Source: Ignavibacteriales bacterium (GTDB lineage: Bacteria; Bacteroidota; Ignavibacteria; UBA10030). From it: a DNA stretch of 64,000 nucleotides. The notes under the pieces are model-generated. The model was not told where the DNA came from. It did not search any database and saw only the letters and a program-made list of their open reading frames with translations. The stretch lies in assembly GCA_026390595.1 (NCBI GenBank), contig JAPLFQ010000003.1, positions 62,001 through 126,000 on the forward strand, given 5' to 3'. This document shows, piece by piece, positions 1 through 64,000 of this stretch. The position numbers and the translations under genes were made by a program. Each line of letters opens with the position of its first letter. The stretch's first letter is position 1.

Positions 1-1479
1 TTTTTGAGTATAGACAGGATACACCACGTTACTGGCTAGTGTAGCATTCATACGTTTGATACTGAACCGATACTTGTCCCCTTCCCTGTGTCCCTCCATG
101 CTTGCCACATGTGCTTTCGCTGCCAGGTAGATGCTTTCATATTTGTCTTGAGAAGAGTTCATCTCCTTCAAGTACTTCTCAACCTCTTCTTTGCTCCCAT
201 TGCACACGACGCCGTAGAGTGTCCGCGTGGATCGAGGCACAAGGGTAACCGGCTTCAGAAAAACATTTGCATAATGACCAACTCCTTCCCCTTCAAAACT
301 CATCTTCACATGTTCATTGACCATTTGTTTGAAATAGTCGCCAAGTTCCCGTCCGTTCCATTGGCGAATCTCAAAAGAATCATACTGCCAGAGAAGCCCG
401 TAGTATGAATCGACGTCGTCATACTTCAAAACAAACGAGTTTCTCACCGGGCCGGCGGTTATGTGTGGAACCGGATTCCACTGCTTCTGCTTTATCTCGA
501 TCTGATCAACCTGGTTCGCTTCAACGACAACAAAACCGTCCAGTTCAATGGGATCTCCGCCTTGAGATGTTAACGTCAGTGCGTACTTGCCGGCTTTCAA
601 TGTTCCGATCCTGATGATTTCCTTACCAAACCCCGATGCGCCCTTCAAGGTTATTCGTGTATTGACAAGACCGGATGCGTCAAAGGAGACTTCTTTGTGT
701 TCACGCAATTTGTATCGTACATAGAGCACGGCATCATCATAAGCTTTCTCAACTTGAATCTGATAGGTAACGAGATCTCCTCTATCGAGGCCAAAACGAT
801 CTCCAATTCCTGAACCGCCAACAAAACCGTCTGCTCGAATTTCCCCTCGCATTTTCCCGTCATAAACAAGATTGTCCCGCGGTCTAGGTTTGAGAAACTT
901 CAGTTCCTCATAATTGAGCGCATCATTCCATTTGGCGCCGGAAGGCAAAGTGACGACGCCCGGATAGAGCGGTGTATAAACAGTATACTCCCTGATAGGT
1001 GGAAAATTCAAGGACGCCATAAAATGTAAGGCCAGGCTTTGATCGTATGCGGTGTTGTTCACACATTCAATTCTGATGAGCCGTGCCTGAGAAGACATTT
1101 CCGAGTATGAAATATCTGTATAGACCTGGTCCTTCCATTCCAATTCGTGGCGGAAACTGAAATATTCCAAATTCGGCGAGGCTTCCCAGGGATGATAGTC
1201 GTTTTCAAACAACACATTGGGCACAGAAACTTTTCTTCTATAGAAACCGGGAAACACACTGAGATCGAATCTCATCCCGCTCTTTTTGTTTGGGATATGG
1301 GACACACCAATATAGCGCTTGCTGTACGGCCCCCAATCCGGCAAGTGTAAATCGTGCGTTCCGTCTAAGTTGCTGAACGCTGTCGAACTCACAAGCGGTT
1401 GAGCCGAGACATCAGAGCGCAACAACGTGAAAGCCAGTATGGATGCGAGAAGCATGTTTATCTTGACGGAAAAGATCAT
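1..1479 (-). CDS. Secreted glycosidase-like protein with inserted carbohydrate-binding module (3' end outside window)
   Basis: An open frame of 493 codons runs from an ATG at 1479 to the window edge without a stop, so the C-terminal part is missing. GGAGGAAA lies five bases before the ATG and decides the start. The product begins with a signal peptide (about residues 1-24, ending VSAQP). A beta-sandwich-like N-terminal part follows (motif DYHPWEASPNLEYFSF near residue 85). About residues 175-300 resemble a CBM6/35-type carbohydrate-binding insert (GSGIGDRFGLDRGDLVTYQI). A segment beginning near residue 475 (NATLASNVVYPVYTQK) resembles the entry to an alpha/alpha-barrel glycosidase. This layout recalls glycogen-debranching or GH63-like enzymes, but the catalytic half is outside the window, so family and substrate are inferred. 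It lies downstream of an exported aldose 1-epimerase, which fits carbohydrate use outside the cytoplasm. Confidence 0.72.
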   Translation of the reverse strand, partial: MIFSVKINMLLASILAFTLLRSDVSAQPLVSSTAFSNLDGTHDLHLPDWGPYSKRYIGVSHIPNKKSGMRFDLSVFPGFYRRKVSVPNVLFENDYHPWEASPNLEYFSFRHELEWKDQVYTDISYSEMSSQARLIRIECVNNTAYDQSLALHFMASLNFPPIREYTVYTPLYPGVVTLPSGAKWNDALNYEELKFLKPRPRDNLVYDGKMRGEIRADGFVGGSGIGDRFGLDRGDLVTYQIQVEKAYDDAVLYVRYKLREHKEVSFDASGLVNTRITLKGASGFGKEIIRIGTLKAGKYALTLTSQGGDPIELDGFVVVEANQVDQIEIKQKQWNPVPHITAGPVRNSFVLKYDDVDSYYGLLWQYDSFEIRQWNGRELGDYFKQMVNEHVKMSFEGEGVGHYANVFLKPVTLVPRSTRTLYGVVCNGSKEEVEKYLKEMNSSQDKYESIYLAAKAHVASMEGHREGDKYRFSIKRMNATLASNVVYPVYTQK

Positions 1480-1626
1480 GAGACTTTCCTCCCGACTGAA
1501 GACGGCAATGGTATTATCATGAAGGTCGCTTCCCGATTCATAACCAGGGATCTGGCTGCCTTTGGTGGTGCGAACGATTCGTTAGTTGGTCTGTTCAGCA
1601 AGTGACGGACACCATCTAGAAACCCG

Positions 1627-1740
1627 GTCGAAAACTTCGACTTGCCACAAAGTCACCAAGGCACGAAGAATATCTTTGACTTTTCGTTACTTTCAAGATC
1701 CTTCGTGACCTCGCGCCTTGGTGGCACGACTTTTCGACTG
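1627..1740. repeat. Imperfect intergenic inverted repeat
   Basis: The arms at 1644-1668 and 1701-1725 pair at about 19 of 26 positions. An outer pair, gtcgaaaa at 1627-1634 with ttttcgac, extends the hairpin. The core words (caccaaggcacgaag, cttcgtgacc, gccttggtgg) suggest a dispersed palindromic repeat. It sits between the aldose epimerase stop and the next start, where it could stabilise or attenuate the transcript. No second full copy was seen in this window. Confidence 0.5.
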
Positions 1741-1751
1741 GACTGCTGGAT

Positions 1752-2897
1752 CTATTTCGTCGAGAAACGGTAGACCGTTGTCGATGTATAGGGCTGCCCG
1801 GGGTTCACGACCGTCGAAGGGAACTGAGGCTTGTTCGGAGAATCCGGGAAATGCTCTGTCTCGAGACAGAAGGCGCACTGACGATCGTACTTCTTCCCCT
1901 CTTTTCCAACGGGCATAGCGCGGACGAAATTCGGTGTGTAGAACTGCAGACCGGGCTCGGTGGTCAGAACTTCCATCACCCGTCCCGACGTTTTCTCATA
2001 AACTCTTGCGGCGAGTCCGAAGGCATCGACAGGCTTGTTCAACACCAAGTTGTGGTCGAACCCTCTCCTCCTTTTCAGCTGACCGAAACTCTCCTCCATC
2101 CGCACGCCGATGGCGGTCGGGACAGTGAAGTCAAGGGGGGTGCCATGCACACTTTTCAGCTCGCCTGTCGGGATCGATTCGGAATCAACGGGTGTGAAAC
2201 GATCAGCGTCAATGAATAACTCGTGGTCGAGGATACTTCCGTTTCCTGCCCCGGCAAGATTAAAGAAGGAGTGGTTCGTGAGATTCACCACAGTCGGTTT
2301 GTCCGTTGACGCACTGTATTCAATCTTCAGCTCGTTGCTGTCTGTAAGCGAATACACAACCCTCACTAAGAGATTGCCCGGATACCCTTCCTCTCCGTCC
2401 GTGCTCAGATAATTCAAGACCAGCGAGTTCCCCAGCCCGCCCTCGGACTCGTTGACACTCCAGACGACTTTGTCGAATGCCTTCAGTCCACCGTGGATGT
2501 GATTGGCCCCGTTGTTCCTTACAAGCGTGTACTTCATTCCGTTCAGCTCGAACATCGCCTTCGCGATCCTGTTGGCGTACCGGCCCATCGTTGACCCGAA
2601 ATGCGGGGCATCGTTGATGTAGGTTATCAGCGAATCGAATCCAAGGACGACATCCGCCAGTTTCCCGTTTCGATCCGGGACAAACAACGCGAGCAGCGTC
2701 GCTCCGTAGTCCGTGATCCGAGCCTCCATGCCCGTCTTGTTATGCAGTGTGTAGACGAAGGAGTCTCTTCCCTCCAGAGTCTTGCCAAAAGGTCTTTTGG
2801 AGACGGTGAGTCTCTCCTGCGCTCTTCCGTTCCAAGATGCCACAAGTAAAGCGAAGAGCAAAGAGACCAGTGTTCTGATAACGATTGATGTCTTCAC
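1752..2897 (-). CDS. galM: Exported aldose 1-epimerase (galactose mutarotase)
   Basis: 381 residues, a normal length for the family plus a signal peptide (about residues 1-26). The enzyme interconverts alpha and beta anomers of aldoses. Family landmarks are in order: Arg110 in GRYANRI, His135 in NHIHGG, the catalytic base His209 in NHSFFNLAG, substrate-binding Asp281 in GFDHN, and the catalytic acid Glu314 in TTEPGLQFYTPNF. The start is a GTG with AAGGAAAT six bases upstream. The signal peptide implies action in the periplasm, as for other exported Bacteroidota mutarotases, rather than in the cytosolic Leloir pathway. The next gene downstream, 272 bases away, encodes a secreted glycosidase-like protein, so the two probably act on the same imported or degraded glycan. 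Fold and activity are well supported; the sugar is unknown. Confidence 0.93.
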   Translation of the reverse strand: MKTSIVIRTLVSLLFALLVASWNGRAQERLTVSKRPFGKTLEGRDSFVYTLHNKTGMEARITDYGATLLALFVPDRNGKLADVVLGFDSLITYINDAPHFGSTMGRYANRIAKAMFELNGMKYTLVRNNGANHIHGGLKAFDKVVWSVNESEGGLGNSLVLNYLSTDGEEGYPGNLLVRVVYSLTDSNELKIEYSASTDKPTVVNLTNHSFFNLAGAGNGSILDHELFIDADRFTPVDSESIPTGELKSVHGTPLDFTVPTAIGVRMEESFGQLKRRRGFDHNLVLNKPVDAFGLAARVYEKTSGRVMEVLTTEPGLQFYTPNFVRAMPVGKEGKKYDRQCAFCLETEHFPDSPNKPQFPSTVVNPGQPYTSTTVYRFSTK

Positions 2898-3132
2898 GGG
2901 ATATTTCCTTGGTGTAGCTCAGCTTGGTCGGTTGTGTCTCATCAAAACTTCATCCGCGTACATAATAGTAAATTCAAATTGAAATCGATAGTTGTGTTCT
3001 TTGTCAACAATCGGAGTGAAACGGAGGCGGGGCTCATTCGTCTCGGGGTATTTGCCACCTGTCGTCAACAACGGCGATTGTCGTAAAAGAAAAAAGCCGA
3101 TCACTATCGTGGGCTGCTCCCTAAAACACAAA

Positions 3133-3165
3133 TGCCAATCGACTCTTCTGAGAAATCGATTGGCA
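3133..3165. repeat. Perfect 10-bp hairpin
   Basis: tgccaatcga at 3133-3142 pairs exactly with tcgattggca at 3156-3165 around a 13-base loop. No T-run follows, so this is more likely a palindromic repeat or protein site than a terminator. Confidence 0.5.
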
Positions 3166-3183
3166 CCGTTGTCCCTGAACAAG

Positions 3184-3213
3184 AAAAGCCGACCCAGCAA
3201 CGGATCGGCTTTT
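3184..3213. terminator. Bidirectional terminator-like hairpin
   Basis: aaaagccga (3184-3192) pairs with tcggctttt (3205-3213) around a 12-base loop. The A-run on one side and T-run on the other give an intrinsic-terminator shape in both directions. It lies about 290 bases upstream of the aldose epimerase start and about 440 bases beyond the stop of the secreted protein at 3652, so it could end transcription coming from the right. Confidence 0.5.
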
Positions 3214-3253
3214 CATTCTACATTCTGACTTCTGCATTCTACATTCTTTTTGT

Positions 3254-3290
3254 ACCCCCAACGAGATTCGAACTCGTGTACCGAGCTTGA
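3254..3290 (-). other. tRNA 3'-end-like fragment (possible attachment-site scar)
   Basis: Read on the minus strand, the piece contains a perfect T-arm, acgag-ttcgaat-ctcgt, followed by tggggg, the layout of a tRNA T-arm and 3' acceptor strand. No matching 5' acceptor strand, D-arm or anticodon arm is found upstream, so it is not a complete tRNA. Such 3' ends are commonly left by site-specific integration. A second degenerate T-arm-like word (gcaggttcaaatcc) lies on the plus strand near 3478-3492. Confidence 0.4.
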
Positions 3291-3651
3291 AAAGATTCTG
3301 AAAGTTAAAGAACGTCCAGCAAATTCAGCACAATTCTCAGCTCACGATTCGATCGTTGTTAGCACCTCTTAGCAGATAATCCAACTGCTAACACGTGGAT
3401 TCATATCGAAGTTACGGAAACCCGAATTCTCTCGCAAGTCTTTAAGCCTAGGTCATGTCACTCGATACCCGGCTTGTTGCAGGTTCAAATCCGGGGCCCA
3501 CTACTCACGGCAGTTGCAACCTTTGAAAAATCGTTCGAATTTGTACTGTAGCCGGATATTCGGTTCCGATGAGTACAAATCACGGAAGGGCCTCAATATC
3601 GAAGTAACGTCGTAATTCTAGCCAGGATGGACTTCTGAAGAGGGACAGGTT

Positions 3652-4641
3652 CTACTCAAATTTGATCACATCAAAATCATAAAGCGACACATACGATCCG
3701 TCCTCAAACGGATTCGGTTGCCACGTCCGCACGTGGATGGTTGGTTCTTTCGGGAGCCGAAAATCGACCATCAGGAACAGATACCCTTTGTCCTTGTAGG
3801 TCGAAGATGCCCATTGCTGCCAGCAGGTGACGCCGTATACTTCGGGAATTTTTTCGTGCTGGAGAATATTGACATCATCAAACCGCACGCTTATAAATGA
3901 ATTATTCTTGAATGCCTTATTCTTGAGACCGTCGAGATACTCTCTTTTTGTCTGCTGGATGAGTTTTACCTTGGTGGAAGAGAGCGACGATCCTCTGAAG
4001 ACATCGTCCTCGCGTTTCTTTTCCTGCAGTACACTCCCGACTATGATAAGAGCTTCATCTGAGAAGACTTTCTCCAGGAATTCACTGTTCTTCGTGTTGT
4101 AGGCCATTCGGAATTCTTCCAGAAAGTCCAGAATTCTGCCGCGCATGATCGAATCCTGCGGTGACTTCGCGGCGGAGACAACAGACTGAAAGTCGTAGTT
4201 CGGCAACATACTGCGCACAGAAACTATCTGCCCCGACCTCGAAAAAGTGAAGATCAGATTCTGGCTATCGCTGGCTTCGGTTTGACCCAGATCAACCTTT
4301 ACAGTAAGGCTTCTGACATCGTAGAATTGACCGTTTTCTCTGACGATGAGCAGAGGGGAATATTGTTTTCGGGCTGTGTAAGCTTTGTTCTGCAAGACGA
4401 ACTGTTTGAATGCTTCCAGCGCCTCCGCGGAAAAATACCGCTTGAGTATGTTGATGTCCCCCGTTTTCTTTTCCAGTTTGTTCATCTCCAGCAGAACAGT
4501 CTCGATCGTGGTCTCGAATTGCTTTTTGAGTTGAGGCACATCATCGCCACCGATGAGGGACACTTTTGGCTTCACCTGGGCAACCGACACGCCGCAGAGA
4601 AGCAACAAGGTGAGAACAACCACTGATTTGATTTTTTCCAT
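3652..4641 (-). CDS. Secreted protein with two NTF2-like halves, function unknown
   Basis: 329 residues with a signal peptide (about 1-21, ending SVAQ). GGAGATTC precedes the ATG. Two parts of similar size each contain a helix followed by a 'length of service' type pattern: residues about 35-150 (ILKRYFSAEALEAFKQF) and about 165-329 (LEKVFSDEALIIVGSVLQ). The second half ends in conserved-looking text: YGVTCWQQWASSTYKDKGYL, then FLMVDFRLPKEPTIHVRTWQ. I infer NTF2-like folds from the helix/sheet pattern and the D/E-rich strand ends; this is not a firm family match. It is the last gene of the left locus, 147 bases after an LPP20-like protein, with a hairpin between them. A periplasmic or surface partner role is likely; no catalytic residues are recognised. 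Confidence 0.7.
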   Translation of the reverse strand: MEKIKSVVVLTLLLLCGVSVAQVKPKVSLIGGDDVPQLKKQFETTIETVLLEMNKLEKKTGDINILKRYFSAEALEAFKQFVLQNKAYTARKQYSPLLIVRENGQFYDVRSLTVKVDLGQTEASDSQNLIFTFSRSGQIVSVRSMLPNYDFQSVVSAAKSPQDSIMRGRILDFLEEFRMAYNTKNSEFLEKVFSDEALIIVGSVLQEKKREDDVFRGSSLSSTKVKLIQQTKREYLDGLKNKAFKNNSFISVRFDDVNILQHEKIPEVYGVTCWQQWASSTYKDKGYLFLMVDFRLPKEPTIHVRTWQPNPFEDGSYVSLYDFDVIKFE

Positions 4642-4757
4642 TGAATCTCCGGTTCATAGTCCATGACGATCAAGTCGGGCGACGAAAAGCTCCTGACAAG
4701 CCTTCATCAGATGACGATATGAATCCCCGCCTGCATTGTTGCCATCAATGTTGGCGG

Positions 4758-4776
4758 GCCCCGAGATAGTCGGGGC
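4758..4776. terminator. GC-rich hairpin after LPP20-like gene
   Basis: gccccga (4758-4764) pairs exactly with tcggggc (4770-4776) around a five-base loop. It lies 13 bases beyond the stop of the gene that ends at 4789. There is no clear T-run, so it may be a REP-type palindrome that protects the mRNA end rather than a full terminator. Confidence 0.45.
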
Positions 4777-4788
4777 AAGCAGGTCGCC

Positions 4789-6048
4789 CTACTTCAAAAT
4801 CTCAATCCACGTTATTCTCTTGCCACCATACCTCTTCATGTCGATTTCATTGCCCGTACGAGCATCAAGGTACTTTTGATCCTTGACCACAAGAAGCGCG
4901 AGGACCCCCTCTGGACCGAGAACGAGTCCGTACAACCCCTGAAGCGATTCGAAGTCATTTGCATTTCCCAGTATGATCCTGTTTCGCCTGGCCAGACTGT
5001 CAAGCTTGATCCGGACGGCGTTGAAGTTACTCCCCACGGCGAGTATCTCCTGCAGAACAGCCGGCAATACTTGCTGCGGTCGGGGCCGGGGGGGCTCAAC
5101 CGGAGGCTTCTCCTCTTTTGGCGGCGGAGGTATCGGCCCAGCAGGAAGCACAATCGTGATTTTGCTCGGCAGCGCATTGGCGCTCATGAGTGAATCGGCG
5201 GCACGCGTAAGCTCATCCATCTCTTCAACCGATCGGTAGTCAATCCCGACGACAACTTCACGTTCCCGCATATCCTTCTTGGAAAAAAAGAACGTGAGCT
5301 TGGTCCTTCCGTCTTTGACATCCGCTTCTGTTTGCCCCATGCCGTCATAGTACTCAAAATGCAGCGCATCGACCGGTTTGTTTTTGACCTGCATACGGTA
5401 TTGCCAGACTATGGATTCGTCCTCGATCAGCTTTTCGGGCACGAACTTCAGTTCTCTGAGAATCCTGTCGAAGATGTTTGAGATCCCGCTGTGCACATTT
5501 GCGTAAAGCAACGGTGTGGTTGCGTCGAGACGCACCGAAAAGCTCAGTGTGTCTGGATAAAGCTGGCTCAGAAGCAACGCCCAATAGAAATTCTTGAGGG
5601 CGGCACCGAGTCTCACCGGTTCACCCTGAAGCTCCCGCTCTCCGATGGCGATCAGTTCCTGAATTCTCTGCCTACGAATCTCGAACATTTGCTTCACAGC
5701 AGATTTCGGAATGTACTTGACCACCCTGAACAACCCCTCTGGAGTAATCTTCATTATCTCTCTGACGTCCTTGAGGTCGGTGATAGAGCGGGTGATAACC
5801 CTGGAAACCGTGCTCTGTTCGAGCTGTGCATTTGTCTCGGCCGACCGATTTTCAAACGACGAAGAAATCAACACCTGAATCTCCTGCGTCAGGCCGTTAA
5901 GAGCATAGGCGCGGGCTCTGTCGAGGTTTCTGTCAATCCCGACGGACGAGTAATACAGGGAATCAGGTATCTCTTGATTCTGCGCGAGAGAGAGTTGTAC
6001 GCTTCCAAGAAATACGGCAAGCACAGAAAAACGGCGGAGCCAATCCAT
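4789..6048 (-). CDS. Exported LPP20-like protein with proline-rich linker
   Basis: 419 residues with a signal peptide (about 1-22). AGGAATTCT precedes the ATG. Residues about 25-130 (DRNLDRARAYALNGLTQEIQ, then a STVSRVITRSITDLKDVREI stretch) match the pattern of LPP20/FlgT N-terminal domains: an N-terminal 'A..YAL..L...I.V' helix and an oxidative 'VV.Y' strand. A basic helical middle follows. Residues about 300-330 are proline-rich (GPIPPPPKEEKPPVEPPRP), likely a periplasm-spanning or flexible linker, and a small C-terminal domain ends the protein. It sits 19 bases after the PEGA protein gene, in one probable operon with the giant surface-protein genes. Two more LPP20-type proteins lie near 59-61 kb. 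The role is probably envelope assembly or scaffolding; this is inference. Confidence 0.68.
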   Translation of the reverse strand: MDWLRRFSVLAVFLGSVQLSLAQNQEIPDSLYYSSVGIDRNLDRARAYALNGLTQEIQVLISSSFENRSAETNAQLEQSTVSRVITRSITDLKDVREIMKITPEGLFRVVKYIPKSAVKQMFEIRRQRIQELIAIGERELQGEPVRLGAALKNFYWALLLSQLYPDTLSFSVRLDATTPLLYANVHSGISNIFDRILRELKFVPEKLIEDESIVWQYRMQVKNKPVDALHFEYYDGMGQTEADVKDGRTKLTFFFSKKDMREREVVVGIDYRSVEEMDELTRAADSLMSANALPSKITIVLPAGPIPPPPKEEKPPVEPPRPRPQQVLPAVLQEILAVGSNFNAVRIKLDSLARRNRIILGNANDFESLQGLYGLVLGPEGVLALLVVKDQKYLDARTGNEIDMKRYGGKRITWIEILK

Positions 6049-6067
6049 AGAATTCCTGATATTGGAT

Positions 6068-6934
6068 TTATTGAGTGATCTTGAGCATCACCTTTTCTCC
6101 GGCAGGCACGACAACAGTGGTGTCACGCCGGACAGATCCTGAAAACTGGAAGTTGAACGTATGTCGTCCCACCGGGATTTCGATCGGTTTCCCCTTCTCT
6201 AACCGCTGAGCACCAAGCATAACTTGTCCTGCCTGCGTTGCATCAATCTCGATGTAGCCGAAGAGCGCGGTGAGGCGGATACTCTCGGTGACCGTCTTGT
6301 CCTTTTCTATCGTCACGATGGTCTCCTTCGTCTCATACTTGTCCCTCGACAGCGTGATTCGGTAGAGACCGGCGGCATAATTCCTGAACTCATGCGGCGT
6401 CGTGCCCTTGAAATCCGGCAGGCCATCAATCTGAATGATGGCGCTGTCCGGCTGCGACCTCAGGATCAAGGTTCCCTTATCGGACGTGGATAGCTGGTTT
6501 TTCACAATGCCGGAAATTCTCATTTCGTAGACCCGCTTGCGGGCGTATGCCCGGGCCGGAACTTCGAGACGTTGGAACCCGACAGCATCGAACTTGAGGA
6601 TGTGCGTGCCATACGGAAGCCAGATTTCCCAATACCCTGAAGATTTCTGATCGACCTTGATGATTTTTCTGTTGCTCTCAATAATGAGGTTCGGAACCTC
6701 CGAATGCACAATGATAAGCGCTTTGTCATCGTCACGGATAACCCGGATACTCTCCCACAACGAGTCGACCTTCATCACACCATTGAGGTATGGAGCCGCC
6801 GCAGCTGATTTTGCACTGGGGCTGATGAGACCTCCGGATTTACTTCTCCCGCTGACGGGCTGAGCCGAAAGCTGAAGAATTGGAACCGAAAGAATGATAG
6901 CAAGTAATGTAGCCATGCGCTTCGCCGTCTTCAT
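6068..6934 (-). CDS. Secreted PEGA-domain protein
   Basis: 288 residues when started at the ATG at 6934, which has GGAGGGAG nine bases upstream and gives a clean signal peptide (residues 1-25, ILQLSAQ). A longer frame upstream overlaps the preceding gene and reads as arginine/cysteine-rich nonsense, so it was not used. Residues about 60-145 form a beta-rich unit (YWEIWLPYGTHILKFDAVGF). Residues 154-221 are a PEGA domain (GTLILRSQPDSAIIQIDG ... TTPHEFRNYAAGLYRITL), and 226-288 are a second, degenerate copy (FGYIEIDATQ ... IPVGRHTFNF). PEGA repeats are envelope-exposed beta modules thought to bind peptidoglycan or surface partners. The start lies two bases after the stop of the GRPSG-tailed gene, so the two are probably translated together. 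Confidence 0.85.
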   Translation of the reverse strand: MKTAKRMATLLAIILSVPILQLSAQPVSGRSKSGGLISPSAKSAAAAPYLNGVMKVDSLWESIRVIRDDDKALIIVHSEVPNLIIESNRKIIKVDQKSSGYWEIWLPYGTHILKFDAVGFQRLEVPARAYARKRVYEMRISGIVKNQLSTSDKGTLILRSQPDSAIIQIDGLPDFKGTTPHEFRNYAAGLYRITLSRDKYETKETIVTIEKDKTVTESIRLTALFGYIEIDATQAGQVMLGAQRLEKGKPIEIPVGRHTFNFQFSGSVRRDTTVVVPAGEKVMLKITQ

Positions 6935-6936
6935 GG

Positions 6937-7467
6937 TCAACTCCCTCCTGACGGTCTGCCTACGGGGGCTGGAAACCCGGTGTCCGATGTCGCTGAAGTG
7001 CTTGCCTTGGTCCCCAGGAGGTAGGCGGCGGCGGCGGCAGCAGCGGCAACTACACCTCCAATCCAATAGATAAGATTCGAACCTGGTGAATAAACCTCGG
7101 CTTCGATCGTGAAATAGTAATCAGATCCTTCTAACCCTCCCGGAAACTCCGTCAGAAAGTCCCAAGTTATTTGTTTGTTCGCCCCCGCATACACTCCATC
7201 ACCAACATCTCCGTTGACTTGCCGTGGGACATAGACAAATGTTGAATCGCTTTCCTTTCGAAGGGATATGCGAGTCCGATAGGTCTCTTTTTCCATACCC
7301 TCGAGATCATAGTTGACTGCAATACGGGTCCCGACCAGACGAAATGAGACATTGGTCACTTTGATCCCTTCGGCCCCTCTGGCCAGCTGATACGGTGCAG
7401 CCTCAAGAATGAGGAGCCCGACAAGCAAGTAACAAACATGCCTGCAATGCTTGAGAAATTTTACCAT
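6937..7467 (-). CDS. Membrane-anchored GRPSG-tailed protein (copy 1)
   Basis: 176 residues from the ATG at 7467, chosen because GGGAGG lies seven bases upstream; an in-frame ATG 60 bases earlier lacks a site. An N-terminal hydrophobic signal is followed by a beta-sandwich-like region containing NVSFRLVGTRIAVNYDLEG, YVPRQVNGDVGDG and GLEGSDYYFTIEAEV. Then comes one membrane helix with a run of eight alanines (about residues 128-148), and a short tail ending FPAPVGRPSGGS. The protein at 50769 has the same layout and the same last motif (FPQPSGRPSGY), so they are paralogues. Both lie just downstream of a giant T9SS cargo gene and near PEGA proteins. I do not recognise a named family. A role as an envelope partner of the cargo or its anchoring machinery is inferred from context. 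Confidence 0.8.
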   Translation of the reverse strand: MVKFLKHCRHVCYLLVGLLILEAAPYQLARGAEGIKVTNVSFRLVGTRIAVNYDLEGMEKETYRTRISLRKESDSTFVYVPRQVNGDVGDGVYAGANKQITWDFLTEFPGGLEGSDYYFTIEAEVYSPGSNLIYWIGGVVAAAAAAAAYLLGTKASTSATSDTGFPAPVGRPSGGS

Positions 7468-7530
7468 ACGAAGCCTCCCATAAGCATACATTGATTTTCT
7501 GTCAAATTCCCTGCTTTCACTTTTCAAATG

Positions 7531-8100
7531 CTATTTTGATTTCAGCTTTGCGATTCCTTTATCAACCAGTTGCTTGAATGCGGACAAAAGCTCGATCTTC
7601 AGTGATGCGTAATCGCCGTTGTTTGGAGCCATCCTGTAGTAGCCGCTTTGTTCTTTACCAATGTGCGTGAATCCGATTTCAAACCCATCATGCGTGCGAT
7701 ACGTGACGTCTGAAAATGGTTTTTCCTCATCGCTCGATCTTGTCGAGTACTGAACCATTGTATTGAGAGCATTCGACAAATCCGTCAACTCGTTAACATC
7801 GATGAAGAATACGCCGCCAGAGGATGAATTCTTGCGCTCAGTGGTAAGCCGAAGCGCCTTGATGAACTTGGATCGATCTGCAAGGTAACACGAGTAGGCT
7901 GTCTCGAATTTGATGCTTTCATTCATTGTCGATTCAAGCTTACCCAATTCTGCATATTCGATCAGAACGACTTTCCCCGGTCGTTTTTGAAATTGTTGAA
8001 TCTTCTGCTGGACCGGCAGTGTCACGACAGTGCTGTCCTGCGCCGCAGAAAACGAAACGGCAACAAAGACGGCGATTGCGGCGCTGAATAACGATTTCAT
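7531..8100 (-). CDS. Small secreted protein of unknown function
   Basis: 189 residues with a signal peptide (about 1-20, SFSAAQ). AAGGGG lies seven bases before the ATG. The mature part is mixed alpha/beta: PVQQKIQQFQKRPGKVVLIE, a serine-rich stretch before VFFIDVNELTDLSNALNTMV, and a lysine-rich C-terminal helix. No catalytic motif or named domain is recognised. It lies between the 3383-residue giant gene (81 bases upstream) and the GRPSG-tailed gene (63 bases downstream), all on one strand, so it probably belongs to the same transcript. Confidence 0.7.
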   Translation of the reverse strand: MKSLFSAAIAVFVAVSFSAAQDSTVVTLPVQQKIQQFQKRPGKVVLIEYAELGKLESTMNESIKFETAYSCYLADRSKFIKALRLTTERKNSSSGGVFFIDVNELTDLSNALNTMVQYSTRSSDEEKPFSDVTYRTHDGFEIGFTHIGKEQSGYYRMAPNNGDYASLKIELLSAFKQLVDKGIAKLKSK

Positions 8101-8181
8101 GATCGTGCCCCTTCCTATAAGTGATATTGCTCCTCAGAGCCAACTACTATTCGCGTGTTGTTCACCCACACCCCCTCATGA

Positions 8182-11100
8182 TTATCGTGTCACGAGCATT
8201 TTCCCTTGCAGCATTTTGTGGTTATCGATCAATGCCCGATAGAAGTAGACACCGCTGGAAACAGCATGTTGCCGATCGTCCTTGCCATCCCATTTCAGCC
8301 AATGTACTCCCTTGGTGAGTACGCCTCCATACAGGAGTCTCACTTGTCGCCCAAGGATGTCGTAGACCATTATCGTGATATCTGTCGCAGCAGGCAGCCT
8401 AACGGGAATGAACGTCTCGGGGTTAAACGGGTTTGGATAGTTCGGCCCCACCGAAGTCTCCGTCGGCAAGAGCTTTTCCATCTCCTCGTCTATGGTCTCC
8501 CGTTTCCCAATAAGTATTTCAAACGACATCTTCCCCTTCACCATCCCGAAAGTGTACTCGTTCTTCTGCTTGAGATTCACTGTCACTCCCCGCTCTTTGT
8601 CGACCAAGAATACGTCCTCCGTTTGCAGGATGCTCTGCACTCCCTTGGCAGTGATCGTCCGCTCGTCGAACAACTTCCCTTGCACTGTGAACTCCCATTT
8701 CTTCAGGTGGTTTGTTTCCGCTTTGATGTCCCTTCCGAACTCGACATATGTATTGTCCCATTCGGGTCTGTCGAAGTAGAGGCCCGACTTCTCCAGCCTC
8801 CTCGGCATCCGCTGGTCGTATCCATCCAGACCATCCTTTGCTTCTCGTTCAACTCCAATCTCGATCGTTTCACGTCCTACATCTCTCGTCTCACCGACTT
8901 GCTTCTCCGTCTCACATCTCACGTCTGACGTCCTACCGCCAGTACTAACCTCGATATACATCCTCCACCCACTTTCCGCACGCTGCTCAAACTCTGTCAA
9001 CTTCCCGAACGCGCTGCTGAAGGGTACTCTGAGTGTATTGAGGACTGGGCTTGGCGTACCATTGAAGAAGTAGTAGCCCGCATAAGGATCAAATGTGGCT
9101 GAGTTGTTAAAAGCCCCGTTGAAGCTGTAGATTGATCCCATGATACCGTTCGTTGTCTGTATCCTTGTCCATGGTATTGATTTGTCAAACGGGTTCGTGA
9201 TCAGGTTCCAGCCCGATCGCACCGCTATCTCTGCTTCCTGTATTGCATTGAGGGGCGCGGAGGGGACTGTCCTGGTGATACTGAGAGGGTTCTTCGAGAT
9301 AATCCAGAATGCCTTGCCTGCACTGAACTTGAAGTCTGCGCTGCCGTCATAGCGCTTCAGGTAACTACTCGCTGCTCCATTGTCCCAGACGATCTCCCAA
9401 TCCTCGTTCTGAATTCCTGAGACGATGTCCTTGGCGAAGATATCGCTCGAGCCAGGCAGGCCAATCAACCGATACTCCAGTGCCGTATACTCATTGGCTT
9501 TCGCTTTTGTAGCGAACGTAAGGCTGGTGCTCAATGGCACCGTTGGAGTATATGCTGGGATCGTCGTAAAACTCCACGGAGGCGAGTATGATCCATACCC
9601 TCCCTCGTTCTTGGCCCTGACTCTCCAGTAGTAGATGGTATTGTTCTGAAGGGGACTCAACCGCTTTGTTGTAGCGGAGAGAATTGTGTCATCCAGCAGA
9701 AATGGTGCAAAGCTGGAATTAGCTGAGACCTGGAGGTGATAGCCTGACGCTTCAGGTATCGATGACCAGGACAGCGTTGGACTTGTTAAAACACCTGCCT
9801 GTGCATTTGTTGGTGAAACGAGGTTTACGGCAGAGGGTGCCGCAACGATAGTTGTGAAGCTCCACGAACTTGAGAATGGCCCATACCCCGCATCGTTCTT
9901 CCCACGGACGCGCCAGTAATAAAGAGCGCTGTTCTGAATCCCTGTCAATTGTCTTGACGTTGCTGTCAGCGTAGTATCGTCAAGAATTGCTGTCGTAAAC
10001 GAAGAAGTAGTAGAGACCTGAAGGTGATACGATGTTGCTGCAGCCAACGCACCCCATGTACACGTTGGCGTGATCGGAACTGACACCGCCGAGTTCAACG
10101 GGGATGACAAGCTGGCCGTTGACGGAAGAGCCACGATGGTTGTGAAGCTCCAGGTTTGTGAATACGGGCCATCGCCTGCCCCATTCTTTCCTCTCACTCG
10201 CCAGTAAAGCGTTGTATTGTTCTGCAACATTCCGATTTGCTGCGATGTCTGCACTAAGGTCGTATCGTCAAATATCCGAGACACAAAAATCGGCGATGTC
10301 GACACCTGCAGCTGGTATTTCGTTGCATCTAAGAGTTGGCTCCAACTCAATCTCGGATCTACCGGAACTTTTTGCGCTTGATTCGCTGGCGACAAAAGTT
10401 GCACAGAAAGAGCGGGCGGTGCTGCAGGCTGTCCCCCCGTGTTAGTCGCAAACGACCAGATCGCCGAATAGGGACCATAGCCACCGTCGTTTTTGGCCCT
10501 GACCCGCCAGAAGTAGAGCGTGTTCGTTTGCAGGGGACCCACTTGTCTCGCTGTGTCAACGATAGTCGTGTCATCGAATACGCTTGTCGAGAAACCTGAT
10601 AATGTTGAGAGCTGGACATGGTAACTTGAGCCTCTTGGAACACTTAGCCAACTCAACACTGGAAACACCACTATGCCAGTCGCCCCCTGCGCAGGGCTCG
10701 CGCATATCACGGCAGAGGATGGTGCTGCCGTAATCGTCGTGAAACTCCACGTGAGAGAGTATGGCCCGTACCCTGCACTGTTCCTGGCTTGTACCCTCCA
10801 GTAGTACCTGGTTTCGTTGGAGAGCGTCATCAACTGGCGAGAGGTGGATGTCAGCGTTGAGTCATCAAGAGCGAGCGTCACGAATGTGACAGATGTTGAC
10901 ACCTGCAGATGATAGGTTTCGGAACCCACAACCTGACTCCAGGTCAGGACAGGACTGACCGATGTACCAGATGCGCCGTCGAGTGGTGAAGAGAGCACGG
11001 TGATGGCTGGAAGTGGCAGAGAAGCTGTGAAGGACAGAATCGCTCCCTTTTGCATGCCGGCACTGTTCTGGCCCACTGCCAGGTAGTAATATGTTGTGTT

Positions 11101-14100
11101 CGGGATCAATCCTGTCAGACTCGCCGTTATACCAACGGCACTTGTGCCCGAGACGATCGACTGTGACGCCGTTGCGCTGAAGGTCGATAGGGTGCTGCTC
11201 GTTCCCCACTCGAAATACGCTGTTGCCGCCAACCCATTGGGATTGACGCTGCCGCTCACGGTGGCAGAATTCGATGAAACGGCTGAAGCGGCAGTCGTCG
11301 AAACGGATGGCGGAAGTTGTGCAACTGGTGCAGTTACTGATTGGACGCAACGGAATCCATTGACGCCGCCGCGGTTCACCGGAGCGAAGTTGAAGATGTA
11401 CCGCCAAGTCGCACGACAGCCGTCGTCAACGTCGCCAAAATGGCCACCCCGAAGCACACGCCATATGCCAGACACCGGTCCCTTCGGATCTGTCTGCGCA
11501 GCATTCGAATAAGCTCCATACCAATCCCAGCACCATTCCCATACGTTGCCGCTCATGTCATACAAGCCAAGTTCGTTTGCTCCTTTGGTTGACACAGGAT
11601 GCGTGTTGTTGCCGGAGTTCGACAGACACCACGCAACGCTGTCAATCATACTGCTTCCGCTATATATGTACCCTCGCGATTTTGTTCCCCCCCGTGCTGC
11701 GAATTCCCACTCGGATTCAGTAGGCAGCCGGTAGCCGTTTGCCGTCCATTTGACCGCATCGGCAGCGAGATCAAGCTCACCCGTGCGGTACACGGTCGAG
11801 AGCGTATTGCTTGCGTAATAAACAGGCGTCGACCCATCTTTCTCTGATCGGGCGTTGCACCATTTCAGAATATCGTACCAGTTCACCTCTATGACAGGGT
11901 GATTCGTTGTACCCGTGTAGCCGTTTCGCCCGGCAACCAGGTCCGAATAGCCATGCGTCAGGCCCCAGTTGCGCACATCCGTCCACTTCTCGTAAGTGAT
12001 TTCAGTCTTGTCGATGTAAAAAGCGCTCAATGCTACCGGGTGGGCCGGCGTTTCGTCAGCGTTGCCGGTTGTGCTTCCCATCTGAAACGTGCCGCCGACG
12101 ACCTGAATTAAGTCCGGAGACCCGAGTGGCCAGCCTCCTTCGTGGTACAGCGTGTCAATCTCCGCTGCACTCAATGTGCGGCTGTAGATCCGGATGTCAT
12201 CGAGTTGTCCGTTGAAATACCCATACGTTCCCCCGCCAAATCCACCGACATGGTTCGGATATACTCCCGCCTTTCCAATTGAAGGATGGACAATATACGA
12301 ACTTGTCAAACCGGTACGGACCAGTGATCCATTGAGAAAGAGCGTGGGCTGCTTATTCTTGTACACCACCACAACATGCGTCCAGCCTGAGATGGGTCCA
12401 GAATACGAAAGGAGTACCGGCATGTATTCAGCAGCATGCTCATACACCGACACTCCATTGGTCCCTGCAGAAATCCCCATTCCGGCTTGCCCGATTCCAA
12501 ACCCGGTACCGTGGGTTGGAAAGATGACGTATTTCTGGCCCTCGGTTCCGATTCCACCAACAACCGATTCGGCATCGATCTCGTGAGGCTGGGTGGGTTT
12601 GATCCAGATACTGACCGCAAAGTTGTCTTGAACAGTCGTGAGGAGCTTATCACCATCTATATAGCTGTTAACTCCATCGAATGCGTACGAACTGTTTGCA
12701 TTCCCGAATCTGTCCGTCGCCAGCGTTGCACCATGGTTAATGCCGTTGTTGCCATTTCCTGAACCGTCATTTGCGTTGCCACTGAAAGGATAGAACGCCA
12801 CGACCGACAGATCGCCAACGACGGTCACTCCGGTCGAAGAACTCTGAGCTCCTTCAAATCCTGTAACATCGACCGCACTTACTTTGTAGTAGTACCGAGT
12901 ACCTAAGGAAACGCCTCTGTCGTTGAATCCTGTTGAACTCGTTGAGTCGATCAACGAGACATTCGTTGAGTCAGAACCGCGGTAGATTCTGTAGCGCAGC
13001 ATCGGCACTGCGCCGCCACCGTTTTGCCATGTGATACTGGTCGTTGTGCCCGATGCAACAGCAGTCAGATTCTTAGGTGGAAGCTGAAGGTTGAACTGCT
13101 CCGGAGAACGTGCTATGTTGGAGATGCGCACTTCATCCATGAGGCCCCGAAATGGGAATGGAGCTCCGCCCTGAAATCCGAGATATAATATTCCTTCGTT
13201 GTCAGCACTGCCGGGGAATTCAACGCCAGCAGATTGGTCCAGAACACCGTCTACATACAATTGAAGCGTCGTTTGTGAAACCGCCACCGCGAGGTGATGC
13301 CATTTGCCATCGCTGATCTTGCGAATCCCTCCTCCGAGGCCGCTGTTGCCAGCTTCGCCCGAAAAGGCGGGGTTGTTGTAGACCGCAAACACTGGCTCAC
13401 CCGTCTGGTTCAATCCAGTAATCCAACCCCTCATGCTCGGCGGTACGCCTCTCTTGTGGTGGGGCGCACCGGAGGGAGGAAAACCAAGGGTATTCAACCA
13501 CGCCTCGATTGTGTACGAACCCGTTCCAAAATTCAACGCTTCTGAGTGAGGCACATCGATCTGCTCCCCAGAGGAGTTCCAGCTTCGCGCCTTGCCAAGT
13601 CTACCATTTACGACTGTCGTCCCGTTGGCCGTGCCGTCGTTGCCATAGCTGCTCGCATCGCTCACGGTCGAACCGCTGGTTTCATTCATGTGAAGAAGGA
13701 GAACGGTGTTGGCATCGGGCGAATACTCGCCCAGCACTCCGGCAGTCGTTCTGAAACTTGTTATTGCACCCTTCTGCACGCCCGCGCGATTCTGTCCCAC
13801 CACGCGGTAATAGTATGTTGTATTTGGACTGAGCCCGGATAGATTGGCAACAAGAGAGACGGCACTGCTGCCCGATCCAATCGATTGCGTGGCAGTCGCA
13901 CTCGAAGTGGAGAGAGTGCTGCTTGTTCCCCACTCGAAGTAGGCAGTAGTCGCCAACCCATTGGGATTGACACTGCCGCCTACTGTCGCCGAATTTGATG
14001 ACACTGATGATACCGACATCGTCGAAGCAGTTGGTGGGAATTGATCGATGGGTGCGCTTTCTGTCTGGACGCAACGGAACCCAACGTCGCTGCTGCTCGA

Positions 14101-17100
14101 GATCGGTTCGGGGAAGCCGCGATAGGCCACTCGACACTGCCGATCGATAAGATTGAATGAACCGCCCCGCCACAAACGGTATGTGCCGGAAGCCGGTCCC
14201 TTCGGATCCGTCTGCGGAGCACTCGAATATCCTCCGTACCAATCCCAGCACCACTCCCATACATTGCCACTCATATCATACAAACCAAGCTCGTTTGCTG
14301 CTTTCGTTGATACGGGATGAGTATTGTGGCCCGAGCTCAAAGAATCCCATGCCACTGCTTCGATAGTGTCGCTTCCGCTATATATACACCCCTTCGATTT
14401 TGTCCCTCCTCTTGCAGCAAATTCCCATTCGGCTTCCGTTGGCAGCCGATACCCGTTCGCCGTCCATTTCACTGCATCGGCGGCAAGATCAATCCGACCC
14501 GTGTGGTATACCGTACTAAACGAGTTACTCGTGAAATACACAGGCGTCAACCCGTCTTTTTCTGAACGGGCATTGCACCATTTCAGTATATCATGATATT
14601 TTATCTCAGTCACTGGATGGTTCGTCGCGCCGTTGAACCCATTTCTCCCTGCCACCAAGTCTGTATAGCCGTGCGTCAGGCCCCAGTTTTGCACATCCGT
14701 CCACTTCTCGTACGTAATCTCGGTCTTGTCAATGTTGAATGCGCCAAGTGTCACTGAATGGACAGGGGTTTCATCAGAGCTGCCCGTTGTGCTTCCCATC
14801 TGGAATGTGCCACCGGCAACAAACACCATAGCGGCATCTCCCTGGACACAACGGAAACCAGTGTTGCGGTCGCGGTCGTACGGATTGCGGTTGAATCGAA
14901 CGGCCACATGACAGTACTCGAGGCCACCGCCGCTAACTTCGAACGAACCTCCCCGCTGTACACGGTTTGTCCCTGAAGCCGGTCCTTTCGGATCTGTTTG
15001 TATCGAAACGCTATACGCGGCATACCAATCCCAACACCACTCCCAGACATTTCCGCTCATGTCATACAAGCCAAGCTCGTTCGCTGCTTTCGTTGACACT
15101 GGATGAGTATTGTTGCCCGAGTTCGTGGAAATCCACGCCACGGCGTCAATAGTGTCGCTACCGCTGTACGGACGCCCCTGCGATTTCGTTCCGCCTCGCG
15201 CTGCGAATTCCCATTCAGCCTCTGTCGGCAGTCGATACCCATTTGCTGTCCATTTCACAGCGTCGGCTGAAAGATCAAGCTGCCCTGCGCGATAGACGGT
15301 AGTGAGCGTGTTGCTTGTGTAGTACACAGGTGTTAACCCATCTTTCTCAGAACGAGCATTACACCATTTCAGCATGTCGCACCAGTTTCCCTGCGTCGCC
15401 GGTTGGTTGACGCCTGCACCGCTGTAGCCGTTTCCACCTGCCCCCAGATCCGGATAGCCGTGGGTCAATCCCCAGTTGCGCACGTCCGTCCACTTCTCAT
15501 ACGTAACCTCGGTTCTGTCGATATAGAATGTACCAACTGTTACCGTATGAACCAGTGTTGCGTTATCGCCCGTAGTGGTTCCCATCTGGAATGTGCCGCC
15601 GGCAACTTGAACAAGGTTTGAAGGATAAGGTGTTGCCGCCGCGGCATGACTCTTTGCCCCTTCGAATCCCGTAGAATCGACTGCACTCACACGATAGAAA
15701 TATCTAGCTCCGGATTTTAAGCCGGAGTTGGCGTAGGACGGAGTTGATGTCGAGTCAATCAGCGAGACATTGGTCGAATCCGCGCCGCGGTAGATCTTAT
15801 AGCGCATCAGGGGCACTGCGCCTCCGCCGTTTTGCCAGGTGAGGTTGATCGTTGTGCCAGAGCCAACTGAAGTCAGGTTCATCGGTGGAAGCTGGAGATC
15901 GAACTCCTGCGGAGCACGTGTGCGATTGGAGACTCTTACCTCGTCCAGCGAGCCATTGAAATTGCCAAGACTCAATGCACTCGAGTTTGCGAGGCTTCCC
16001 TTGCTGGATATCAATGAGCCGTCGAATATGCCATCTATGAAAAGTTGAAATGTGTTTCCACCTCGAGTGACGGCAACGTGATGCCATTGCCCATCATCAA
16101 CGCGCGACGTGGAGAGAAATTGATCCAGTGAGCCTCCATTGAGATCGCCGAAGCCGAAATACAAATGGCCTGATGGAACCTCCGTAGCCATCTTGAAGCC
16201 AGGGCCTGTCTCATTTCCTTCCCATTTGTAGACAAAGCACAGCGGATCGGTTGGCCCTGGCGTCAGAGTTCGTACCCACGTCTCAATCGTGAAGTCACCA
16301 CTAAACGAAAGCGTTGCCGAGGGCAGCACTGAAACATTTTCATTCGGGACAAACAGCCGGGCTTTCCCAAATCTCCCCACTACGATCGTGGTTCCCCTCG
16401 CTGTGCCATTGTTTGCAGGCGTCGACGCATCGGCGACCGCAGAGCCGGTGGTTTCGTTCATGTGGAGAAGGAGAACGGTGTTGGCATCCGCTGAATATTC
16501 GCCAAGCAGACTCAACGATTTGGGAGTCGAATCTACACCTCGGAACACACCGCCGCCTCGAGTCCCAGCGAGAACATACCCTGCGGCATTGATTGCAAGT
16601 GACCGTACATCGGTGCTCGGAAGACCGGCGTTCAAGCTAACCCAGTTTGCACCATTGTTGGAGGAGAAGAATACGCCACTTCCTTCAGTCCCTGCATACA
16701 GGTTCCTCCCGCCGGTCCCGCTGGAGCTGCGACTCAACGCAATTGCCTGCACATTATTATTCGTCAGGCCGGTGTTGGCCGCGGCCCAACTTGATCCCTT
16801 GTCGGTCGAAACATAAACACCTGCCCCACCCTCTGTCCCTGCAAAAATGTTAGCGCCATCGATGGCAAGTGCGTTGATGCGATTCCACGACAATCCAGTA
16901 TTGGCTTCTGACCAAGTGCTACCCTTGTCTGTTGACACAAAAACGCCTCCGCCATAGGTTCCCGCGAAAAGCTTTGTGCCACTGACTGCGAGCGATCGAA
17001 CAACGAGATTCGTCAATCCGCTATTCCGCTGTGCCCAACTTGTCCCATTATCGGTAGATATAAATATGCCGCCGCCACCAGTGCCCGCGAAAACGTTCGC

Positions 17101-18333
17101 ATCGACAACCGCCAGCGAGTTCACGGAAGTGTTTGTCAGGCCGGAGCCCCTGCCCGCCCATTGCTGGCCGTTGTTTGAAGTCACAAAAACACCGCTCCCA
17201 TTGGTCCCCGCAACGAGAAAGCCTCCGCTCAGAGCGAGAGCGCTGACTGAACCATGTATCATTCCTATCTGGTTCCAGGTAGTTCCATGATCTTTGGAAA
17301 TATGCACACCGCCACCATCAGTGCCGGCGCAAAGACTTGTGTCAGAAGCGGATATAGAGAAGACGGTAGCACCGTTCATCCCGACGACAGCTTGTGTCCA
17401 GGTCGTTGCACCATCGGTGGAACGAAACACGCCGCTGCCAAGAGTCCCAGCATAGAGACTCGTCCCATTTGCGAGAAGGGAAGAAACGCTAGTTTGCCAC
17501 AAGCCCAAATTGACACTTGTCCAGCTTGATCCATTGTTGGTGGAGAGATAGACACCTCCACCGTTTGTCCCTGCATAGAGATTGCTCCCTAGGACGGCCA
17601 GTGCGGATGGATAACCGTTTGTCAGTCCGGTATTCACTGGTGTCCAGCTACTACCGCTGTTTGTCGAAAGAAACACACCATTACCATAGGTACCCGCGAA
17701 GATATTCGCTCCGATGGCCGCGAGAGAGCAGATGCGCTTGATCGACAGCCCCGAATTGAATTGAGCCCAGGTTCCCCCATTGTTGGTGGAACGAAATACC
17801 CCGCCCGTGTCAGATGCCGCGAAAATGCTTGACCCGCTGATAGCGAAAGCAAGGATAGTTGTGTTCGTCAACCCAGTTTGATTCCAGCTCGACCCATTGT
17901 TGGTGGAAACGAAGACCCCACTTCCGCCAACGCCTGCAAACAGATTTGTGCCGCTCACCGCAAGAGCACTCACAACGATGTAGGACTTGCCAAAACCATT
18001 GTTGACAGTAGTCCAACTGCCACCATCGTCTGTGGAAAGTAGAACGCCAGAGCCTTCTGTTCCCGCAAAGACATTCCTGCCATTGACGGCGAAACAGTAC
18101 ACGTAGTCATTCTCCAAGCCGACATGCGACCAGCTCGCTCCATTATTCGTGGAACGAAAGATACCACTGACGGTCCCTGCAAAGATGCTCGAGCCACTGA
18201 CAGCAAGTGACCTTACGTCTCCACCGATGGGCCCATTCGTCTGCCGCCAGAAATCCTGGGCAAACAATTGAGCCGACCAAAGGACACCAAGCAGCCCGAT
18301 CACACTCATTTTGCCTGGCCGGAAGAATATCAT
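8182..18333 (-). CDS. Giant T9SS surface protein with propeller, LamG, FN3 and three FGE-like domains
   Basis: About 3383 residues. The ATG at 18333 has GGAG four bases upstream and leads into the signal peptide (MSVIGLLGVLWSAQLFAQDF); an ATG at 18354 has no site. In order: 13 BNR/Vps10-type repeats plus a degenerate last one (FxSTNNGxSW, FAGTxGxGVF; residues ~15-610); LamG (~614-815); FN3; two adjacent sulfatase-modifying-factor (FGE/SUMF1)-like domains (~908-1425); FN3; LamG; FN3; LamG; a third FGE-like domain (~2075-2330); an FN3 (YFEWGTSS type); five FN3-like repeats of ~95 residues (~2440-2930); a conserved C-terminal cassette (LIGLPGSSDIF ... GWNLITNPF); and a T9SS sorting domain (GPNYPNPFNPETFIPV ... 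YDILGRQV). The protein should cross the outer membrane by T9SS and stay attached. The preceding giant shares its N-terminus (AQDFW). Confidence 0.9.
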   Translation of the reverse strand: MIFFRPGKMSVIGLLGVLWSAQLFAQDFWRQTNGPIGGDVRSLAVSGSSIFAGTVSGIFRSTNNGASWSHVGLENDYVYCFAVNGRNVFAGTEGSGVLLSTDDGGSWTTVNNGFGKSYIVVSALAVSGTNLFAGVGGSGVFVSTNNGSSWNQTGLTNTTILAFAISGSSIFAASDTGGVFRSTNNGGTWAQFNSGLSIKRICSLAAIGANIFAGTYGNGVFLSTNSGSSWTPVNTGLTNGYPSALAVLGSNLYAGTNGGGVYLSTNNGSSWTSVNLGLWQTSVSSLLANGTSLYAGTLGSGVFRSTDGATTWTQAVVGMNGATVFSISASDTSLCAGTDGGGVHISKDHGTTWNQIGMIHGSVSALALSGGFLVAGTNGSGVFVTSNNGQQWAGRGSGLTNTSVNSLAVVDANVFAGTGGGGIFISTDNGTSWAQRNSGLTNLVVRSLAVSGTKLFAGTYGGGVFVSTDKGSTWSEANTGLSWNRINALAIDGANIFAGTEGGAGVYVSTDKGSSWAAANTGLTNNNVQAIALSRSSSGTGGRNLYAGTEGSGVFFSSNNGANWVSLNAGLPSTDVRSLAINAAGYVLAGTRGGGVFRGVDSTPKSLSLLGEYSADANTVLLLHMNETTGSAVADASTPANNGTARGTTIVVGRFGKARLFVPNENVSVLPSATLSFSGDFTIETWVRTLTPGPTDPLCFVYKWEGNETGPGFKMATEVPSGHLYFGFGDLNGGSLDQFLSTSRVDDGQWHHVAVTRGGNTFQLFIDGIFDGSLISSKGSLANSSALSLGNFNGSLDEVRVSNRTRAPQEFDLQLPPMNLTSVGSGTTINLTWQNGGGAVPLMRYKIYRGADSTNVSLIDSTSTPSYANSGLKSGARYFYRVSAVDSTGFEGAKSHAAAATPYPSNLVQVAGGTFQMGTTTGDNATLVHTVTVGTFYIDRTEVTYEKWTDVRNWGLTHGYPDLGAGGNGYSGAGVNQPATQGNWCDMLKWCNARSEKDGLTPVYYTSNTLTTVYRAGQLDLSADAVKWTANGYRLPTEAEWEFAARGGTKSQGRPYSGSDTIDAVAWISTNSGNNTHPVSTKAANELGLYDMSGNVWEWCWDWYAAYSVSIQTDPKGPASGTNRVQRGGSFEVSGGGLEYCHVAVRFNRNPYDRDRNTGFRCVQGDAAMVFVAGGTFQMGSTTGSSDETPVHSVTLGAFNIDKTEITYEKWTDVQNWGLTHGYTDLVAGRNGFNGATNHPVTEIKYHDILKWCNARSEKDGLTPVYFTSNSFSTVYHTGRIDLAADAVKWTANGYRLPTEAEWEFAARGGTKSKGCIYSGSDTIEAVAWDSLSSGHNTHPVSTKAANELGLYDMSGNVWEWCWDWYGGYSSAPQTDPKGPASGTYRLWRGGSFNLIDRQCRVAYRGFPEPISSSSDVGFRCVQTESAPIDQFPPTASTMSVSSVSSNSATVGGSVNPNGLATTAYFEWGTSSTLSTSSATATQSIGSGSSAVSLVANLSGLSPNTTYYYRVVGQNRAGVQKGAITSFRTTAGVLGEYSPDANTVLLLHMNETSGSTVSDASSYGNDGTANGTTVVNGRLGKARSWNSSGEQIDVPHSEALNFGTGSYTIEAWLNTLGFPPSGAPHHKRGVPPSMRGWITGLNQTGEPVFAVYNNPAFSGEAGNSGLGGGIRKISDGKWHHLAVAVSQTTLQLYVDGVLDQSAGVEFPGSADNEGILYLGFQGGAPFPFRGLMDEVRISNIARSPEQFNLQLPPKNLTAVASGTTTSITWQNGGGAVPMLRYRIYRGSDSTNVSLIDSTSSTGFNDRGVSLGTRYYYKVSAVDVTGFEGAQSSSTGVTVVGDLSVVAFYPFSGNANDGSGNGNNGINHGATLATDRFGNANSSYAFDGVNSYIDGDKLLTTVQDNFAVSIWIKPTQPHEIDAESVVGGIGTEGQKYVIFPTHGTGFGIGQAGMGISAGTNGVSVYEHAAEYMPVLLSYSGPISGWTHVVVVYKNKQPTLFLNGSLVRTGLTSSYIVHPSIGKAGVYPNHVGGFGGGTYGYFNGQLDDIRIYSRTLSAAEIDTLYHEGGWPLGSPDLIQVVGGTFQMGSTTGNADETPAHPVALSAFYIDKTEITYEKWTDVRNWGLTHGYSDLVAGRNGYTGTTNHPVIEVNWYDILKWCNARSEKDGSTPVYYASNTLSTVYRTGELDLAADAVKWTANGYRLPTESEWEFAARGGTKSRGYIYSGSSMIDSVAWCLSNSGNNTHPVSTKGANELGLYDMSGNVWEWCWDWYGAYSNAAQTDPKGPVSGIWRVLRGGHFGDVDDGCRATWRYIFNFAPVNRGGVNGFRCVQSVTAPVAQLPPSVSTTAASAVSSNSATVSGSVNPNGLAATAYFEWGTSSTLSTFSATASQSIVSGTSAVGITASLTGLIPNTTYYYLAVGQNSAGMQKGAILSFTASLPLPAITVLSSPLDGASGTSVSPVLTWSQVVGSETYHLQVSTSVTFVTLALDDSTLTSTSRQLMTLSNETRYYWRVQARNSAGYGPYSLTWSFTTITAAPSSAVICASPAQGATGIVVFPVLSWLSVPRGSSYHVQLSTLSGFSTSVFDDTTIVDTARQVGPLQTNTLYFWRVRAKNDGGYGPYSAIWSFATNTGGQPAAPPALSVQLLSPANQAQKVPVDPRLSWSQLLDATKYQLQVSTSPIFVSRIFDDTTLVQTSQQIGMLQNNTTLYWRVRGKNGAGDGPYSQTWSFTTIVALPSTASLSSPLNSAVSVPITPTCTWGALAAATSYHLQVSTTSSFTTAILDDTTLTATSRQLTGIQNSALYYWRVRGKNDAGYGPFSSSWSFTTIVAAPSAVNLVSPTNAQAGVLTSPTLSWSSIPEASGYHLQVSANSSFAPFLLDDTILSATTKRLSPLQNNTIYYWRVRAKNEGGYGSYSPPWSFTTIPAYTPTVPLSTSLTFATKAKANEYTALEYRLIGLPGSSDIFAKDIVSGIQNEDWEIVWDNGAASSYLKRYDGSADFKFSAGKAFWIISKNPLSITRTVPSAPLNAIQEAEIAVRSGWNLITNPFDKSIPWTRIQTTNGIMGSIYSFNGAFNNSATFDPYAGYYFFNGTPSPVLNTLRVPFSSAFGKLTEFEQRAESGWRMYIEVSTGGRTSDVRCETEKQVGETRDVGRETIEIGVEREAKDGLDGYDQRMPRRLEKSGLYFDRPEWDNTYVEFGRDIKAETNHLKKWEFTVQGKLFDERTITAKGVQSILQTEDVFLVDKERGVTVNLKQKNEYTFGMVKGKMSFEILIGKRETIDEEMEKLLPTETSVGPNYPNPFNPETFIPVRLPAATDITIMVYDILGRQVRLLYGGVLTKGVHWLKWDGKDDRQHAVSSGVYFYRALIDNHKMLQGKMLVTR

Positions 18334-18357
18334 TTTGCTCCGATTCACATTCATTCG

Positions 18358-21300
18358 TTACTGTACCAATGTGATCTTTCCGCTTACAATCTTCTTACCA
18401 GCAGTCACCTCCACACGGAACAGATACACGCCGCTCGCCAGCTTCCGTTGCTGCTCATCCCTCCCATTCCACCTCACGTAGTGTCTTCCCGATTCCATCA
18501 TTCTATCATACAGCGTTTTCACAGCCCTTCCGAGGATGTCGTACACCACAATCTTCACATCCATCGTCTTCGGCAGCTCGATCGGTATGATTGTTTCAGG
18601 ATTGAACGGATTAGGATAATTCGGCCCCACCTTAATCTCTGTTGGCAGATTCTTCTCCGCCTCCGATCTCACCAGGGTGGGCTCTCCCACGATGACACTG
18701 AACTCCCGGATCGTGCCCCGTGACTCGAATTCATACGTCTGATTCTTCCTGAGATCCTGTTCTCGCTTCCCGTCAATGTCCAGCAAATAGACGTCGTATT
18801 GCGTCGGGATTCGCTCGATCCCGTCTACGTGAATTAGAACATTCTGACTCCTGGCTCCCTCATACTGACTTCTTTCAAGAGTCATGTTCCATCTCTCCAC
18901 TCCGTTGATACCCGGCCTGATATCAGTGCCAAACGAAGGATAGTCCTTGTCCCACTCTTCGCGTTGGAGCAGAATTGCGGAGCCTTTCCCAGCGCCCCTT
19001 GGAATTCTCTCATCATAGGAATCCAATCCGGCCCTTGAATCAGGCTCGACTCCGATTTCAACACCTTTGATAACCTCACTTCCTGCCGTAACGCGCACAT
19101 GGAGCCGCCATCCCTTGCTGCCGGCGATCACCGGTTGATCCAGCTTTGTGAAGATGCTGCTGTATGGCACCCTTAATCCTGACAGTGTCGAATTCGGAGA
19201 CCCATTGAAAAGATAGTATCCGACATACGGATCGAACGATAACGACGATTTGAAGGCTCCGTCGAATGCATAAAGTGGTGCAGCAATTCCATTAACGCTT
19301 TGTATCTTCGACCACTGAATGGATGAGGTAAATGGATTCGTGATAATATTCCATCCTGAGCGCAAAGGCACAATCAGCTCTTGATCGCTGTTCAGCGGGG
19401 CCGTCGCAACCACCCGATCAACACTGATCGGGCGCATGGAGATCAGCCAGAATCCTCTGCCAACGCTGAATTTGAAGTTGGAGCTGCCGTCGTACGGTAT
19501 CATGTAATTGCTTGAAGCTCCATTGTCCCAGTACGCTTGCCAATCCACATTTTGAGTCCCATTGAGGACTGAATTCAGCGCCAGATCGCTTGCCCCTGGC
19601 AATCCAAACAGCCTGTAGTCGGTGGCGCTAAAATCGGACGCTTTGCTTTTGCTGATGAATCCGAGAGATGTACTGATGGCGACCGTAGATTTGTAGGCCG
19701 GAACAGTGGTGAAGCTCCACACATCCGTTTTTACTTCTTCTCCGGTAGTGGTCGTGGCAATTACTCTCCAATAGTACGTGGTGCTATCCTGCAACGGACC
19801 GATTTGTCGATTCTTCGTGGTGAGGCTCGAATCCTGCAGAACGTAACTGGTGAAAAATGCGCTTTTCGAAACTTCCAGGCGGTAGCGAGACACTCCGGGA
19901 GTCGCGTTCCATGCCAAGGTAGTTACTAGGGGTATCGTGCTCGCACCGTTCGTTGGACTGACTAGCTTCATGGCCGGGGCAAAAGAAAGATCCGAATCCA
20001 CCGTCAGAGCATTCCCATAACGCAGGCCATTGTTGCCTGTCCTCGACCGGTCTGCGACCGATGTTCCAGCATCAGCGTCAAATGGCCAATATCCTACCAA
20101 TCCAGACTCATCTCCGAACAAGAGCTTATTCATGTTGTCTTTGATTTGAGTCGCCGATCGGACATAGTTCCATATTCGCACTTCATCGATGTCCGCGAGT
20201 GCCATCGTGATGAGTGGATAATACGGGATCTCTCCAAACCTGAGCGGCTCCTTCGAACTCGTCGAGAGTGTGGAAGCTTGACTCGAGACGAATTGGCCGT
20301 CGACATACAGGCTGGCGAAGGAGCCATTATGAGTTATCGCGATGTGATACCATCGCAGCAATTGGAACACATTGGGGAAACTCAGCTGCTGTTCAGTCCC
20401 ACCCAACGGAAGAACGAGCATGAGCGGCATGGGGACAGCTTGATCAGGGATCCTAAGTTCATACCCCCCGAGTACTCCAGCCACAGACCCTCGCTTGTCG
20501 AGGATATTCTGATTGTGGCCTGGAATTTGCCCTTGAGGCACCGCATTTACGCGGATCCACACTTCGATAGTCATTTTCGAGGGCACGAGACTGTCTGAAT
20601 GAGGAATTTCAACGTAGTCGCCAGATCCCGAAAAGCGCATTGCCTTCTGACTTGGCCCAGTCGCCGCCTTGGTTGTCGTGAAGGTTGCTAATCCGCCTTT
20701 CTGGACACCTCCTGCATTCTGAGCGACTGATCGAAAATAGTAGGTTGTGCTTTGCACCAACCCGGCGAGATCTGCACTGAATGTCGCCGCCGAGATTCCG
20801 CTGCCTACAGATTGTGCAGTGGTCTGATTGTATGTCGCGAACGTCGCACTGGTCCCCCACTCGAACCATGCAGTGGTACTTTGTCCACTGGGATTCACAC
20901 TTCCATTCAGTGTTGCTGAACCAGATGTTACTGAAGAGACACTCAGTGTTGCCACTATCGGTCCTGAAGCTGACTGAGTGGTCACAGAGACAACGCCGCT
21001 TTTGCCGCTTTCAAACCCTGTGGAGTCAACGGCGCTGACAGCGTAGTAGTACTGTGTGGCGGCAGCCAATCCAAGATCAGAGTATGCCGGCGATGTCGTC
21101 GAGTCTCTAAGAATAACCAACGTCGAATCCAGCCCGCGATAGATTTTGTATCGAAGGGCGCCAACAGCACCTCCACCGTTCGTCCAACTCAGATTTACAG
21201 CTGATCCTGTCAAGGAGACTAATACATTCTTCGGTGGAAGCTGCAAGCCGAACTCCTGAAGGGAACGGGCCACACTCGATATTCGGACTTCATCCAAGCT

Positions 21301-23691
21301 GAAGTTCTGGACATTTCCCGCGCCAGAACCCATGACAAGAGACGCTGTCGACGAAAAGTCTTCGACAGATCCGCCAACATCAATTGACACATCAAGTGCG
21401 CCATCGATGTACTGTGCGATCTGGGTCCCCAGCCGTCGTATCGCGAGATGGTGCCACTTAAGGTCGTCAATGGTTCGCTTACCTGTCAACTTTCGCGTAT
21501 TCCCTGCATCATTCGACACAGTGAACGCAACAATACCATTGGACTGGACCTCCCAGGAAAACCCCTTTCTCCCATCCCATTTTGTCATGACTGTCCAGAG
21601 ATTGTCTGGCGTTCTTGTGTTGACCCATGCTTCTAACGTCACATCCGACGCCCCGATGTTCAACGTCGCGGAATGACTAACCGTAAGTGAGCCACCGAAG
21701 CTGAATTTCTTGGCCCGACCAAATCGACCAGATTGAACAACAGTCGCAAGGGCTGTCATTGTGTTCGCATAACTGCTCGCATCAATGACCGCCGAGCCAA
21801 CCGTCTCGTTCAGATGAAGCAAGAGAACCGTACGTGGATCACTCAGACTTTCGCCAAGGTAGCGGGGTATCGTTGATTGGGCGCTTCGATAGACACCGTC
21901 GGCCGTCCCAAGAAATAGAAAACCACTTGGGCTCAGGGCGATAGTCTGGAGCTGCATGTAGATGTTTCCCAGCCCCGAGTTGACTATCAACCACGTATCG
22001 CCATTATCCGTGGATCGATAAACACCTTCTCCCCACACCGCCACGAAAATTTCTCCTATGGAATTGGCGACGATCCCTTGAACCGTGCCATTGGAGAACT
22101 TTGCCGTGAGATCAGTCCAAGTACTTCCGTTGTCAGTCGATCTGATTAAACCCCAGTTGCATCCAGCGAAGAGATAGCCTGAAGAGTTGATGGCAACTGC
22201 TCGAACATAAGGGAAATTACTCCATGTGGTGCTTGTGGGGCTCGTCAAGTTCCACGTCGAACCATTATCTGTCGAAAGATGAACTCCCGCGCCATATGCT
22301 GCGGCGTAAAGATAGTCGCTGGAATTCACCGCCATTGAGAAGACAACATTGCTCTTGAGCCCATTGTTGATGGCAATCCATGTCTGGCCGTCATCTGTGG
22401 ACCGATAGATGCCCCCTCCGTCCGTACCGGCGAAAACTGATCCCGATGAATTTACAGCCAGGCTGGTAATACTAAAGGCACCGACTTGTGACCTGGTCCA
22501 GGTAATGCCGTCATCGGTTGAACGAAATACACTTCCATCGCTTCCGGCGTAGATCACACCTTTTTTGTCAACAGCGTACGACATTGAATTGAAAACACTT
22601 GTAGTCAGTGCCCAGGTAGCACCATTGTTGGACGATCTGAAGACTCCGCGTTGATAATGCGTCCCCGCAAATACCGTGTTCGTTGCCCCCGTCCCCACCG
22701 ATCTGCTGTATTCATTCGCAGTCAGGGATCCCGCTACATTCCAGGCGGTTCCACCGTCACTCGATATATAGATGCTCCCACCTCGGGTACCTGCGTAGAT
22801 CCGTCCACTCTTCGAACTGAGCAGCGAGGTTACTCTCTTGTCTGTCAAACCGGTATTGCTCAGTTTCCAAGCCGTCCCGCCGTCGCTCGAAGATGCGATT
22901 CCAAGGTTGAAAGTCCCCGCAAACACTGTTCCAGATGGATTCGCTGCCAACGCATACACATCAAGGTTCTGGAGAGAAGTGGCAACCGGACTCCAGGCAG
23001 CGCCTCCATTGATTGATCGGAAAACGCCGACATTGCACCCCGCGAACAATTGACCTTTTGGATCGATTGTCAATGCCGTCAATCTGACTCCCGAAAGCCC
23101 GTTGTTCATGGGAGTCCAGTTGATCCCCTTGTCACTTGAACGGTACGCACCATTATTCCCACCAGCAAAAACGTACCCCAACGAATCAATGCTCAACGAC
23201 CTGAAGTTGTAATCCTGCCAGCTGCCTGCCGGAGCCTGCCAAGTACCACCTCTATCAGTCGATCGAAAGACTCCGATGTGAGGCGTTCCGATGAAGACAG
23301 TCCCGTTTGAAGCAACGGCGATCGAGAGAACAAACGTAGCATCGCCCGCAGTGAGACGAGACCAATGATCACCGTTATCAACAGAACGAAAGAGGTAACT
23401 CCCCTCCGTGCCGGCATAGAGAGTACCATCAGAGCTGCACGCCAGTGACATCACAATAGAATTCGTCAATCCTGTGTTGACAGGTATCCATGAGATGCCA
23501 TTGTCCGTCGATCGGAAGATTCCTGCCCCATACGTTCCCGCGAAAAGAACGCCAAACGGATCTTCGGCCATTGCAGAGATCATTGTACCAGTGGGTCCTG
23601 TTGTCGGTTGCCAGAAGTCTTGTGCGACAATGTCCTGGGCAAGAAGGACCAAACAGATAGCGATAACCCTGGAATGCTGCAGGTTCCTCAT
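18358..23691 (-). CDS. Giant T9SS surface protein with Vps10-type repeats and two LamG domains
   Basis: 1777 residues with a signal peptide (about 1-23, IVAQDFW). Thirteen BNR/Vps10-type repeats plus a degenerate last one fill residues ~25-610 (FRSTDNGxSW, LFAGTYGAGIF), enough for two seven-bladed propellers. These are followed by LamG (~615-815), two FN3-type domains (one with WFEWGTSATF), a second LamG (~1010-1230, VEIPHSDSLVPSKMTIEVWI), one FN3-like repeat, the shared C-terminal cassette (FGLPGASDLA ... GWNIITNPF) and a T9SS sorting domain (GPNYPNPFNPETIIPIELPK). The ATG lies 9 bases after the previous giant's stop and has only a weak purine site, so translation may depend on re-initiation. 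N-terminal similarity to the next gene marks a tandem duplication. Role: surface binding, probably of glycans or proteins. Confidence 0.9.
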   Translation of the reverse strand: MRNLQHSRVIAICLVLLAQDIVAQDFWQPTTGPTGTMISAMAEDPFGVLFAGTYGAGIFRSTDNGISWIPVNTGLTNSIVMSLACSSDGTLYAGTEGSYLFRSVDNGDHWSRLTAGDATFVLSIAVASNGTVFIGTPHIGVFRSTDRGGTWQAPAGSWQDYNFRSLSIDSLGYVFAGGNNGAYRSSDKGINWTPMNNGLSGVRLTALTIDPKGQLFAGCNVGVFRSINGGAAWSPVATSLQNLDVYALAANPSGTVFAGTFNLGIASSSDGGTAWKLSNTGLTDKRVTSLLSSKSGRIYAGTRGGSIYISSDGGTAWNVAGSLTANEYSRSVGTGATNTVFAGTHYQRGVFRSSNNGATWALTTSVFNSMSYAVDKKGVIYAGSDGSVFRSTDDGITWTRSQVGAFSITSLAVNSSGSVFAGTDGGGIYRSTDDGQTWIAINNGLKSNVVFSMAVNSSDYLYAAAYGAGVHLSTDNGSTWNLTSPTSTTWSNFPYVRAVAINSSGYLFAGCNWGLIRSTDNGSTWTDLTAKFSNGTVQGIVANSIGEIFVAVWGEGVYRSTDNGDTWLIVNSGLGNIYMQLQTIALSPSGFLFLGTADGVYRSAQSTIPRYLGESLSDPRTVLLLHLNETVGSAVIDASSYANTMTALATVVQSGRFGRAKKFSFGGSLTVSHSATLNIGASDVTLEAWVNTRTPDNLWTVMTKWDGRKGFSWEVQSNGIVAFTVSNDAGNTRKLTGKRTIDDLKWHHLAIRRLGTQIAQYIDGALDVSIDVGGSVEDFSSTASLVMGSGAGNVQNFSLDEVRISSVARSLQEFGLQLPPKNVLVSLTGSAVNLSWTNGGGAVGALRYKIYRGLDSTLVILRDSTTSPAYSDLGLAAATQYYYAVSAVDSTGFESGKSGVVSVTTQSASGPIVATLSVSSVTSGSATLNGSVNPSGQSTTAWFEWGTSATFATYNQTTAQSVGSGISAATFSADLAGLVQSTTYYFRSVAQNAGGVQKGGLATFTTTKAATGPSQKAMRFSGSGDYVEIPHSDSLVPSKMTIEVWIRVNAVPQGQIPGHNQNILDKRGSVAGVLGGYELRIPDQAVPMPLMLVLPLGGTEQQLSFPNVFQLLRWYHIAITHNGSFASLYVDGQFVSSQASTLSTSSKEPLRFGEIPYYPLITMALADIDEVRIWNYVRSATQIKDNMNKLLFGDESGLVGYWPFDADAGTSVADRSRTGNNGLRYGNALTVDSDLSFAPAMKLVSPTNGASTIPLVTTLAWNATPGVSRYRLEVSKSAFFTSYVLQDSSLTTKNRQIGPLQDSTTYYWRVIATTTTGEEVKTDVWSFTTVPAYKSTVAISTSLGFISKSKASDFSATDYRLFGLPGASDLALNSVLNGTQNVDWQAYWDNGASSNYMIPYDGSSNFKFSVGRGFWLISMRPISVDRVVATAPLNSDQELIVPLRSGWNIITNPFTSSIQWSKIQSVNGIAAPLYAFDGAFKSSLSFDPYVGYYLFNGSPNSTLSGLRVPYSSIFTKLDQPVIAGSKGWRLHVRVTAGSEVIKGVEIGVEPDSRAGLDSYDERIPRGAGKGSAILLQREEWDKDYPSFGTDIRPGINGVERWNMTLERSQYEGARSQNVLIHVDGIERIPTQYDVYLLDIDGKREQDLRKNQTYEFESRGTIREFSVIVGEPTLVRSEAEKNLPTEIKVGPNYPNPFNPETIIPIELPKTMDVKIVVYDILGRAVKTLYDRMMESGRHYVRWNGRDEQQRKLASGVYLFRVEVTAGKKIVSGKITLVQ

Positions 23692-23700
23692 ATTCTCGGA

Positions 23701-26700
23701 TTATTGAATGATGAGCATTTTGACAACGAAGTTCCTTAGTCCACTGCATTCTACTCGGAAGAAGTAGACACCAGTGCCAACTTTCGACTGATTGCTGTCT
23801 TTCCCATCCCACCTCATATAATGTCTGCCTGATTCCATGATTCCATTCTGCAGCACCTTCACCTGCCGACCGAGAATGTCGTAAACGACGATCGTTACAT
23901 CCATCGCCTTCGGCAACTCAATCGGGATGATCGTCTCCGGATTGAATGGGTTCGGATAGTTCGGACCCACCTTGATCTCCGTGGGCAGACTCTTTTCTGC
24001 CTCAGACCTGACCAACTCACTCGTCCCGACTAGTATTGAGATCTCTCTCTTAGAGCTTTGTACATCGCAATCATATGCCTGCATCTTCCTGAGATCCTGA
24101 GTTCTCTTCCCTTCCTGGTCCACCAAGTAGACTTCATACTGACTCGGGACCGTTTCTGTCCCCGTTACTTTGATCTGTGTCGTCGTTTTGGCCTTCGCAG
24201 CGAGCTCGATGTTCCACTTCTCTATATTGTTTACCTGAGGCCTTATATCCATCCTGAACGTCGGATAGTCTTTGTCCCATTCCTCTCGGCTCAAGCTGAC
24301 CTGACTGATCTCTCCCACGGCTCTCGGCATCCTTTGATCAAAGGCATCCAGCCCTGGTTTTGCCTCAGGCTCTACACCAATCTCCACCCTGCTATCCCCT
24401 GCCTGGACTTGTAGTCTCCAGCCTTTGCTGTTCGCTGGTGCTTCCACTGTCTTCGTGAACAGGCTGGCATAGGGCACTCGCAGCGTTGTCAAGATTGCAT
24501 TGGGAGATCCGTTGAAGAAGTAGTAGCCTGTATAAGGATCAAATGTCGAGGATACGTTGAACACTCCGCTGAAGGAATATATCGGGGCTGTCGTTCCATT
24601 GATCGTCTGTATCTTCGACCACTGTGTTGATGCGTTGAACGGGTTCGTTATCAGGTTCCAGCCCGCCTGCAATGGAATCTCGACCTCCTGGTTCGTGTTC
24701 AGCGTTGCCGCTCCCAGCGTCCGGCTCACATTCACCGCATTCTTGGCTATCACCCAGAATGCCCTCCCCTGCGTGAACCTAAACGTCTGGCTCCCGTCAT
24801 ACTTCTTCATATAATTGCTCGAGCTTCCATCATCCCAGTACACCTGCCAGTCATAGTTCTCTCTGCCAGTAAAGACCGAGTCTACCGGGAGGTTACTCCC
24901 TCCAGGAAGCCCAAAGAGCTTATAGTCTGTTGGGGTATAGTCTGATGCCTTTGCCCTAGTTGAGAACCCAAGGCTTGTGCTCACCGATACTGCCGGTGTA
25001 TAGACCGGGATCGTCGTAAAGCTCCATGTTGATGAATAGAGACCATACCCCCCTGCATTCTTCCCCCTGATGCGCCACTGATAGATCGTGTTGTTCTGAA
25101 GAGGACCTATCTGCCTTGATGTGGCTGTCAGGGTGGTGTCATCAATCAGGTTGGAGGCAAAACTCACATCCGTCGAGACCTGCAGGTGATAATTGGTCGC
25201 TGCGCCAAGACTTGTCCAGCTCAGTGTCGGGCTGGTAGGCACCCCTCCTGATCCATTGGGAGGAAACTGCAGTGTCGCTGATGCAGGTGCGGCTATTACT
25301 GTCGTAAAACTCCAAGTCGGTGAGTAGGGACCATAGCCAGCCACGTTCCTTGCACAGACATGCCAGTAGTACGCCGTGCTATTTTGAAGTGAGCTGAGTT
25401 GCTGTGATATCCCCGTCAGCGTTGAGTCTTCGAACACCAAGGTCCCAAAGCTTGCACTTGTTGAGACTTGAAGACGATACGTTGTTGCTGTCAGAACTGA
25501 GGACCATCTCAACACCGGTGATGTTGGCACACCGCCAGCGTTGTCACTCGGAGCAGAAAGAACAACGATGCTCGGCAGTGCTACAATCGTGGCAAAGCTC
25601 CATGTCGAAGAGTACGGGCCATACCCTCCCGCGTTCTTACCTCGAACACGCCAGTAGTAAGTTGTGTTGTTCTGAAGCGGACCCATTTGCTTAGATGTTC
25701 CGAGTAACGTTGTATCATCTACCACCAACGAACTGAAGTTCACATCCGAGCTTACCTGTAGATCATAGCTTGTCGCAGTGCTGAGGATTGACCAGATTAA
25801 TGTCGGTGCGGTCGTAATACCCGTCGCCGTGTTCCCCGGCGACTGCAGCACTGCCGCCAATGGAGCAGCGATGATCGTGGTGAAGCTCCACGTCGATGAG
25901 TAGGGACCGTCTCCTGCTGCGTTCTTTCCGTGCATTCGCCAGTAGTAGGTGGTGTTGTTCTGCAGCCCGGCTAATTGGCGGGACGTGGTGACTGATGTAC
26001 TATCCTCGAGCACCAACACAGTAAACGATGGGCTTGTCGAGAGCTCTAGATGATAGACCGCTGCCCCCATGACACCATTCCAGCTAACCATCGGATTAAC
26101 AGCCACTCCCACCGATCCATCAGCTGGTAGTGACAGCATCACAGTTGACGGCAAGGCCACAGTTGTCGTTAAGCTCCATGTCGGAGAGTAGGAACCATAC
26201 CCTCCCGCGTTCTTGCCCCTCACTCTCCAGTAGTATGTCGTGTTGTTTTGAAGTGGACCTATCTGCTTCGCCGTCCCCGTCACTGTTGTGTCATCAACTA
26301 CAAGTGAACTGAAGTTCAAATCCTGGCTCACCTGGACGTGATAACTAGTCGCTGTGCTTATACTCGTCCAACTCAAGAACGGTGTGGTAATAATGCCCGT
26401 TGATGTATTCAAAGGGGATTGCAGTGCAGCCACCGATGGAGCGGCTATGATCGTCGTGAAGCTCCACGTCGATGAGTAGGGACCGTCTCCTGCTCCGTTG
26501 CTCGCATGAACTCGCCAATAATACGTCGTGCTGTTCTGAAGCGCTACCAGTTGACGTGATGGTATTGCCAGCGTCGTATCATCCGTACTGAGTGATAGAA
26601 AAGATGAACTTGTCGCAACCTCTAGATGGTACACGGAAGCTTCCGAGAGCTGGCTCCAAGTTAGCAGTGGATTCGTGCTGACTCCGGTGGCACTGTTCGC

Positions 26701-29700
26701 TGGCGAAGTCAGACTGACTTGTTGAGGCAAGCTCACAACCGTGGTGAAGCTCCACGTCGAAGAAAAGCCTCCATTCCCGCCTGCATTGATACCACGAACC
26801 CGCCAATAGTATGTTGTATTGTTCTGAAGCGGACCAACCTGTTTCGATGGCTGAGTAATCCCGGAATCATCTATTAACAATGTTCCAAGATCGGCATCCT
26901 GACTCAATTGGAGATTGTAAGATGCTGATGAGGCCAAACCCAACCAGGTCAGTACGGGAGTGATCATCAAACCCTTTGAGATGTTCGACGGTGACTGCAG
27001 AACAATGGCAACTGGCGCGGCAACGATTGTGGTGAAACTCCATGTTGGTGAAAAAGGCCCAAAGCCCGCAGCATTTCTGGCTCGTACTCGCCAGAAATAG
27101 CTTCCACCGTTCTGAAGACCAATCAACTGACGCGTTGTGGTCAAGACCGCCGTGTCCTCGATTGCCAAAGTAATGAACGATGAACTGGTCGACAGCTGAA
27201 AATGGTATGCCGTCGCGCCACTTAGAGCATTCCAGCTCATCATAGGGTTGATATCAATTCCCGCAGATCCTTCTAGTGGCGATATCAAGGTAACTTGCGG
27301 GGACATTGCGACGATTGTTGTGAAACTCCATGTTGGCGAGTACGTCCCATAACCACCTGCGTTCTTCCCCCGGACTCGCCAGAAGTACGTCGTGTTGTTT
27401 TGGAACGGACCAACTTGCTTCGCTGTGCTGACCAAAGCAGTGTCGTCGACCAGGAGGACACTGAAATTCACATCGGAGCTGACCTGCACATGGTAGGAGT
27501 CCACCCCGCTGATGCCAAACCAGACCAATGATAAGCTTACGGAATTGCTCAAACTCCCATTGGTGGGAGCCTGCAGTCCTATGGCGGCCGGCGGAGCGGG
27601 CACCGTAGCAAAGCTCCATATTGGAGAGTAGGGCCCATACCCCCCGGCATTCCTGGCCCGCACTCTCCAATAATACGTTGTACCATTCTGGAGAGTGCTG
27701 ACTTGTCGATACACATCAGTAAGAGTGGTATCCTCAAAAGCCAGAGAAGTGAAGCTCGTGCTCTTTGATACCTGGATTGCATATCCCGATGCATCCCGGA
27801 TTTGGGTCCACGAAAGAAGGGTGTTATTCGTAATTCCAGATGATCCATTCGGTGGAGAGAAAAGAGCTACCGAAATCGGAGGAGCCTTGACAGTCGTGAA
27901 ACTCCATGTCGATGAATACGGCCCTTGACCACCCCAATTCAGCCCACACACTCGCCAGTAGTAGATGGTGTTGTTCAGTAGGCCAGTGATTTGCTTCGAG
28001 CCGGTCAGAAGCGTGCTGTCGTCCACAAGTGTCGTCGTGAAAGAAGAAGATGTGGAGACCTGGATACGAAATGAAGTCGCTCCATCAACACCTTTCCAGG
28101 AAAGAAGGGGGCTTGTGGAGATGGAAGTTGAAGTGTTCGATGGCGCCGAAAGTTCGGCAGCACTCATTTTCGGCGCGTCGGCAACCTGATTCCTGAAAAT
28201 CGAAACACTCACAATGAATTGGCTAACGAAGACGATGTCGGGAACTCCATCGCCATCTACATCACAAACGCAAATCCCCCTTTGCGTATGTGAGGAAGAT
28301 ATCTTGAACCCCGGCGCGAATGAGTTCGAATCGATGACTCCCGGCGTGCTTTGGTTACGGAGAATTGTCGTTCCGAAATTCCCCTGTCCTGCAACCGCGA
28401 TATCTACCTTTCCATCTCCATCAAGATCACCTATTGCTGACATATAGCAATTAGCTCCAACCGAGAAGTCGACTTTCGCCGCGAATGATCCAGCAGCTAA
28501 CGACCCCGCAACTGAGATATTTCTGATAACCGAAACGGTGCCAGAAGTGAGGTTGGTAATCACGATGTCCAGTTTGCCATCGCCATCGATATCGGCCAAA
28601 ATCACGTGGTTTGGGTTGGTTCCCGTCGGCAGATCCAACCTCGATGGAAACGCAGAACGTGTAATGCGTCCCGATGATCCGGCATTTCTCAATACTGAAA
28701 ACGTATTGTCTGCATAGTTCGCGACAACGATGTCCGGCAACCCGTCGCCATCTAAATCGCCTACATCTATGCTTCTGGGATCATTCCCCGATTGAAGAAT
28801 CAGAGTATCCGCAAAGCTTGCTGCATTCATAACCCCAGGCGATGACGTATTCCTCAGAATGGTTATCTGGTTCTGAGCTGGATATTGCATGGGTGCCACC
28901 AGATCTGGCTTGCCATCGCCGTCAAGATCATGTGCGCAAAAAGAGACCATAGAAGTCCTTCCGCCTGCCACGTCGAACGACGGGTCGAACCAACTGGTAA
29001 TGGGACCTCCTTGACCCGTGTTCCTCGAAATGGAGACATTTGTGTAGCTGGCAATCGCGATGTCTTTGTTTCCATCGCCATCGAAATCCTCTGCTAGCGC
29101 GCTCCAGGAGGAAAGCCCTATGTTCTGGATCGCACCCAAGCCGAAAGATGATGCATCGATTTGATATGGCTGACTCATGTTCTTCAAAACTGAGATACTG
29201 TTATTATTGCTGTTCCCGACTACTATATCAGGCTTCCCGTCTCCCGTAAAGTCTGCGATATCCATTCCAAACATTTCAGTCGCCTGTCGATAGTTGACCT
29301 GGCTGCCAAAAGAGCTGACAGTCAAATCCTGAGTTCGGCTAAAAGTCACAGCGAACGGCAACAGTGAATAGGCAGTTAACCCATTAGCACAGACAGAAAT
29401 AGGTTTGTATGTCGAACCGGCCGGCACTTTGACCTGCAATGACTGCGTTGTTGCCGCAATGACCGTTGCTCGCACAGCTCCAAAGAAGACAGCATTGTTG
29501 GCCACCACCGAACTAAAATTCGTCCCTTGAATTGTGACAATGCTCCCAACCGGGCCTGATTTTGGGAAGACGGACACAATCGTGGGAATTGTGCCTGTTC
29601 TTGAGAGTTTATTACCTCGTTCAAGAACCTTATCGGTTGTTCTTTGAGGGACATTTGAATTTATCTCATCGTCAAACAGTTTGTCTTTCTCCTGGAATGC

Positions 29701-29850
29701 GGTCGACCCAACAGTCACAAGCGTTCCCAATGTTGCACTAGCTGAAACACTGACCGTGATCATATCCGCACCATGCACTTCGCCCGACCACAGAATAGTT
29801 CCCACCCAAAAGACCAGCCAGAGTGATCGGAATGCATTACTCGTATCCAT
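23701..29850 (-). CDS. Giant T9SS surface protein with TIG, FG-GAP propeller and 11 FN3-like repeats
   Basis: 2049 residues from the ATG at 29850 (MDTSNAFRSLWLVFW signal peptide; GAAG eight bases upstream). The frame stays open to 30117, but that extension is cysteine/arginine-rich and lacks any signal, so it was rejected; an ATG at 29856 is an alternative. Domains: IPT/TIG (~87-170, SGPVGSIVTIQGTNF); seven FG-GAP/VCBS repeats with calcium loops (DLDGDGKPDLV and relatives; ~172-557), i.e. a full seven-bladed propeller; eleven FN3-like repeats (~560-1613); the shared C-terminal cassette (FGLPGGSNLP ... GWNLITNPF); and a T9SS sorting domain (GPNYPNPFNPETIIPIELPK). It is the first of three tandem giants, with only nine bases before the next start. 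Likely a calcium-stabilised stalked adhesin. Confidence 0.88.
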   Translation of the reverse strand: MDTSNAFRSLWLVFWVGTILWSGEVHGADMITVSVSASATLGTLVTVGSTAFQEKDKLFDDEINSNVPQRTTDKVLERGNKLSRTGTIPTIVSVFPKSGPVGSIVTIQGTNFSSVVANNAVFFGAVRATVIAATTQSLQVKVPAGSTYKPISVCANGLTAYSLLPFAVTFSRTQDLTVSSFGSQVNYRQATEMFGMDIADFTGDGKPDIVVGNSNNNSISVLKNMSQPYQIDASSFGLGAIQNIGLSSWSALAEDFDGDGNKDIAIASYTNVSISRNTGQGGPITSWFDPSFDVAGGRTSMVSFCAHDLDGDGKPDLVAPMQYPAQNQITILRNTSSPGVMNAASFADTLILQSGNDPRSIDVGDLDGDGLPDIVVANYADNTFSVLRNAGSSGRITRSAFPSRLDLPTGTNPNHVILADIDGDGKLDIVITNLTSGTVSVIRNISVAGSLAAGSFAAKVDFSVGANCYMSAIGDLDGDGKVDIAVAGQGNFGTTILRNQSTPGVIDSNSFAPGFKISSSHTQRGICVCDVDGDGVPDIVFVSQFIVSVSIFRNQVADAPKMSAAELSAPSNTSTSISTSPLLSWKGVDGATSFRIQVSTSSSFTTTLVDDSTLLTGSKQITGLLNNTIYYWRVCGLNWGGQGPYSSTWSFTTVKAPPISVALFSPPNGSSGITNNTLLSWTQIRDASGYAIQVSKSTSFTSLAFEDTTLTDVYRQVSTLQNGTTYYWRVRARNAGGYGPYSPIWSFATVPAPPAAIGLQAPTNGSLSNSVSLSLVWFGISGVDSYHVQVSSDVNFSVLLVDDTALVSTAKQVGPFQNNTTYFWRVRGKNAGGYGTYSPTWSFTTIVAMSPQVTLISPLEGSAGIDINPMMSWNALSGATAYHFQLSTSSSFITLAIEDTAVLTTTRQLIGLQNGGSYFWRVRARNAAGFGPFSPTWSFTTIVAAPVAIVLQSPSNISKGLMITPVLTWLGLASSASYNLQLSQDADLGTLLIDDSGITQPSKQVGPLQNNTTYYWRVRGINAGGNGGFSSTWSFTTVVSLPQQVSLTSPANSATGVSTNPLLTWSQLSEASVYHLEVATSSSFLSLSTDDTTLAIPSRQLVALQNSTTYYWRVHASNGAGDGPYSSTWSFTTIIAAPSVAALQSPLNTSTGIITTPFLSWTSISTATSYHVQVSQDLNFSSLVVDDTTVTGTAKQIGPLQNNTTYYWRVRGKNAGGYGSYSPTWSLTTTVALPSTVMLSLPADGSVGVAVNPMVSWNGVMGAAVYHLELSTSPSFTVLVLEDSTSVTTSRQLAGLQNNTTYYWRMHGKNAAGDGPYSSTWSFTTIIAAPLAAVLQSPGNTATGITTAPTLIWSILSTATSYDLQVSSDVNFSSLVVDDTTLLGTSKQMGPLQNNTTYYWRVRGKNAGGYGPYSSTWSFATIVALPSIVVLSAPSDNAGGVPTSPVLRWSSVLTATTYRLQVSTSASFGTLVFEDSTLTGISQQLSSLQNSTAYYWHVCARNVAGYGPYSPTWSFTTVIAAPASATLQFPPNGSGGVPTSPTLSWTSLGAATNYHLQVSTDVSFASNLIDDTTLTATSRQIGPLQNNTIYQWRIRGKNAGGYGLYSSTWSFTTIPVYTPAVSVSTSLGFSTRAKASDYTPTDYKLFGLPGGSNLPVDSVFTGRENYDWQVYWDDGSSSNYMKKYDGSQTFRFTQGRAFWVIAKNAVNVSRTLGAATLNTNQEVEIPLQAGWNLITNPFNASTQWSKIQTINGTTAPIYSFSGVFNVSSTFDPYTGYYFFNGSPNAILTTLRVPYASLFTKTVEAPANSKGWRLQVQAGDSRVEIGVEPEAKPGLDAFDQRMPRAVGEISQVSLSREEWDKDYPTFRMDIRPQVNNIEKWNIELAAKAKTTTQIKVTGTETVPSQYEVYLVDQEGKRTQDLRKMQAYDCDVQSSKREISILVGTSELVRSEAEKSLPTEIKVGPNYPNPFNPETIIPIELPKAMDVTIVVYDILGRQVKVLQNGIMESGRHYMRWDGKDSNQSKVGTGVYFFRVECSGLRNFVVKMLIIQ

Positions 29851-30241
29851 CACCATTGCTTCACAAATCGAACTGACTTCAAAGTGTAAACCACCGGAGC
29901 GACGACATCCGCAAACCCAATTGGTGTTTCTATACGAACCGCACTTTTCCATCGGTGTTGCTCCGCGATGAACGGCCTTGTACATCGTGCTTCGAAGAAT
30001 GATCGACATACGTACAAGCGCTCTTTGGCCCATTATGCTACTGCTTAACTCGTTGTCATTGTACAATGATCTTGATAACTTGCTCGAACGCATGCTAGCC
30101 AATCGGAGCCCTTTCATTACTGCTCCCCAAGAGGAGCCTCATACGCTGCTATGCTCCACCAATCGTCGAATCACTCTCCTCCTTCCACCTCCCAACGGGT
30201 CTTGTGTGGCATGATCAGACGATTTGAATTATCCTCAAGAT
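29851..30241. other. Gap between the two loci
   Basis: The 391 bases between the orphan sorting domain and the next giant gene contain no credible gene, although one frame is open across most of it. The only clear structure is a 14-bp perfect palindrome at 30056-30069. This is the most likely place for the promoter of the left locus, but I see no convincing -35/-10 pair. Confidence 0.5.
30056..30069. promoter_or_regulatory. 14-bp perfect palindrome, candidate operator
   Basis: tcattgtacaatga is its own reverse complement. It lies about 206-219 bases upstream of the chosen start of the first left-locus giant, in the only sizeable gap between the two groups of genes. Size and symmetry fit a dimeric regulator site; no cognate regulator is in the window. 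Confidence 0.3.
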
Positions 30242-30595
30242 CTACTGCACCAGCATGATTTTCCCGCTGACGATTTTTCTTGCCGTTGGTATTTCCACGC
30301 GATACAAATACGCCCCACTTGCCATTTTACGCCTCTGCCCATCGGTTCCATCCCACCGAATGTAGCTTCTGCCCTCTGCCATCATCCCGTCATGAAGTAT
30401 CCGTACCTCTCTGCCTAAGATATCATAAATGAATATCTTCACTTCCATCGCCTTCGGCAGCTCAACCGGTATGATCGTCTCCGGATTTCCGCCATAGGCG
30501 GATCCGCCTCCGGCGGAGAACGGGTTCGAATAGTTCGGTCCGACCTTGATCTCCGTCGGCATCAGCTTTTTCATCTCTGCGTCTACCCACGGCAT
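30242..30595 (-). CDS. Orphan T9SS sorting domain (remnant or read-through extension)
   Basis: 117 codons made up almost wholly of a T9SS sorting domain: KLMPTEIKVGPNY, VYDILGRxV-like IYDILGREV, and ASGAYLYRVE ... GKIMLVQ. It has no signal peptide or passenger domain, so as a free protein it could not reach T9SS. It lies in the same frame as the M48 peptidase upstream, separated by a single TAA (30605-30607) and the codons for FEE. Its NPFNPET motif is split by a ten-residue insertion (SAGGGSAYGG) encoded by a 30-base palindrome. It may be the tail of a deleted giant, or the end of a peptidase-cargo fusion broken by a stop. The ATG has GAAGAG directly against it, too close for a good ribosome site. 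Confidence 0.6.
   Translation of the reverse strand: MPWVDAEMKKLMPTEIKVGPNYSNPFSAGGGSAYGGNPETIIPVELPKAMEVKIFIYDILGREVRILHDGMMAEGRSYIRWDGTDGQRRKMASGAYLYRVEIPTARKIVSGKIMLVQ
30488..30517. repeat. 30-base double palindrome inserted in frame
   Basis: Two hairpins stand side by side: tccgcc-ata-ggcgga (30488-30502) and tccgcc-tcc-ggcgga (30503-30517). They occupy exactly ten codons and add SAGGGSAYGG between F and N of NPF-NPET in the sorting domain. The flanking codons restore the motif exactly, which points to insertion of a mobile palindromic element. Confidence 0.75.
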
Positions 30596-30604
30596 CTCTT
30601 CAAA

Positions 30605-31843
30605 TTATCGCACTATCCGCCTGAACCTCTCTCCATTTCTGGCACCGCCAGCGTAACCAGGGTTTGCCTGCAGCAGCTTGTGCAGCGCAGCGTACCTTTT
30701 CTCAAAATCCAGATGCATAAAGGGACTTTCTGTCCAGTCTTTGACGCGACCCTTGATGACTCGACCAGTCTTCTCGACGATTCCCGGCACAGCCTGCGCA
30801 TCATAGCCAAGAGATGAGAGCATCATCACTGCCGCCTTGTCGGCTTGTTCTTCGTAAACCTGGAGGCGAGGCTTCACGACCTCATCGTATGCTTCCTGGA
30901 TCATCTCTTCGAGATCCGTCTCAGATGAATCGGGCTTCTGGTCAAGCTCCCGTTCAAGCTCCGCAAAGACCTCATCCATTCTCACTCTGAATCTCCGTTG
31001 GAACTCTTCCTCCATGGCATGGCCGGCTGCGAGATGAGCAATTTCGTGCGCAATGATTGCGGCCAGCTCTGCCTCATCACTGCACAGATGGATCAATCCC
31101 TCCCCCAGGAATATGTATCCACCCGGGATCGCATAGGCCCTCGGCTCTTCGCCTTTGAGAACATAAACCCTCATTGGCGTATCGAAGTATGGCGTCATGA
31201 CAGCAAGTGTGGCGGCGAGCAGGTTTACGTACTTCACCAGTTGTCGGTTCGAGACCAACCCCTGACTCGCCAACCGCGCTGCTATCCCTGCCCCTAATCC
31301 ATCCAGAGAGACCGACGACTCGGGCTCCTTCATCAGATCGGCAATACCTGAGGACGATTTCTGCTGAGTGATCAGACGGCCTCCTTTCGTCATCAATTCA
31401 AACTCGGCGTATTCCTCTGAAGTAAACAACCCCTCCTGCATCCCAAGCACGGTGTCGACAACTGCTGAAGGTACTTTCCCATACCGCACGGCAAATCCAC
31501 GGATTGCTGCCGCGACGGCAGACGGGGAGGCTTTGGACGACTGCCATTCGAGCTTCAAATCGCGCAGCAAATCGATTGGCTTGCCTTCAACCAGGCAATT
31601 CTTGGAAAGCCAGACTGACATCCCACCTGCAGAGTTCCCTGGCTTGAAGTTCACCCATCCTCCGTCACGCTTCATGATGGGAACTGGGACACCCTTTGGC
31701 AGCACCTTCAAGAGCTGGAAGTAGCTTCCGGGACCATCGCGAACCTCATTCTTGGATCGCTTCGTGTATTCTACCGATTGTGAAATCCCCGGCGCCCAGA
31801 CGCTGAGGATGGCAATGACCAACAACCATGCTATTCGTCGCAT
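30605..31843 (-). CDS. Exported SH3b-M48 zinc metallopeptidase
   Basis: 412 residues with a signal peptide (about 1-22). AAGGT precedes the ATG. Residues about 25-85 form a bacterial SH3 domain (VRDGPGSYFQLLKVLPKGVP, GGWVNF), which usually binds peptidoglycan. A helical link is followed by the M48 (BepA/Oma1-like) peptidase: HEIAH at 266-270 gives two zinc ligands and the catalytic Glu, and the downstream EEQADKAA (about 331-338) supplies the third ligand. Such enzymes act in the periplasm on misfolded or stalled envelope proteins. It starts 9 bases after the CHASE2 cyclase stop, so the two are co-transcribed. A sorting-domain fragment follows in the same frame after one TAA. A likely job is quality control of the giant exported proteins; this is inferred. 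Confidence 0.9.
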   Translation of the reverse strand: MRRIAWLLVIAILSVWAPGISQSVEYTKRSKNEVRDGPGSYFQLLKVLPKGVPVPIMKRDGGWVNFKPGNSAGGMSVWLSKNCLVEGKPIDLLRDLKLEWQSSKASPSAVAAAIRGFAVRYGKVPSAVVDTVLGMQEGLFTSEEYAEFELMTKGGRLITQQKSSSGIADLMKEPESSVSLDGLGAGIAARLASQGLVSNRQLVKYVNLLAATLAVMTPYFDTPMRVYVLKGEEPRAYAIPGGYIFLGEGLIHLCSDEAELAAIIAHEIAHLAAGHAMEEEFQRRFRVRMDEVFAELERELDQKPDSSETDLEEMIQEAYDEVVKPRLQVYEEQADKAAVMMLSSLGYDAQAVPGIVEKTGRVIKGRVKDWTESPFMHLDFEKRYAALHKLLQANPGYAGGARNGERFRRIVR

Positions 31844-31852
31844 AGCAGAACC

Positions 31853-34000
31853 TTATTTTGTGAGAAGGGTGTGAACTCCGCTCCATCGTCTTGGCGGCGG
31901 GTTTTTGATGAACTCATGGCATCGTCGGAGATACTCATGCGAAGGACCATCATCTGGCGCGACCCTCAGAATGTGCCGAAACACTGAGAGCGCATCTTTG
32001 AAAGCACGTTTTCGATAGAGACCGAGTGCTTTCACAAACTCGTCGACAATCTCCATCTCCAGTTCTCCCGCGGTTATCCGTTCACTCATCAATTCGTAGA
32101 TGACGACAGGCTTCTGTTTTCCCTTCACAAGAAGTTTGTCAAGCGGTCGGACGAGAAACGCGTCTGGCACCTGCTCGAGTGTCGATTCGCTCACAATAAT
32201 CTTCGTCCCATACACTTTGTTCGTTCCTTCAAGCCGGGAAGCTAGATTCACGGTATCACCAATCGCCGTGTAGTCGTGCCGGTCGTTCGAGCCAACGTTT
32301 CCCACAACCATCTTGCCGGTATTTATTCCGATCCTGGTCACTAGGGGGAGACCGTTTTGACCGCCGGATTGTGAAACCAGATTTGCGATTTCCAACGCCG
32401 CCTTGCAGGCAAGCGAAGCGTGTTCTGTCACCGGAAGAGGTGCACCGAACACAGCCATGATCGAGTCGCCAATGTACTTGTCGACAAGTCCGCCCCGATC
32501 CAGAATCTTCGCGCTCGTCAGGGTGAAATACCGGTTGAGCATCTCGATCAGTTCGGGCGCACTCTTCTTTTCGCTGATGCTCGTGAAATCCTTGAGGTCA
32601 GTGAACAGGACCGTAGCTACGATTTCCGCTCCTCCAAGTGTGATCTCGCTCTGGTTCTCGATCACGTGTTCAACAACCGCCGGGCTAAGATACCCGCTGA
32701 ACGCTTGACGGAGCTCGCGCCGGGCTTTTCCCTCTGTCTGATAGCTCACGAGCGCAGAGACCGCAAATGTCACCGTGACAGCGATCATCGGCGAGACCCA
32801 GTCGAGCCAGACATTGGAATAGTTGAACAGAATGAGGATTGCGAGGCTCCAGACCGCAACGAGCGCGACCGTAACAGCGACGGCGATTCTCGGACTGTGA
32901 AGATGGAAGAAAGCTGCTCCGACTATCAAGGACAGTATCAGAATCGAAAGGATGACTACAAATGAGGGAACTCGACTCAAGAAGTGATTGTGAAGAACGT
33001 TGCTCAGGATAGTGGCGGAAATTTCGACGCCGGGATACGGTTCCAACGCGCTGAACGGAGTGTTCTTCAAATCGAAAAGGCCGGCCGCATTCGATCCGAC
33101 AAACACAATCTTGTCCTTGAATTCGGCCGAGGGCACGAGGGGCGGCTTCTGGAGTTCCTCGTCTCGTGCAGAAGCCAGCAATGCTCCGATTGAGTGGTAC
33201 CGGAAAACGCCATGTGGACCTCCCTTACCATAGTATGAGATAAGGAATTGCCCGCTCTTATCCAACGGAATGACTCTTTTGCCCAGTCGGATCTGGCCTT
33301 CGTCGACTTGGAAGTTGTCGATCTTCTCCGATACGACATAAGCCGCAAGGCCCAGGTGAGGGATGATGGTATTGTGATAGCGATAGAAGAGAGGACTGCG
33401 GCGACAGACGCCGTCGAGATCTTCGTAGTAGTTTGCCGAGCCGAGGACGGCAACCGATTGTTGAAAAAGCGGAATGGGGAGACTCGCAAACGGAACCGAC
33501 CGCACGGCAGTCGTATCGAATGGCAGCTGAACCCGGTACCGTGGCTTGTAGACGATCGGGTTGTCTTCCCAGAGCGGGTCATCTGACCGGTGGAACAACG
33601 AGGCCAGGACGACGTTTCCGGCGGTGTTCATCGCACGAGCGAATGAAGAATCCGACTCCTCTCCGTTCGTATTTGAGCGGTCGATGTCAGGATCCGGATA
33701 CAGAACGTCGAATACGACGGCTTTCGCCCCACCACGATGCAAGTACCGGACAAGCGCCCCGTAGAACTCCCGCGGCCACTTCCAGACAACGCCACTGTGT
33801 TTGAATTCGAGCAGGCTTCTTTCATCGATGGCCGCGATGACGATGTTGGTGTCAGCTTTCTGATGGCCCGCGAACCAGTGGGAGCGGAGGTCGAGGCTTT
33901 TTAGCTCAAGACTTTCGATGGCACCCGCGAGAAAGAGAATAGTGATGGCAAGCGCGCAGCCCAAGGCAAGTCCAAGACCGTAGGTTCTGTTCGAATACAT
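31853..34000 (-). CDS. CHASE2-domain class III adenylate cyclase
   Basis: 715 residues. One N-terminal membrane helix (about 8-28) leads into an extracytoplasmic CHASE2 sensor (about 30-330; NIVIAAIDERSLLEF, FDVLYPDPD, IVFVGSNAAGLFDLKNTPF). Three membrane helices follow (about 345-425), then a cytoplasmic class III cyclase (about 455-640). Catalytic features are present: metal-binding Asp in VLFTDLKDF and in DKYIGDSIMAVFG, and the IGDTVNLASRLEG motif with the transition-state Asn and Arg. Lys in VDKYIGD and Asp in HDYTAIGD fit ATP rather than GTP. The C-terminal end resembles a short TPR-like helical unit. GGAGAAAGACT precedes the ATG. It lies between the 4211-residue giant and the M48 peptidase, so it could report envelope or surface state through cAMP. 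Confidence 0.93.
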   Translation of the reverse strand: MYSNRTYGLGLALGCALAITILFLAGAIESLELKSLDLRSHWFAGHQKADTNIVIAAIDERSLLEFKHSGVVWKWPREFYGALVRYLHRGGAKAVVFDVLYPDPDIDRSNTNGEESDSSFARAMNTAGNVVLASLFHRSDDPLWEDNPIVYKPRYRVQLPFDTTAVRSVPFASLPIPLFQQSVAVLGSANYYEDLDGVCRRSPLFYRYHNTIIPHLGLAAYVVSEKIDNFQVDEGQIRLGKRVIPLDKSGQFLISYYGKGGPHGVFRYHSIGALLASARDEELQKPPLVPSAEFKDKIVFVGSNAAGLFDLKNTPFSALEPYPGVEISATILSNVLHNHFLSRVPSFVVILSILILSLIVGAAFFHLHSPRIAVAVTVALVAVWSLAILILFNYSNVWLDWVSPMIAVTVTFAVSALVSYQTEGKARRELRQAFSGYLSPAVVEHVIENQSEITLGGAEIVATVLFTDLKDFTSISEKKSAPELIEMLNRYFTLTSAKILDRGGLVDKYIGDSIMAVFGAPLPVTEHASLACKAALEIANLVSQSGGQNGLPLVTRIGINTGKMVVGNVGSNDRHDYTAIGDTVNLASRLEGTNKVYGTKIIVSESTLEQVPDAFLVRPLDKLLVKGKQKPVVIYELMSERITAGELEMEIVDEFVKALGLYRKRAFKDALSVFRHILRVAPDDGPSHEYLRRCHEFIKNPPPRRWSGVHTLLTK

Positions 34001-34082
34001 AGTCTTTCTCCGGGCTCTGCAACCTGCCCGATGAATTGATCCAACACCCCCTTAGCGGGAGCGGCTGAAAACTCAACCTTCC

Positions 34083-37000
34083 TTATCTCAGAAGAAGCAT
34101 TTTCCGTGAATCGCGATATTCATCAGCTGTCATTCGGAGAATGTAGACACCTGAAGGCAATTCGGCACCCGCCCCTGTCCGGGCATTCCACTGAACTTCA
34201 TACGTTCCTGCGCGCTGCCATTGATCCACCAAGTACGACATGACATGACCCAGGACATCGCAGACAGTCAGTCTGACCTGCGCATCGCGGGGCAATGTGT
34301 AGGAGATCATTGTCGAAGGATTGAACGGATTCGGGTAGTTCTGGCCAAGAATAAACCCTTGGCTTATGTATTGGCCAGGATTCAGCATCAGATCTTTGGC
34401 TGCCTTTGCGTTCAGCTGTGCATCGCTGCCGTACGATTCAGCGCTGATTCGCATCGGCTCGTTGAAGAAGGGGGCGAGTGAAGTCACCGTAATCCGGACG
34501 GCACCTTGCAGGGCAAGTCGCTGCTCGAGAGTGCCGCCCAACGAAGCAAGCTGGAGCACTGCATACCCCCTTTGCTGAATGATGCGCTTCAACACTATGG
34601 TGCCGTTGTCGGTCTCCACATCAATAGACTTCACCAAAACCCTCAATGGATCAAATTCCATCTCCAGCGAGACCGTGCGTATGTCTTCTGCGCCTCGAAG
34701 CATCAGTGAGATTTGTTTCGTGTCACCGGTATCGAATGTCGGGATCTCACCAGGGAGGATCTCGAAGACACCCCGGAGACTTTGGACGAGGCCCGGAATC
34801 GACTTGGCGGCAGGGGGAGGATAGTCCAGTGTCCAGTTCCACATAAGCCCGAACACCATGAGGTCTTCAAAATCGATCTTGCCATCCGGCACCGGAACAA
34901 GGTCAGGAACGTTGCCGTTGACCGGACCGATATCGCCAATGGCAAGGCTCCTGTCTTGCCAGCTTTTTACGAAGATAGCGAGGTCCGCAACGTTGATCCG
35001 ATCATCTCCTGTAAAATCTGCCGGGTAGTCCCCCCTCGCGGTGAAAACGACATTGGATCCTATGGCATCTGGCAAGCTTGAGGTCACCGAATAGTTCCCA
35101 CGTTTGTCTCCCAGAGTCAATCTGGTCGCTGCCTGGCCGACAGAATTCGTTGTTGTATCGCGTGTGCTCAGGCTGTAGCGATGAGACCCCGATGGAAATC
35201 CCGACTCATTGAACGAGACTCTCGCACCTGGCACGGAATTTCCCCCCGCGTCCATCACACTTACAATGAAGGGATCATCAAGAACACGAGTAACGATCTT
35301 GTGCTGATTGGTTCCGCTTTTTATCGAGATTGTTTTCGGGGGACCGACAACGACATTGAATGGAGTACTTGTGGCTTGTGTCAGGCCTGAGGATCTCGCA
35401 ACAAGTGTGTACCCAATTCCGATTTTATCGATGCTTAGATCTCTAAACGTCGCCACACCGTCAGCGGCCTCAACGCTGGTTATTCCGCTGAGAGTACCTC
35501 CACTCGGATTGCTTTCGAGAGCGACCGTGACCATGGCGGTATTGCCCGTGACTGTATTTCCCTGTGCATCCTGGATCGCTACGACAGGGACCACGGAGAA
35601 GAGAGCCCCCCCTTTTCCGGTCATGGGCTGAGCGCTGAATGCCACCTTGGTCGGCCTTCCGATTACTGCTGTCGCAGAGAACGTGGCAGGGCTGCCGTTC
35701 AGACTTCCCGACATTGCAGTCACTGTGTATACTCCGATCCTGTTTCCCAATGTTAAAGAGGAGGACGCCTGTCCATTGGTATTGGTAGTTGAGTTGGTGA
35801 CGCTCAACAACTGTCCCGTTGCTCCACTTGGAACCGATGCTATTGCGAAGAAGACTGACACATTGGAAACAGCGTTCCCTCCTTCATCGACAACCGTAAC
35901 CACAAAGGGGTTCGGGAGAACAGTGCTGATCATTTCGGTTTGAGAATTGCCGGAGGTCAAAGCGATTGTCTTCGCAGGCCCGGTGGTTGCAGTCGCAGCA
36001 AATTTGAGAGGACTCCCAATCAGACCATTGGCAATTGCAGATACCTGGTAAATACCAACCTTGGTACCAAGGGTTAGCACTGTTGACGCATGACCTGACG
36101 CGTCCGTGGCTGTATTAGGGGGATTCAATGCATGGCCTGAAGCACCGCTGGGTGAGGCTGTGACTGTGAACCCGACAGAGACATTTGGAACAGGATTTCC
36201 ACCCTCATCTGTCACCAGCACGACAAATGAGTTCTGCAACGTTGTGCTAATTTGCGCCTGCTGGTTGTCACCTGCAACGAGAGACATCGCCTTTGCGGCA
36301 GCCGGTGTTGCCGTTATCGTGAAAGCGACTGGACTACCGCTCAGACTTCCAGATGATGCCACCACCGAGTAGGTCCCGATTTTGTTCCCGACAGTCAGCG
36401 AGGTAGATGCCAATCCATTTGCGTTCGTCGATGCAGTGTTAAACGTCAATGACTGCCCTGTCGCTCCGCTCGGCGTCGAAGCTATTCCAAAGTTGACATT
36501 GGTTCCAGGCACTGGATTCCCGCCTTCATCCGTGACAACGACCACGATTGGATTTGTAACGGGGTTGTTGATTGAAGCCGATTGATTATCTCCCGACCAA
36601 TGTGCAATTGATTTGGCTGCTCCGACAATTCCGGTTGCTGTGAAGCTCACTGGGTTTCCACCCGTGCCAACAAGCGTTGCAGTCACTGCATAATCTCCGA
36701 TTTTACTACCCAGTGTCATTGTCGTTGACGCCTGACCACTGGCATTCGTTGTAGTGCTGCTGACACTCAGCGATTGCCCCACTGAACCAGCCGGGGTCAA
36801 AGAAATGGCAAATCCGACTGCCACGTTCGAAACGGGATTTCCTCCATCATCTGTCACTGTGACCACAAACGGGTTACCAAGAGTCTTGTTGATCACGGCA
36901 GATTGGTTGTTGCCGGAGGCGAGCGTAATAATTCTTGCCGTTCCTGTTGTTGCAGTCTCAGTAAACGTGACCAAACTGCCGCCCATACTCCCAGAAGATG

Positions 37001-40000
37001 CTGAGACCAAATACGTGCCAGTTTTATTCCCAAATGTCAGCCTCGTTGACGCATGTCCATTGACATCAGAGATTGCCGAGGTTGAACTCAAGGTTTGTCC
37101 AGTTGCCCCTGACGGAGTTGCTGTAATAGCGAAGTTGACATTGATTCCAGCCACTGGGTTGTCGTAGACGTCTGACACCCTTGCAGTCAAAACATTCGAG
37201 AGTGCACTACCGATAGGTCCGGCCTGGCCATCTCCGTTGAACAACGTGAGTTGTGAGGCCGGTCTTGGTGTTGCGGTCACTGTAAATGTCAATGGGCTCC
37301 CGGACAAACCAGTTGAAGTCGCAGCCACCGAATACAAACCCACTTTGCTCCCCAGTGTCAATGTCGTAAGCGCCTGTCCGTTCGAACTCGTCACGGACGT
37401 GCCAATACTCAGCGACTGGCCCGTGGCGCTTGGTGGCACAGAGATGATTTCAAAGTTGACTGACGAACCAGAGACAGGATTGCCTCCCTCGTCAGTCACT
37501 GTTACTACAAATGGATTGGACACTGCGGATCCGACCATTCCTAGCTGGTTGTTTCCCGAAGTAGAAGTGATGTTCTTCCCCGTCCCGACAACCGCCAAGC
37601 ATGTAAAAGTTATCGGACTCCCATTTAAGCCGCTTGCCGAAGCATTTACCGAGTACGCTCCGATCCTATTCCCGAGTGTCAGAGTAGTCGACGTTTGACC
37701 GGAAGAATTCGTGACCCCACTGATGATGCTCAGTGATTGCCCGGTGGCTCCTCCCGGCGTGGAAGCAATTGCAAAGCTGACACCTACCCCTTGCACAGGA
37801 TTTCCACTGGCATCCGTAATGGTTACAACGAACGGATTGGGAAGTGGATTGTTGATCGCGGCGCTTTGGATACTACCTGAAGTCAGACTCATCGTCGTTG
37901 GAACGCTTGTGGTGGCAGTGGCCGAAAATGTCACCGGGCTTCCGTTCAGGTTACCAGACGTTGCAGTGACCAAATATGAGCCTGCCTTGTTCCCCAAAGT
38001 AAGTGTTGTCAACGCCTGACCATTCACATTTGTCGTTGCGTTCATAGCGCTCAACATGTGGCCAGCTGCACCCGCCGGTGTCGAAGTGAATCCAAAACTA
38101 ATGGTCACCCCGGGCACCGGATTGCCGCCATCATCGGTTACTGTAACCACGAATGGGCTCGTCAGAGCACTCCCATTGGGAGCTGATTGGCCATTGCCTG
38201 ACGTAAGTGTGATCGTCTTCGCCGGCCCAATAGTAGCGGTCGCGGTGAACAGGACGGGATTCCCAGCCAATCCAGCCGATGCCGCCGTGACGACATATGC
38301 CCCGGTTTTATTGCCGAGGGTGAGAATTGTAGAGGATTGACCATTCGCGTTAGTCACTGCGCTGGATGTGCTCAGAGACTGTCCGGCCGCTCCCGTCGGC
38401 ACAGAAGTGATCGCATAGCTAACGTTTACACCGGACACTCCATTGCCTCCTTGGTCAACTATTGTCACCACAAATGGATTTGGTATGCCGAGGCCTATCT
38501 GGGCACTCTGGTTATTGCCTGATGTCAGGGCAATTGTCGTCGCAGCACCGCCGCCTGCCGTAGCAGTAAACGTTATTGGACTTCCGCTGAGTCCGCTGGA
38601 GGTTGCAGTGACAGTGTATGTGCCCTTCTTGCCCCCAACAGTCAGTACCGACGACACTTGGCCGACTGAATTCGTGATCGCGTTGACAATACTAAGTGAT
38701 TGCCCGCTCGCTCCCGTTGGAGCGGAAGATATCGCAAAAGTCACACCGACCCCCGAGACGGGATTGCCTCCTTGATCCGTGACCTTCACTACAAGAGGAC
38801 TGGGGAGAGGCGCGTTGATTGACACCGATTGGTTGTCGCCCGACATTGAAACCAAAGACCTCGCCGGTCCAACCAAGGCGGTGCTCGTGAATAGTATGGG
38901 GCTTCCGCTCAACGTACCAGATGTCGCTGTCACCGTGTAGGTCCCTACTTTGCTCCCCAGCGTCAACACCGTCGACGCTTGACCACTTGAATTCGTTTGA
39001 GAATTGCTGATGCTCAGTGATTGCCCTGTTGCGCTATCAGGCATCAATGTAATGGCAAAACTAACATTCACCCCAGAGACGGGATTGCCTCCGGTGTCCG
39101 TCACTGTCACGACGAAAGGTGCGGAAAGCGCCGAATTGATAACCGCGCTCTGGCCATTTCCGGAACTAAGCGTGATGGCCCTCGCGTTGCTTACACCCGC
39201 AGTTGCCGTGAACGTGAGCGGGCTTCCGGTCAGATTCCCTGAAGTCGCAGTCACGGAGTACGTTCCCGTCTTGTTCCCAAGAGTCAATATAGCCGAAGCC
39301 TGTCCGCTTGAGTTCGTCGTTGCATTTGTGGTGCTCAACAACTGCCCTGTCGCACTGGAAGGAACCGATGCGAGACTGAAACCAACAGTGATACCCGACA
39401 CTGGGTTTCCCCCCGCATCGGTCACAGTAACAACGAAAGGAGAGCCAAGCGCGGCACTGATGGGCCCGGTTTGATAATTGCCAGATGTCAATGCGATCGC
39501 TGTCGCGGGACCTGTGCTCGATGTCGCTGTGAACGTCACCGGACTTCCGCTTAAGCCGCCAGCTGTCGCCGTCACCGAGTACGTGCCTACTTTGTTGCCT
39601 AGTGTCAGTGCGGTAGATGCTTGTCCAATTGAATTTGATGTCGCGGATGTCGCACTCAACGCCTGCCCAGTTGCTCCTGTCGGCGACGAAGCAATTGTGA
39701 ACGAGACATTCACGCCTGCCACGGGATTCCCTCCAGCACCCGTTACCGTTACAATCATCGGATTCGTGAGAGGAGTACTGATCGGAGCTGACTGAGTGTT
39801 CCCTGAAGTCAGCGCGATTGTTGTCGCCTGCGTGACAGTTCCAGTCGCTGTAAACGCAATCGGGCTGCCGGTGAGCGTGCCCGAGATAGCTGTAACCGTA
39901 TACGTCCCTGTCTTGTTTCCCAATGTCAACAGCGTGGAAGCCTGGCCGCTGCTGTTGGTCGTAGTCGTGGTTGTGCTCAGCGATTGGCCCGTGGCTCCGG

Positions 40001-43000
40001 ACGGAACCGAGGAGATTGCATAGGTAACGCTCACACCGGGAACTGGATTGCCACCGACATCAGTAATAGTCACAACGAATGGATTTGCTAATGCAGTACT
40101 CACAAGACTGCTTTGATTATTGCCTGAGGCTAACGCGATCGTCGTCGGTTGCAGGCTGGGAACTACCACCTTTGCTGCATAGCTTCTCACGCCCTCAAAA
40201 CCGGTGATATCAACTGCGGAAATACGATAGTAATAAGTACTGGTGGCTGTCAAACCGGTGTTGGTCCAAGAAACTGAACTCGTGGAGTCGATTTGCGTCA
40301 CGGTCGTAGAATCTGCTCCTCGATAGATCCTATACCTCAGGAGACTGACCCCGCCGCCGCCATTTTGCCAGGTGAGATTGGCTGTTGTGCCTGATGGCGC
40401 AGCGCTGACATTCGTCGGGGGACGCTGAAGGTCAAACTCCTGGGGCGTCCGAGCCTTGTTGGAGACGCGCACTTCATCCATGAGGCCAAAGAACCTGTGA
40501 TTCTCACTCGCGAGTCTCTTACCCAAAAGCAACGGATATCCGTTTGTGGGGGCATTAGAGCTTCTGGTACTTGATGTATCCAACACCCCATTCACATAAA
40601 TCTTCATGTTCGCGCCACTTCCTGACACATCGAAGGTCGCTGCCAAATGAACCCACGTGTTGATTGGAACTATCGTACGGCTAACAAGCGTCGTCGCGAC
40701 GCCTCCTACTCTCAATATTGGATTTCCGTAGTCTTGGATGCCTAAACAGAAATTGTTGTTGGCATCTCCAGCGGACCCGTCGAATTTTCCAGCCAGGAAA
40801 CTGATGTAGCCCGACCCGGGATAGGCGCTGAGCTTGATCCACCCATCAATCGACAATGCTGAAGTAAGTTGCAGACTCTGCGAGTTTCCACAATCGATCC
40901 ATTCGGAAGATCCATTGAGATTGCGCCCTTTCCCGAACCTTCCGTCCAATATACTGGTCCCCGTCGCGGTCCCGGTATTGGCATTGCCGCTGGCATCAGT
41001 GATCATCGAGCCGCTGGTTTCGTTCATGTGAAGCAGAAGAACGGTGTTTGCATCGGCAGAGTATTCACCAGGCAATGTCGAAGTCGATGTCGGCCACCCC
41101 CCAACGCGATAGAGTGAGTCGACTTCTGCGGCCGAGAGCGAACGATCATAGATTCGGATATCGTCCAGCTTTCCCTGCAAATATTCCGCAGAACCCGGGC
41201 TGTCAAGACCGAGCGTGAGCGGATTAGAGTCAGCAACGAGTTGTCCGGAAACACTCTGGCTTCCAAGAAGCGAATTATTGACATAGATCTTCGCGGTGAT
41301 CCCATCCCACGTGCCAACCACGAAATACCACTGATTCAATTGGAGCGAGATCGGTGCTCCGAATCCCTGTGATCCCGATTGCGTGATGAAATTGAAGTAG
41401 ACGCCGGGTGTGCCATAGCCTTGATAATAGAGAGAGTACTGGCCATAGCTGGTTGTATTTGTTTTCTGTATCAATCCCGCGACCTGAGTACCAGGCCAAT
41501 TTGCAATATTGATCCACCCGGAAAGTGTAAGAGCAGTGGAAGGTGCCCGAAGAGTGGTTGAGCTGGGGACCTGAACGTATCCCGTCGCTCCATTTAAGCT
41601 GTATGCAGAGTTTGCACGGTTGAAACGGTCTGTGTCGATCGAAACTCCACCTACCGTCGATCCATGGTTAGCATAACCGCTCGAATCGCCGGCGTTGCCG
41701 GTGAATGGATAGTAGGCGACCAAACCGTACTGAAGCGCTGCGCTTTTAAGAATCGTCACTGAGCCACCGGAAGGCGGATAATTTGCCACAGCCAGGTCCA
41801 AAGCGCCGTTTCCATCCAAGTCACCAGCGACGATGCCGAAAGCATTGGAGACAGCAATTGAATTCCCCAGTTTTGTGAATGACGCGTCACCATTCCCTAT
41901 GAAAACGCTCACCGACTGGCCGGTGTATTCCGACACAGCAAAGTCCAGTTTGCCGTCATTGTTATAATCTCCGATCGCAACAGCCACAGGATAGTTTCCG
42001 CACGCGTACGTTGCGAAGAGGGCGAATGACCCGGAGCCGTTGTTCTTGTATATCCGGACTTTGGAGTTGTTGTACGATGGATAATCTCCTGCATCCGCGA
42101 GGACAAGATCAATATCTCCATCACCATCGAAATCGCCTGCGGAGACATACATGCCTTGAATTCCATCGACAGCCGTCGACGTCACAGCGAAACTCCCCTT
42201 CCCATCGTTCTTGGCCACGTGCAATGCGTTCGGATTCGGATTTCCCGCCTGGAACACCACGACGTCCATGTCACCATCGCCATCCACATCTGTCACCCGC
42301 ACCGCTCCTCCATAGATACTGAGGGTGGCAAGCGATGACAATTGACCATTGCCGTTGTTCTTCAGAATCACAGTCTGCTGCGAAGAGATATTTGATAGTG
42401 CGACATCATCATAGCCATCGCCATTCATGTCCCCAACGGACATCTCCGATGGCTGGCCGAGAGCGTATGTCCCCCCGAGGGTGAACGATCCGGTACCGTC
42501 ATTGAGGTACGTGAGCACCGCACCGCTCGACGTTCGGCCGATGATGAGATCCATGTCACCATCGAGATCCACATCTGATGTGAGGATGTAGCTGGGGGAT
42601 ACACCAACGTTCAACGTGCTCCAAGATGCGTATGTACCCTGCCCATTGTTTCGCAAGAGTGTTACTGTCGGTGCCGTTCCCTGACTGTTCGTGACAACCG
42701 CCAGGTCAAGGTCGCCGTCTTTGTCATAGTCGCCTGCTGCCAGTCTTGTGGGTGATCCACCGATGTCAAGCGTTTGGCTCGCCGTGAAGGAACCCACACC
42801 ACCACTGACCGCGACGTTGAAATTCCAAACATAGGGTGCCTTGAGAGAATCACCGGCTGCCGACTTGATGCCGCGCGTCAAGGTCGCACTGACAATCTCT
42901 CCTTTTTTGAATGAGGTGGTCGGAGTCAGCGTCAACGTCCGCGTCCCGGCGCTATAGCTCGGTGTGAACGTGTAAGCGCCACCGAGTGATCCTCGGATCT

Positions 43001-46000
43001 TGATAGTGCTGGCAGTAAATGTCGCCTGGTTCATGTCACTGTCGAAGACCGCCGTAAGTGCAGCGGTTGGACTAATCGATGCTGAGAACTTCACTGGGGT
43101 CACGGTCGTAATCGTCGGAAGAACCGGCCAGCCATTGAGATGATAAAGTGAGTCTATCTCCACAACACTCAGGGACTTGTTATAGATGCGGATGTCATCG
43201 ATGGATCCCTGCCAGACCCCACTAATCGGACCCAGATTGCCGTATGCGCCAATTGCGATGTTTCCTCCCGATTCGATACTTCCCGCCGTTCCGCCGACGT
43301 CCGTCGAGGAGGACAGTTGCCCGTCGAGAAATATTTTCCAAATGTTTCCGAGCCGCTGGCCAACGACAAAGTGCCATTGACCATCTGAAAACCCAGTTGA
43401 GTAGCCGCTTGAGAGAGTTGTAGCCCCACCGCGACCGTCGCGTCCTTGCATAATGGCTGTTCCCGCTGTTTCTGTATTGAGCAACCACCCTTGGTCGGTA
43501 TTCGTGCCTCCATAGTACTTTTCAACAATGCCCCTGCCTTGCTGGGGGGAAGATGCCTTCACCCACGCGCATACGGTGATGTCAGAACTTATCCGGAGCG
43601 AAGAGCTATTTGGAACGACTATGAGGCTGGAAGTCCCGTTGAATGAATATGCAGCGTTTGCAGTCCCGAACCGATCGGCAGTTGCTGTGACCGAACTCCC
43701 CGTCCCGTTGTTTCCGTTCCCGCTCAAATCGTTCGCACTACCGCTAAAAGGAAATGACGCCACCAATCCGAAAATAATTGCCCCGGATGCGAAGCCTTTC
43801 GAGCCTTCAAATCCGGTTGAGTCAACCGCTGATACCCTGTAATAGTACCTACCTGGGAGCAGATTGCTGTTCGTGTACGAGGTTGAAGAAGTTGAGTCAA
43901 TGAGCGTAACGTTGGTTGAATCTCCTCCGCGATAGATCTTGTATCTCAGCAGTCCATTCAAACCGCCTCCGTTTTGCCAGCTCAGGTTGATAGTTGTTCC
44001 AGATACCGTGGCAGCGAGGTTCTTCGGAGGTAGTTGAAGACCGAATTCATGGGGCAGACGGGCCATGTTGGAGATCCGGATTTCATCGATCAGTCCGGCC
44101 CAATACTCTGATCCAGCTGAGCTTCCTCCGATCCTGAGATTCTGGGAATTGTTTGTCAATCCCCCACCCATATTGATGGTGGTGTCGACAACGCCGTCTT
44201 TGTAGAGGGTAAGTTGAGTACCGCTCACCACTGCGGCGAGGTGAGTCATTCTATTGAGCGCAACCGTCTTCGCCACATAGGTATAGCCGAGCCTGTTGAA
44301 GGCAAGACGGCCGTCATCAAGCACAAGAAGAGCATAGTCGTAGGTACCTTTGGAGAAAACATAACGATGTGGATTGCCACCGTATTGATTGAGTGTGACC
44401 CAGGCCTCAATAGTGAGATTTGTGCTCGAATTCAACGAAGCAGTATGAGGAATATCTATGTAATCAGTCGTTCCGTTGAACGATCTCCCCTTTCCGAATT
44501 TCCCATTGATAATGGATGTCCCCGTGGCGGTTCCATTGTTGCCAGAACTGCTGGCATCACTCACCGTCAAGCCGCTAGTCTCATCCATATGCAGCAAAAG
44601 CACCGTGTTGGCATCAGGCGTGTATTCTCCGGGGAGCGCGGGCACAGAGATATTCCTCAAGACTGACACCGAATTGTCTCCATAATTCGCCACAACGAGA
44701 TCCGGTTTTCCGTCACCGTCAAGATCGACAATTCTGGCGTTATAACAGGACGCACCTGTTGTGAATGATACTCTCGAGGCAAGAGATATGGAACCTGTGC
44801 TACTTCCATTCTTGAACAGAGACACTGTGTTGGCACTACTTTCCACTACCAAAACATCGACCTTGCCATCTCCATCGACGTCTCCAATGGCCGTGGCCAG
44901 AGGATTGGTGCCGACCGGATAGTCCACCTTGGTCGCAAAAGAAACGCTCCCAACGCTGCCTGTATTTCTAAGAACCGAGATCGATTGGCTGACAGCATTT
45001 TCACCTATCAAGTCGAGTCGGCCATCACCGTCGATGTCCGCAACAGAAATCAGATGGGGGTCATTTCCCATCCCAAAATCGCTCCGGGATGAGAATGAAA
45101 TCGTTCCACCAGCAGTGGTATTCCTAAACACACCAACCGACGCACTTGTCCCGTTGACCACAACAAGATCCGGTTTCCCATCTCCGTCCACGTCGCCAAC
45201 GGCTATTCCTTCTGCGCTGCTTCCAACTTGCACATCCACTTTTCCCGCCAGAGATATCGTCCCAGGAGTACTCAGGTTGCGGAATACTGATGCTGTAACT
45301 GATGAGTAGTTGCTCAGCCCAATATCCAGTTTTCCATCTCCATCAAAATCGGCGAGTGCCACCGCGTACGGAGTATTCGATGTCGGATAATCCACTTTCG
45401 CCGCGAAGGAAATAGTCCCGCTCGTGCCTGTATTGCGGAACACGGACATTGTGTTGCTGCCATAGTTTGGCACGACGAGGTCGGGCTTCCCATCACCATC
45501 GATATCACCTATGGCGAGATACAGAGGAGTGGTTCCTGTAGCAATATCAAGTTTCGACGCGAAGGCAACACTTCCACTCGTACTTGTGTTTCTCAAGACG
45601 GAGAGTGTAGCGGCGTTCTCACTGCAGGTGACAACATCCGGCTTTCCGTCGCCGTCGAGATCGGCAACGTTGAATCCCCGTGGTTTGGTGCTGGTAGGGA
45701 AATCCACCCTTCCAGCAAAAGAGCTGACATTGACCGTTCCGCTGCTGGTAAAAGTGGTGACGAACGATTTTGCCGAGCAACCAGTGAGTCCGTTGCATGT
45801 TACTGTCAGGGGTTGATATGTCGCGCCCGCTGGCACCAATACAGAAAGCGATGTCGAGGCTGCAGACGATACAGTGGCCTGAACCGCTCCAAAGAAGACA
45901 ACGTTAGCAGACGTGGTTGTGTTGAAGTTCGTGCCCGTGATCGTAACCGTGGTGCCAACGGGACCACTCATTGGAGAGAACGAAGTGACAGTGGGGACCC

Positions 46001-46718
46001 CTTCAAAGTACAGCGCCAGAATCTCTGTTACATTCAGCGCACGATTGTATATTCTAAGATCATCGATTTTGCCAACCATCTTGTCTATGATGCTGGGGCC
46101 CGCCATCGCGCTAGCCCCAATCAGCGCAACATTGGAGGTTCTCTTTGTGCTTCCATATCCCGCAGGGATTGTCGCAGTCATCACAGAGGCACCGTTGATG
46201 TAGAGTGTCACCGACTTGTTTGATATCACGAGCAGAAAGTGATACCAGGTACTTGTCTGAAGTGTGCAACTCGCAACCGTGCTGATTATGTTCGAACCGT
46301 CAAATGGAGTGAAAGAGATCTGTTTGTTCACTTGATCATAATTGAGATAATAAGACCATCCACCCGTCTCTAGGCGATCCGTGAGAATGTGAATATGTCG
46401 ACTTGGTAGGGACGAGAAATTGGCCCATACCGATACCGTGTAGGCATCGGTGACAGCGTTGAATGAAAGCCCCTTCGATGAATCGGGTATCGTCATGTAG
46501 GCATTTGTTCCGTCAAAGTCGTATGCGCTGTTGGCCTGGCTAAAACGATCGGTCGTCAGGACGGCGCCATAGTTGGTAATATGGTAGTTGCTTCCGCTCA
46601 TATCATTTGTGTTGCCGTTGAACGGATAGTATGCAACCAGGCCGTTGGTCGGAACCTGGGCGAAAGTGGAAAGCGTTAAGAAAAGCAAGCTGAGCGAGAT
46701 GAGGATGGAGTTTCTCAT
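34083..46718 (-). CDS. 4211-residue T9SS surface protein with Big_1 array, dockerin-like and cohesin-like segments
   Basis: Signal peptide about 1-20 (LSTFAQVPTNGL). GGTGG lies four bases before the ATG, which overlaps the previous stop (ATGA). Order: LamG; TIG; seven FG-GAP repeats; LamG; FN3; LamG; a Big_5-type Ig domain (SPTAALTAVFDSDMNQATF); seven more FG-GAP repeats; two LamG; FN3; about 16 invasin-like Ig domains (15 Big_1-like plus one divergent, residues ~2190-3896; PFVVTVTDxGGNPVSGVxV); a dockerin-like pair of calcium loops (ADFTGDDRINVADL and PDGKIDFEDL, ~3903-3963); a cohesin-like beta domain (~3973-4090); and a T9SS sorting domain (GQNYPNPFNPSTMISYTLPR). It lacks the GLPG...GWNLITNPF cassette of the other giants. 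The Ig stack should form a long stiff stalk with binding heads at the N-terminus. Confidence 0.9.
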   Translation of the reverse strand: MRNSILISLSLLFLTLSTFAQVPTNGLVAYYPFNGNTNDMSGSNYHITNYGAVLTTDRFSQANSAYDFDGTNAYMTIPDSSKGLSFNAVTDAYTVSVWANFSSLPSRHIHILTDRLETGGWSYYLNYDQVNKQISFTPFDGSNIISTVASCTLQTSTWYHFLLVISNKSVTLYINGASVMTATIPAGYGSTKRTSNVALIGASAMAGPSIIDKMVGKIDDLRIYNRALNVTEILALYFEGVPTVTSFSPMSGPVGTTVTITGTNFNTTTSANVVFFGAVQATVSSAASTSLSVLVPAGATYQPLTVTCNGLTGCSAKSFVTTFTSSGTVNVSSFAGRVDFPTSTKPRGFNVADLDGDGKPDVVTCSENAATLSVLRNTSTSGSVAFASKLDIATGTTPLYLAIGDIDGDGKPDLVVPNYGSNTMSVFRNTGTSGTISFAAKVDYPTSNTPYAVALADFDGDGKLDIGLSNYSSVTASVFRNLSTPGTISLAGKVDVQVGSSAEGIAVGDVDGDGKPDLVVVNGTSASVGVFRNTTAGGTISFSSRSDFGMGNDPHLISVADIDGDGRLDLIGENAVSQSISVLRNTGSVGSVSFATKVDYPVGTNPLATAIGDVDGDGKVDVLVVESSANTVSLFKNGSSTGSISLASRVSFTTGASCYNARIVDLDGDGKPDLVVANYGDNSVSVLRNISVPALPGEYTPDANTVLLLHMDETSGLTVSDASSSGNNGTATGTSIINGKFGKGRSFNGTTDYIDIPHTASLNSSTNLTIEAWVTLNQYGGNPHRYVFSKGTYDYALLVLDDGRLAFNRLGYTYVAKTVALNRMTHLAAVVSGTQLTLYKDGVVDTTINMGGGLTNNSQNLRIGGSSAGSEYWAGLIDEIRISNMARLPHEFGLQLPPKNLAATVSGTTINLSWQNGGGLNGLLRYKIYRGGDSTNVTLIDSTSSTSYTNSNLLPGRYYYRVSAVDSTGFEGSKGFASGAIIFGLVASFPFSGSANDLSGNGNNGTGSSVTATADRFGTANAAYSFNGTSSLIVVPNSSSLRISSDITVCAWVKASSPQQGRGIVEKYYGGTNTDQGWLLNTETAGTAIMQGRDGRGGATTLSSGYSTGFSDGQWHFVVGQRLGNIWKIFLDGQLSSSTDVGGTAGSIESGGNIAIGAYGNLGPISGVWQGSIDDIRIYNKSLSVVEIDSLYHLNGWPVLPTITTVTPVKFSASISPTAALTAVFDSDMNQATFTASTIKIRGSLGGAYTFTPSYSAGTRTLTLTPTTSFKKGEIVSATLTRGIKSAAGDSLKAPYVWNFNVAVSGGVGSFTASQTLDIGGSPTRLAAGDYDKDGDLDLAVVTNSQGTAPTVTLLRNNGQGTYASWSTLNVGVSPSYILTSDVDLDGDMDLIIGRTSSGAVLTYLNDGTGSFTLGGTYALGQPSEMSVGDMNGDGYDDVALSNISSQQTVILKNNGNGQLSSLATLSIYGGAVRVTDVDGDGDMDVVVFQAGNPNPNALHVAKNDGKGSFAVTSTAVDGIQGMYVSAGDFDGDGDIDLVLADAGDYPSYNNSKVRIYKNNGSGSFALFATYACGNYPVAVAIGDYNNDGKLDFAVSEYTGQSVSVFIGNGDASFTKLGNSIAVSNAFGIVAGDLDGNGALDLAVANYPPSGGSVTILKSAALQYGLVAYYPFTGNAGDSSGYANHGSTVGGVSIDTDRFNRANSAYSLNGATGYVQVPSSTTLRAPSTALTLSGWINIANWPGTQVAGLIQKTNTTSYGQYSLYYQGYGTPGVYFNFITQSGSQGFGAPISLQLNQWYFVVGTWDGITAKIYVNNSLLGSQSVSGQLVADSNPLTLGLDSPGSAEYLQGKLDDIRIYDRSLSAAEVDSLYRVGGWPTSTSTLPGEYSADANTVLLLHMNETSGSMITDASGNANTGTATGTSILDGRFGKGRNLNGSSEWIDCGNSQSLQLTSALSIDGWIKLSAYPGSGYISFLAGKFDGSAGDANNNFCLGIQDYGNPILRVGGVATTLVSRTIVPINTWVHLAATFDVSGSGANMKIYVNGVLDTSSTRSSNAPTNGYPLLLGKRLASENHRFFGLMDEVRVSNKARTPQEFDLQRPPTNVSAAPSGTTANLTWQNGGGGVSLLRYRIYRGADSTTVTQIDSTSSVSWTNTGLTATSTYYYRISAVDITGFEGVRSYAAKVVVPSLQPTTIALASGNNQSSLVSTALANPFVVTITDVGGNPVPGVSVTYAISSVPSGATGQSLSTTTTTTNSSGQASTLLTLGNKTGTYTVTAISGTLTGSPIAFTATGTVTQATTIALTSGNTQSAPISTPLTNPMIVTVTGAGGNPVAGVNVSFTIASSPTGATGQALSATSATSNSIGQASTALTLGNKVGTYSVTATAGGLSGSPVTFTATSSTGPATAIALTSGNYQTGPISAALGSPFVVTVTDAGGNPVSGITVGFSLASVPSSATGQLLSTTNATTNSSGQASAILTLGNKTGTYSVTATSGNLTGSPLTFTATAGVSNARAITLSSGNGQSAVINSALSAPFVVTVTDTGGNPVSGVNVSFAITLMPDSATGQSLSISNSQTNSSGQASTVLTLGSKVGTYTVTATSGTLSGSPILFTSTALVGPARSLVSMSGDNQSVSINAPLPSPLVVKVTDQGGNPVSGVGVTFAISSAPTGASGQSLSIVNAITNSVGQVSSVLTVGGKKGTYTVTATSSGLSGSPITFTATAGGGAATTIALTSGNNQSAQIGLGIPNPFVVTIVDQGGNGVSGVNVSYAITSVPTGAAGQSLSTSSAVTNANGQSSTILTLGNKTGAYVVTAASAGLAGNPVLFTATATIGPAKTITLTSGNGQSAPNGSALTSPFVVTVTDDGGNPVPGVTISFGFTSTPAGAAGHMLSAMNATTNVNGQALTTLTLGNKAGSYLVTATSGNLNGSPVTFSATATTSVPTTMSLTSGSIQSAAINNPLPNPFVVTITDASGNPVQGVGVSFAIASTPGGATGQSLSIISGVTNSSGQTSTTLTLGNRIGAYSVNASASGLNGSPITFTCLAVVGTGKNITSTSGNNQLGMVGSAVSNPFVVTVTDEGGNPVSGSSVNFEIISVPPSATGQSLSIGTSVTSSNGQALTTLTLGSKVGLYSVAATSTGLSGSPLTFTVTATPRPASQLTLFNGDGQAGPIGSALSNVLTARVSDVYDNPVAGINVNFAITATPSGATGQTLSSTSAISDVNGHASTRLTFGNKTGTYLVSASSGSMGGSLVTFTETATTGTARIITLASGNNQSAVINKTLGNPFVVTVTDDGGNPVSNVAVGFAISLTPAGSVGQSLSVSSTTTNASGQASTTMTLGSKIGDYAVTATLVGTGGNPVSFTATGIVGAAKSIAHWSGDNQSASINNPVTNPIVVVVTDEGGNPVPGTNVNFGIASTPSGATGQSLTFNTASTNANGLASTSLTVGNKIGTYSVVASSGSLSGSPVAFTITATPAAAKAMSLVAGDNQQAQISTTLQNSFVVLVTDEGGNPVPNVSVGFTVTASPSGASGHALNPPNTATDASGHASTVLTLGTKVGIYQVSAIANGLIGSPLKFAATATTGPAKTIALTSGNSQTEMISTVLPNPFVVTVVDEGGNAVSNVSVFFAIASVPSGATGQLLSVTNSTTNTNGQASSSLTLGNRIGVYTVTAMSGSLNGSPATFSATAVIGRPTKVAFSAQPMTGKGGALFSVVPVVAIQDAQGNTVTGNTAMVTVALESNPSGGTLSGITSVEAADGVATFRDLSIDKIGIGYTLVARSSGLTQATSTPFNVVVGPPKTISIKSGTNQHKIVTRVLDDPFIVSVMDAGGNSVPGARVSFNESGFPSGSHRYSLSTRDTTTNSVGQAATRLTLGDKRGNYSVTSSLPDAIGSNVVFTARGDYPADFTGDDRINVADLAIFVKSWQDRSLAIGDIGPVNGNVPDLVPVPDGKIDFEDLMVFGLMWNWTLDYPPPAAKSIPGLVQSLRGVFEILPGEIPTFDTGDTKQISLMLRGAEDIRTVSLEMEFDPLRVLVKSIDVETDNGTIVLKRIIQQRGYAVLQLASLGGTLEQRLALQGAVRITVTSLAPFFNEPMRISAESYGSDAQLNAKAAKDLMLNPGQYISQGFILGQNYPNPFNPSTMISYTLPRDAQVRLTVCDVLGHVMSYLVDQWQRAGTYEVQWNARTGAGAELPSGVYILRMTADEYRDSRKMLLLR
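35030..40150 (-). repeat. Tandem array of about 16 Ig-like repeats
   Basis: The coding DNA repeats with a period of about 297-300 bases. Each unit encodes an invasin-type Ig domain starting (K/T)xIxLTSGNxQS and ending GNKxGTYxVTATSGxLxGSPxxFTAT. Fifteen units are close relatives. One (starting TKVAFSAQPMTGKGG) is divergent and sits second from the end. Confidence 0.85.
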
Positions 46719-47542
46719 TTTGCCACCACCTTCCCGCCGACTAACTGCCGGATTGTGAGAGGCTTATTGCCGGTGTCCCGGTACAGTGTTTCTGTCTGCA
46801 CAAACACGAGGTTTGCTTGCTGCGCACCCACGACACGACATGTAAGCGTCGCGAGCGCGCCGCTTCCGGTGACACCTTTCGGAGTCCCCCCCAGTATCAC
46901 GGCTTCAAATACGACCTTGACGCCGCTTGGGTCTCTTGTCAGGTACGATTCTGCAAAACCCCCGTTCTTCTTCACCAGGTCACCCGCTACAATCGTGTCA
47001 ATCTTGATGATTGCCGGGTCATATGTCATTGCCAGCTTGCAGCCAAGGAGTCCGCTCACATCTTCGGCCCGGATATCGTATGTGAATGATTGCGAAACCG
47101 TCACAGCTTTGCGCCTTGGGTAGAATATGGCGGCCGGTCCCTGTATCGCATCCACCGAGAAGGACCGGGTGGGAAAGTTCTGTTCTTCAGTAATATTGTT
47201 CTTGTGGCGACTCTTGACTTCAAACAAGCATGATCCATCATCGATGTCATCGATTGTGGTGTCCGTTCTTGTCGACCAGAAAGACCAGGTGCCCCCGTTC
47301 AGTCTGCACGAGAATGCTCCCACCTCGGAGTTGCCGGACCAGCGAAACGTCGCGCTGCTCGTAGCGAGGACGGAACCCTGAGCAGGACCTTGTGTAATGG
47401 TTGTCACAGGAAGTCCCGGGATATCGAGTGGATTCGTCGGGACCGATTCGGGTGGCGTCACTGCCTTTTCGCAAGAGAGAACCAGGAGGAGGGAAACTAC
47501 TGGCAGGCAGACAAACCGGCTTTTGCGAAGGATCTTCTTCAT
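46715..47542 (-). CDS. Cohesin-domain lipoprotein
   Basis: 275 residues from the ATG at 47542 (GAGAG four bases upstream). A longer frame begins at 47641 but has no signal before this point. The start gives a lipoprotein signal with lipobox LVLSC (Cys24). An Ig-like region (about 50-125, ATFRWSGNSEVGAFSCRL) precedes a cohesin-type domain (about 132-270: AEDVSGLLGCKLAMTYDP, then GDLVKK, VFEAVILGGTPKGVTGSGAL). Cohesins bind dockerins in a calcium-dependent way. The TGA overlaps the ATG of the 4211-residue giant by ATGA, so the two are translationally coupled, and that giant has a dockerin-like pair of calcium loops near its C-terminus. The likely function is to tether the giant to the outer membrane. 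Binding is inferred, not shown. Confidence 0.88.
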   Translation of the reverse strand: MKKILRKSRFVCLPVVSLLLVLSCEKAVTPPESVPTNPLDIPGLPVTTITQGPAQGSVLATSSATFRWSGNSEVGAFSCRLNGGTWSFWSTRTDTTIDDIDDGSCLFEVKSRHKNNITEEQNFPTRSFSVDAIQGPAAIFYPRRKAVTVSQSFTYDIRAEDVSGLLGCKLAMTYDPAIIKIDTIVAGDLVKKNGGFAESYLTRDPSGVKVVFEAVILGGTPKGVTGSGALATLTCRVVGAQQANLVFVQTETLYRDTGNKPLTIRQLVGGKVVAK

Positions 47543-47648
47543 AGCACTCTCGCTTGGTTGGGAAACAGGGCCTGGATTCTTTGCTTTGAGAGAACTGGTT
47601 CTTGCGGCTGTGCTGGACTGCCTGGTAGCATTCAAGAACATCGTTGAA

Positions 47649-49373
47649 TTACCGTATGACTATTCTAACCTCCAATGCCGGTCCTTGCGCTGCAGAGTAG
47701 AACATCGGACGCATTTGGATTTCACTCTGATCAGACAGGAGAACAAGCTGGCTCTGTTTCGCGTCGAAGAGCAATGCATCCAGGAGATTCAGAAGATAAA
47801 GTCCGGCGGTTGCACCAGCTGCGATCAGTCGCATCTTTTTTGCGTCTTCGACGACGGTGAATTGCCGCAACATCTCCCCGCGCTTCGTCGTCGCTTCATC
47901 CACCGAGGCAGCTGACGCGTATGCGGTGACAAGCGAATTGTATTTGCCAACCTGGTCCGTGTAATCAAGATGAGTGAGGACCACATAGGCACCTGCGCCA
48001 AGCGTACCGCCCAGGAACATGAACCCTTTGGCGATTGAGCCGTTAATGATTTGCCCCAAACCTGGGATCACGGCCGAACGGAGAGCCGGATATGGATTGA
48101 ACTGGCCGAGGCGAACCTCGAGCTTGCTCTCCCGCCGGTTAACAATAACCACCTCACGCGATGCCCCGAGCGCTGGATCTGAAGTTCTCACCTCAAGTGC
48201 GTGAGATCCGGGCAAGGCATCGTGCCGCACGAGCGGCCCCAATCCGATTTTCTTTCCGTCGATGAGTACCTCGGCGTCCGAAGGAACCCCAACAACGGAC
48301 ACGTACCCCTTGGTGATATCCAATTTCATCTCAATCTGTGTATCTTTGCCTTGATCGACGTTCACCTCTTTTTGCCATTCGTCGAAGGATTCCTTGACTA
48401 CCATGACATCATGCTTGCCGGGAGGGAGTTCGAATCGTTCCAGCGAGCCTGTTGATACGTGCTTTCCATCAATGAAAACCTTAGCATCCGGCGGACTCGG
48501 CAGGATTGTCATGGTACCAAGGTACTTCGGCGGTGCTTTTGCTACGAAGAGAAAATCACTACCGGGATCTGGAGATCCAAAATCTCCGTGGCGCGGTTCA
48601 GGTCTTACTTTGTCGAGAAATGGGAGAAGCTCGTTGAAGGTGAGAATTCCGTCGGAGCCGCCATAACTTCGAAATGCTTCAAGAAGGCGTCGTACGAAGG
48701 GCGATACATCCGGGACATACTCCTTGCCGCCGGAGGTGATATACTTGCGCGTTTTGAATTTCATCTTGCGGGCGATGAATTCCGGCTTCGCTATGTCACT
48801 GCTTTCTTCCCCCCTCTGGAGGTTTGCAGCGATAAGGGGATCAAACGTCCCACCGAAACACGCGTCGACGACGAGGAGGATGTGCCTGCAAGGGATGTTG
48901 TTGATGCTCGTTCGCAAGCTGGAATGGGAGATGTAACTCATCTTGGCATCATCCTTCAGCTTGGAATCCCTGGCGGCCAGATACCCGTCACCAGTGACAT
49001 CGTCGAATTGTCCGTGTCCAGCGAAAAAAATGAACAGTTGATCCTGCTCTCCGTACTTCCTGAGGGCATAGTCCCGCAGCTTCAGCAGGATTTCCCGCTG
49101 CCTCACGTTTTCGAGAATCTCTGTTTGGAAGCCGTACTGGTCCCGCAGTTCTTCTGAAATGGTTCTTGCATCGCGGACTGGGTTTGCCAGAGTTTTCAAC
49201 TCCTCATACGCATCAATTCCGATCAGCAGCGCATAGTCTTTCCCCGGTTTGACAGAAAGGCTGTCGATCTTTGAGGCATCAAGAGGGCGAAATCCGCGGT
49301 CCTGCGCAAGAAGAACCGGACCTAAAAGTATTAGGGCGAGCAGAACTGCGGTTCTCTGGTCATGAGGTTGCAT
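47649..49373 (-). CDS. Exported caspase-fold peptidase with two PEGA domains and C-terminal membrane segment
   Basis: 574 residues with a signal peptide (about 1-24). AGGAGG lies six bases before the ATG. Residues about 45-275 are a C14 caspase/metacaspase-type domain: His120 in FFAGHGQ and Cys172 in VVDACFGGTF form the dyad, and ITSGGKEYVPD (213-223) is the usual substrate-side strand. Two PEGA domains follow (286-351, SPPDAKVFIDGK; 356-422, VPSDAEVLIDGK). The C-terminal part (about 428-574) opens with AVIPGLGQIINGSIAKG, as in DUF5683-type membrane proteins, and has two hydrophobic helices. Specificity of such enzymes is for Arg/Lys or acidic sites depending on subfamily; I cannot tell which. 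It follows a second caspase gene by 28 bases. A role in maturing or shedding surface cargo is inferred. Confidence 0.92.
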   Translation of the reverse strand: MQPHDQRTAVLLALILLGPVLLAQDRGFRPLDASKIDSLSVKPGKDYALLIGIDAYEELKTLANPVRDARTISEELRDQYGFQTEILENVRQREILLKLRDYALRKYGEQDQLFIFFAGHGQFDDVTGDGYLAARDSKLKDDAKMSYISHSSLRTSINNIPCRHILLVVDACFGGTFDPLIAANLQRGEESSDIAKPEFIARKMKFKTRKYITSGGKEYVPDVSPFVRRLLEAFRSYGGSDGILTFNELLPFLDKVRPEPRHGDFGSPDPGSDFLFVAKAPPKYLGTMTILPSPPDAKVFIDGKHVSTGSLERFELPPGKHDVMVVKESFDEWQKEVNVDQGKDTQIEMKLDITKGYVSVVGVPSDAEVLIDGKKIGLGPLVRHDALPGSHALEVRTSDPALGASREVVIVNRRESKLEVRLGQFNPYPALRSAVIPGLGQIINGSIAKGFMFLGGTLGAGAYVVLTHLDYTDQVGKYNSLVTAYASAASVDEATTKRGEMLRQFTVVEDAKKMRLIAAGATAGLYLLNLLDALLFDAKQSQLVLLSDQSEIQMRPMFYSAAQGPALEVRIVIR

Positions 49374-49401
49374 GAAATTCCTCCTTTTCGATCAAAAGGA
49401 A

Positions 49402-50745
49402 CTATTTCGACTTTTCAGTCGCGATTGACATCGGCAGATTGCGATCCCACGTGCCCTGGCTGTGCGAGGCGTGTTGCTGGCTCTGAGTGTCCCTCTTCAC
49501 GTTACTCTCAACATAATCCACGAGTCGACCAAGCCGTATGAATGGATCCGTTGGATCGAAATCTATGTTCGCCTTTCCCTTCAGACCTTCGAGCAGATAG
49601 AAGGTAAAAACGCCATGCCCTCCACCCCAACGCGGCCCTTCCTGCGAAGTTTCGTTGGCTTCGCTCGCGCTGAACGTGAGTATACTGTTTCCTGATTTCG
49701 CGATATCTTCAAGAAACTTATTTACGGTTTCAGCGCTCGCAACATCTCGCATTGCAACATCAGCGCCTACCGCAGCGCTATGGCATGCATCGGCAAACAC
49801 GATGATCCTTCCTGCCTTGATGTAGTCCCGGATCGATTCCTGTATTTCACTCATCCGTACCGCCGTCGCCCCCAGCCTCGAGATGTCCGTGTCATAGGCT
49901 AATAAATGAGCGATGGTCGGCTTCGCCGGGTCGACCATGCCATGGCCGGCGAAATAGATGATCGCAATGTCGTCATCAATGGTATTCCGCATGAAATCCT
50001 TGAAAGCTTCCACAATATTCACCCTGGTGGCTTCTTTATTGAGGAGTTTCCGGATATGGCCCTCGGGAACTCCTCTCCCGCCGGAGTCAATAGGCGTAAT
50101 TAGGTACTGATAAAACGCTTCGGCGTCTCTGTCAGCATAGCGAAGGGGATTTATCTTTGGATTCTGATACTCGGAGACACCGATCACCGCCGCCCACACC
50201 TGACGGCCCTTGAATAGTTCGGTTTGAGGAACTTTCTTATCCACTTTCGCAACAGGTACTTCTCGCTTCAATTTGAATGAAAGAGTAGAGCTCTTGCGCC
50301 GGATGTCAGTGGCCTCGATGGAGACGGAGTTGGGACCAAACTCCAGCAGCACATCCGACGAAAATTCGTATCCATCCCCGGTCGGCCTCAGATCAGCTTC
50401 TTTGCCTTGGACCTTCACGACAGCAATGGCGTTAGCTCCACGCACGAGACCCCGGATTTTGATCTCGCCGCTGGTCACGACCAGTCCTTCTTCGGCTACA
50501 GATTTCATCCCCCTCTGCCCCATCCCAGCGGGCTCGAGAATCTCGATTGTAGGCCCTGATAGGTCGTCCACCTTCTTGCCTCCAACCAGGAGCGATCCCG
50601 ACTGGCTTTCCCCAGATGCCACCTGCCCAAACGCGACACTACGAACGAATACAGACACGAGCATCAGTATCAGCACGAGCACTGTGAATCGGTCCCAAGA
50701 CCGCGTGCAATCTGGTGATGTGTTGGATCGCCTTGCACTTACCAT
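49402..50745 (-). CDS. Exported caspase-fold peptidase with N-terminal Ig-like domain
   Basis: 447 residues. AGGAGG lies eight bases before the ATG. A signal segment (about 18-41, FTVLVLILMLVSVFVRSVAFG) is followed by an Ig-like domain (about 64-160, SGPTIEILEP ... FGPNSVSIEATD). The caspase domain (about 182-430) has His268 in YFAGHGM and Cys321 in FADACHSAAVG, the expected dyad, plus TFSASEANETSQE. Unlike its neighbour it has no PEGA or C-terminal membrane part, so it is probably a free or loosely attached periplasmic enzyme. It lies 23 bases after the GRPSG-tailed gene and 28 bases before the PEGA-caspase gene. Two dissimilar caspase-fold genes side by side suggest a processing cascade or a pair with different cleavage sites. 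This is inference. Confidence 0.92.
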   Translation of the reverse strand: MVSARRSNTSPDCTRSWDRFTVLVLILMLVSVFVRSVAFGQVASGESQSGSLLVGGKKVDDLSGPTIEILEPAGMGQRGMKSVAEEGLVVTSGEIKIRGLVRGANAIAVVKVQGKEADLRPTGDGYEFSSDVLLEFGPNSVSIEATDIRRKSSTLSFKLKREVPVAKVDKKVPQTELFKGRQVWAAVIGVSEYQNPKINPLRYADRDAEAFYQYLITPIDSGGRGVPEGHIRKLLNKEATRVNIVEAFKDFMRNTIDDDIAIIYFAGHGMVDPAKPTIAHLLAYDTDISRLGATAVRMSEIQESIRDYIKAGRIIVFADACHSAAVGADVAMRDVASAETVNKFLEDIAKSGNSILTFSASEANETSQEGPRWGGGHGVFTFYLLEGLKGKANIDFDPTDPFIRLGRLVDYVESNVKRDTQSQQHASHSQGTWDRNLPMSIATEKSK

Positions 50746-50768
50746 TGCGAAATCCTCCTCATTTGAAA

Positions 50769-51284
50769 TTAGTAACCACTTGGTCGCCCGGAAGGCTGCG
50801 GAAATGCGCCCTCGTCAACCGACGGCTTGTGAATCAGGAGGTAAACCACCGCTCCTACCACCGCCACACCGCCGCCAACGTAATAGAGAAGATTGCTGCT
50901 TTGAGAAATCATTGTCGCTTCAATTCGGAAATAGTAATCATCGCCTTCCAATCCGTTCGGGTAATCACGGAGCATGTCCCAATGGACCTTGCGGCCGACT
51001 CCGCTGAATTTCCCTTCCCCAACGTCACCCGATAGCGACTTCGGAACATATTCAAACCCCGGGACCTGTCTCCGTTTGAGTGTCACCTTAATCAAGTACG
51101 CCTGATCCAATGAGCCAGCGAGATCATACGAAACGATGACGGTCTTGCCCGATAACTCGAACCGCACATTCTTTACCGCTATATCCTCGCCTGGAACAGG
51201 TGAAGATGCGGCCAGTGGCTCTGCCAGCAACAGAGCAGCAAGCAAGACACAGACGGACCTCAGCCGAAACATTCTCGTTTGCAT
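50769..51284 (-). CDS. Membrane-anchored GRPSG-tailed protein (copy 2)
   Basis: About 171 residues from the ATG at 51284 (GAGG nine bases upstream). An ATG at 51299 overlaps the preceding giant's stop as ATGA and is an equal alternative. After a signal peptide (ending AEPLAASS) comes a beta-rich region with NVRFELSGKTVIVSYDLAG, YVPKSLSGDVGEG and GLEGDDYYFRIEATM. One membrane helix follows (about 125-145, LLYYVGGGVAVVGAVVYLLI), then a tail ending FPQPSGRPSGY. Domain order and the last motif match the protein at 6937, so this is a paralogous family. As there, the gene follows a giant T9SS cargo gene and precedes genes with caspase or PEGA domains. Family unnamed as far as I can tell; function unknown. 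Confidence 0.82.
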   Translation of the reverse strand: MQTRMFRLRSVCVLLAALLLAEPLAASSPVPGEDIAVKNVRFELSGKTVIVSYDLAGSLDQAYLIKVTLKRRQVPGFEYVPKSLSGDVGEGKFSGVGRKVHWDMLRDYPNGLEGDDYYFRIEATMISQSSNLLYYVGGGVAVVGAVVYLLIHKPSVDEGAFPQPSGRPSGY

Positions 51285-51295
51285 ATGTAATGTCC

Positions 51296-54200
51296 TCATT
51301 TCAATAAAACCATTCTTCTGACGATGCTTTGCCTTCCTTCAATGTTTAATCTGCAATAGTACACCCCGCTGGGAGCAATCGCCCCTTGATCATTCTTCCC
51401 ATCCCACGTGATCCAGTGATTGCCGGCAGTCAACGTGCCTGTGCGGAGCGAACGGATTTTCTGGCCCAGGATGTTGTAGATCGCAAGATGGACCATCGAT
51501 CTCTCCGGCAGGGAAAGTCTGAGACTGGTCGTTGGATTGAAAGGATTGGGGAAGTTGTTGCTTAGTTCATATTCCGTTGGCAGCGCCTGAACGATCCGAG
51601 CCAGAACGGCATCTGTCGATCCGACGAAAACGGAGAACTGCAATTCTCTCAACGGTGATACGAAACTGTAAACTGAGTCAAGACGGAGATTCGCTGAAAT
51701 ACAGTTTGCCGCATCGACCAGATAGACCTCATTCGACATCGGGACATCAGCAAGACCTCGGAATATCAGACGAGACGGTCTCAATGGTTCGGCGTTGACC
51801 TTGAAATCCCATTTCTCAATTCTGTTGATCACCGGACGAATATCAGATCCGAACGTAGAATAGAGCGCGTCCCAGTCCGGCCTGTCGAAGTAGAGACCGG
51901 AAGTCTGTGCCACAGCACGCGGTTTGCGCATGTCGAATGCATCCATCCCATTTGCCGCACCAACAGATACTCCAAATGAAGCCTCGGCCAATGACTGCTC
52001 CGAAGATCCTTCGGATGAAAGCGACATCGCTACTTTCCATCCGTCATACGTCGGGCCGATCGGTCCGGCGAGGTTCCCAAACAAAGCGGTGTACGGAATT
52101 TTGAGAACCGGGAGAGTCGTCCCCGGCGAGCCGTTGAAGTAGTAATACCCAACATATGGGTCGAAGTTTACAGATGGGCTGCCAAAGGAACCATTGAAAG
52201 CAAATATCGAGGCTGTCGTGTTGTTGGCACTTTGAATCCTCGACCACGGTATCGAGCTGTTGAATGGATTCGTTATGAGATTCCAACTGGGTTGAAGCGG
52301 AATTTCGAAATTGCCGGACGAATTGAGCGTGGGGAACGTAACCGATTGGTTGATGGTCAGACTACTCTTCGACACAACCCAGAACGCCTTCCCAGATCCA
52401 AACTGGAATTGATTGCCTGCGACATATTCAACCAGATAATTCGACGCATTTCCATTGTCCCAATATACCTGCCAGTCCTTTTTCTGAGTCCCGGAGAGAA
52501 CAGAAGCGACCGGAATTGCCGTTGAGCCAGGCAGGCCGATAAGGTGATAATCCGAAGCCGTAAAATCGCCAGCACGGGATCTCGCTGGAAAGGAGATTGT
52601 GGTGCTGATGCTGACACTCGGAGCCGGTGCCGGGACGACGGAGAAACTGGAAGCTTGAGTATACGGACTCGACCCGCCAGTATTTGAGGCACTCACTCTC
52701 CAATAGTACGTACCACCGAACGAGAGCGGGCCTGCCTGCCTGGAGGTTGAAGTGATCGTCGAGTCATCGACAAGAGTCGGTGCGAATGCGGTGTTTTGTG
52801 ACACCTGCAAGTGGTATGTCAAAGCTGTTGAAGGGGCACTCCACGTCAAGGTCACCGTTGTTGGCTGATTTGATGAACCGCTCCCGGGAGAAGATATCAC
52901 GGGGGCAGCAGGCGGCAAGAAGAAAGTAGTGAAGCTCCGCTGCCCCGAGTATGGGCTCGTTCCCGCGGAATTCGATGCGTTGACGCGCCAGAAGTACTTT
53001 GCCCCGTTCGCAAGGCCTGTAACTGATCTTGAAGGTGAAGTCAATCCGCTCTGGTCAAGGATTAGAGTCGCGAAGTCCGACGTCGCAGACACCTGCAAAC
53101 GGTATGAAACCGCGCCGCTGAGTGTGTTCCAGCTTAGCGTTGGGGATAGAGAAACGTTCAGCTCATTGTCTTGCGGCGAAATCAGCGCGGGTCCGACTGT
53201 GAGGATCGGGACCGTTGTAAAGCTTCTTGAGATGGACCAGGCACCCGCGCCCCCCGCGTTTACTCCGCCAACCCGCCAATAGTAGACTGTGTTGGCGGCA
53301 AGGCTTGGCGTTTGGTAGGAGGTGTTGACAATTGTTGAATCGTCGAGCAACAATGGACTGAATGACGAACTTACCGACAATTGAAGATGGTACGTTGCAG
53401 CTCGCGGAGCTTGCGACCAGCCAAGCGTGAGCGATATCGGCTGCTCCGTCACTCCGCCCGCAGGCGACGTGAGTGACACGACGTCAGGGACCTGGATGAT
53501 CGTCGTGAAACTCCTCGCAGCCTGGTAGGGACTGCTCCCGCCATCATTTAGAGCGCATACGCGCCAGTAATACGTCGTGCTGTTGGCCAGCGGTCCCACC
53601 CCCTTTGATGTGGCTGTAATTGTGGAATCATCGATCAGGAGAGATCCGAACGTCTGTGAAGTCGACACCTGCACATGATATTTAGTCGCGCCGGCCGACG
53701 CGTTCCAGTTTAGTGTGGGATTGATGGAGATTCCTGATCCGACGTCGGCAGGAGCAAGCAGCGTCGGCGCCTGTGGAGGCGGCACCACTGTCGTGAAACT
53801 CCAGATACCCGAATAGGAGCTTGATCCGCCCGCATTCGATGCACTCACCCGCCAGTAGTGTGTAGTGCTGTTCCCTAACGGTCCGACCCCTTTTGAGGTG
53901 GTTGTGACAGCCGAATCGTCAAGAACAGTAGTTCCGAACGTCGGCGAAATCGACAGCTGCACATGGTATCTTGTCGCACCCGCCGATGCATTCCAAGTTA
54001 GAGTCGGATTGACCGAGATTCTCGTACCAACATCGCTGGGAGAAGACAACACAGGTGCTAAGGGGGGAGCAGGGATGGTCATGAAATTCCAGACCGTAGA
54101 GTTCGCGCCCCAGCCTCCGGCGTTTGAGGCACTGACTCGCCAGTAGTAGGTTGCCCCATTTGTCAGTGGTCCGATTTGACGCGAGGTTCCAGTCAATGTC

Positions 54201-57200
54201 GAATCATCGACCACAGTGGATGCGAAATTGGAAGAAAAGGACACCTGGACCCTATATGCAGTCGCACTTGCTGCAGCCCCCCAGCTCAATGTCGGCGTCA
54301 ATGCTACATCTGAGGATCCTGTGGCAGGCGATGCGAGCGATGGCGTAGGAGGCGGAGCCACATTTGTCGTGAAACTTCGGTTTGCGGACCATGGCCCGGT
54401 TCCCCCTGCATTTGTCGCGTTCACGCGCCAATAGTAATTTGTACTGTATCCCAGGCCACTGGCACTGTAAACAGTCGTTGTAAGGCCTGCCTGATCAACC
54501 AGGGTCGTGGCGAACGACGAACTCGTCGAAACTTGAACTCTATAGGTTTCCGCGGAAGAAACCGCATACCAGGTCAGGGTTGGGGATGCCGAGACTTTCT
54601 GAGCGCCATCAAGAGGCGTGTTTAGTAATGGAGCCGGTGGTGAGAGAGGAATAGTAACGAAGCTTCGCGTACTGGAAAATGGGCCTGGTCCCCCCGCATT
54701 GGCAGCCCGGACTCTCCAGTAGTAAGTCAATCCATTGGACAACCCTGTCACGGTGAACGAGGGTGTCGCCAGAAATGACTGATCTACAACCAACGTTGAA
54801 AAAGAAGAAGTGGAAGAGACCTGAAGCTGATATGAAGTGGCACCATTGACCGAGAGCCAACTAAAGGATGGATTTGTCGACTGGCCTTGCGCTCCATCTG
54901 CCGGAGAGGAAAGAACCACGGCCGGCAAGGGAATATTCGCCGTGGAGAAACTCGATGGCAACGACCACGAGCTTGTACCGCCAGCATTGGTTGCACATAC
55001 TTGCCAATAGTAAGTCGTAGCGTACGCAAGCCCGGAGATATCGTAGGAAGTTGCAGTGAGGCCTGACACATCAGTCAATATTGTAGAGAAGAACTGGCTA
55101 GTCGAAACCTGCAGACGATATGTCGACGCACCACTTGCTGCTCCCCAAACCAAGGAAAGGGCTATGGCCTGATTAGACACACCGTTGATAGGCGAAGTGA
55201 GTACTGGAGTTGGCGGCGGCGCTATTATTGTAGTGAAACTCCTCAATGCAGACCATGCGCCGCTTCCTCCCGCGTTTGATGAATTGACGCGCCAATAGTA
55301 CAACGTGCTGTTCGAAAGTCCGCTGACTGAATACGACGTCGCTGTAAGACCTGCCTGATCCACAACGAGGGGGGAAAAACTTGAGCTGGTGGAGACCTGC
55401 AGCCGGTAGGTGGTCGCCCCGGCCGCGGATGACCAACTGAGAGTTGGGTTCACAGATGTGCCCGTGGAGCCGTCAGCCGGTGATAGCAGCGTTAGAATCG
55501 GTGGTGCGACAATCGTCGTAAAACTCCAGGGACCCGACCAAATGCTTGTACCTCCTGCATTCGAGGCGTTGACTCTCCAGTAGTATAGAGTGCTGTTCGC
55601 AAGACCAATGGGTGTGTAGGAAGGTGACGAGAGTCCCGTCTGATCAACTACCGGACTGGCAAAGCTTGCACTCGTCGCAATCTGCAGGCGGTACGTAACC
55701 GCTCCAGCGGACGCCACCCAACCGAGAGTTGTGTTTGTAAGAACATTGAGGGCACCTTCGACGGGTGTTGGTCCGACCGGGATTGGGGGAATGATGGGAA
55801 TCGTGGTGAAGGTCCATACTTTCGACCAAGAACTCGTTCCCATGCTGTTAGTCGCATTCACCTGCCAATAATAAGTCGTACCATTCACAAGCCCGCTGGC
55901 ATTAAACGAGGTCCCAGCAATCCCGCTTTGATCGAACAATAGGTTGGCGAAACTGGCACTCGTTGAAACCTGGATGTGGTATGAGGTCGCACCACTGGAA
56001 GCATTCCAGCTGAGGGTTGGCGTAATGGAGACCCCCGTAGATAGGTCTGCCGGCGTGGGAGTAGTTGGAGGCGACACAATTACTCCCGTCGAGAATGTCC
56101 AGACGCTTGAATACGAACTGGTTCCAGCGACGTTCGTAGCGCTCACCCGCCAGTAATAAGTCGTTCCCATGGAAAGGCCGCTGGCAGAATAGGAATTCGT
56201 CGTCAGTCCGTTTTGATCAATAATGAAAGTGGAGAAACTCGCTGTAGTCGAAACCTGCAATCGATACGACGTGGCGCCCGTAGAACCCCCCCAACTTAAC
56301 GTCGGACTTGTAGATTGATTCGGTGCAAGATCTACTGGCGATGGCGTGGTAGGAGGAGGAGGAATGGATGGAATGGTCGTAAAGCTCCATGCGTTACTCC
56401 AAGCGCTCGTACCCGCGGAGTTGCTCGCATTGACCCGCCAATAGTACTGCGCGATGTTGGAAAGACCGGATACTCCGTACGATGTTCCAGTGATGCCGCT
56501 TTGATCAAGCACCATCGTTGAAAAGGCCGAGTTTAGGGACACCTGCAAACGATACGACGTGGCACCGGCAGAAACTCCCCAACTAAGGGTCGGACTTGCA
56601 GATTGATTCGTTGCACCATCTCCGGGCGATGGGGTGGTGGGCACAGGAGGAATCGCAGGTATGATCGTGAAACTCCAGGTGGAGCTCCAAGAACTCGTAC
56701 CAGCGGTATTGGTTGCGTTGACTCGCCAGTAGTACAATGTGTTGTTGGAAAGTCCGGTGACTGGATATGTTGCAGCAGTGATACCGCTCTGATCGAAGGC
56801 GAGTGAGGAGAATGTGGAGTTTGTCGAAACCTGGAGACGATATGACACCGCTCCACTTGAAGCACTCCAGCTCAGCGTTGGACTCACTGACACACCCGTC
56901 GCACCATCGACAGGCGACCCGGGCAATGCTGGAGGCGAAGGAATCGAGACAGTGACGATGGTTGTGAAACTCGATGTAGAGCTCCATGCGCTTGTGCCTG
57001 CTGCGTTGGTTGCGTTGACCCGCCAGTAATATTGTGTACCACCTGAAAGCCCTGTCACTGAGTACGACGTCGCTGTGATACCGCTTTGATCCAAGACAGT
57101 TGAAGAAAAGCTGGAATTGGTAGAAACCTGCAACTCATATGATGTCGCCCCGCTCGAAGCCCCCCAGCTCAGGATCGGGCTGGTGGACACACCCGTAGCG

Positions 57201-58783
57201 CTGTTCACTGGCGAGGCGAGCGTAGGCACGGCAGGAGAAGTTCCGAGGAATGTCGACCATTGCGGGACATATATTGTTGTCGTAGGAACGTTGTTTGTCA
57301 GGCGCGTTTGACTCGAACCATCCGGGTTCATTGTGTACAGGGAATATATATCCGTGTGATCCCGATCGGACAGAAACGCGATCTTCGTTCCATCAGGAGA
57401 CCAAGTAGTGTGATCGTTAGCGCTCCCCAGAGTCGTCAACTGTGTTTGCCCGGATCCATCAGCATTCACGATATATACCTGATGATTACCGGTCGCCCCA
57501 CGACTAAATGATATCCGCGTGCCATTGGGCGACCAAGCGATCGGACTCCAATCTGGCACCGTGTTATTCGTCAGACGTGTTTGGCCGGTACCATCGGCGT
57601 TCATGACGTAGATCTCACCGTTACCGTCGCGGTCTGTCCAGAACGCGATTTTTGAGCCGTTGGGGGACCATGAAGCAGCACCGTCGGATGCCGTATTATT
57701 CGTCAACCGAGTCTGACCTGTGCCGTCAATATTCATGACATAGATTTCGTTGTTGCCGTCTCGGTCTGAAGTGAAGGCGATCTTTGTTCCGTCCGGTGAC
57801 CAAGCTGGGCTAGAATCGCTGGCCGCATTGTTCGTAATGCGCGTTTGATTTGTGCCGTCAGCATTCATGATGTAGATTTCGTTGTTCCCGTCACGATTCG
57901 AATAGAACACGATCTTTGATCCGTCGGGTGACCAGTGAGGGTCACTTTCCTGCGCAGAGTTGCTGGTTAATCGTATCCAATTGCTTCCGTCGGAGTTTGA
58001 TTTGTAGATCTGATACCGATTTGCTCCGTCGAAAGCGTTCGAGCTGAAGACGAATTTTGTGTTCGCCAGCGACCCCGAAGCCCAGCCTCCCTCGTGATAA
58101 AGGGAGTCGACCTCGTTGATCGCCAAGGACCTGTTGTAGATCCTGATGTCATCCATGTCTCCCACAAAGGAGGAGCCGCCGGGGGAATTCTCGTTTCCAA
58201 TGCGAAGGCTTAAACTTGTGTTGTTGATAACAATTGCTGCAGTACCCTGAGCATCGAGCGATCCATTCACGTAGAACGACCAACTGTTGTCGGACTTCTT
58301 GAACAAAAAGACAACATGTTGCCAACTGCTTACCGCGAACTTCGCGCCCCCGTTCAGAAAATTGAATACACCGCTGCTGATCCAATTGGCCAGATTGGGT
58401 GTGCGGGTCGAATTTACTCTCAAAGCCCACGTCCCGACATCTCGACTTGCCTGGTGCTTTGACAGCAGTATGGGAGTATAGCTGAAATCCGATCCTCTGA
58501 ACCACACCGAAATAGTGAAGTCGTTTTGCAGATCAAGAAGACTGTTATCAGCGATCTCAATTATCGAACTGGTCGTTCCAAGGTTGGTGGCTTTGTTTGC
58601 CGCTCCAAATCTATCGCTTGTCCAGCTCACACCGGTGCTCGCCGTACCGTTGAGACTATTTCCGCTCGCGTCATTCGCGTTTCCGTTGAATGGGTAGTAT
58701 GCTACAAGGCCATTCGTTGGCACTTGCGCGTACAGCACAGTTGCACTCACCACAATCGTCGAAAACAACCTCACCATTCTCAT
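51296..58783 (-). CDS. Giant T9SS surface protein with LamG, TolB-like propeller and 16 FN3-like repeats
   Basis: 2495 residues from the ATG at 58783 (AGGA five bases upstream). A GTG at 58807 also has a site (GGAG) and is possible. After a signal peptide (VSATVLYAQ) come a LamG domain (~20-230) and six PD40/TolB-type blades (~236-511; WSPDGTKIAFTSDRDGNNEI, YVMNADGTGQTRLTNN), i.e. a six-bladed propeller. Sixteen FN3-like domains (~511-2050; SPTLSWGxSxGATSYRLQVS, TYYWRVNATNAAGTS) follow, then the shared C-terminal cassette (IGLPGSTAIP ... SWNLITNPF) and a T9SS sorting domain (NFPNPFNPTTSLRLSLPE). Serine/threonine/alanine-rich Ig modules suggest a long stalk, with LamG and propeller as the binding head. 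Its stop is overlapped by or lies next to the start of the GRPSG-tailed protein. Confidence 0.9.
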   Translation of the reverse strand: MRMVRLFSTIVVSATVLYAQVPTNGLVAYYPFNGNANDASGNSLNGTASTGVSWTSDRFGAANKATNLGTTSSIIEIADNSLLDLQNDFTISVWFRGSDFSYTPILLSKHQASRDVGTWALRVNSTRTPNLANWISSGVFNFLNGGAKFAVSSWQHVVFLFKKSDNSWSFYVNGSLDAQGTAAIVINNTSLSLRIGNENSPGGSSFVGDMDDIRIYNRSLAINEVDSLYHEGGWASGSLANTKFVFSSNAFDGANRYQIYKSNSDGSNWIRLTSNSAQESDPHWSPDGSKIVFYSNRDGNNEIYIMNADGTNQTRITNNAASDSSPAWSPDGTKIAFTSDRDGNNEIYVMNIDGTGQTRLTNNTASDGAASWSPNGSKIAFWTDRDGNGEIYVMNADGTGQTRLTNNTVPDWSPIAWSPNGTRISFSRGATGNHQVYIVNADGSGQTQLTTLGSANDHTTWSPDGTKIAFLSDRDHTDIYSLYTMNPDGSSQTRLTNNVPTTTIYVPQWSTFLGTSPAVPTLASPVNSATGVSTSPILSWGASSGATSYELQVSTNSSFSSTVLDQSGITATSYSVTGLSGGTQYYWRVNATNAAGTSAWSSTSSFTTIVTVSIPSPPALPGSPVDGATGVSVSPTLSWSASSGAVSYRLQVSTNSTFSSLAFDQSGITAATYPVTGLSNNTLYYWRVNATNTAGTSSWSSTWSFTIIPAIPPVPTTPSPGDGATNQSASPTLSWGVSAGATSYRLQVSLNSAFSTMVLDQSGITGTSYGVSGLSNIAQYYWRVNASNSAGTSAWSNAWSFTTIPSIPPPPTTPSPVDLAPNQSTSPTLSWGGSTGATSYRLQVSTTASFSTFIIDQNGLTTNSYSASGLSMGTTYYWRVSATNVAGTSSYSSVWTFSTGVIVSPPTTPTPADLSTGVSITPTLSWNASSGATSYHIQVSTSASFANLLFDQSGIAGTSFNASGLVNGTTYYWQVNATNSMGTSSWSKVWTFTTIPIIPPIPVGPTPVEGALNVLTNTTLGWVASAGAVTYRLQIATSASFASPVVDQTGLSSPSYTPIGLANSTLYYWRVNASNAGGTSIWSGPWSFTTIVAPPILTLLSPADGSTGTSVNPTLSWSSAAGATTYRLQVSTSSSFSPLVVDQAGLTATSYSVSGLSNSTLYYWRVNSSNAGGSGAWSALRSFTTIIAPPPTPVLTSPINGVSNQAIALSLVWGAASGASTYRLQVSTSQFFSTILTDVSGLTATSYDISGLAYATTYYWQVCATNAGGTSSWSLPSSFSTANIPLPAVVLSSPADGAQGQSTNPSFSWLSVNGATSYQLQVSSTSSFSTLVVDQSFLATPSFTVTGLSNGLTYYWRVRAANAGGPGPFSSTRSFVTIPLSPPAPLLNTPLDGAQKVSASPTLTWYAVSSAETYRVQVSTSSSFATTLVDQAGLTTTVYSASGLGYSTNYYWRVNATNAGGTGPWSANRSFTTNVAPPPTPSLASPATGSSDVALTPTLSWGAAASATAYRVQVSFSSNFASTVVDDSTLTGTSRQIGPLTNGATYYWRVSASNAGGWGANSTVWNFMTIPAPPLAPVLSSPSDVGTRISVNPTLTWNASAGATRYHVQLSISPTFGTTVLDDSAVTTTSKGVGPLGNSTTHYWRVSASNAGGSSSYSGIWSFTTVVPPPQAPTLLAPADVGSGISINPTLNWNASAGATKYHVQVSTSQTFGSLLIDDSTITATSKGVGPLANSTTYYWRVCALNDGGSSPYQAARSFTTIIQVPDVVSLTSPAGGVTEQPISLTLGWSQAPRAATYHLQLSVSSSFSPLLLDDSTIVNTSYQTPSLAANTVYYWRVGGVNAGGAGAWSISRSFTTVPILTVGPALISPQDNELNVSLSPTLSWNTLSGAVSYRLQVSATSDFATLILDQSGLTSPSRSVTGLANGAKYFWRVNASNSAGTSPYSGQRSFTTFFLPPAAPVISSPGSGSSNQPTTVTLTWSAPSTALTYHLQVSQNTAFAPTLVDDSTITSTSRQAGPLSFGGTYYWRVSASNTGGSSPYTQASSFSVVPAPAPSVSISTTISFPARSRAGDFTASDYHLIGLPGSTAIPVASVLSGTQKKDWQVYWDNGNASNYLVEYVAGNQFQFGSGKAFWVVSKSSLTINQSVTFPTLNSSGNFEIPLQPSWNLITNPFNSSIPWSRIQSANNTTASIFAFNGSFGSPSVNFDPYVGYYYFNGSPGTTLPVLKIPYTALFGNLAGPIGPTYDGWKVAMSLSSEGSSEQSLAEASFGVSVGAANGMDAFDMRKPRAVAQTSGLYFDRPDWDALYSTFGSDIRPVINRIEKWDFKVNAEPLRPSRLIFRGLADVPMSNEVYLVDAANCISANLRLDSVYSFVSPLRELQFSVFVGSTDAVLARIVQALPTEYELSNNFPNPFNPTTSLRLSLPERSMVHLAIYNILGQKIRSLRTGTLTAGNHWITWDGKNDQGAIAPSGVYYCRLNIEGRQSIVRRMVLLK

Positions 58784-58981
58784 TCGATTCCTAGTAGGCT
58801 GGGCCACGACTAGAACTCCTCTCGGATTGGAGCAGAACGTTTGATTTCAAAATCTGACCATGCTGCCACAGAACGTCTAATCTGACACTTAGGATGTTCA
58901 CTCAGGAGCCATTTGCCACACCCTGCACGAAAATGGGCTCTCGTTCTCTTGAGGGATCGCTGATCCTGCGCACCGCCTCAT

Positions 58982-60568
58982 TCACTTTTCCACCGTCGTC
59001 AGTACCAGTCGGGTTTCGGCTCGCATGGTTCCCTGCTTCGTCATCTTCATTCCTCGCTGTGTTGAGAGGAACTTTCCAAGATCTTCTTTCAGCACGTCGT
59101 AGTCTCCCCATTTTTCAGTAACGAGAGACTCGAATGGTTCTGAACTAGCAAACACCTGCATTTGTTCCACTCCATACGGCGCATCGCAGGTAAACATCCA
59201 GCGGGGAGAAGTATAAACCATGTTTACTTTTGACTGGTCAATCACATGGTCCTTTTCAAGAACGACGCGCATGCCATTTGCAAGGTGATACATGAACCGG
59301 ATGTGGCAAGGGACGTTGACACGCACATATACCGTCATGGTATCTTCACGCGTGAACACCAGGTCCTCCGTCCCCTTATTCGTCCACAACTCGAGCATCA
59401 ACCCACCGCCAACTACTTCGTCTTTTCCAAACTGCTTCTGATCGATCAAAGCCGCCTGGAAATTCTGAGGTTCGAGACTTAAGCCACTGCTTGACAGAAC
59501 CTGCTCGTCGACGGTCATCTCCGCACTCGCCACGATCTTTCCATCTGAAGTCTTCTGAAGCAGCGCAATAACCTTCACCTTCCCTTGCTGCTTCCAGTAG
59601 GATCCTTTGAGCATGTGTTCGGCACCTGCAGCTTCTGCGATACTTCGGGAGATATTGAATTCCCTGGAGTTGTTCGACTCAATCGGTTGCACGGGGTTCC
59701 ACTTCGCCACTTCGATCAGTTTCCCTTCGAGAACCTGCTTGAAATACCTGGCAAATGGGCTCCCTATCTTCGTGTCCTGGAAAGTAAAGGGGCTAACCAG
59801 TACGCTCGTATTCCCGAGGGCACATTGCTCCTTCAAACAATAGGCGAGATTCCACGCAAGATCCTCGATGCTGGAGACAGGCTTCTGAAGCAAACGCTGG
59901 ACCGCCTCCCGAACCTCCGACAGCGCGATCTCCTCCTTCGCCACCCGACCCGCAAGCTCCCTGGATGCATCACTTGTTGCTGCCCGCGCCACCAGCAAGA
60001 TAGCTTGCGCTTCCTCCAGTGCCCGGAACAGAGAATGGCACGCCAGGTATTCATCCAGCGCTTTCGTCTTCAATCCGCTCCCCTCAATCAGCTTGCCTGA
60101 TTCGAGGTGCTGCCTGATCTCTTTCTTGAGCGCAGCCTCTTTTTCATCATACATCTTGACCAAGTGACCCCGTGGCACGATGGCGAGTGCATATGACATC
60201 TCCTCATCATCATCGTAAAATGTCTGGAAATCGACCCCCTGTATTTCAAGCGTCGACATGGACTGAGTGGCGTTGGTGAAATAGGATGTGATTGTCGAGT
60301 TTTGCTCCACGACGGCGGACCCGACCTCGCTCTGGATACGAACCTTTATTCTCTGTGCCAGATACCCCCGGGCGACTTCAATTGCCCGCTGTTGACTTTT
60401 CGCTTTGTCGAACTCCTTGTTCACCTTACACATCCCAAACCCTGTAAGATAAACCTGATCGGGGAATTTCACGCTTGTTCCGCCGTTCTTGACCCACTCC
60501 GGCGTTTGCGCCAGAAGGAGCGCACATGGCAACGTGAAAAGAAGAGACACAATTATGAATCGTTTCAT
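58982..60568 (-). CDS. Exported LPP20/DUF4384-like protein
   Basis: 528 residues from the ATG at 60568 (AAGGA eight bases upstream; MKRFIIVSLLFTLPCALLLAQ signal peptide). An upstream in-frame ATG adds only basic residues and was not used. The N-terminal part (about 22-130; YLTGFGMCKVNKEFDKAKSQ, then a RAIEVARGYLAQRIKVRI helix) fits LPP20/FlgT-type domains. A long helical middle (about 130-220) is followed by a CsgG/TolB-like alpha/beta stretch (about 255-370, SVLVSPFTFQDTKIG, AEHMLKGSYWK). The C-terminal part (about 391-528) with LELWTNKG, VYVRVNVPCHIRFMY and VLEKDHVID resembles DUF4384. It lies 198 bases upstream of the 2495-residue giant and downstream of an LPP20 lipoprotein. Likely an outer-membrane or periplasmic assembly factor; inferred. 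Confidence 0.8.
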   Translation of the reverse strand: MKRFIIVSLLFTLPCALLLAQTPEWVKNGGTSVKFPDQVYLTGFGMCKVNKEFDKAKSQQRAIEVARGYLAQRIKVRIQSEVGSAVVEQNSTITSYFTNATQSMSTLEIQGVDFQTFYDDDEEMSYALAIVPRGHLVKMYDEKEAALKKEIRQHLESGKLIEGSGLKTKALDEYLACHSLFRALEEAQAILLVARAATSDASRELAGRVAKEEIALSEVREAVQRLLQKPVSSIEDLAWNLAYCLKEQCALGNTSVLVSPFTFQDTKIGSPFARYFKQVLEGKLIEVAKWNPVQPIESNNSREFNISRSIAEAAGAEHMLKGSYWKQQGKVKVIALLQKTSDGKIVASAEMTVDEQVLSSSGLSLEPQNFQAALIDQKQFGKDEVVGGGLMLELWTNKGTEDLVFTREDTMTVYVRVNVPCHIRFMYHLANGMRVVLEKDHVIDQSKVNMVYTSPRWMFTCDAPYGVEQMQVFASSEPFESLVTEKWGDYDVLKEDLGKFLSTQRGMKMTKQGTMRAETRLVLTTVEK

Positions 60569-60792
60569 CGAGTGTTTCCTTCTTCTGGGACGCAAAAAAG
60601 CACGGGGATCGCTTTGTTCGCTTCTTCACGGCCTCAAGCGAGGACAGCGCCGATGCCAAGAGTCAAAGGCGTCTCTTCGTGTCAGCTTTCTTGCCGTCGT
60701 GTGAAGCATTCGGCAGTGGAAATGCAATGTGAGGTTTTGCCGAGCTTACAGGGCTACAGCGAGAGTCTCACGCCACTTTGACCGAGGAAACA

Positions 60793-61362
60793 CTACTGCT
60801 TTTTCTTCGCCTCCTCGTACTCCTTCACTTCCTTGTCGAGATCCTCAAACGTCTTGGCAGCCCGGAACCGCGTGAACATCTGCTCGTTGGTCTTGATCTG
60901 CTGCATCAATGCCTCGCTCGCCGCACCCACCGGATATTCCACCATCACATAGGCTCTCCAATTGCTTCCGTCCTTCACGATCTTCTTCTTGCTTTCCTTG
61001 CTACCCGACAAACTATTGGAGACCACATTCTTACTTGCCTGCGTGAACATGTCAAGAAGCTGGGCGTTGTTTGCAGTTCCCGTCTCTTCGGTGAAACGCT
61101 TCTGCAATCCCGATATCTTTGTCTCGACCATTCGACCGAGTTCAGTTCTCGCTGCATTCGTGGACTTGTCAACGGCAAGCTGCATATCTCCCGAGACCTG
61201 TGAACTGGTCGCGAAAAACACACTGGGATCTTGTGGTACATTGATATACCATTCAGGAATATCCCCGGCGCCAGTGCCTCCAATTGTCTGCGAGCCGGAA
61301 CTGCAACCGATCAGCGTCAGAACAATGATGCCGAACAATGCGATCGAAATGAGAGTGCGCAT
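60793..61362 (-). CDS. LPP20-family lipoprotein
   Basis: 189 residues from the ATG at 61362, which has GGAGG four bases upstream. It begins with a lipoprotein signal (LTLIGCSSGS, Cys20). The mature part matches LPP20: PEWYINVPQDPSVFFATS, STNAARTELGRMVETKI, and WRAYVMVEYPVGAASEAL, ending in a charged helix (KEVKEYEEAKKKQ). LPP20-type lipoproteins sit in the outer membrane and often accompany secretion or surface-assembly systems. The gene follows the transglutaminase-like gene by 49 bases and precedes the larger LPP20/DUF4384-like gene, so the three probably form one unit. Confidence 0.88.
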   Translation of the reverse strand: MRTLISIALFGIIVLTLIGCSSGSQTIGGTGAGDIPEWYINVPQDPSVFFATSSQVSGDMQLAVDKSTNAARTELGRMVETKISGLQKRFTEETGTANNAQLLDMFTQASKNVVSNSLSGSKESKKKIVKDGSNWRAYVMVEYPVGAASEALMQQIKTNEQMFTRFRAAKTFEDLDKEVKEYEEAKKKQ

Positions 61363-61411
61363 ACAGCCTCCATAGTTGTTGAATGGGATATGTGTGAATT
61401 CTTGTTCCTGA

Positions 61412-62905
61412 TTAGTTTTCAATTGCGTGGCTTACGATCGGAATTACATTGGGATTCACGGACTTGAATTGCGGCATACATGCGCCAGCATCGGCATTGA
61501 TGTAAGTCGGGTCGCATATGACATACCTCTTGCTTTGATACTCGATTGCATCACCGCTGACCTTCGTGCTGAAGAGAACCGCTGTGGCAATGTGTCCGGG
61601 GTAATCCAGGCCCACGACCCCGAGACCTAGCAATTGTCGCACAAGATATGCGAACAGAATTGAGCGGTCTTCACAATCTGAGTAGGGATAAAAGAGTGTT
61701 TCATCCGGAAAGAGTGGTTTCTCCTTTCCGAATTGCTCCGGATCCGTCTTGTATTCGAAAGCGGTCTGCACAAACCGAAGCAACATGTTCACAGCAACGA
61801 GTTCCGTCTTACCTTGCAGTGCGACTTTCAACTGAGGCAAAAGTGATTGGATTGCCTCAGCAGAGGCAGGCGCATCGAAGTACTGCTTCATATCGCTGAG
61901 CGGATAGTCAGTGAAGAAATCCACAGCATCTCTGCTCATTCTGATAGTGAATTCACGCACCTCCCCCTCGAACGTGAATTGGAGCTTCCTCGTGGCCGCC
62001 TCACGCTTCAGCTTTGGCAACTCCTTGACAGTGAAGTCTATGTTCTTGTCCGCCCCGGGATATTTCCCTTCATATGTATAGAGCGGACCATCAAATGACT
62101 TTGTAGCAGCGTCAAGCGAGGGACCGTAGAACCTTCGTTGGTCGTTGGCAAAGCAGAGATACGAGACGAAGTAGAGCCTGGTGTCGGACGGCAACAAGAG
62201 GTAGAGCTGGTTGTTGTTGTACCCCACTTTTGAATCATATCCGGACTTGGCGAGCATGAACCATGTAAACAGTATCTGTTCATTTCGAGATGTGGAGTAG
62301 ATCTTCTGGCTTACTTTGTACAGAAACTGGACATATCCCCAGTCATTCAGACACATTTCACTGCGATCATGCTGGACTTGCGCTAGTAGGTTTTCGTAGC
62401 TGGATCTACTCAACGCGGCCCAAAACTCGCTGATCACATCTTTGTTGACATTCGCTCCGAGTCTTGGCAGAGCCGCATCATCAAGCTGAAGCGACACCTT
62501 CGTATTAAAAAAGGGAACATCTCGGGATGATCGTTTCTCTGCCTTGCTGACGGACGGGACAGGTGCCGACTTTGGCTGCGGCTCGGGTTTCTCTTTCGCT
62601 GGCGGGACACCTTTGAATTGAACTGGAATCGAGGTTGTATCTTTTGGCGGTAGCGACGGCGGCCGATACACCGGCAACCTTACTGGTTTCGGCGTCTCAT
62701 CCGGAACGAGCCCGTTGAACGATTGCATTTGCTTCCACTCGCGTTTCAGGAAGTCGGTGAATTCCTTGTCACGCTCGTCCTTGAATTGTTGGTACCTCTC
62801 TTGCTCTTTCTGAAGCCACTTTTGGTAATCAGGCTCTTGGGCTTGAACATACATGATGCCTATGGCCACAAATAGAAACAGAAGCAAGACTCTCCGTTGA
62901 CGCAT
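61412..62905 (-). CDS. Exported transglutaminase-like protein
   Basis: 497 residues from the ATG at 62905 (GGAG seven bases upstream). The frame continues upstream but without a signal, and this start gives the signal peptide MRQRRVLLLFLFVAIGIMYV. A charged coiled-coil-like stretch (about 25-65, WLQKEQERYQQFKDERDKEF) and a proline-rich linker (about 70-125) precede a large mixed domain. The C-terminal part has the transglutaminase/papain-like triad in order: Cys411 in YSDCEDRSILFAYL, His438 in YPGHIATAV and Asp465 in YVICDPTYINADAG. These folds act as proteases, amidases or cross-linkers. In envelope proteins of this type the substrate is often peptidoglycan or another surface protein; which applies here is unknown. 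It is the first gene after the long right-hand gap, so its promoter should lie in that gap. Confidence 0.88.
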   Translation of the reverse strand: MRQRRVLLLFLFVAIGIMYVQAQEPDYQKWLQKEQERYQQFKDERDKEFTDFLKREWKQMQSFNGLVPDETPKPVRLPVYRPPSLPPKDTTSIPVQFKGVPPAKEKPEPQPKSAPVPSVSKAEKRSSRDVPFFNTKVSLQLDDAALPRLGANVNKDVISEFWAALSRSSYENLLAQVQHDRSEMCLNDWGYVQFLYKVSQKIYSTSRNEQILFTWFMLAKSGYDSKVGYNNNQLYLLLPSDTRLYFVSYLCFANDQRRFYGPSLDAATKSFDGPLYTYEGKYPGADKNIDFTVKELPKLKREAATRKLQFTFEGEVREFTIRMSRDAVDFFTDYPLSDMKQYFDAPASAEAIQSLLPQLKVALQGKTELVAVNMLLRFVQTAFEYKTDPEQFGKEKPLFPDETLFYPYSDCEDRSILFAYLVRQLLGLGVVGLDYPGHIATAVLFSTKVSGDAIEYQSKRYVICDPTYINADAGACMPQFKSVNPNVIPIVSHAIEN

Positions 62906-63670
62906 GGTTGTGCTCCGGGAACGCGCGCATCGCTGAAAATCTTCAGCACTCCCCTCTGCGACTTCTCTCTTCTCTCCCTTTGTACAAGAATTTAGCCCCA
63001 AGCGCGACCCACATTCCCTGTGAGGACTGAGCACTCGGGGCTATTAAAGCCTCCTGCGCAGGGAGACTACACCAATGATCGGCGTAAACGGGAATGTGGG
63101 TTGACCAGGATACTGGCCAGGCGCTTGCTCTCGTCACACTTGCAGGCCGGTGCTAATTAACGCGGATCTCACTGATTTGAATTTGCCTGCGAGTCTCGGA
63201 CGATAGGCGGTTGAGGAACAACAACGGTCAATGTTTGAAGAGATTGTATGAAAGTCAATTCGCTCAATTACGTACAAAATGCGTGTACGTAATAATACGT
63301 ACACGAAATATCCGTAAAACACCGGGAAAATGCGGAATCATGTAGCATCCGCGATCCGTCGGGAATAGATTCTCACTGTTGAGAATGGTCCATCACCTCT
63401 CAGCGGTACACCGTCGCGTCATGAGGAAGACTGGCGTAGAGTCGTTGTTTCTTGGCAGCCCTCGAGAAACAATCGCTGTTCCTGACCAGAGTCCTGTGTT
63501 GGTGCCAATGCTAAGTTAGTCAATTTGCTCAGCAAATTCCGACTGGGCCAAAGCAACGTTCGGAACTTAGTAGCGGGGGAGTATGAACCTGCAACTGTTC
63601 ATGAAGAGCACTTCGCGACACATTCAGGGAGGCTGGCCCCCTCGCCTCAAATCATGAACTCTCTCAACAT
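62906..63670. other. Long intergenic gap with interlocking palindromes
   Basis: No credible gene was found in these 765 bases. The notable part is 63267-63305, where three copies of tacgtac-type half-sites overlap. The rest shows no tRNA, mobile element or clear promoter. It separates the transglutaminase unit from the truncated cargo gene at the right edge and probably contains the promoter of the right-hand locus. Confidence 0.5.
63267..63305. promoter_or_regulatory. Two mutually exclusive palindromes
   Basis: attacgtac (63267-63275) pairs perfectly with gtacgtaat (63285-63293), and cgtgtacgta (63282-63291) pairs perfectly with tacgtacacg (63296-63305). The central segment is shared, so only one hairpin can form at a time. 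It lies about 360 bases upstream of the transglutaminase-like start. It may be a multi-half-site operator or a switchable leader structure. Confidence 0.4.
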
Positions 63671-64000
63671 TCAGCGGATTAGGATCATCTTTTTCGTCTC
63701 CACAAATTCACCTGCCTGCAACCGACAGAAATACACGCCACTTGCCAGGTTGCCGGCTTCCCATTGTGATTCGTAGACTCCCGGGGGGTTTTCACCGTTA
63801 ACAAGAACCGCAACCTCTCGGCCGAGAGCATCAAGGATGCTCAACCGAATCTTCGTGGTTTTCGGAATCGAGAACGCGATCCTCGTAGATGGATTGAATG
63901 GGTTGGGATAGTTTTGTTCAAGGTGGAATCCAATAGGGATTTGAGTCGCCTCCTTTGCTGAAACGATAACCGAATTTGAAGAAGACTGAACAGCGACGGT
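63671..64000 (-). CDS. T9SS cargo protein, C-terminal end only
   Basis: 110 codons are open from the window edge to a TGA at 63671-63673; the 5' part is outside. The visible part is a short linker (SSNSVIVSAKEATQIPIGF) and a complete T9SS sorting domain: LEQNYPNPFNPSTRIAFSIP, LSILDALGREV, LASGVYFCRLQAGEFVETKK and a final MILIR. It belongs to the PST type seen also in the 4211-residue giant (PNPFNPST), rather than the PET type of the tandem giants. Nothing can be said about its passenger domains. Confidence 0.85.
   Translation of the reverse strand, partial: TVAVQSSSNSVIVSAKEATQIPIGFHLEQNYPNPFNPSTRIAFSIPKTTKIRLSILDALGREVAVLVNGENPPGVYESQWEAGNLASGVYFCRLQAGEFVETKKMILIR

Follow-up and report, generated by a model that had tools for sequence, protein, structure and literature searches.

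A 30-bp double hairpin in a T9SS sorting motif is probably one copy of a dispersed family of palindromic elements in bacteria

A double palindrome in an orphan sorting domain

In the window (the whole 64-kb stretch of DNA analysed here), a 117-aa ORF on the minus strand encodes a T9SS type A C-terminal sorting domain, with the NYPNPFNP motif and an Ig-like beta-sandwich. Its Pfam match is FlgD_ig (7.2e-8), its AF2 model is a beta-sandwich, and its Foldseek matches include PorZ, PorU and RemA-CTD. The features of the locus are listed below with window coordinates; here and throughout, a slash marks a point of insertion.

30242-30595, minus strand: host ORF, 117 aa, T9SS C-terminal sorting domain, orphan without passenger (motif, Pfam, AF2, Foldseek)
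30485-30520, minus strand: insertion site TTC/AAT between Phe and Asn of NPF/NP (flank counts, paralogue alignments)
30488-30517, no strand: double-hairpin element of 30 bp, two 15-bp units in inverted orientation
30488-30502, no strand: unit 1, hairpin tccgcc-ata-ggcgga (sequence, local uniqueness, family covariation)
30503-30517, no strand: unit 2, hairpin tccgcc-tcc-ggcgga (sequence, local uniqueness, family covariation)
30605-31843, minus strand: upstream ORF, 412 aa, probable secreted SH3/M48-type peptidase (HEIAH motif)
23704-24033, minus strand: intact paralogous tail, site empty (NPFNPET; alignment)
ORFs ending at 8182, 18358, 34083 and 51296: further tails with empty sites (alignment)

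The sequence of 30488-30517 is tccgccataggcgga followed directly by tccgcctccggcgga. The second unit is an inverted copy of the first, since its loop starts with T where the loop of unit 1 ends with A. Read on the minus strand, the insert yields SAGGGSAYGG, which is placed between F and N of NPFNPET and corresponds to residues 27-36 of the host ORF; in the AF2 model, residues 27-37 (the insert plus one) are the sole segment with a pLDDT below 50. When the insert is deleted, AACCCGTTC is joined to AATCCGGAGACG and NPFNPET is restored. An exact 30-base double palindrome that adds ten codons to a motif otherwise intact, as described in the initial annotation, was thus borne out by the sequence and by translation with and without the insert.

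A search of the window for TCCGCCN3GGCGGA with at most one mismatch returned two matches, both within the insert, while 0.16 were expected from shuffled sequences and two were reached in one of 100 shuffles. The observation that the window holds no second copy was therefore correct, the genome, however, containing 14. The insert folds better than any of its shuffles, with z-scores of -3.4 (RNA) and -3.5 (DNA). A search of the insert region against Rfam returned no family.

A comparison with a site lacking the insert, a check which the initial annotation had recommended for the orthologous site, was provided by the paralogous tail L271 of a sister genome (66% identical at the DNA level). The alignment contains one gap of 30 nt exactly at the insert, and no target duplication was seen at the window site. 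The ten residues are missing from L271 and also from all five intact tails of the window that were aligned.

The 412-aa ORF upstream of the host ORF probably encodes a secreted peptidase; this assignment comes from reading the HEIAH motif rather than from a profile search. The tail lies directly downstream in the same frame and is separated from the peptidase ORF by a TAA stop (window 30242-30607). The orthologues of the peptidase in the sister genomes G338 and G339, with DNA identities of 91% and 85%, lack a tail at that place. Because the tail is an orphan in this sense, the window copy may sit in a relic. A cluster at 8182-30117 and 34083-58807 of the window comprises several giant ORFs of up to 4211 aa, which contain repeated domains and bear T9SS tails; its neighbours were assigned by eye as caspase-like and adenylate-cyclase/CHASE2-like.

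Distribution of the element family

The family to which the insert conforms has the general form TNNGCC-NNA-GGCNNA:TNNGCC-TNN-GGCNNA, again with two 15-bp units in inverted orientation. The initial annotation had proposed to search the whole genome and its relatives for such hairpin pairs. We found five exact and 14 general copies in the source genome, and 57 of 294 genomes in a sample of the class were positive, with 342 copies as summed over the table. In a second sample, centred on Patescibacteria and drawn on the basis of the phylum to which a Liptonbacteria genome belongs, 43 of 287 genomes carried the element. The reversed control pattern gave no match in the source genome or in either sample. 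The highest copy number in one genome was 75.

A scan of GTDB contigs revealed at least 118 loci. Among the matches listed, Patescibacteria and Omnitrophota were the majority; Kiritimatiellae, Lentisphaerae, Ignavibacteria, Auribacterota and Margulisiibacteriota were also represented, Chloroflexota and Deltaproteobacteria by a single record each. Plasmids and E. coli genomes gave no match when one 30-mer was used as the BLASTN query. A viral vehicle was considered and rejected, as one viral contig alone matched. In the openly licensed literature we found no earlier description of the sequence, or of coding palindromes in candidate phyla.

Since loop sequences vary among the copies within one genome, most genomes show no sign of recent copy-and-paste from one master copy. 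In the source genome, the copies on C3 and C8 are identical. Three intergenic copies in G000 (L145, L149 and L151) have arms which are almost identical, TGAGCC/TGCGCC. Of these, L145 and L149 are embedded in similar intergenic sequence, perhaps a larger intergenic repeat which carries the element.

Covariation of the arms

The arms differ between copies (TCCGCC, TGCGCC, TGAGCC, TCAGCC and others), and the partner arm changes along. At the two variable positions the outer pairs are kept in 345 and 337 of 350 cases, against 277 and 266 expected. The minimum-energy fold of the window copy is one long hairpin. Despite this, we rejected the long hairpin as the conserved structure on the basis of 53 copies with mixed arms, in which 193 of 212 pairs are formed within the units and 95 of 212 in the long hairpin. 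Since these copies pair within units and not across them, the conserved structure is two hairpins. In a census of units we counted 179 doubles, no triples and 54 single-unit matches, many of the latter being doubles in which the second unit was missed by the strict pairing rule. A control with swapped cores gave at most one double, compared to 179.

Insertion site and mobility

According to the flank counts (123-175 copies), the element is preceded by TTY and followed by RAA. The paralogous empty site implies that these flanking bases belong to the target, TTY/RAA, and that nothing was duplicated upon insertion. At a site between two tRNA genes, the identical 30-mer is present in G000 and G242, whereas the site is empty in G174 and G339. 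G000 and G242 share this insertion although their flanks have diverged. Four further orthologue alignments (L280, L281, L284 and L286) were uninformative, being in the other orientation, cut short or non-orthologous. Hairpin loops were not preferred as targets when compared to TTYRAW control sites.

Another copy lies within the T loop of a tRNA-Ser(GGA) gene at TTC/GAA (L007 1501-1530, corresponding to G000:C27:35532-35561). The idea that the element is tolerated there in the sole tRNA gene of this kind was rejected, because an intact tRNA-Ser(GGA) copy is located approximately 300 bp away.

The titled GTDB records among the matches listed are nearly all MAGs or environmental assemblies, as would be expected for an artefact of metagenome assembly or a library adapter. 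Such an origin is highly improbable, since the element was recovered in many independent projects, its arms covary, open reading frames are kept (see below), and the inherited site in G000 and G242 has diverged flanks.

Copies inside protein genes

When TTY/RAA is entered in phase 0, both strands of the element encode SAxGGSAxGG. Stop-free spans of 150 codons or more, in which the copy was bordered on either side by no fewer than 15 codons, contained 70 of the 113 public copies. When the span criterion was relaxed, random 30-mers from these loci scored slightly higher (84%) than the copies (73%). Among the 78 copies in open frames, defined by at least 60 codons on both sides, phases 0, 1 and 2 were represented by 67, 2 and 9 copies, while the corresponding numbers for the background, TTYRAW sites within ORFs at the public loci, were 1156, 187 and 1113 (chi-square P 1e-10). 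In-frame stops were found in one of the 67 phase-0 copies, whereas for the other copies they were present in 49 of 220 phase-0 strand readings (22%; Fisher P 1e-5). The bias towards codon boundaries and the near absence of in-frame stops, both read from genome sequences, indicate that the insert is translated by ribosomes and filtered by selection.

The proteins carrying the element include AtpD, TsaD, RsmH, CysS, phosphomannomutase, DnaJ (twice), GyrB, MurC, PheT (twice) and RpoB. Homologues of solved structure in the PDB show exact gaps of ten residues opposite the insert for CysS and TsaD; for AtpD the gap comprises nine residues, with one residue aligned across it. An NCBIfam scan of ten carrier proteins named no repeat-element domain. 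One PheT gene (L031 4444-6930) contains two copies, one of which is beside what looks like an NlpC/P60 domain (Pfam 382-451) inserted midway in the synthetase.

The presence of copies inside essential genes, together with the strong RNA hairpins, would also fit with an insert which is bypassed by the ribosome or removed from the RNA, so that its coding content is irrelevant. We consider this very unlikely, because the codon-boundary bias and the low frequency of stops show that the content matters, and because the insert length in all copies found is a multiple of three.

The peptide recurs across many T9SS tails, and one may ask whether it is an old coding feature, i.e. a conserved glycine-rich loop rather than an insertion. 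The initial annotation had noted that in this case most homologues of the sorting domain should contain the residues. They are absent from the five aligned window tails and from L271, and the PDB homologues of three unrelated enzymes lack them too. Furthermore, copies also lie between genes and within a tRNA gene, and at an orthologous site the element is present in some genomes and absent in others. The chance that the loop is ancestral is therefore close to nil. Conversely, the original view of an in-frame palindrome insertion gained support from the empty paralogous and orthologous sites, the dispersed copies, and the in-frame copies in unrelated genes.

T9SS tails as recurrent targets

The NPF/N boundary was hit repeatedly. 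We found 12 copies at this position, all in T9SS tails, in seven genomes of five genera and with differing codons and loops; most of these tails have long ORFs upstream. EVEF/NA is the second site struck in T9SS tails, and in the tail L308 apparently both sites are filled. NPF/NP and EVEF/NA are hit because both are written TTY/AAY and thus match the general target TTY/RAA. The initial annotation stressed that the insertion strikes the most conserved signal of a secretion tag. The position in NPF/NP is correct, while the functional emphasis could not be maintained: the sorting motif is one hot spot among many and no special functional target, and in the window the tag is an orphan.

The identity of the C3 and C8 copies, and their location in a conserved protein motif, raise the question whether a single insertion was followed by gene conversion among T9SS paralogues, instead of repeated insertion. 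As a general explanation this is quite unlikely, given the differences in loops and surrounding codons among the 12 NPF-site copies. Moreover, the element is found in unrelated genes, between which paralogue conversion cannot take place, and consequently conversion cannot be the sole route. It could nevertheless be part of the explanation where several T9SS genes within a genome share similar copies.

Proposed mechanism and comparison with known elements

Taken together, we regard the 30-bp insert as one copy of a dispersed, non-autonomous double-hairpin family with the following history of insertion and selection, a reading to which we assign a probability of roughly 0.8. An enzyme acting in trans would recognize the hairpins and paste the element at TTY/RAA without target duplication. 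Recognition would most likely take place in single-stranded DNA, by analogy with HUH enzymes and elements of the REP/REPIN type. Selection would then purge most of the copies which are in other codon phases or bring in stops. In the phase-0 survivors, either strand would provide a soluble Gly/Ala/Ser linker, SAxGGSAxGG, that forms a disordered loop within the protein carrying it. The element would be tolerated even in essential genes because the peptide encoded by either strand is short, flexible and harmless.

The obvious candidates for such an enzyme are RAYTs, and the element could be a true REP/REPIN moved by a host RAYT (Y1 HUH transposase). Like REPs and REPINs (PMC2817692, PMC3116915), it consists of short palindromes in inverted pairs, its stems are preserved by compensating changes, and it is non-autonomous. 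Inverted hairpin pairs, covarying arms and duplication-free insertion resemble REPINs and BIMEs, and the source genome has nine Y1_Tnp matches. On the other hand, RAYT genes are described as invariably having two inverted REPs with a GT(A/G)G head at their flanks (PMC2817692), while neither the element nor a single unit was present at any of the 39 Y1_Tnp (PF01797) loci examined. The copies have no such head, their flanks showing TTY and RAA only, they flank no RAYT, and they are often in coding sequence. In addition, six genomes with 8-18 copies (G297, G301, G069, G320, G325 and G296) gave no Y1_Tnp match, although these genomes may be incomplete. Mobilization by a RAYT is thus unlikely. Within the 118 listed loci, no gene or transposase family recurs beside the copies; the neighbours are ordinary genes at scattered distances.

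The initial annotation compared the insert to the Rickettsia palindromic elements (RPEs). RPEs are approximately 150 bp long, with ten families reported, and were described in Rickettsia (Ogata et al. 2000, 2002, as summarized in PMC10969869 and PMC6649704). As far as these summaries describe RPEs, the likeness holds for a dispersed palindrome which is inserted in frame in genes of diverse function and adds a peptide to the protein. It does not extend to membership. By the same descriptions, the element is set apart by its length of 30 bp, its two small hairpins, its TTY/RAA site and the Gly/Ser/Ala linker encoded by both of its strands; its hosts are Patescibacteria, Omnitrophota, Kiritimatiellae, Ignavibacteria and others instead of Rickettsia.

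In architecture, the element resembles the mitochondrial double-hairpin elements of Allomyces (Paquin et al. 2000, as cited in PMC2800124) and related repetitive hairpin elements, which according to this citation are mostly intergenic. Two tiny adjacent stem-loops, dispersal, and variability among relatives are common to both, which does not imply descent. Going by that description, the element in question differs in being bacterial rather than organellar, in having one conserved core across phyla and in its frequent in-frame location in genes. Short palindromes in protein genes are also present in the mitochondria of Magnusiomyces capitatus, where they are bypassed and remain untranslated according to PMC6649704; for the element described here, the phase and stop statistics indicate translation. 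From MITEs it differs by the lack of a target-site duplication at the window site. The element works like RPEs and the mitochondrial double-hairpin elements and is a member of neither. There is a fair chance that, with its enzyme identified, it will prove to be a class of its own.

It is tempting to speculate further, at slightly less than even odds, that a mobile 30-bp double hairpin shared across phyla uses its own insertion machinery at TTY/RAA, that linker coding on both strands makes the essential genes of compact genomes safe landing sites for it, and that it represents a class of bacterial mobile elements separate from REPINs, MITEs and RPEs.

So far, coding palindromes have mostly been regarded as a Rickettsia curiosity. 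A far smaller one, present in many uncultured phyla and in indispensable genes, would make long-open questions testable, i.e. how palindromes move, how harmless linkers can arise from both strands, and in what way the proteins of streamlined genomes are shaped by insertions. For annotators and structure modellers, SAxGGSAxGG loops call for caution, as they are insertions. Last but not least, natural in-frame linker insertions can be used to map the permissive sites of core proteins.

Further short inserts of repeat-like sequence, also in frame, such as ISFAGAQDDSG, PPYQGG, PDRQAG and RRSFSEGG, were seen in similar kinds of proteins at L044, L056, L066, L082, L116, L123 and L311. Their DNA looks palindromic too, which hints at several further families of coding palindromes in these genomes.
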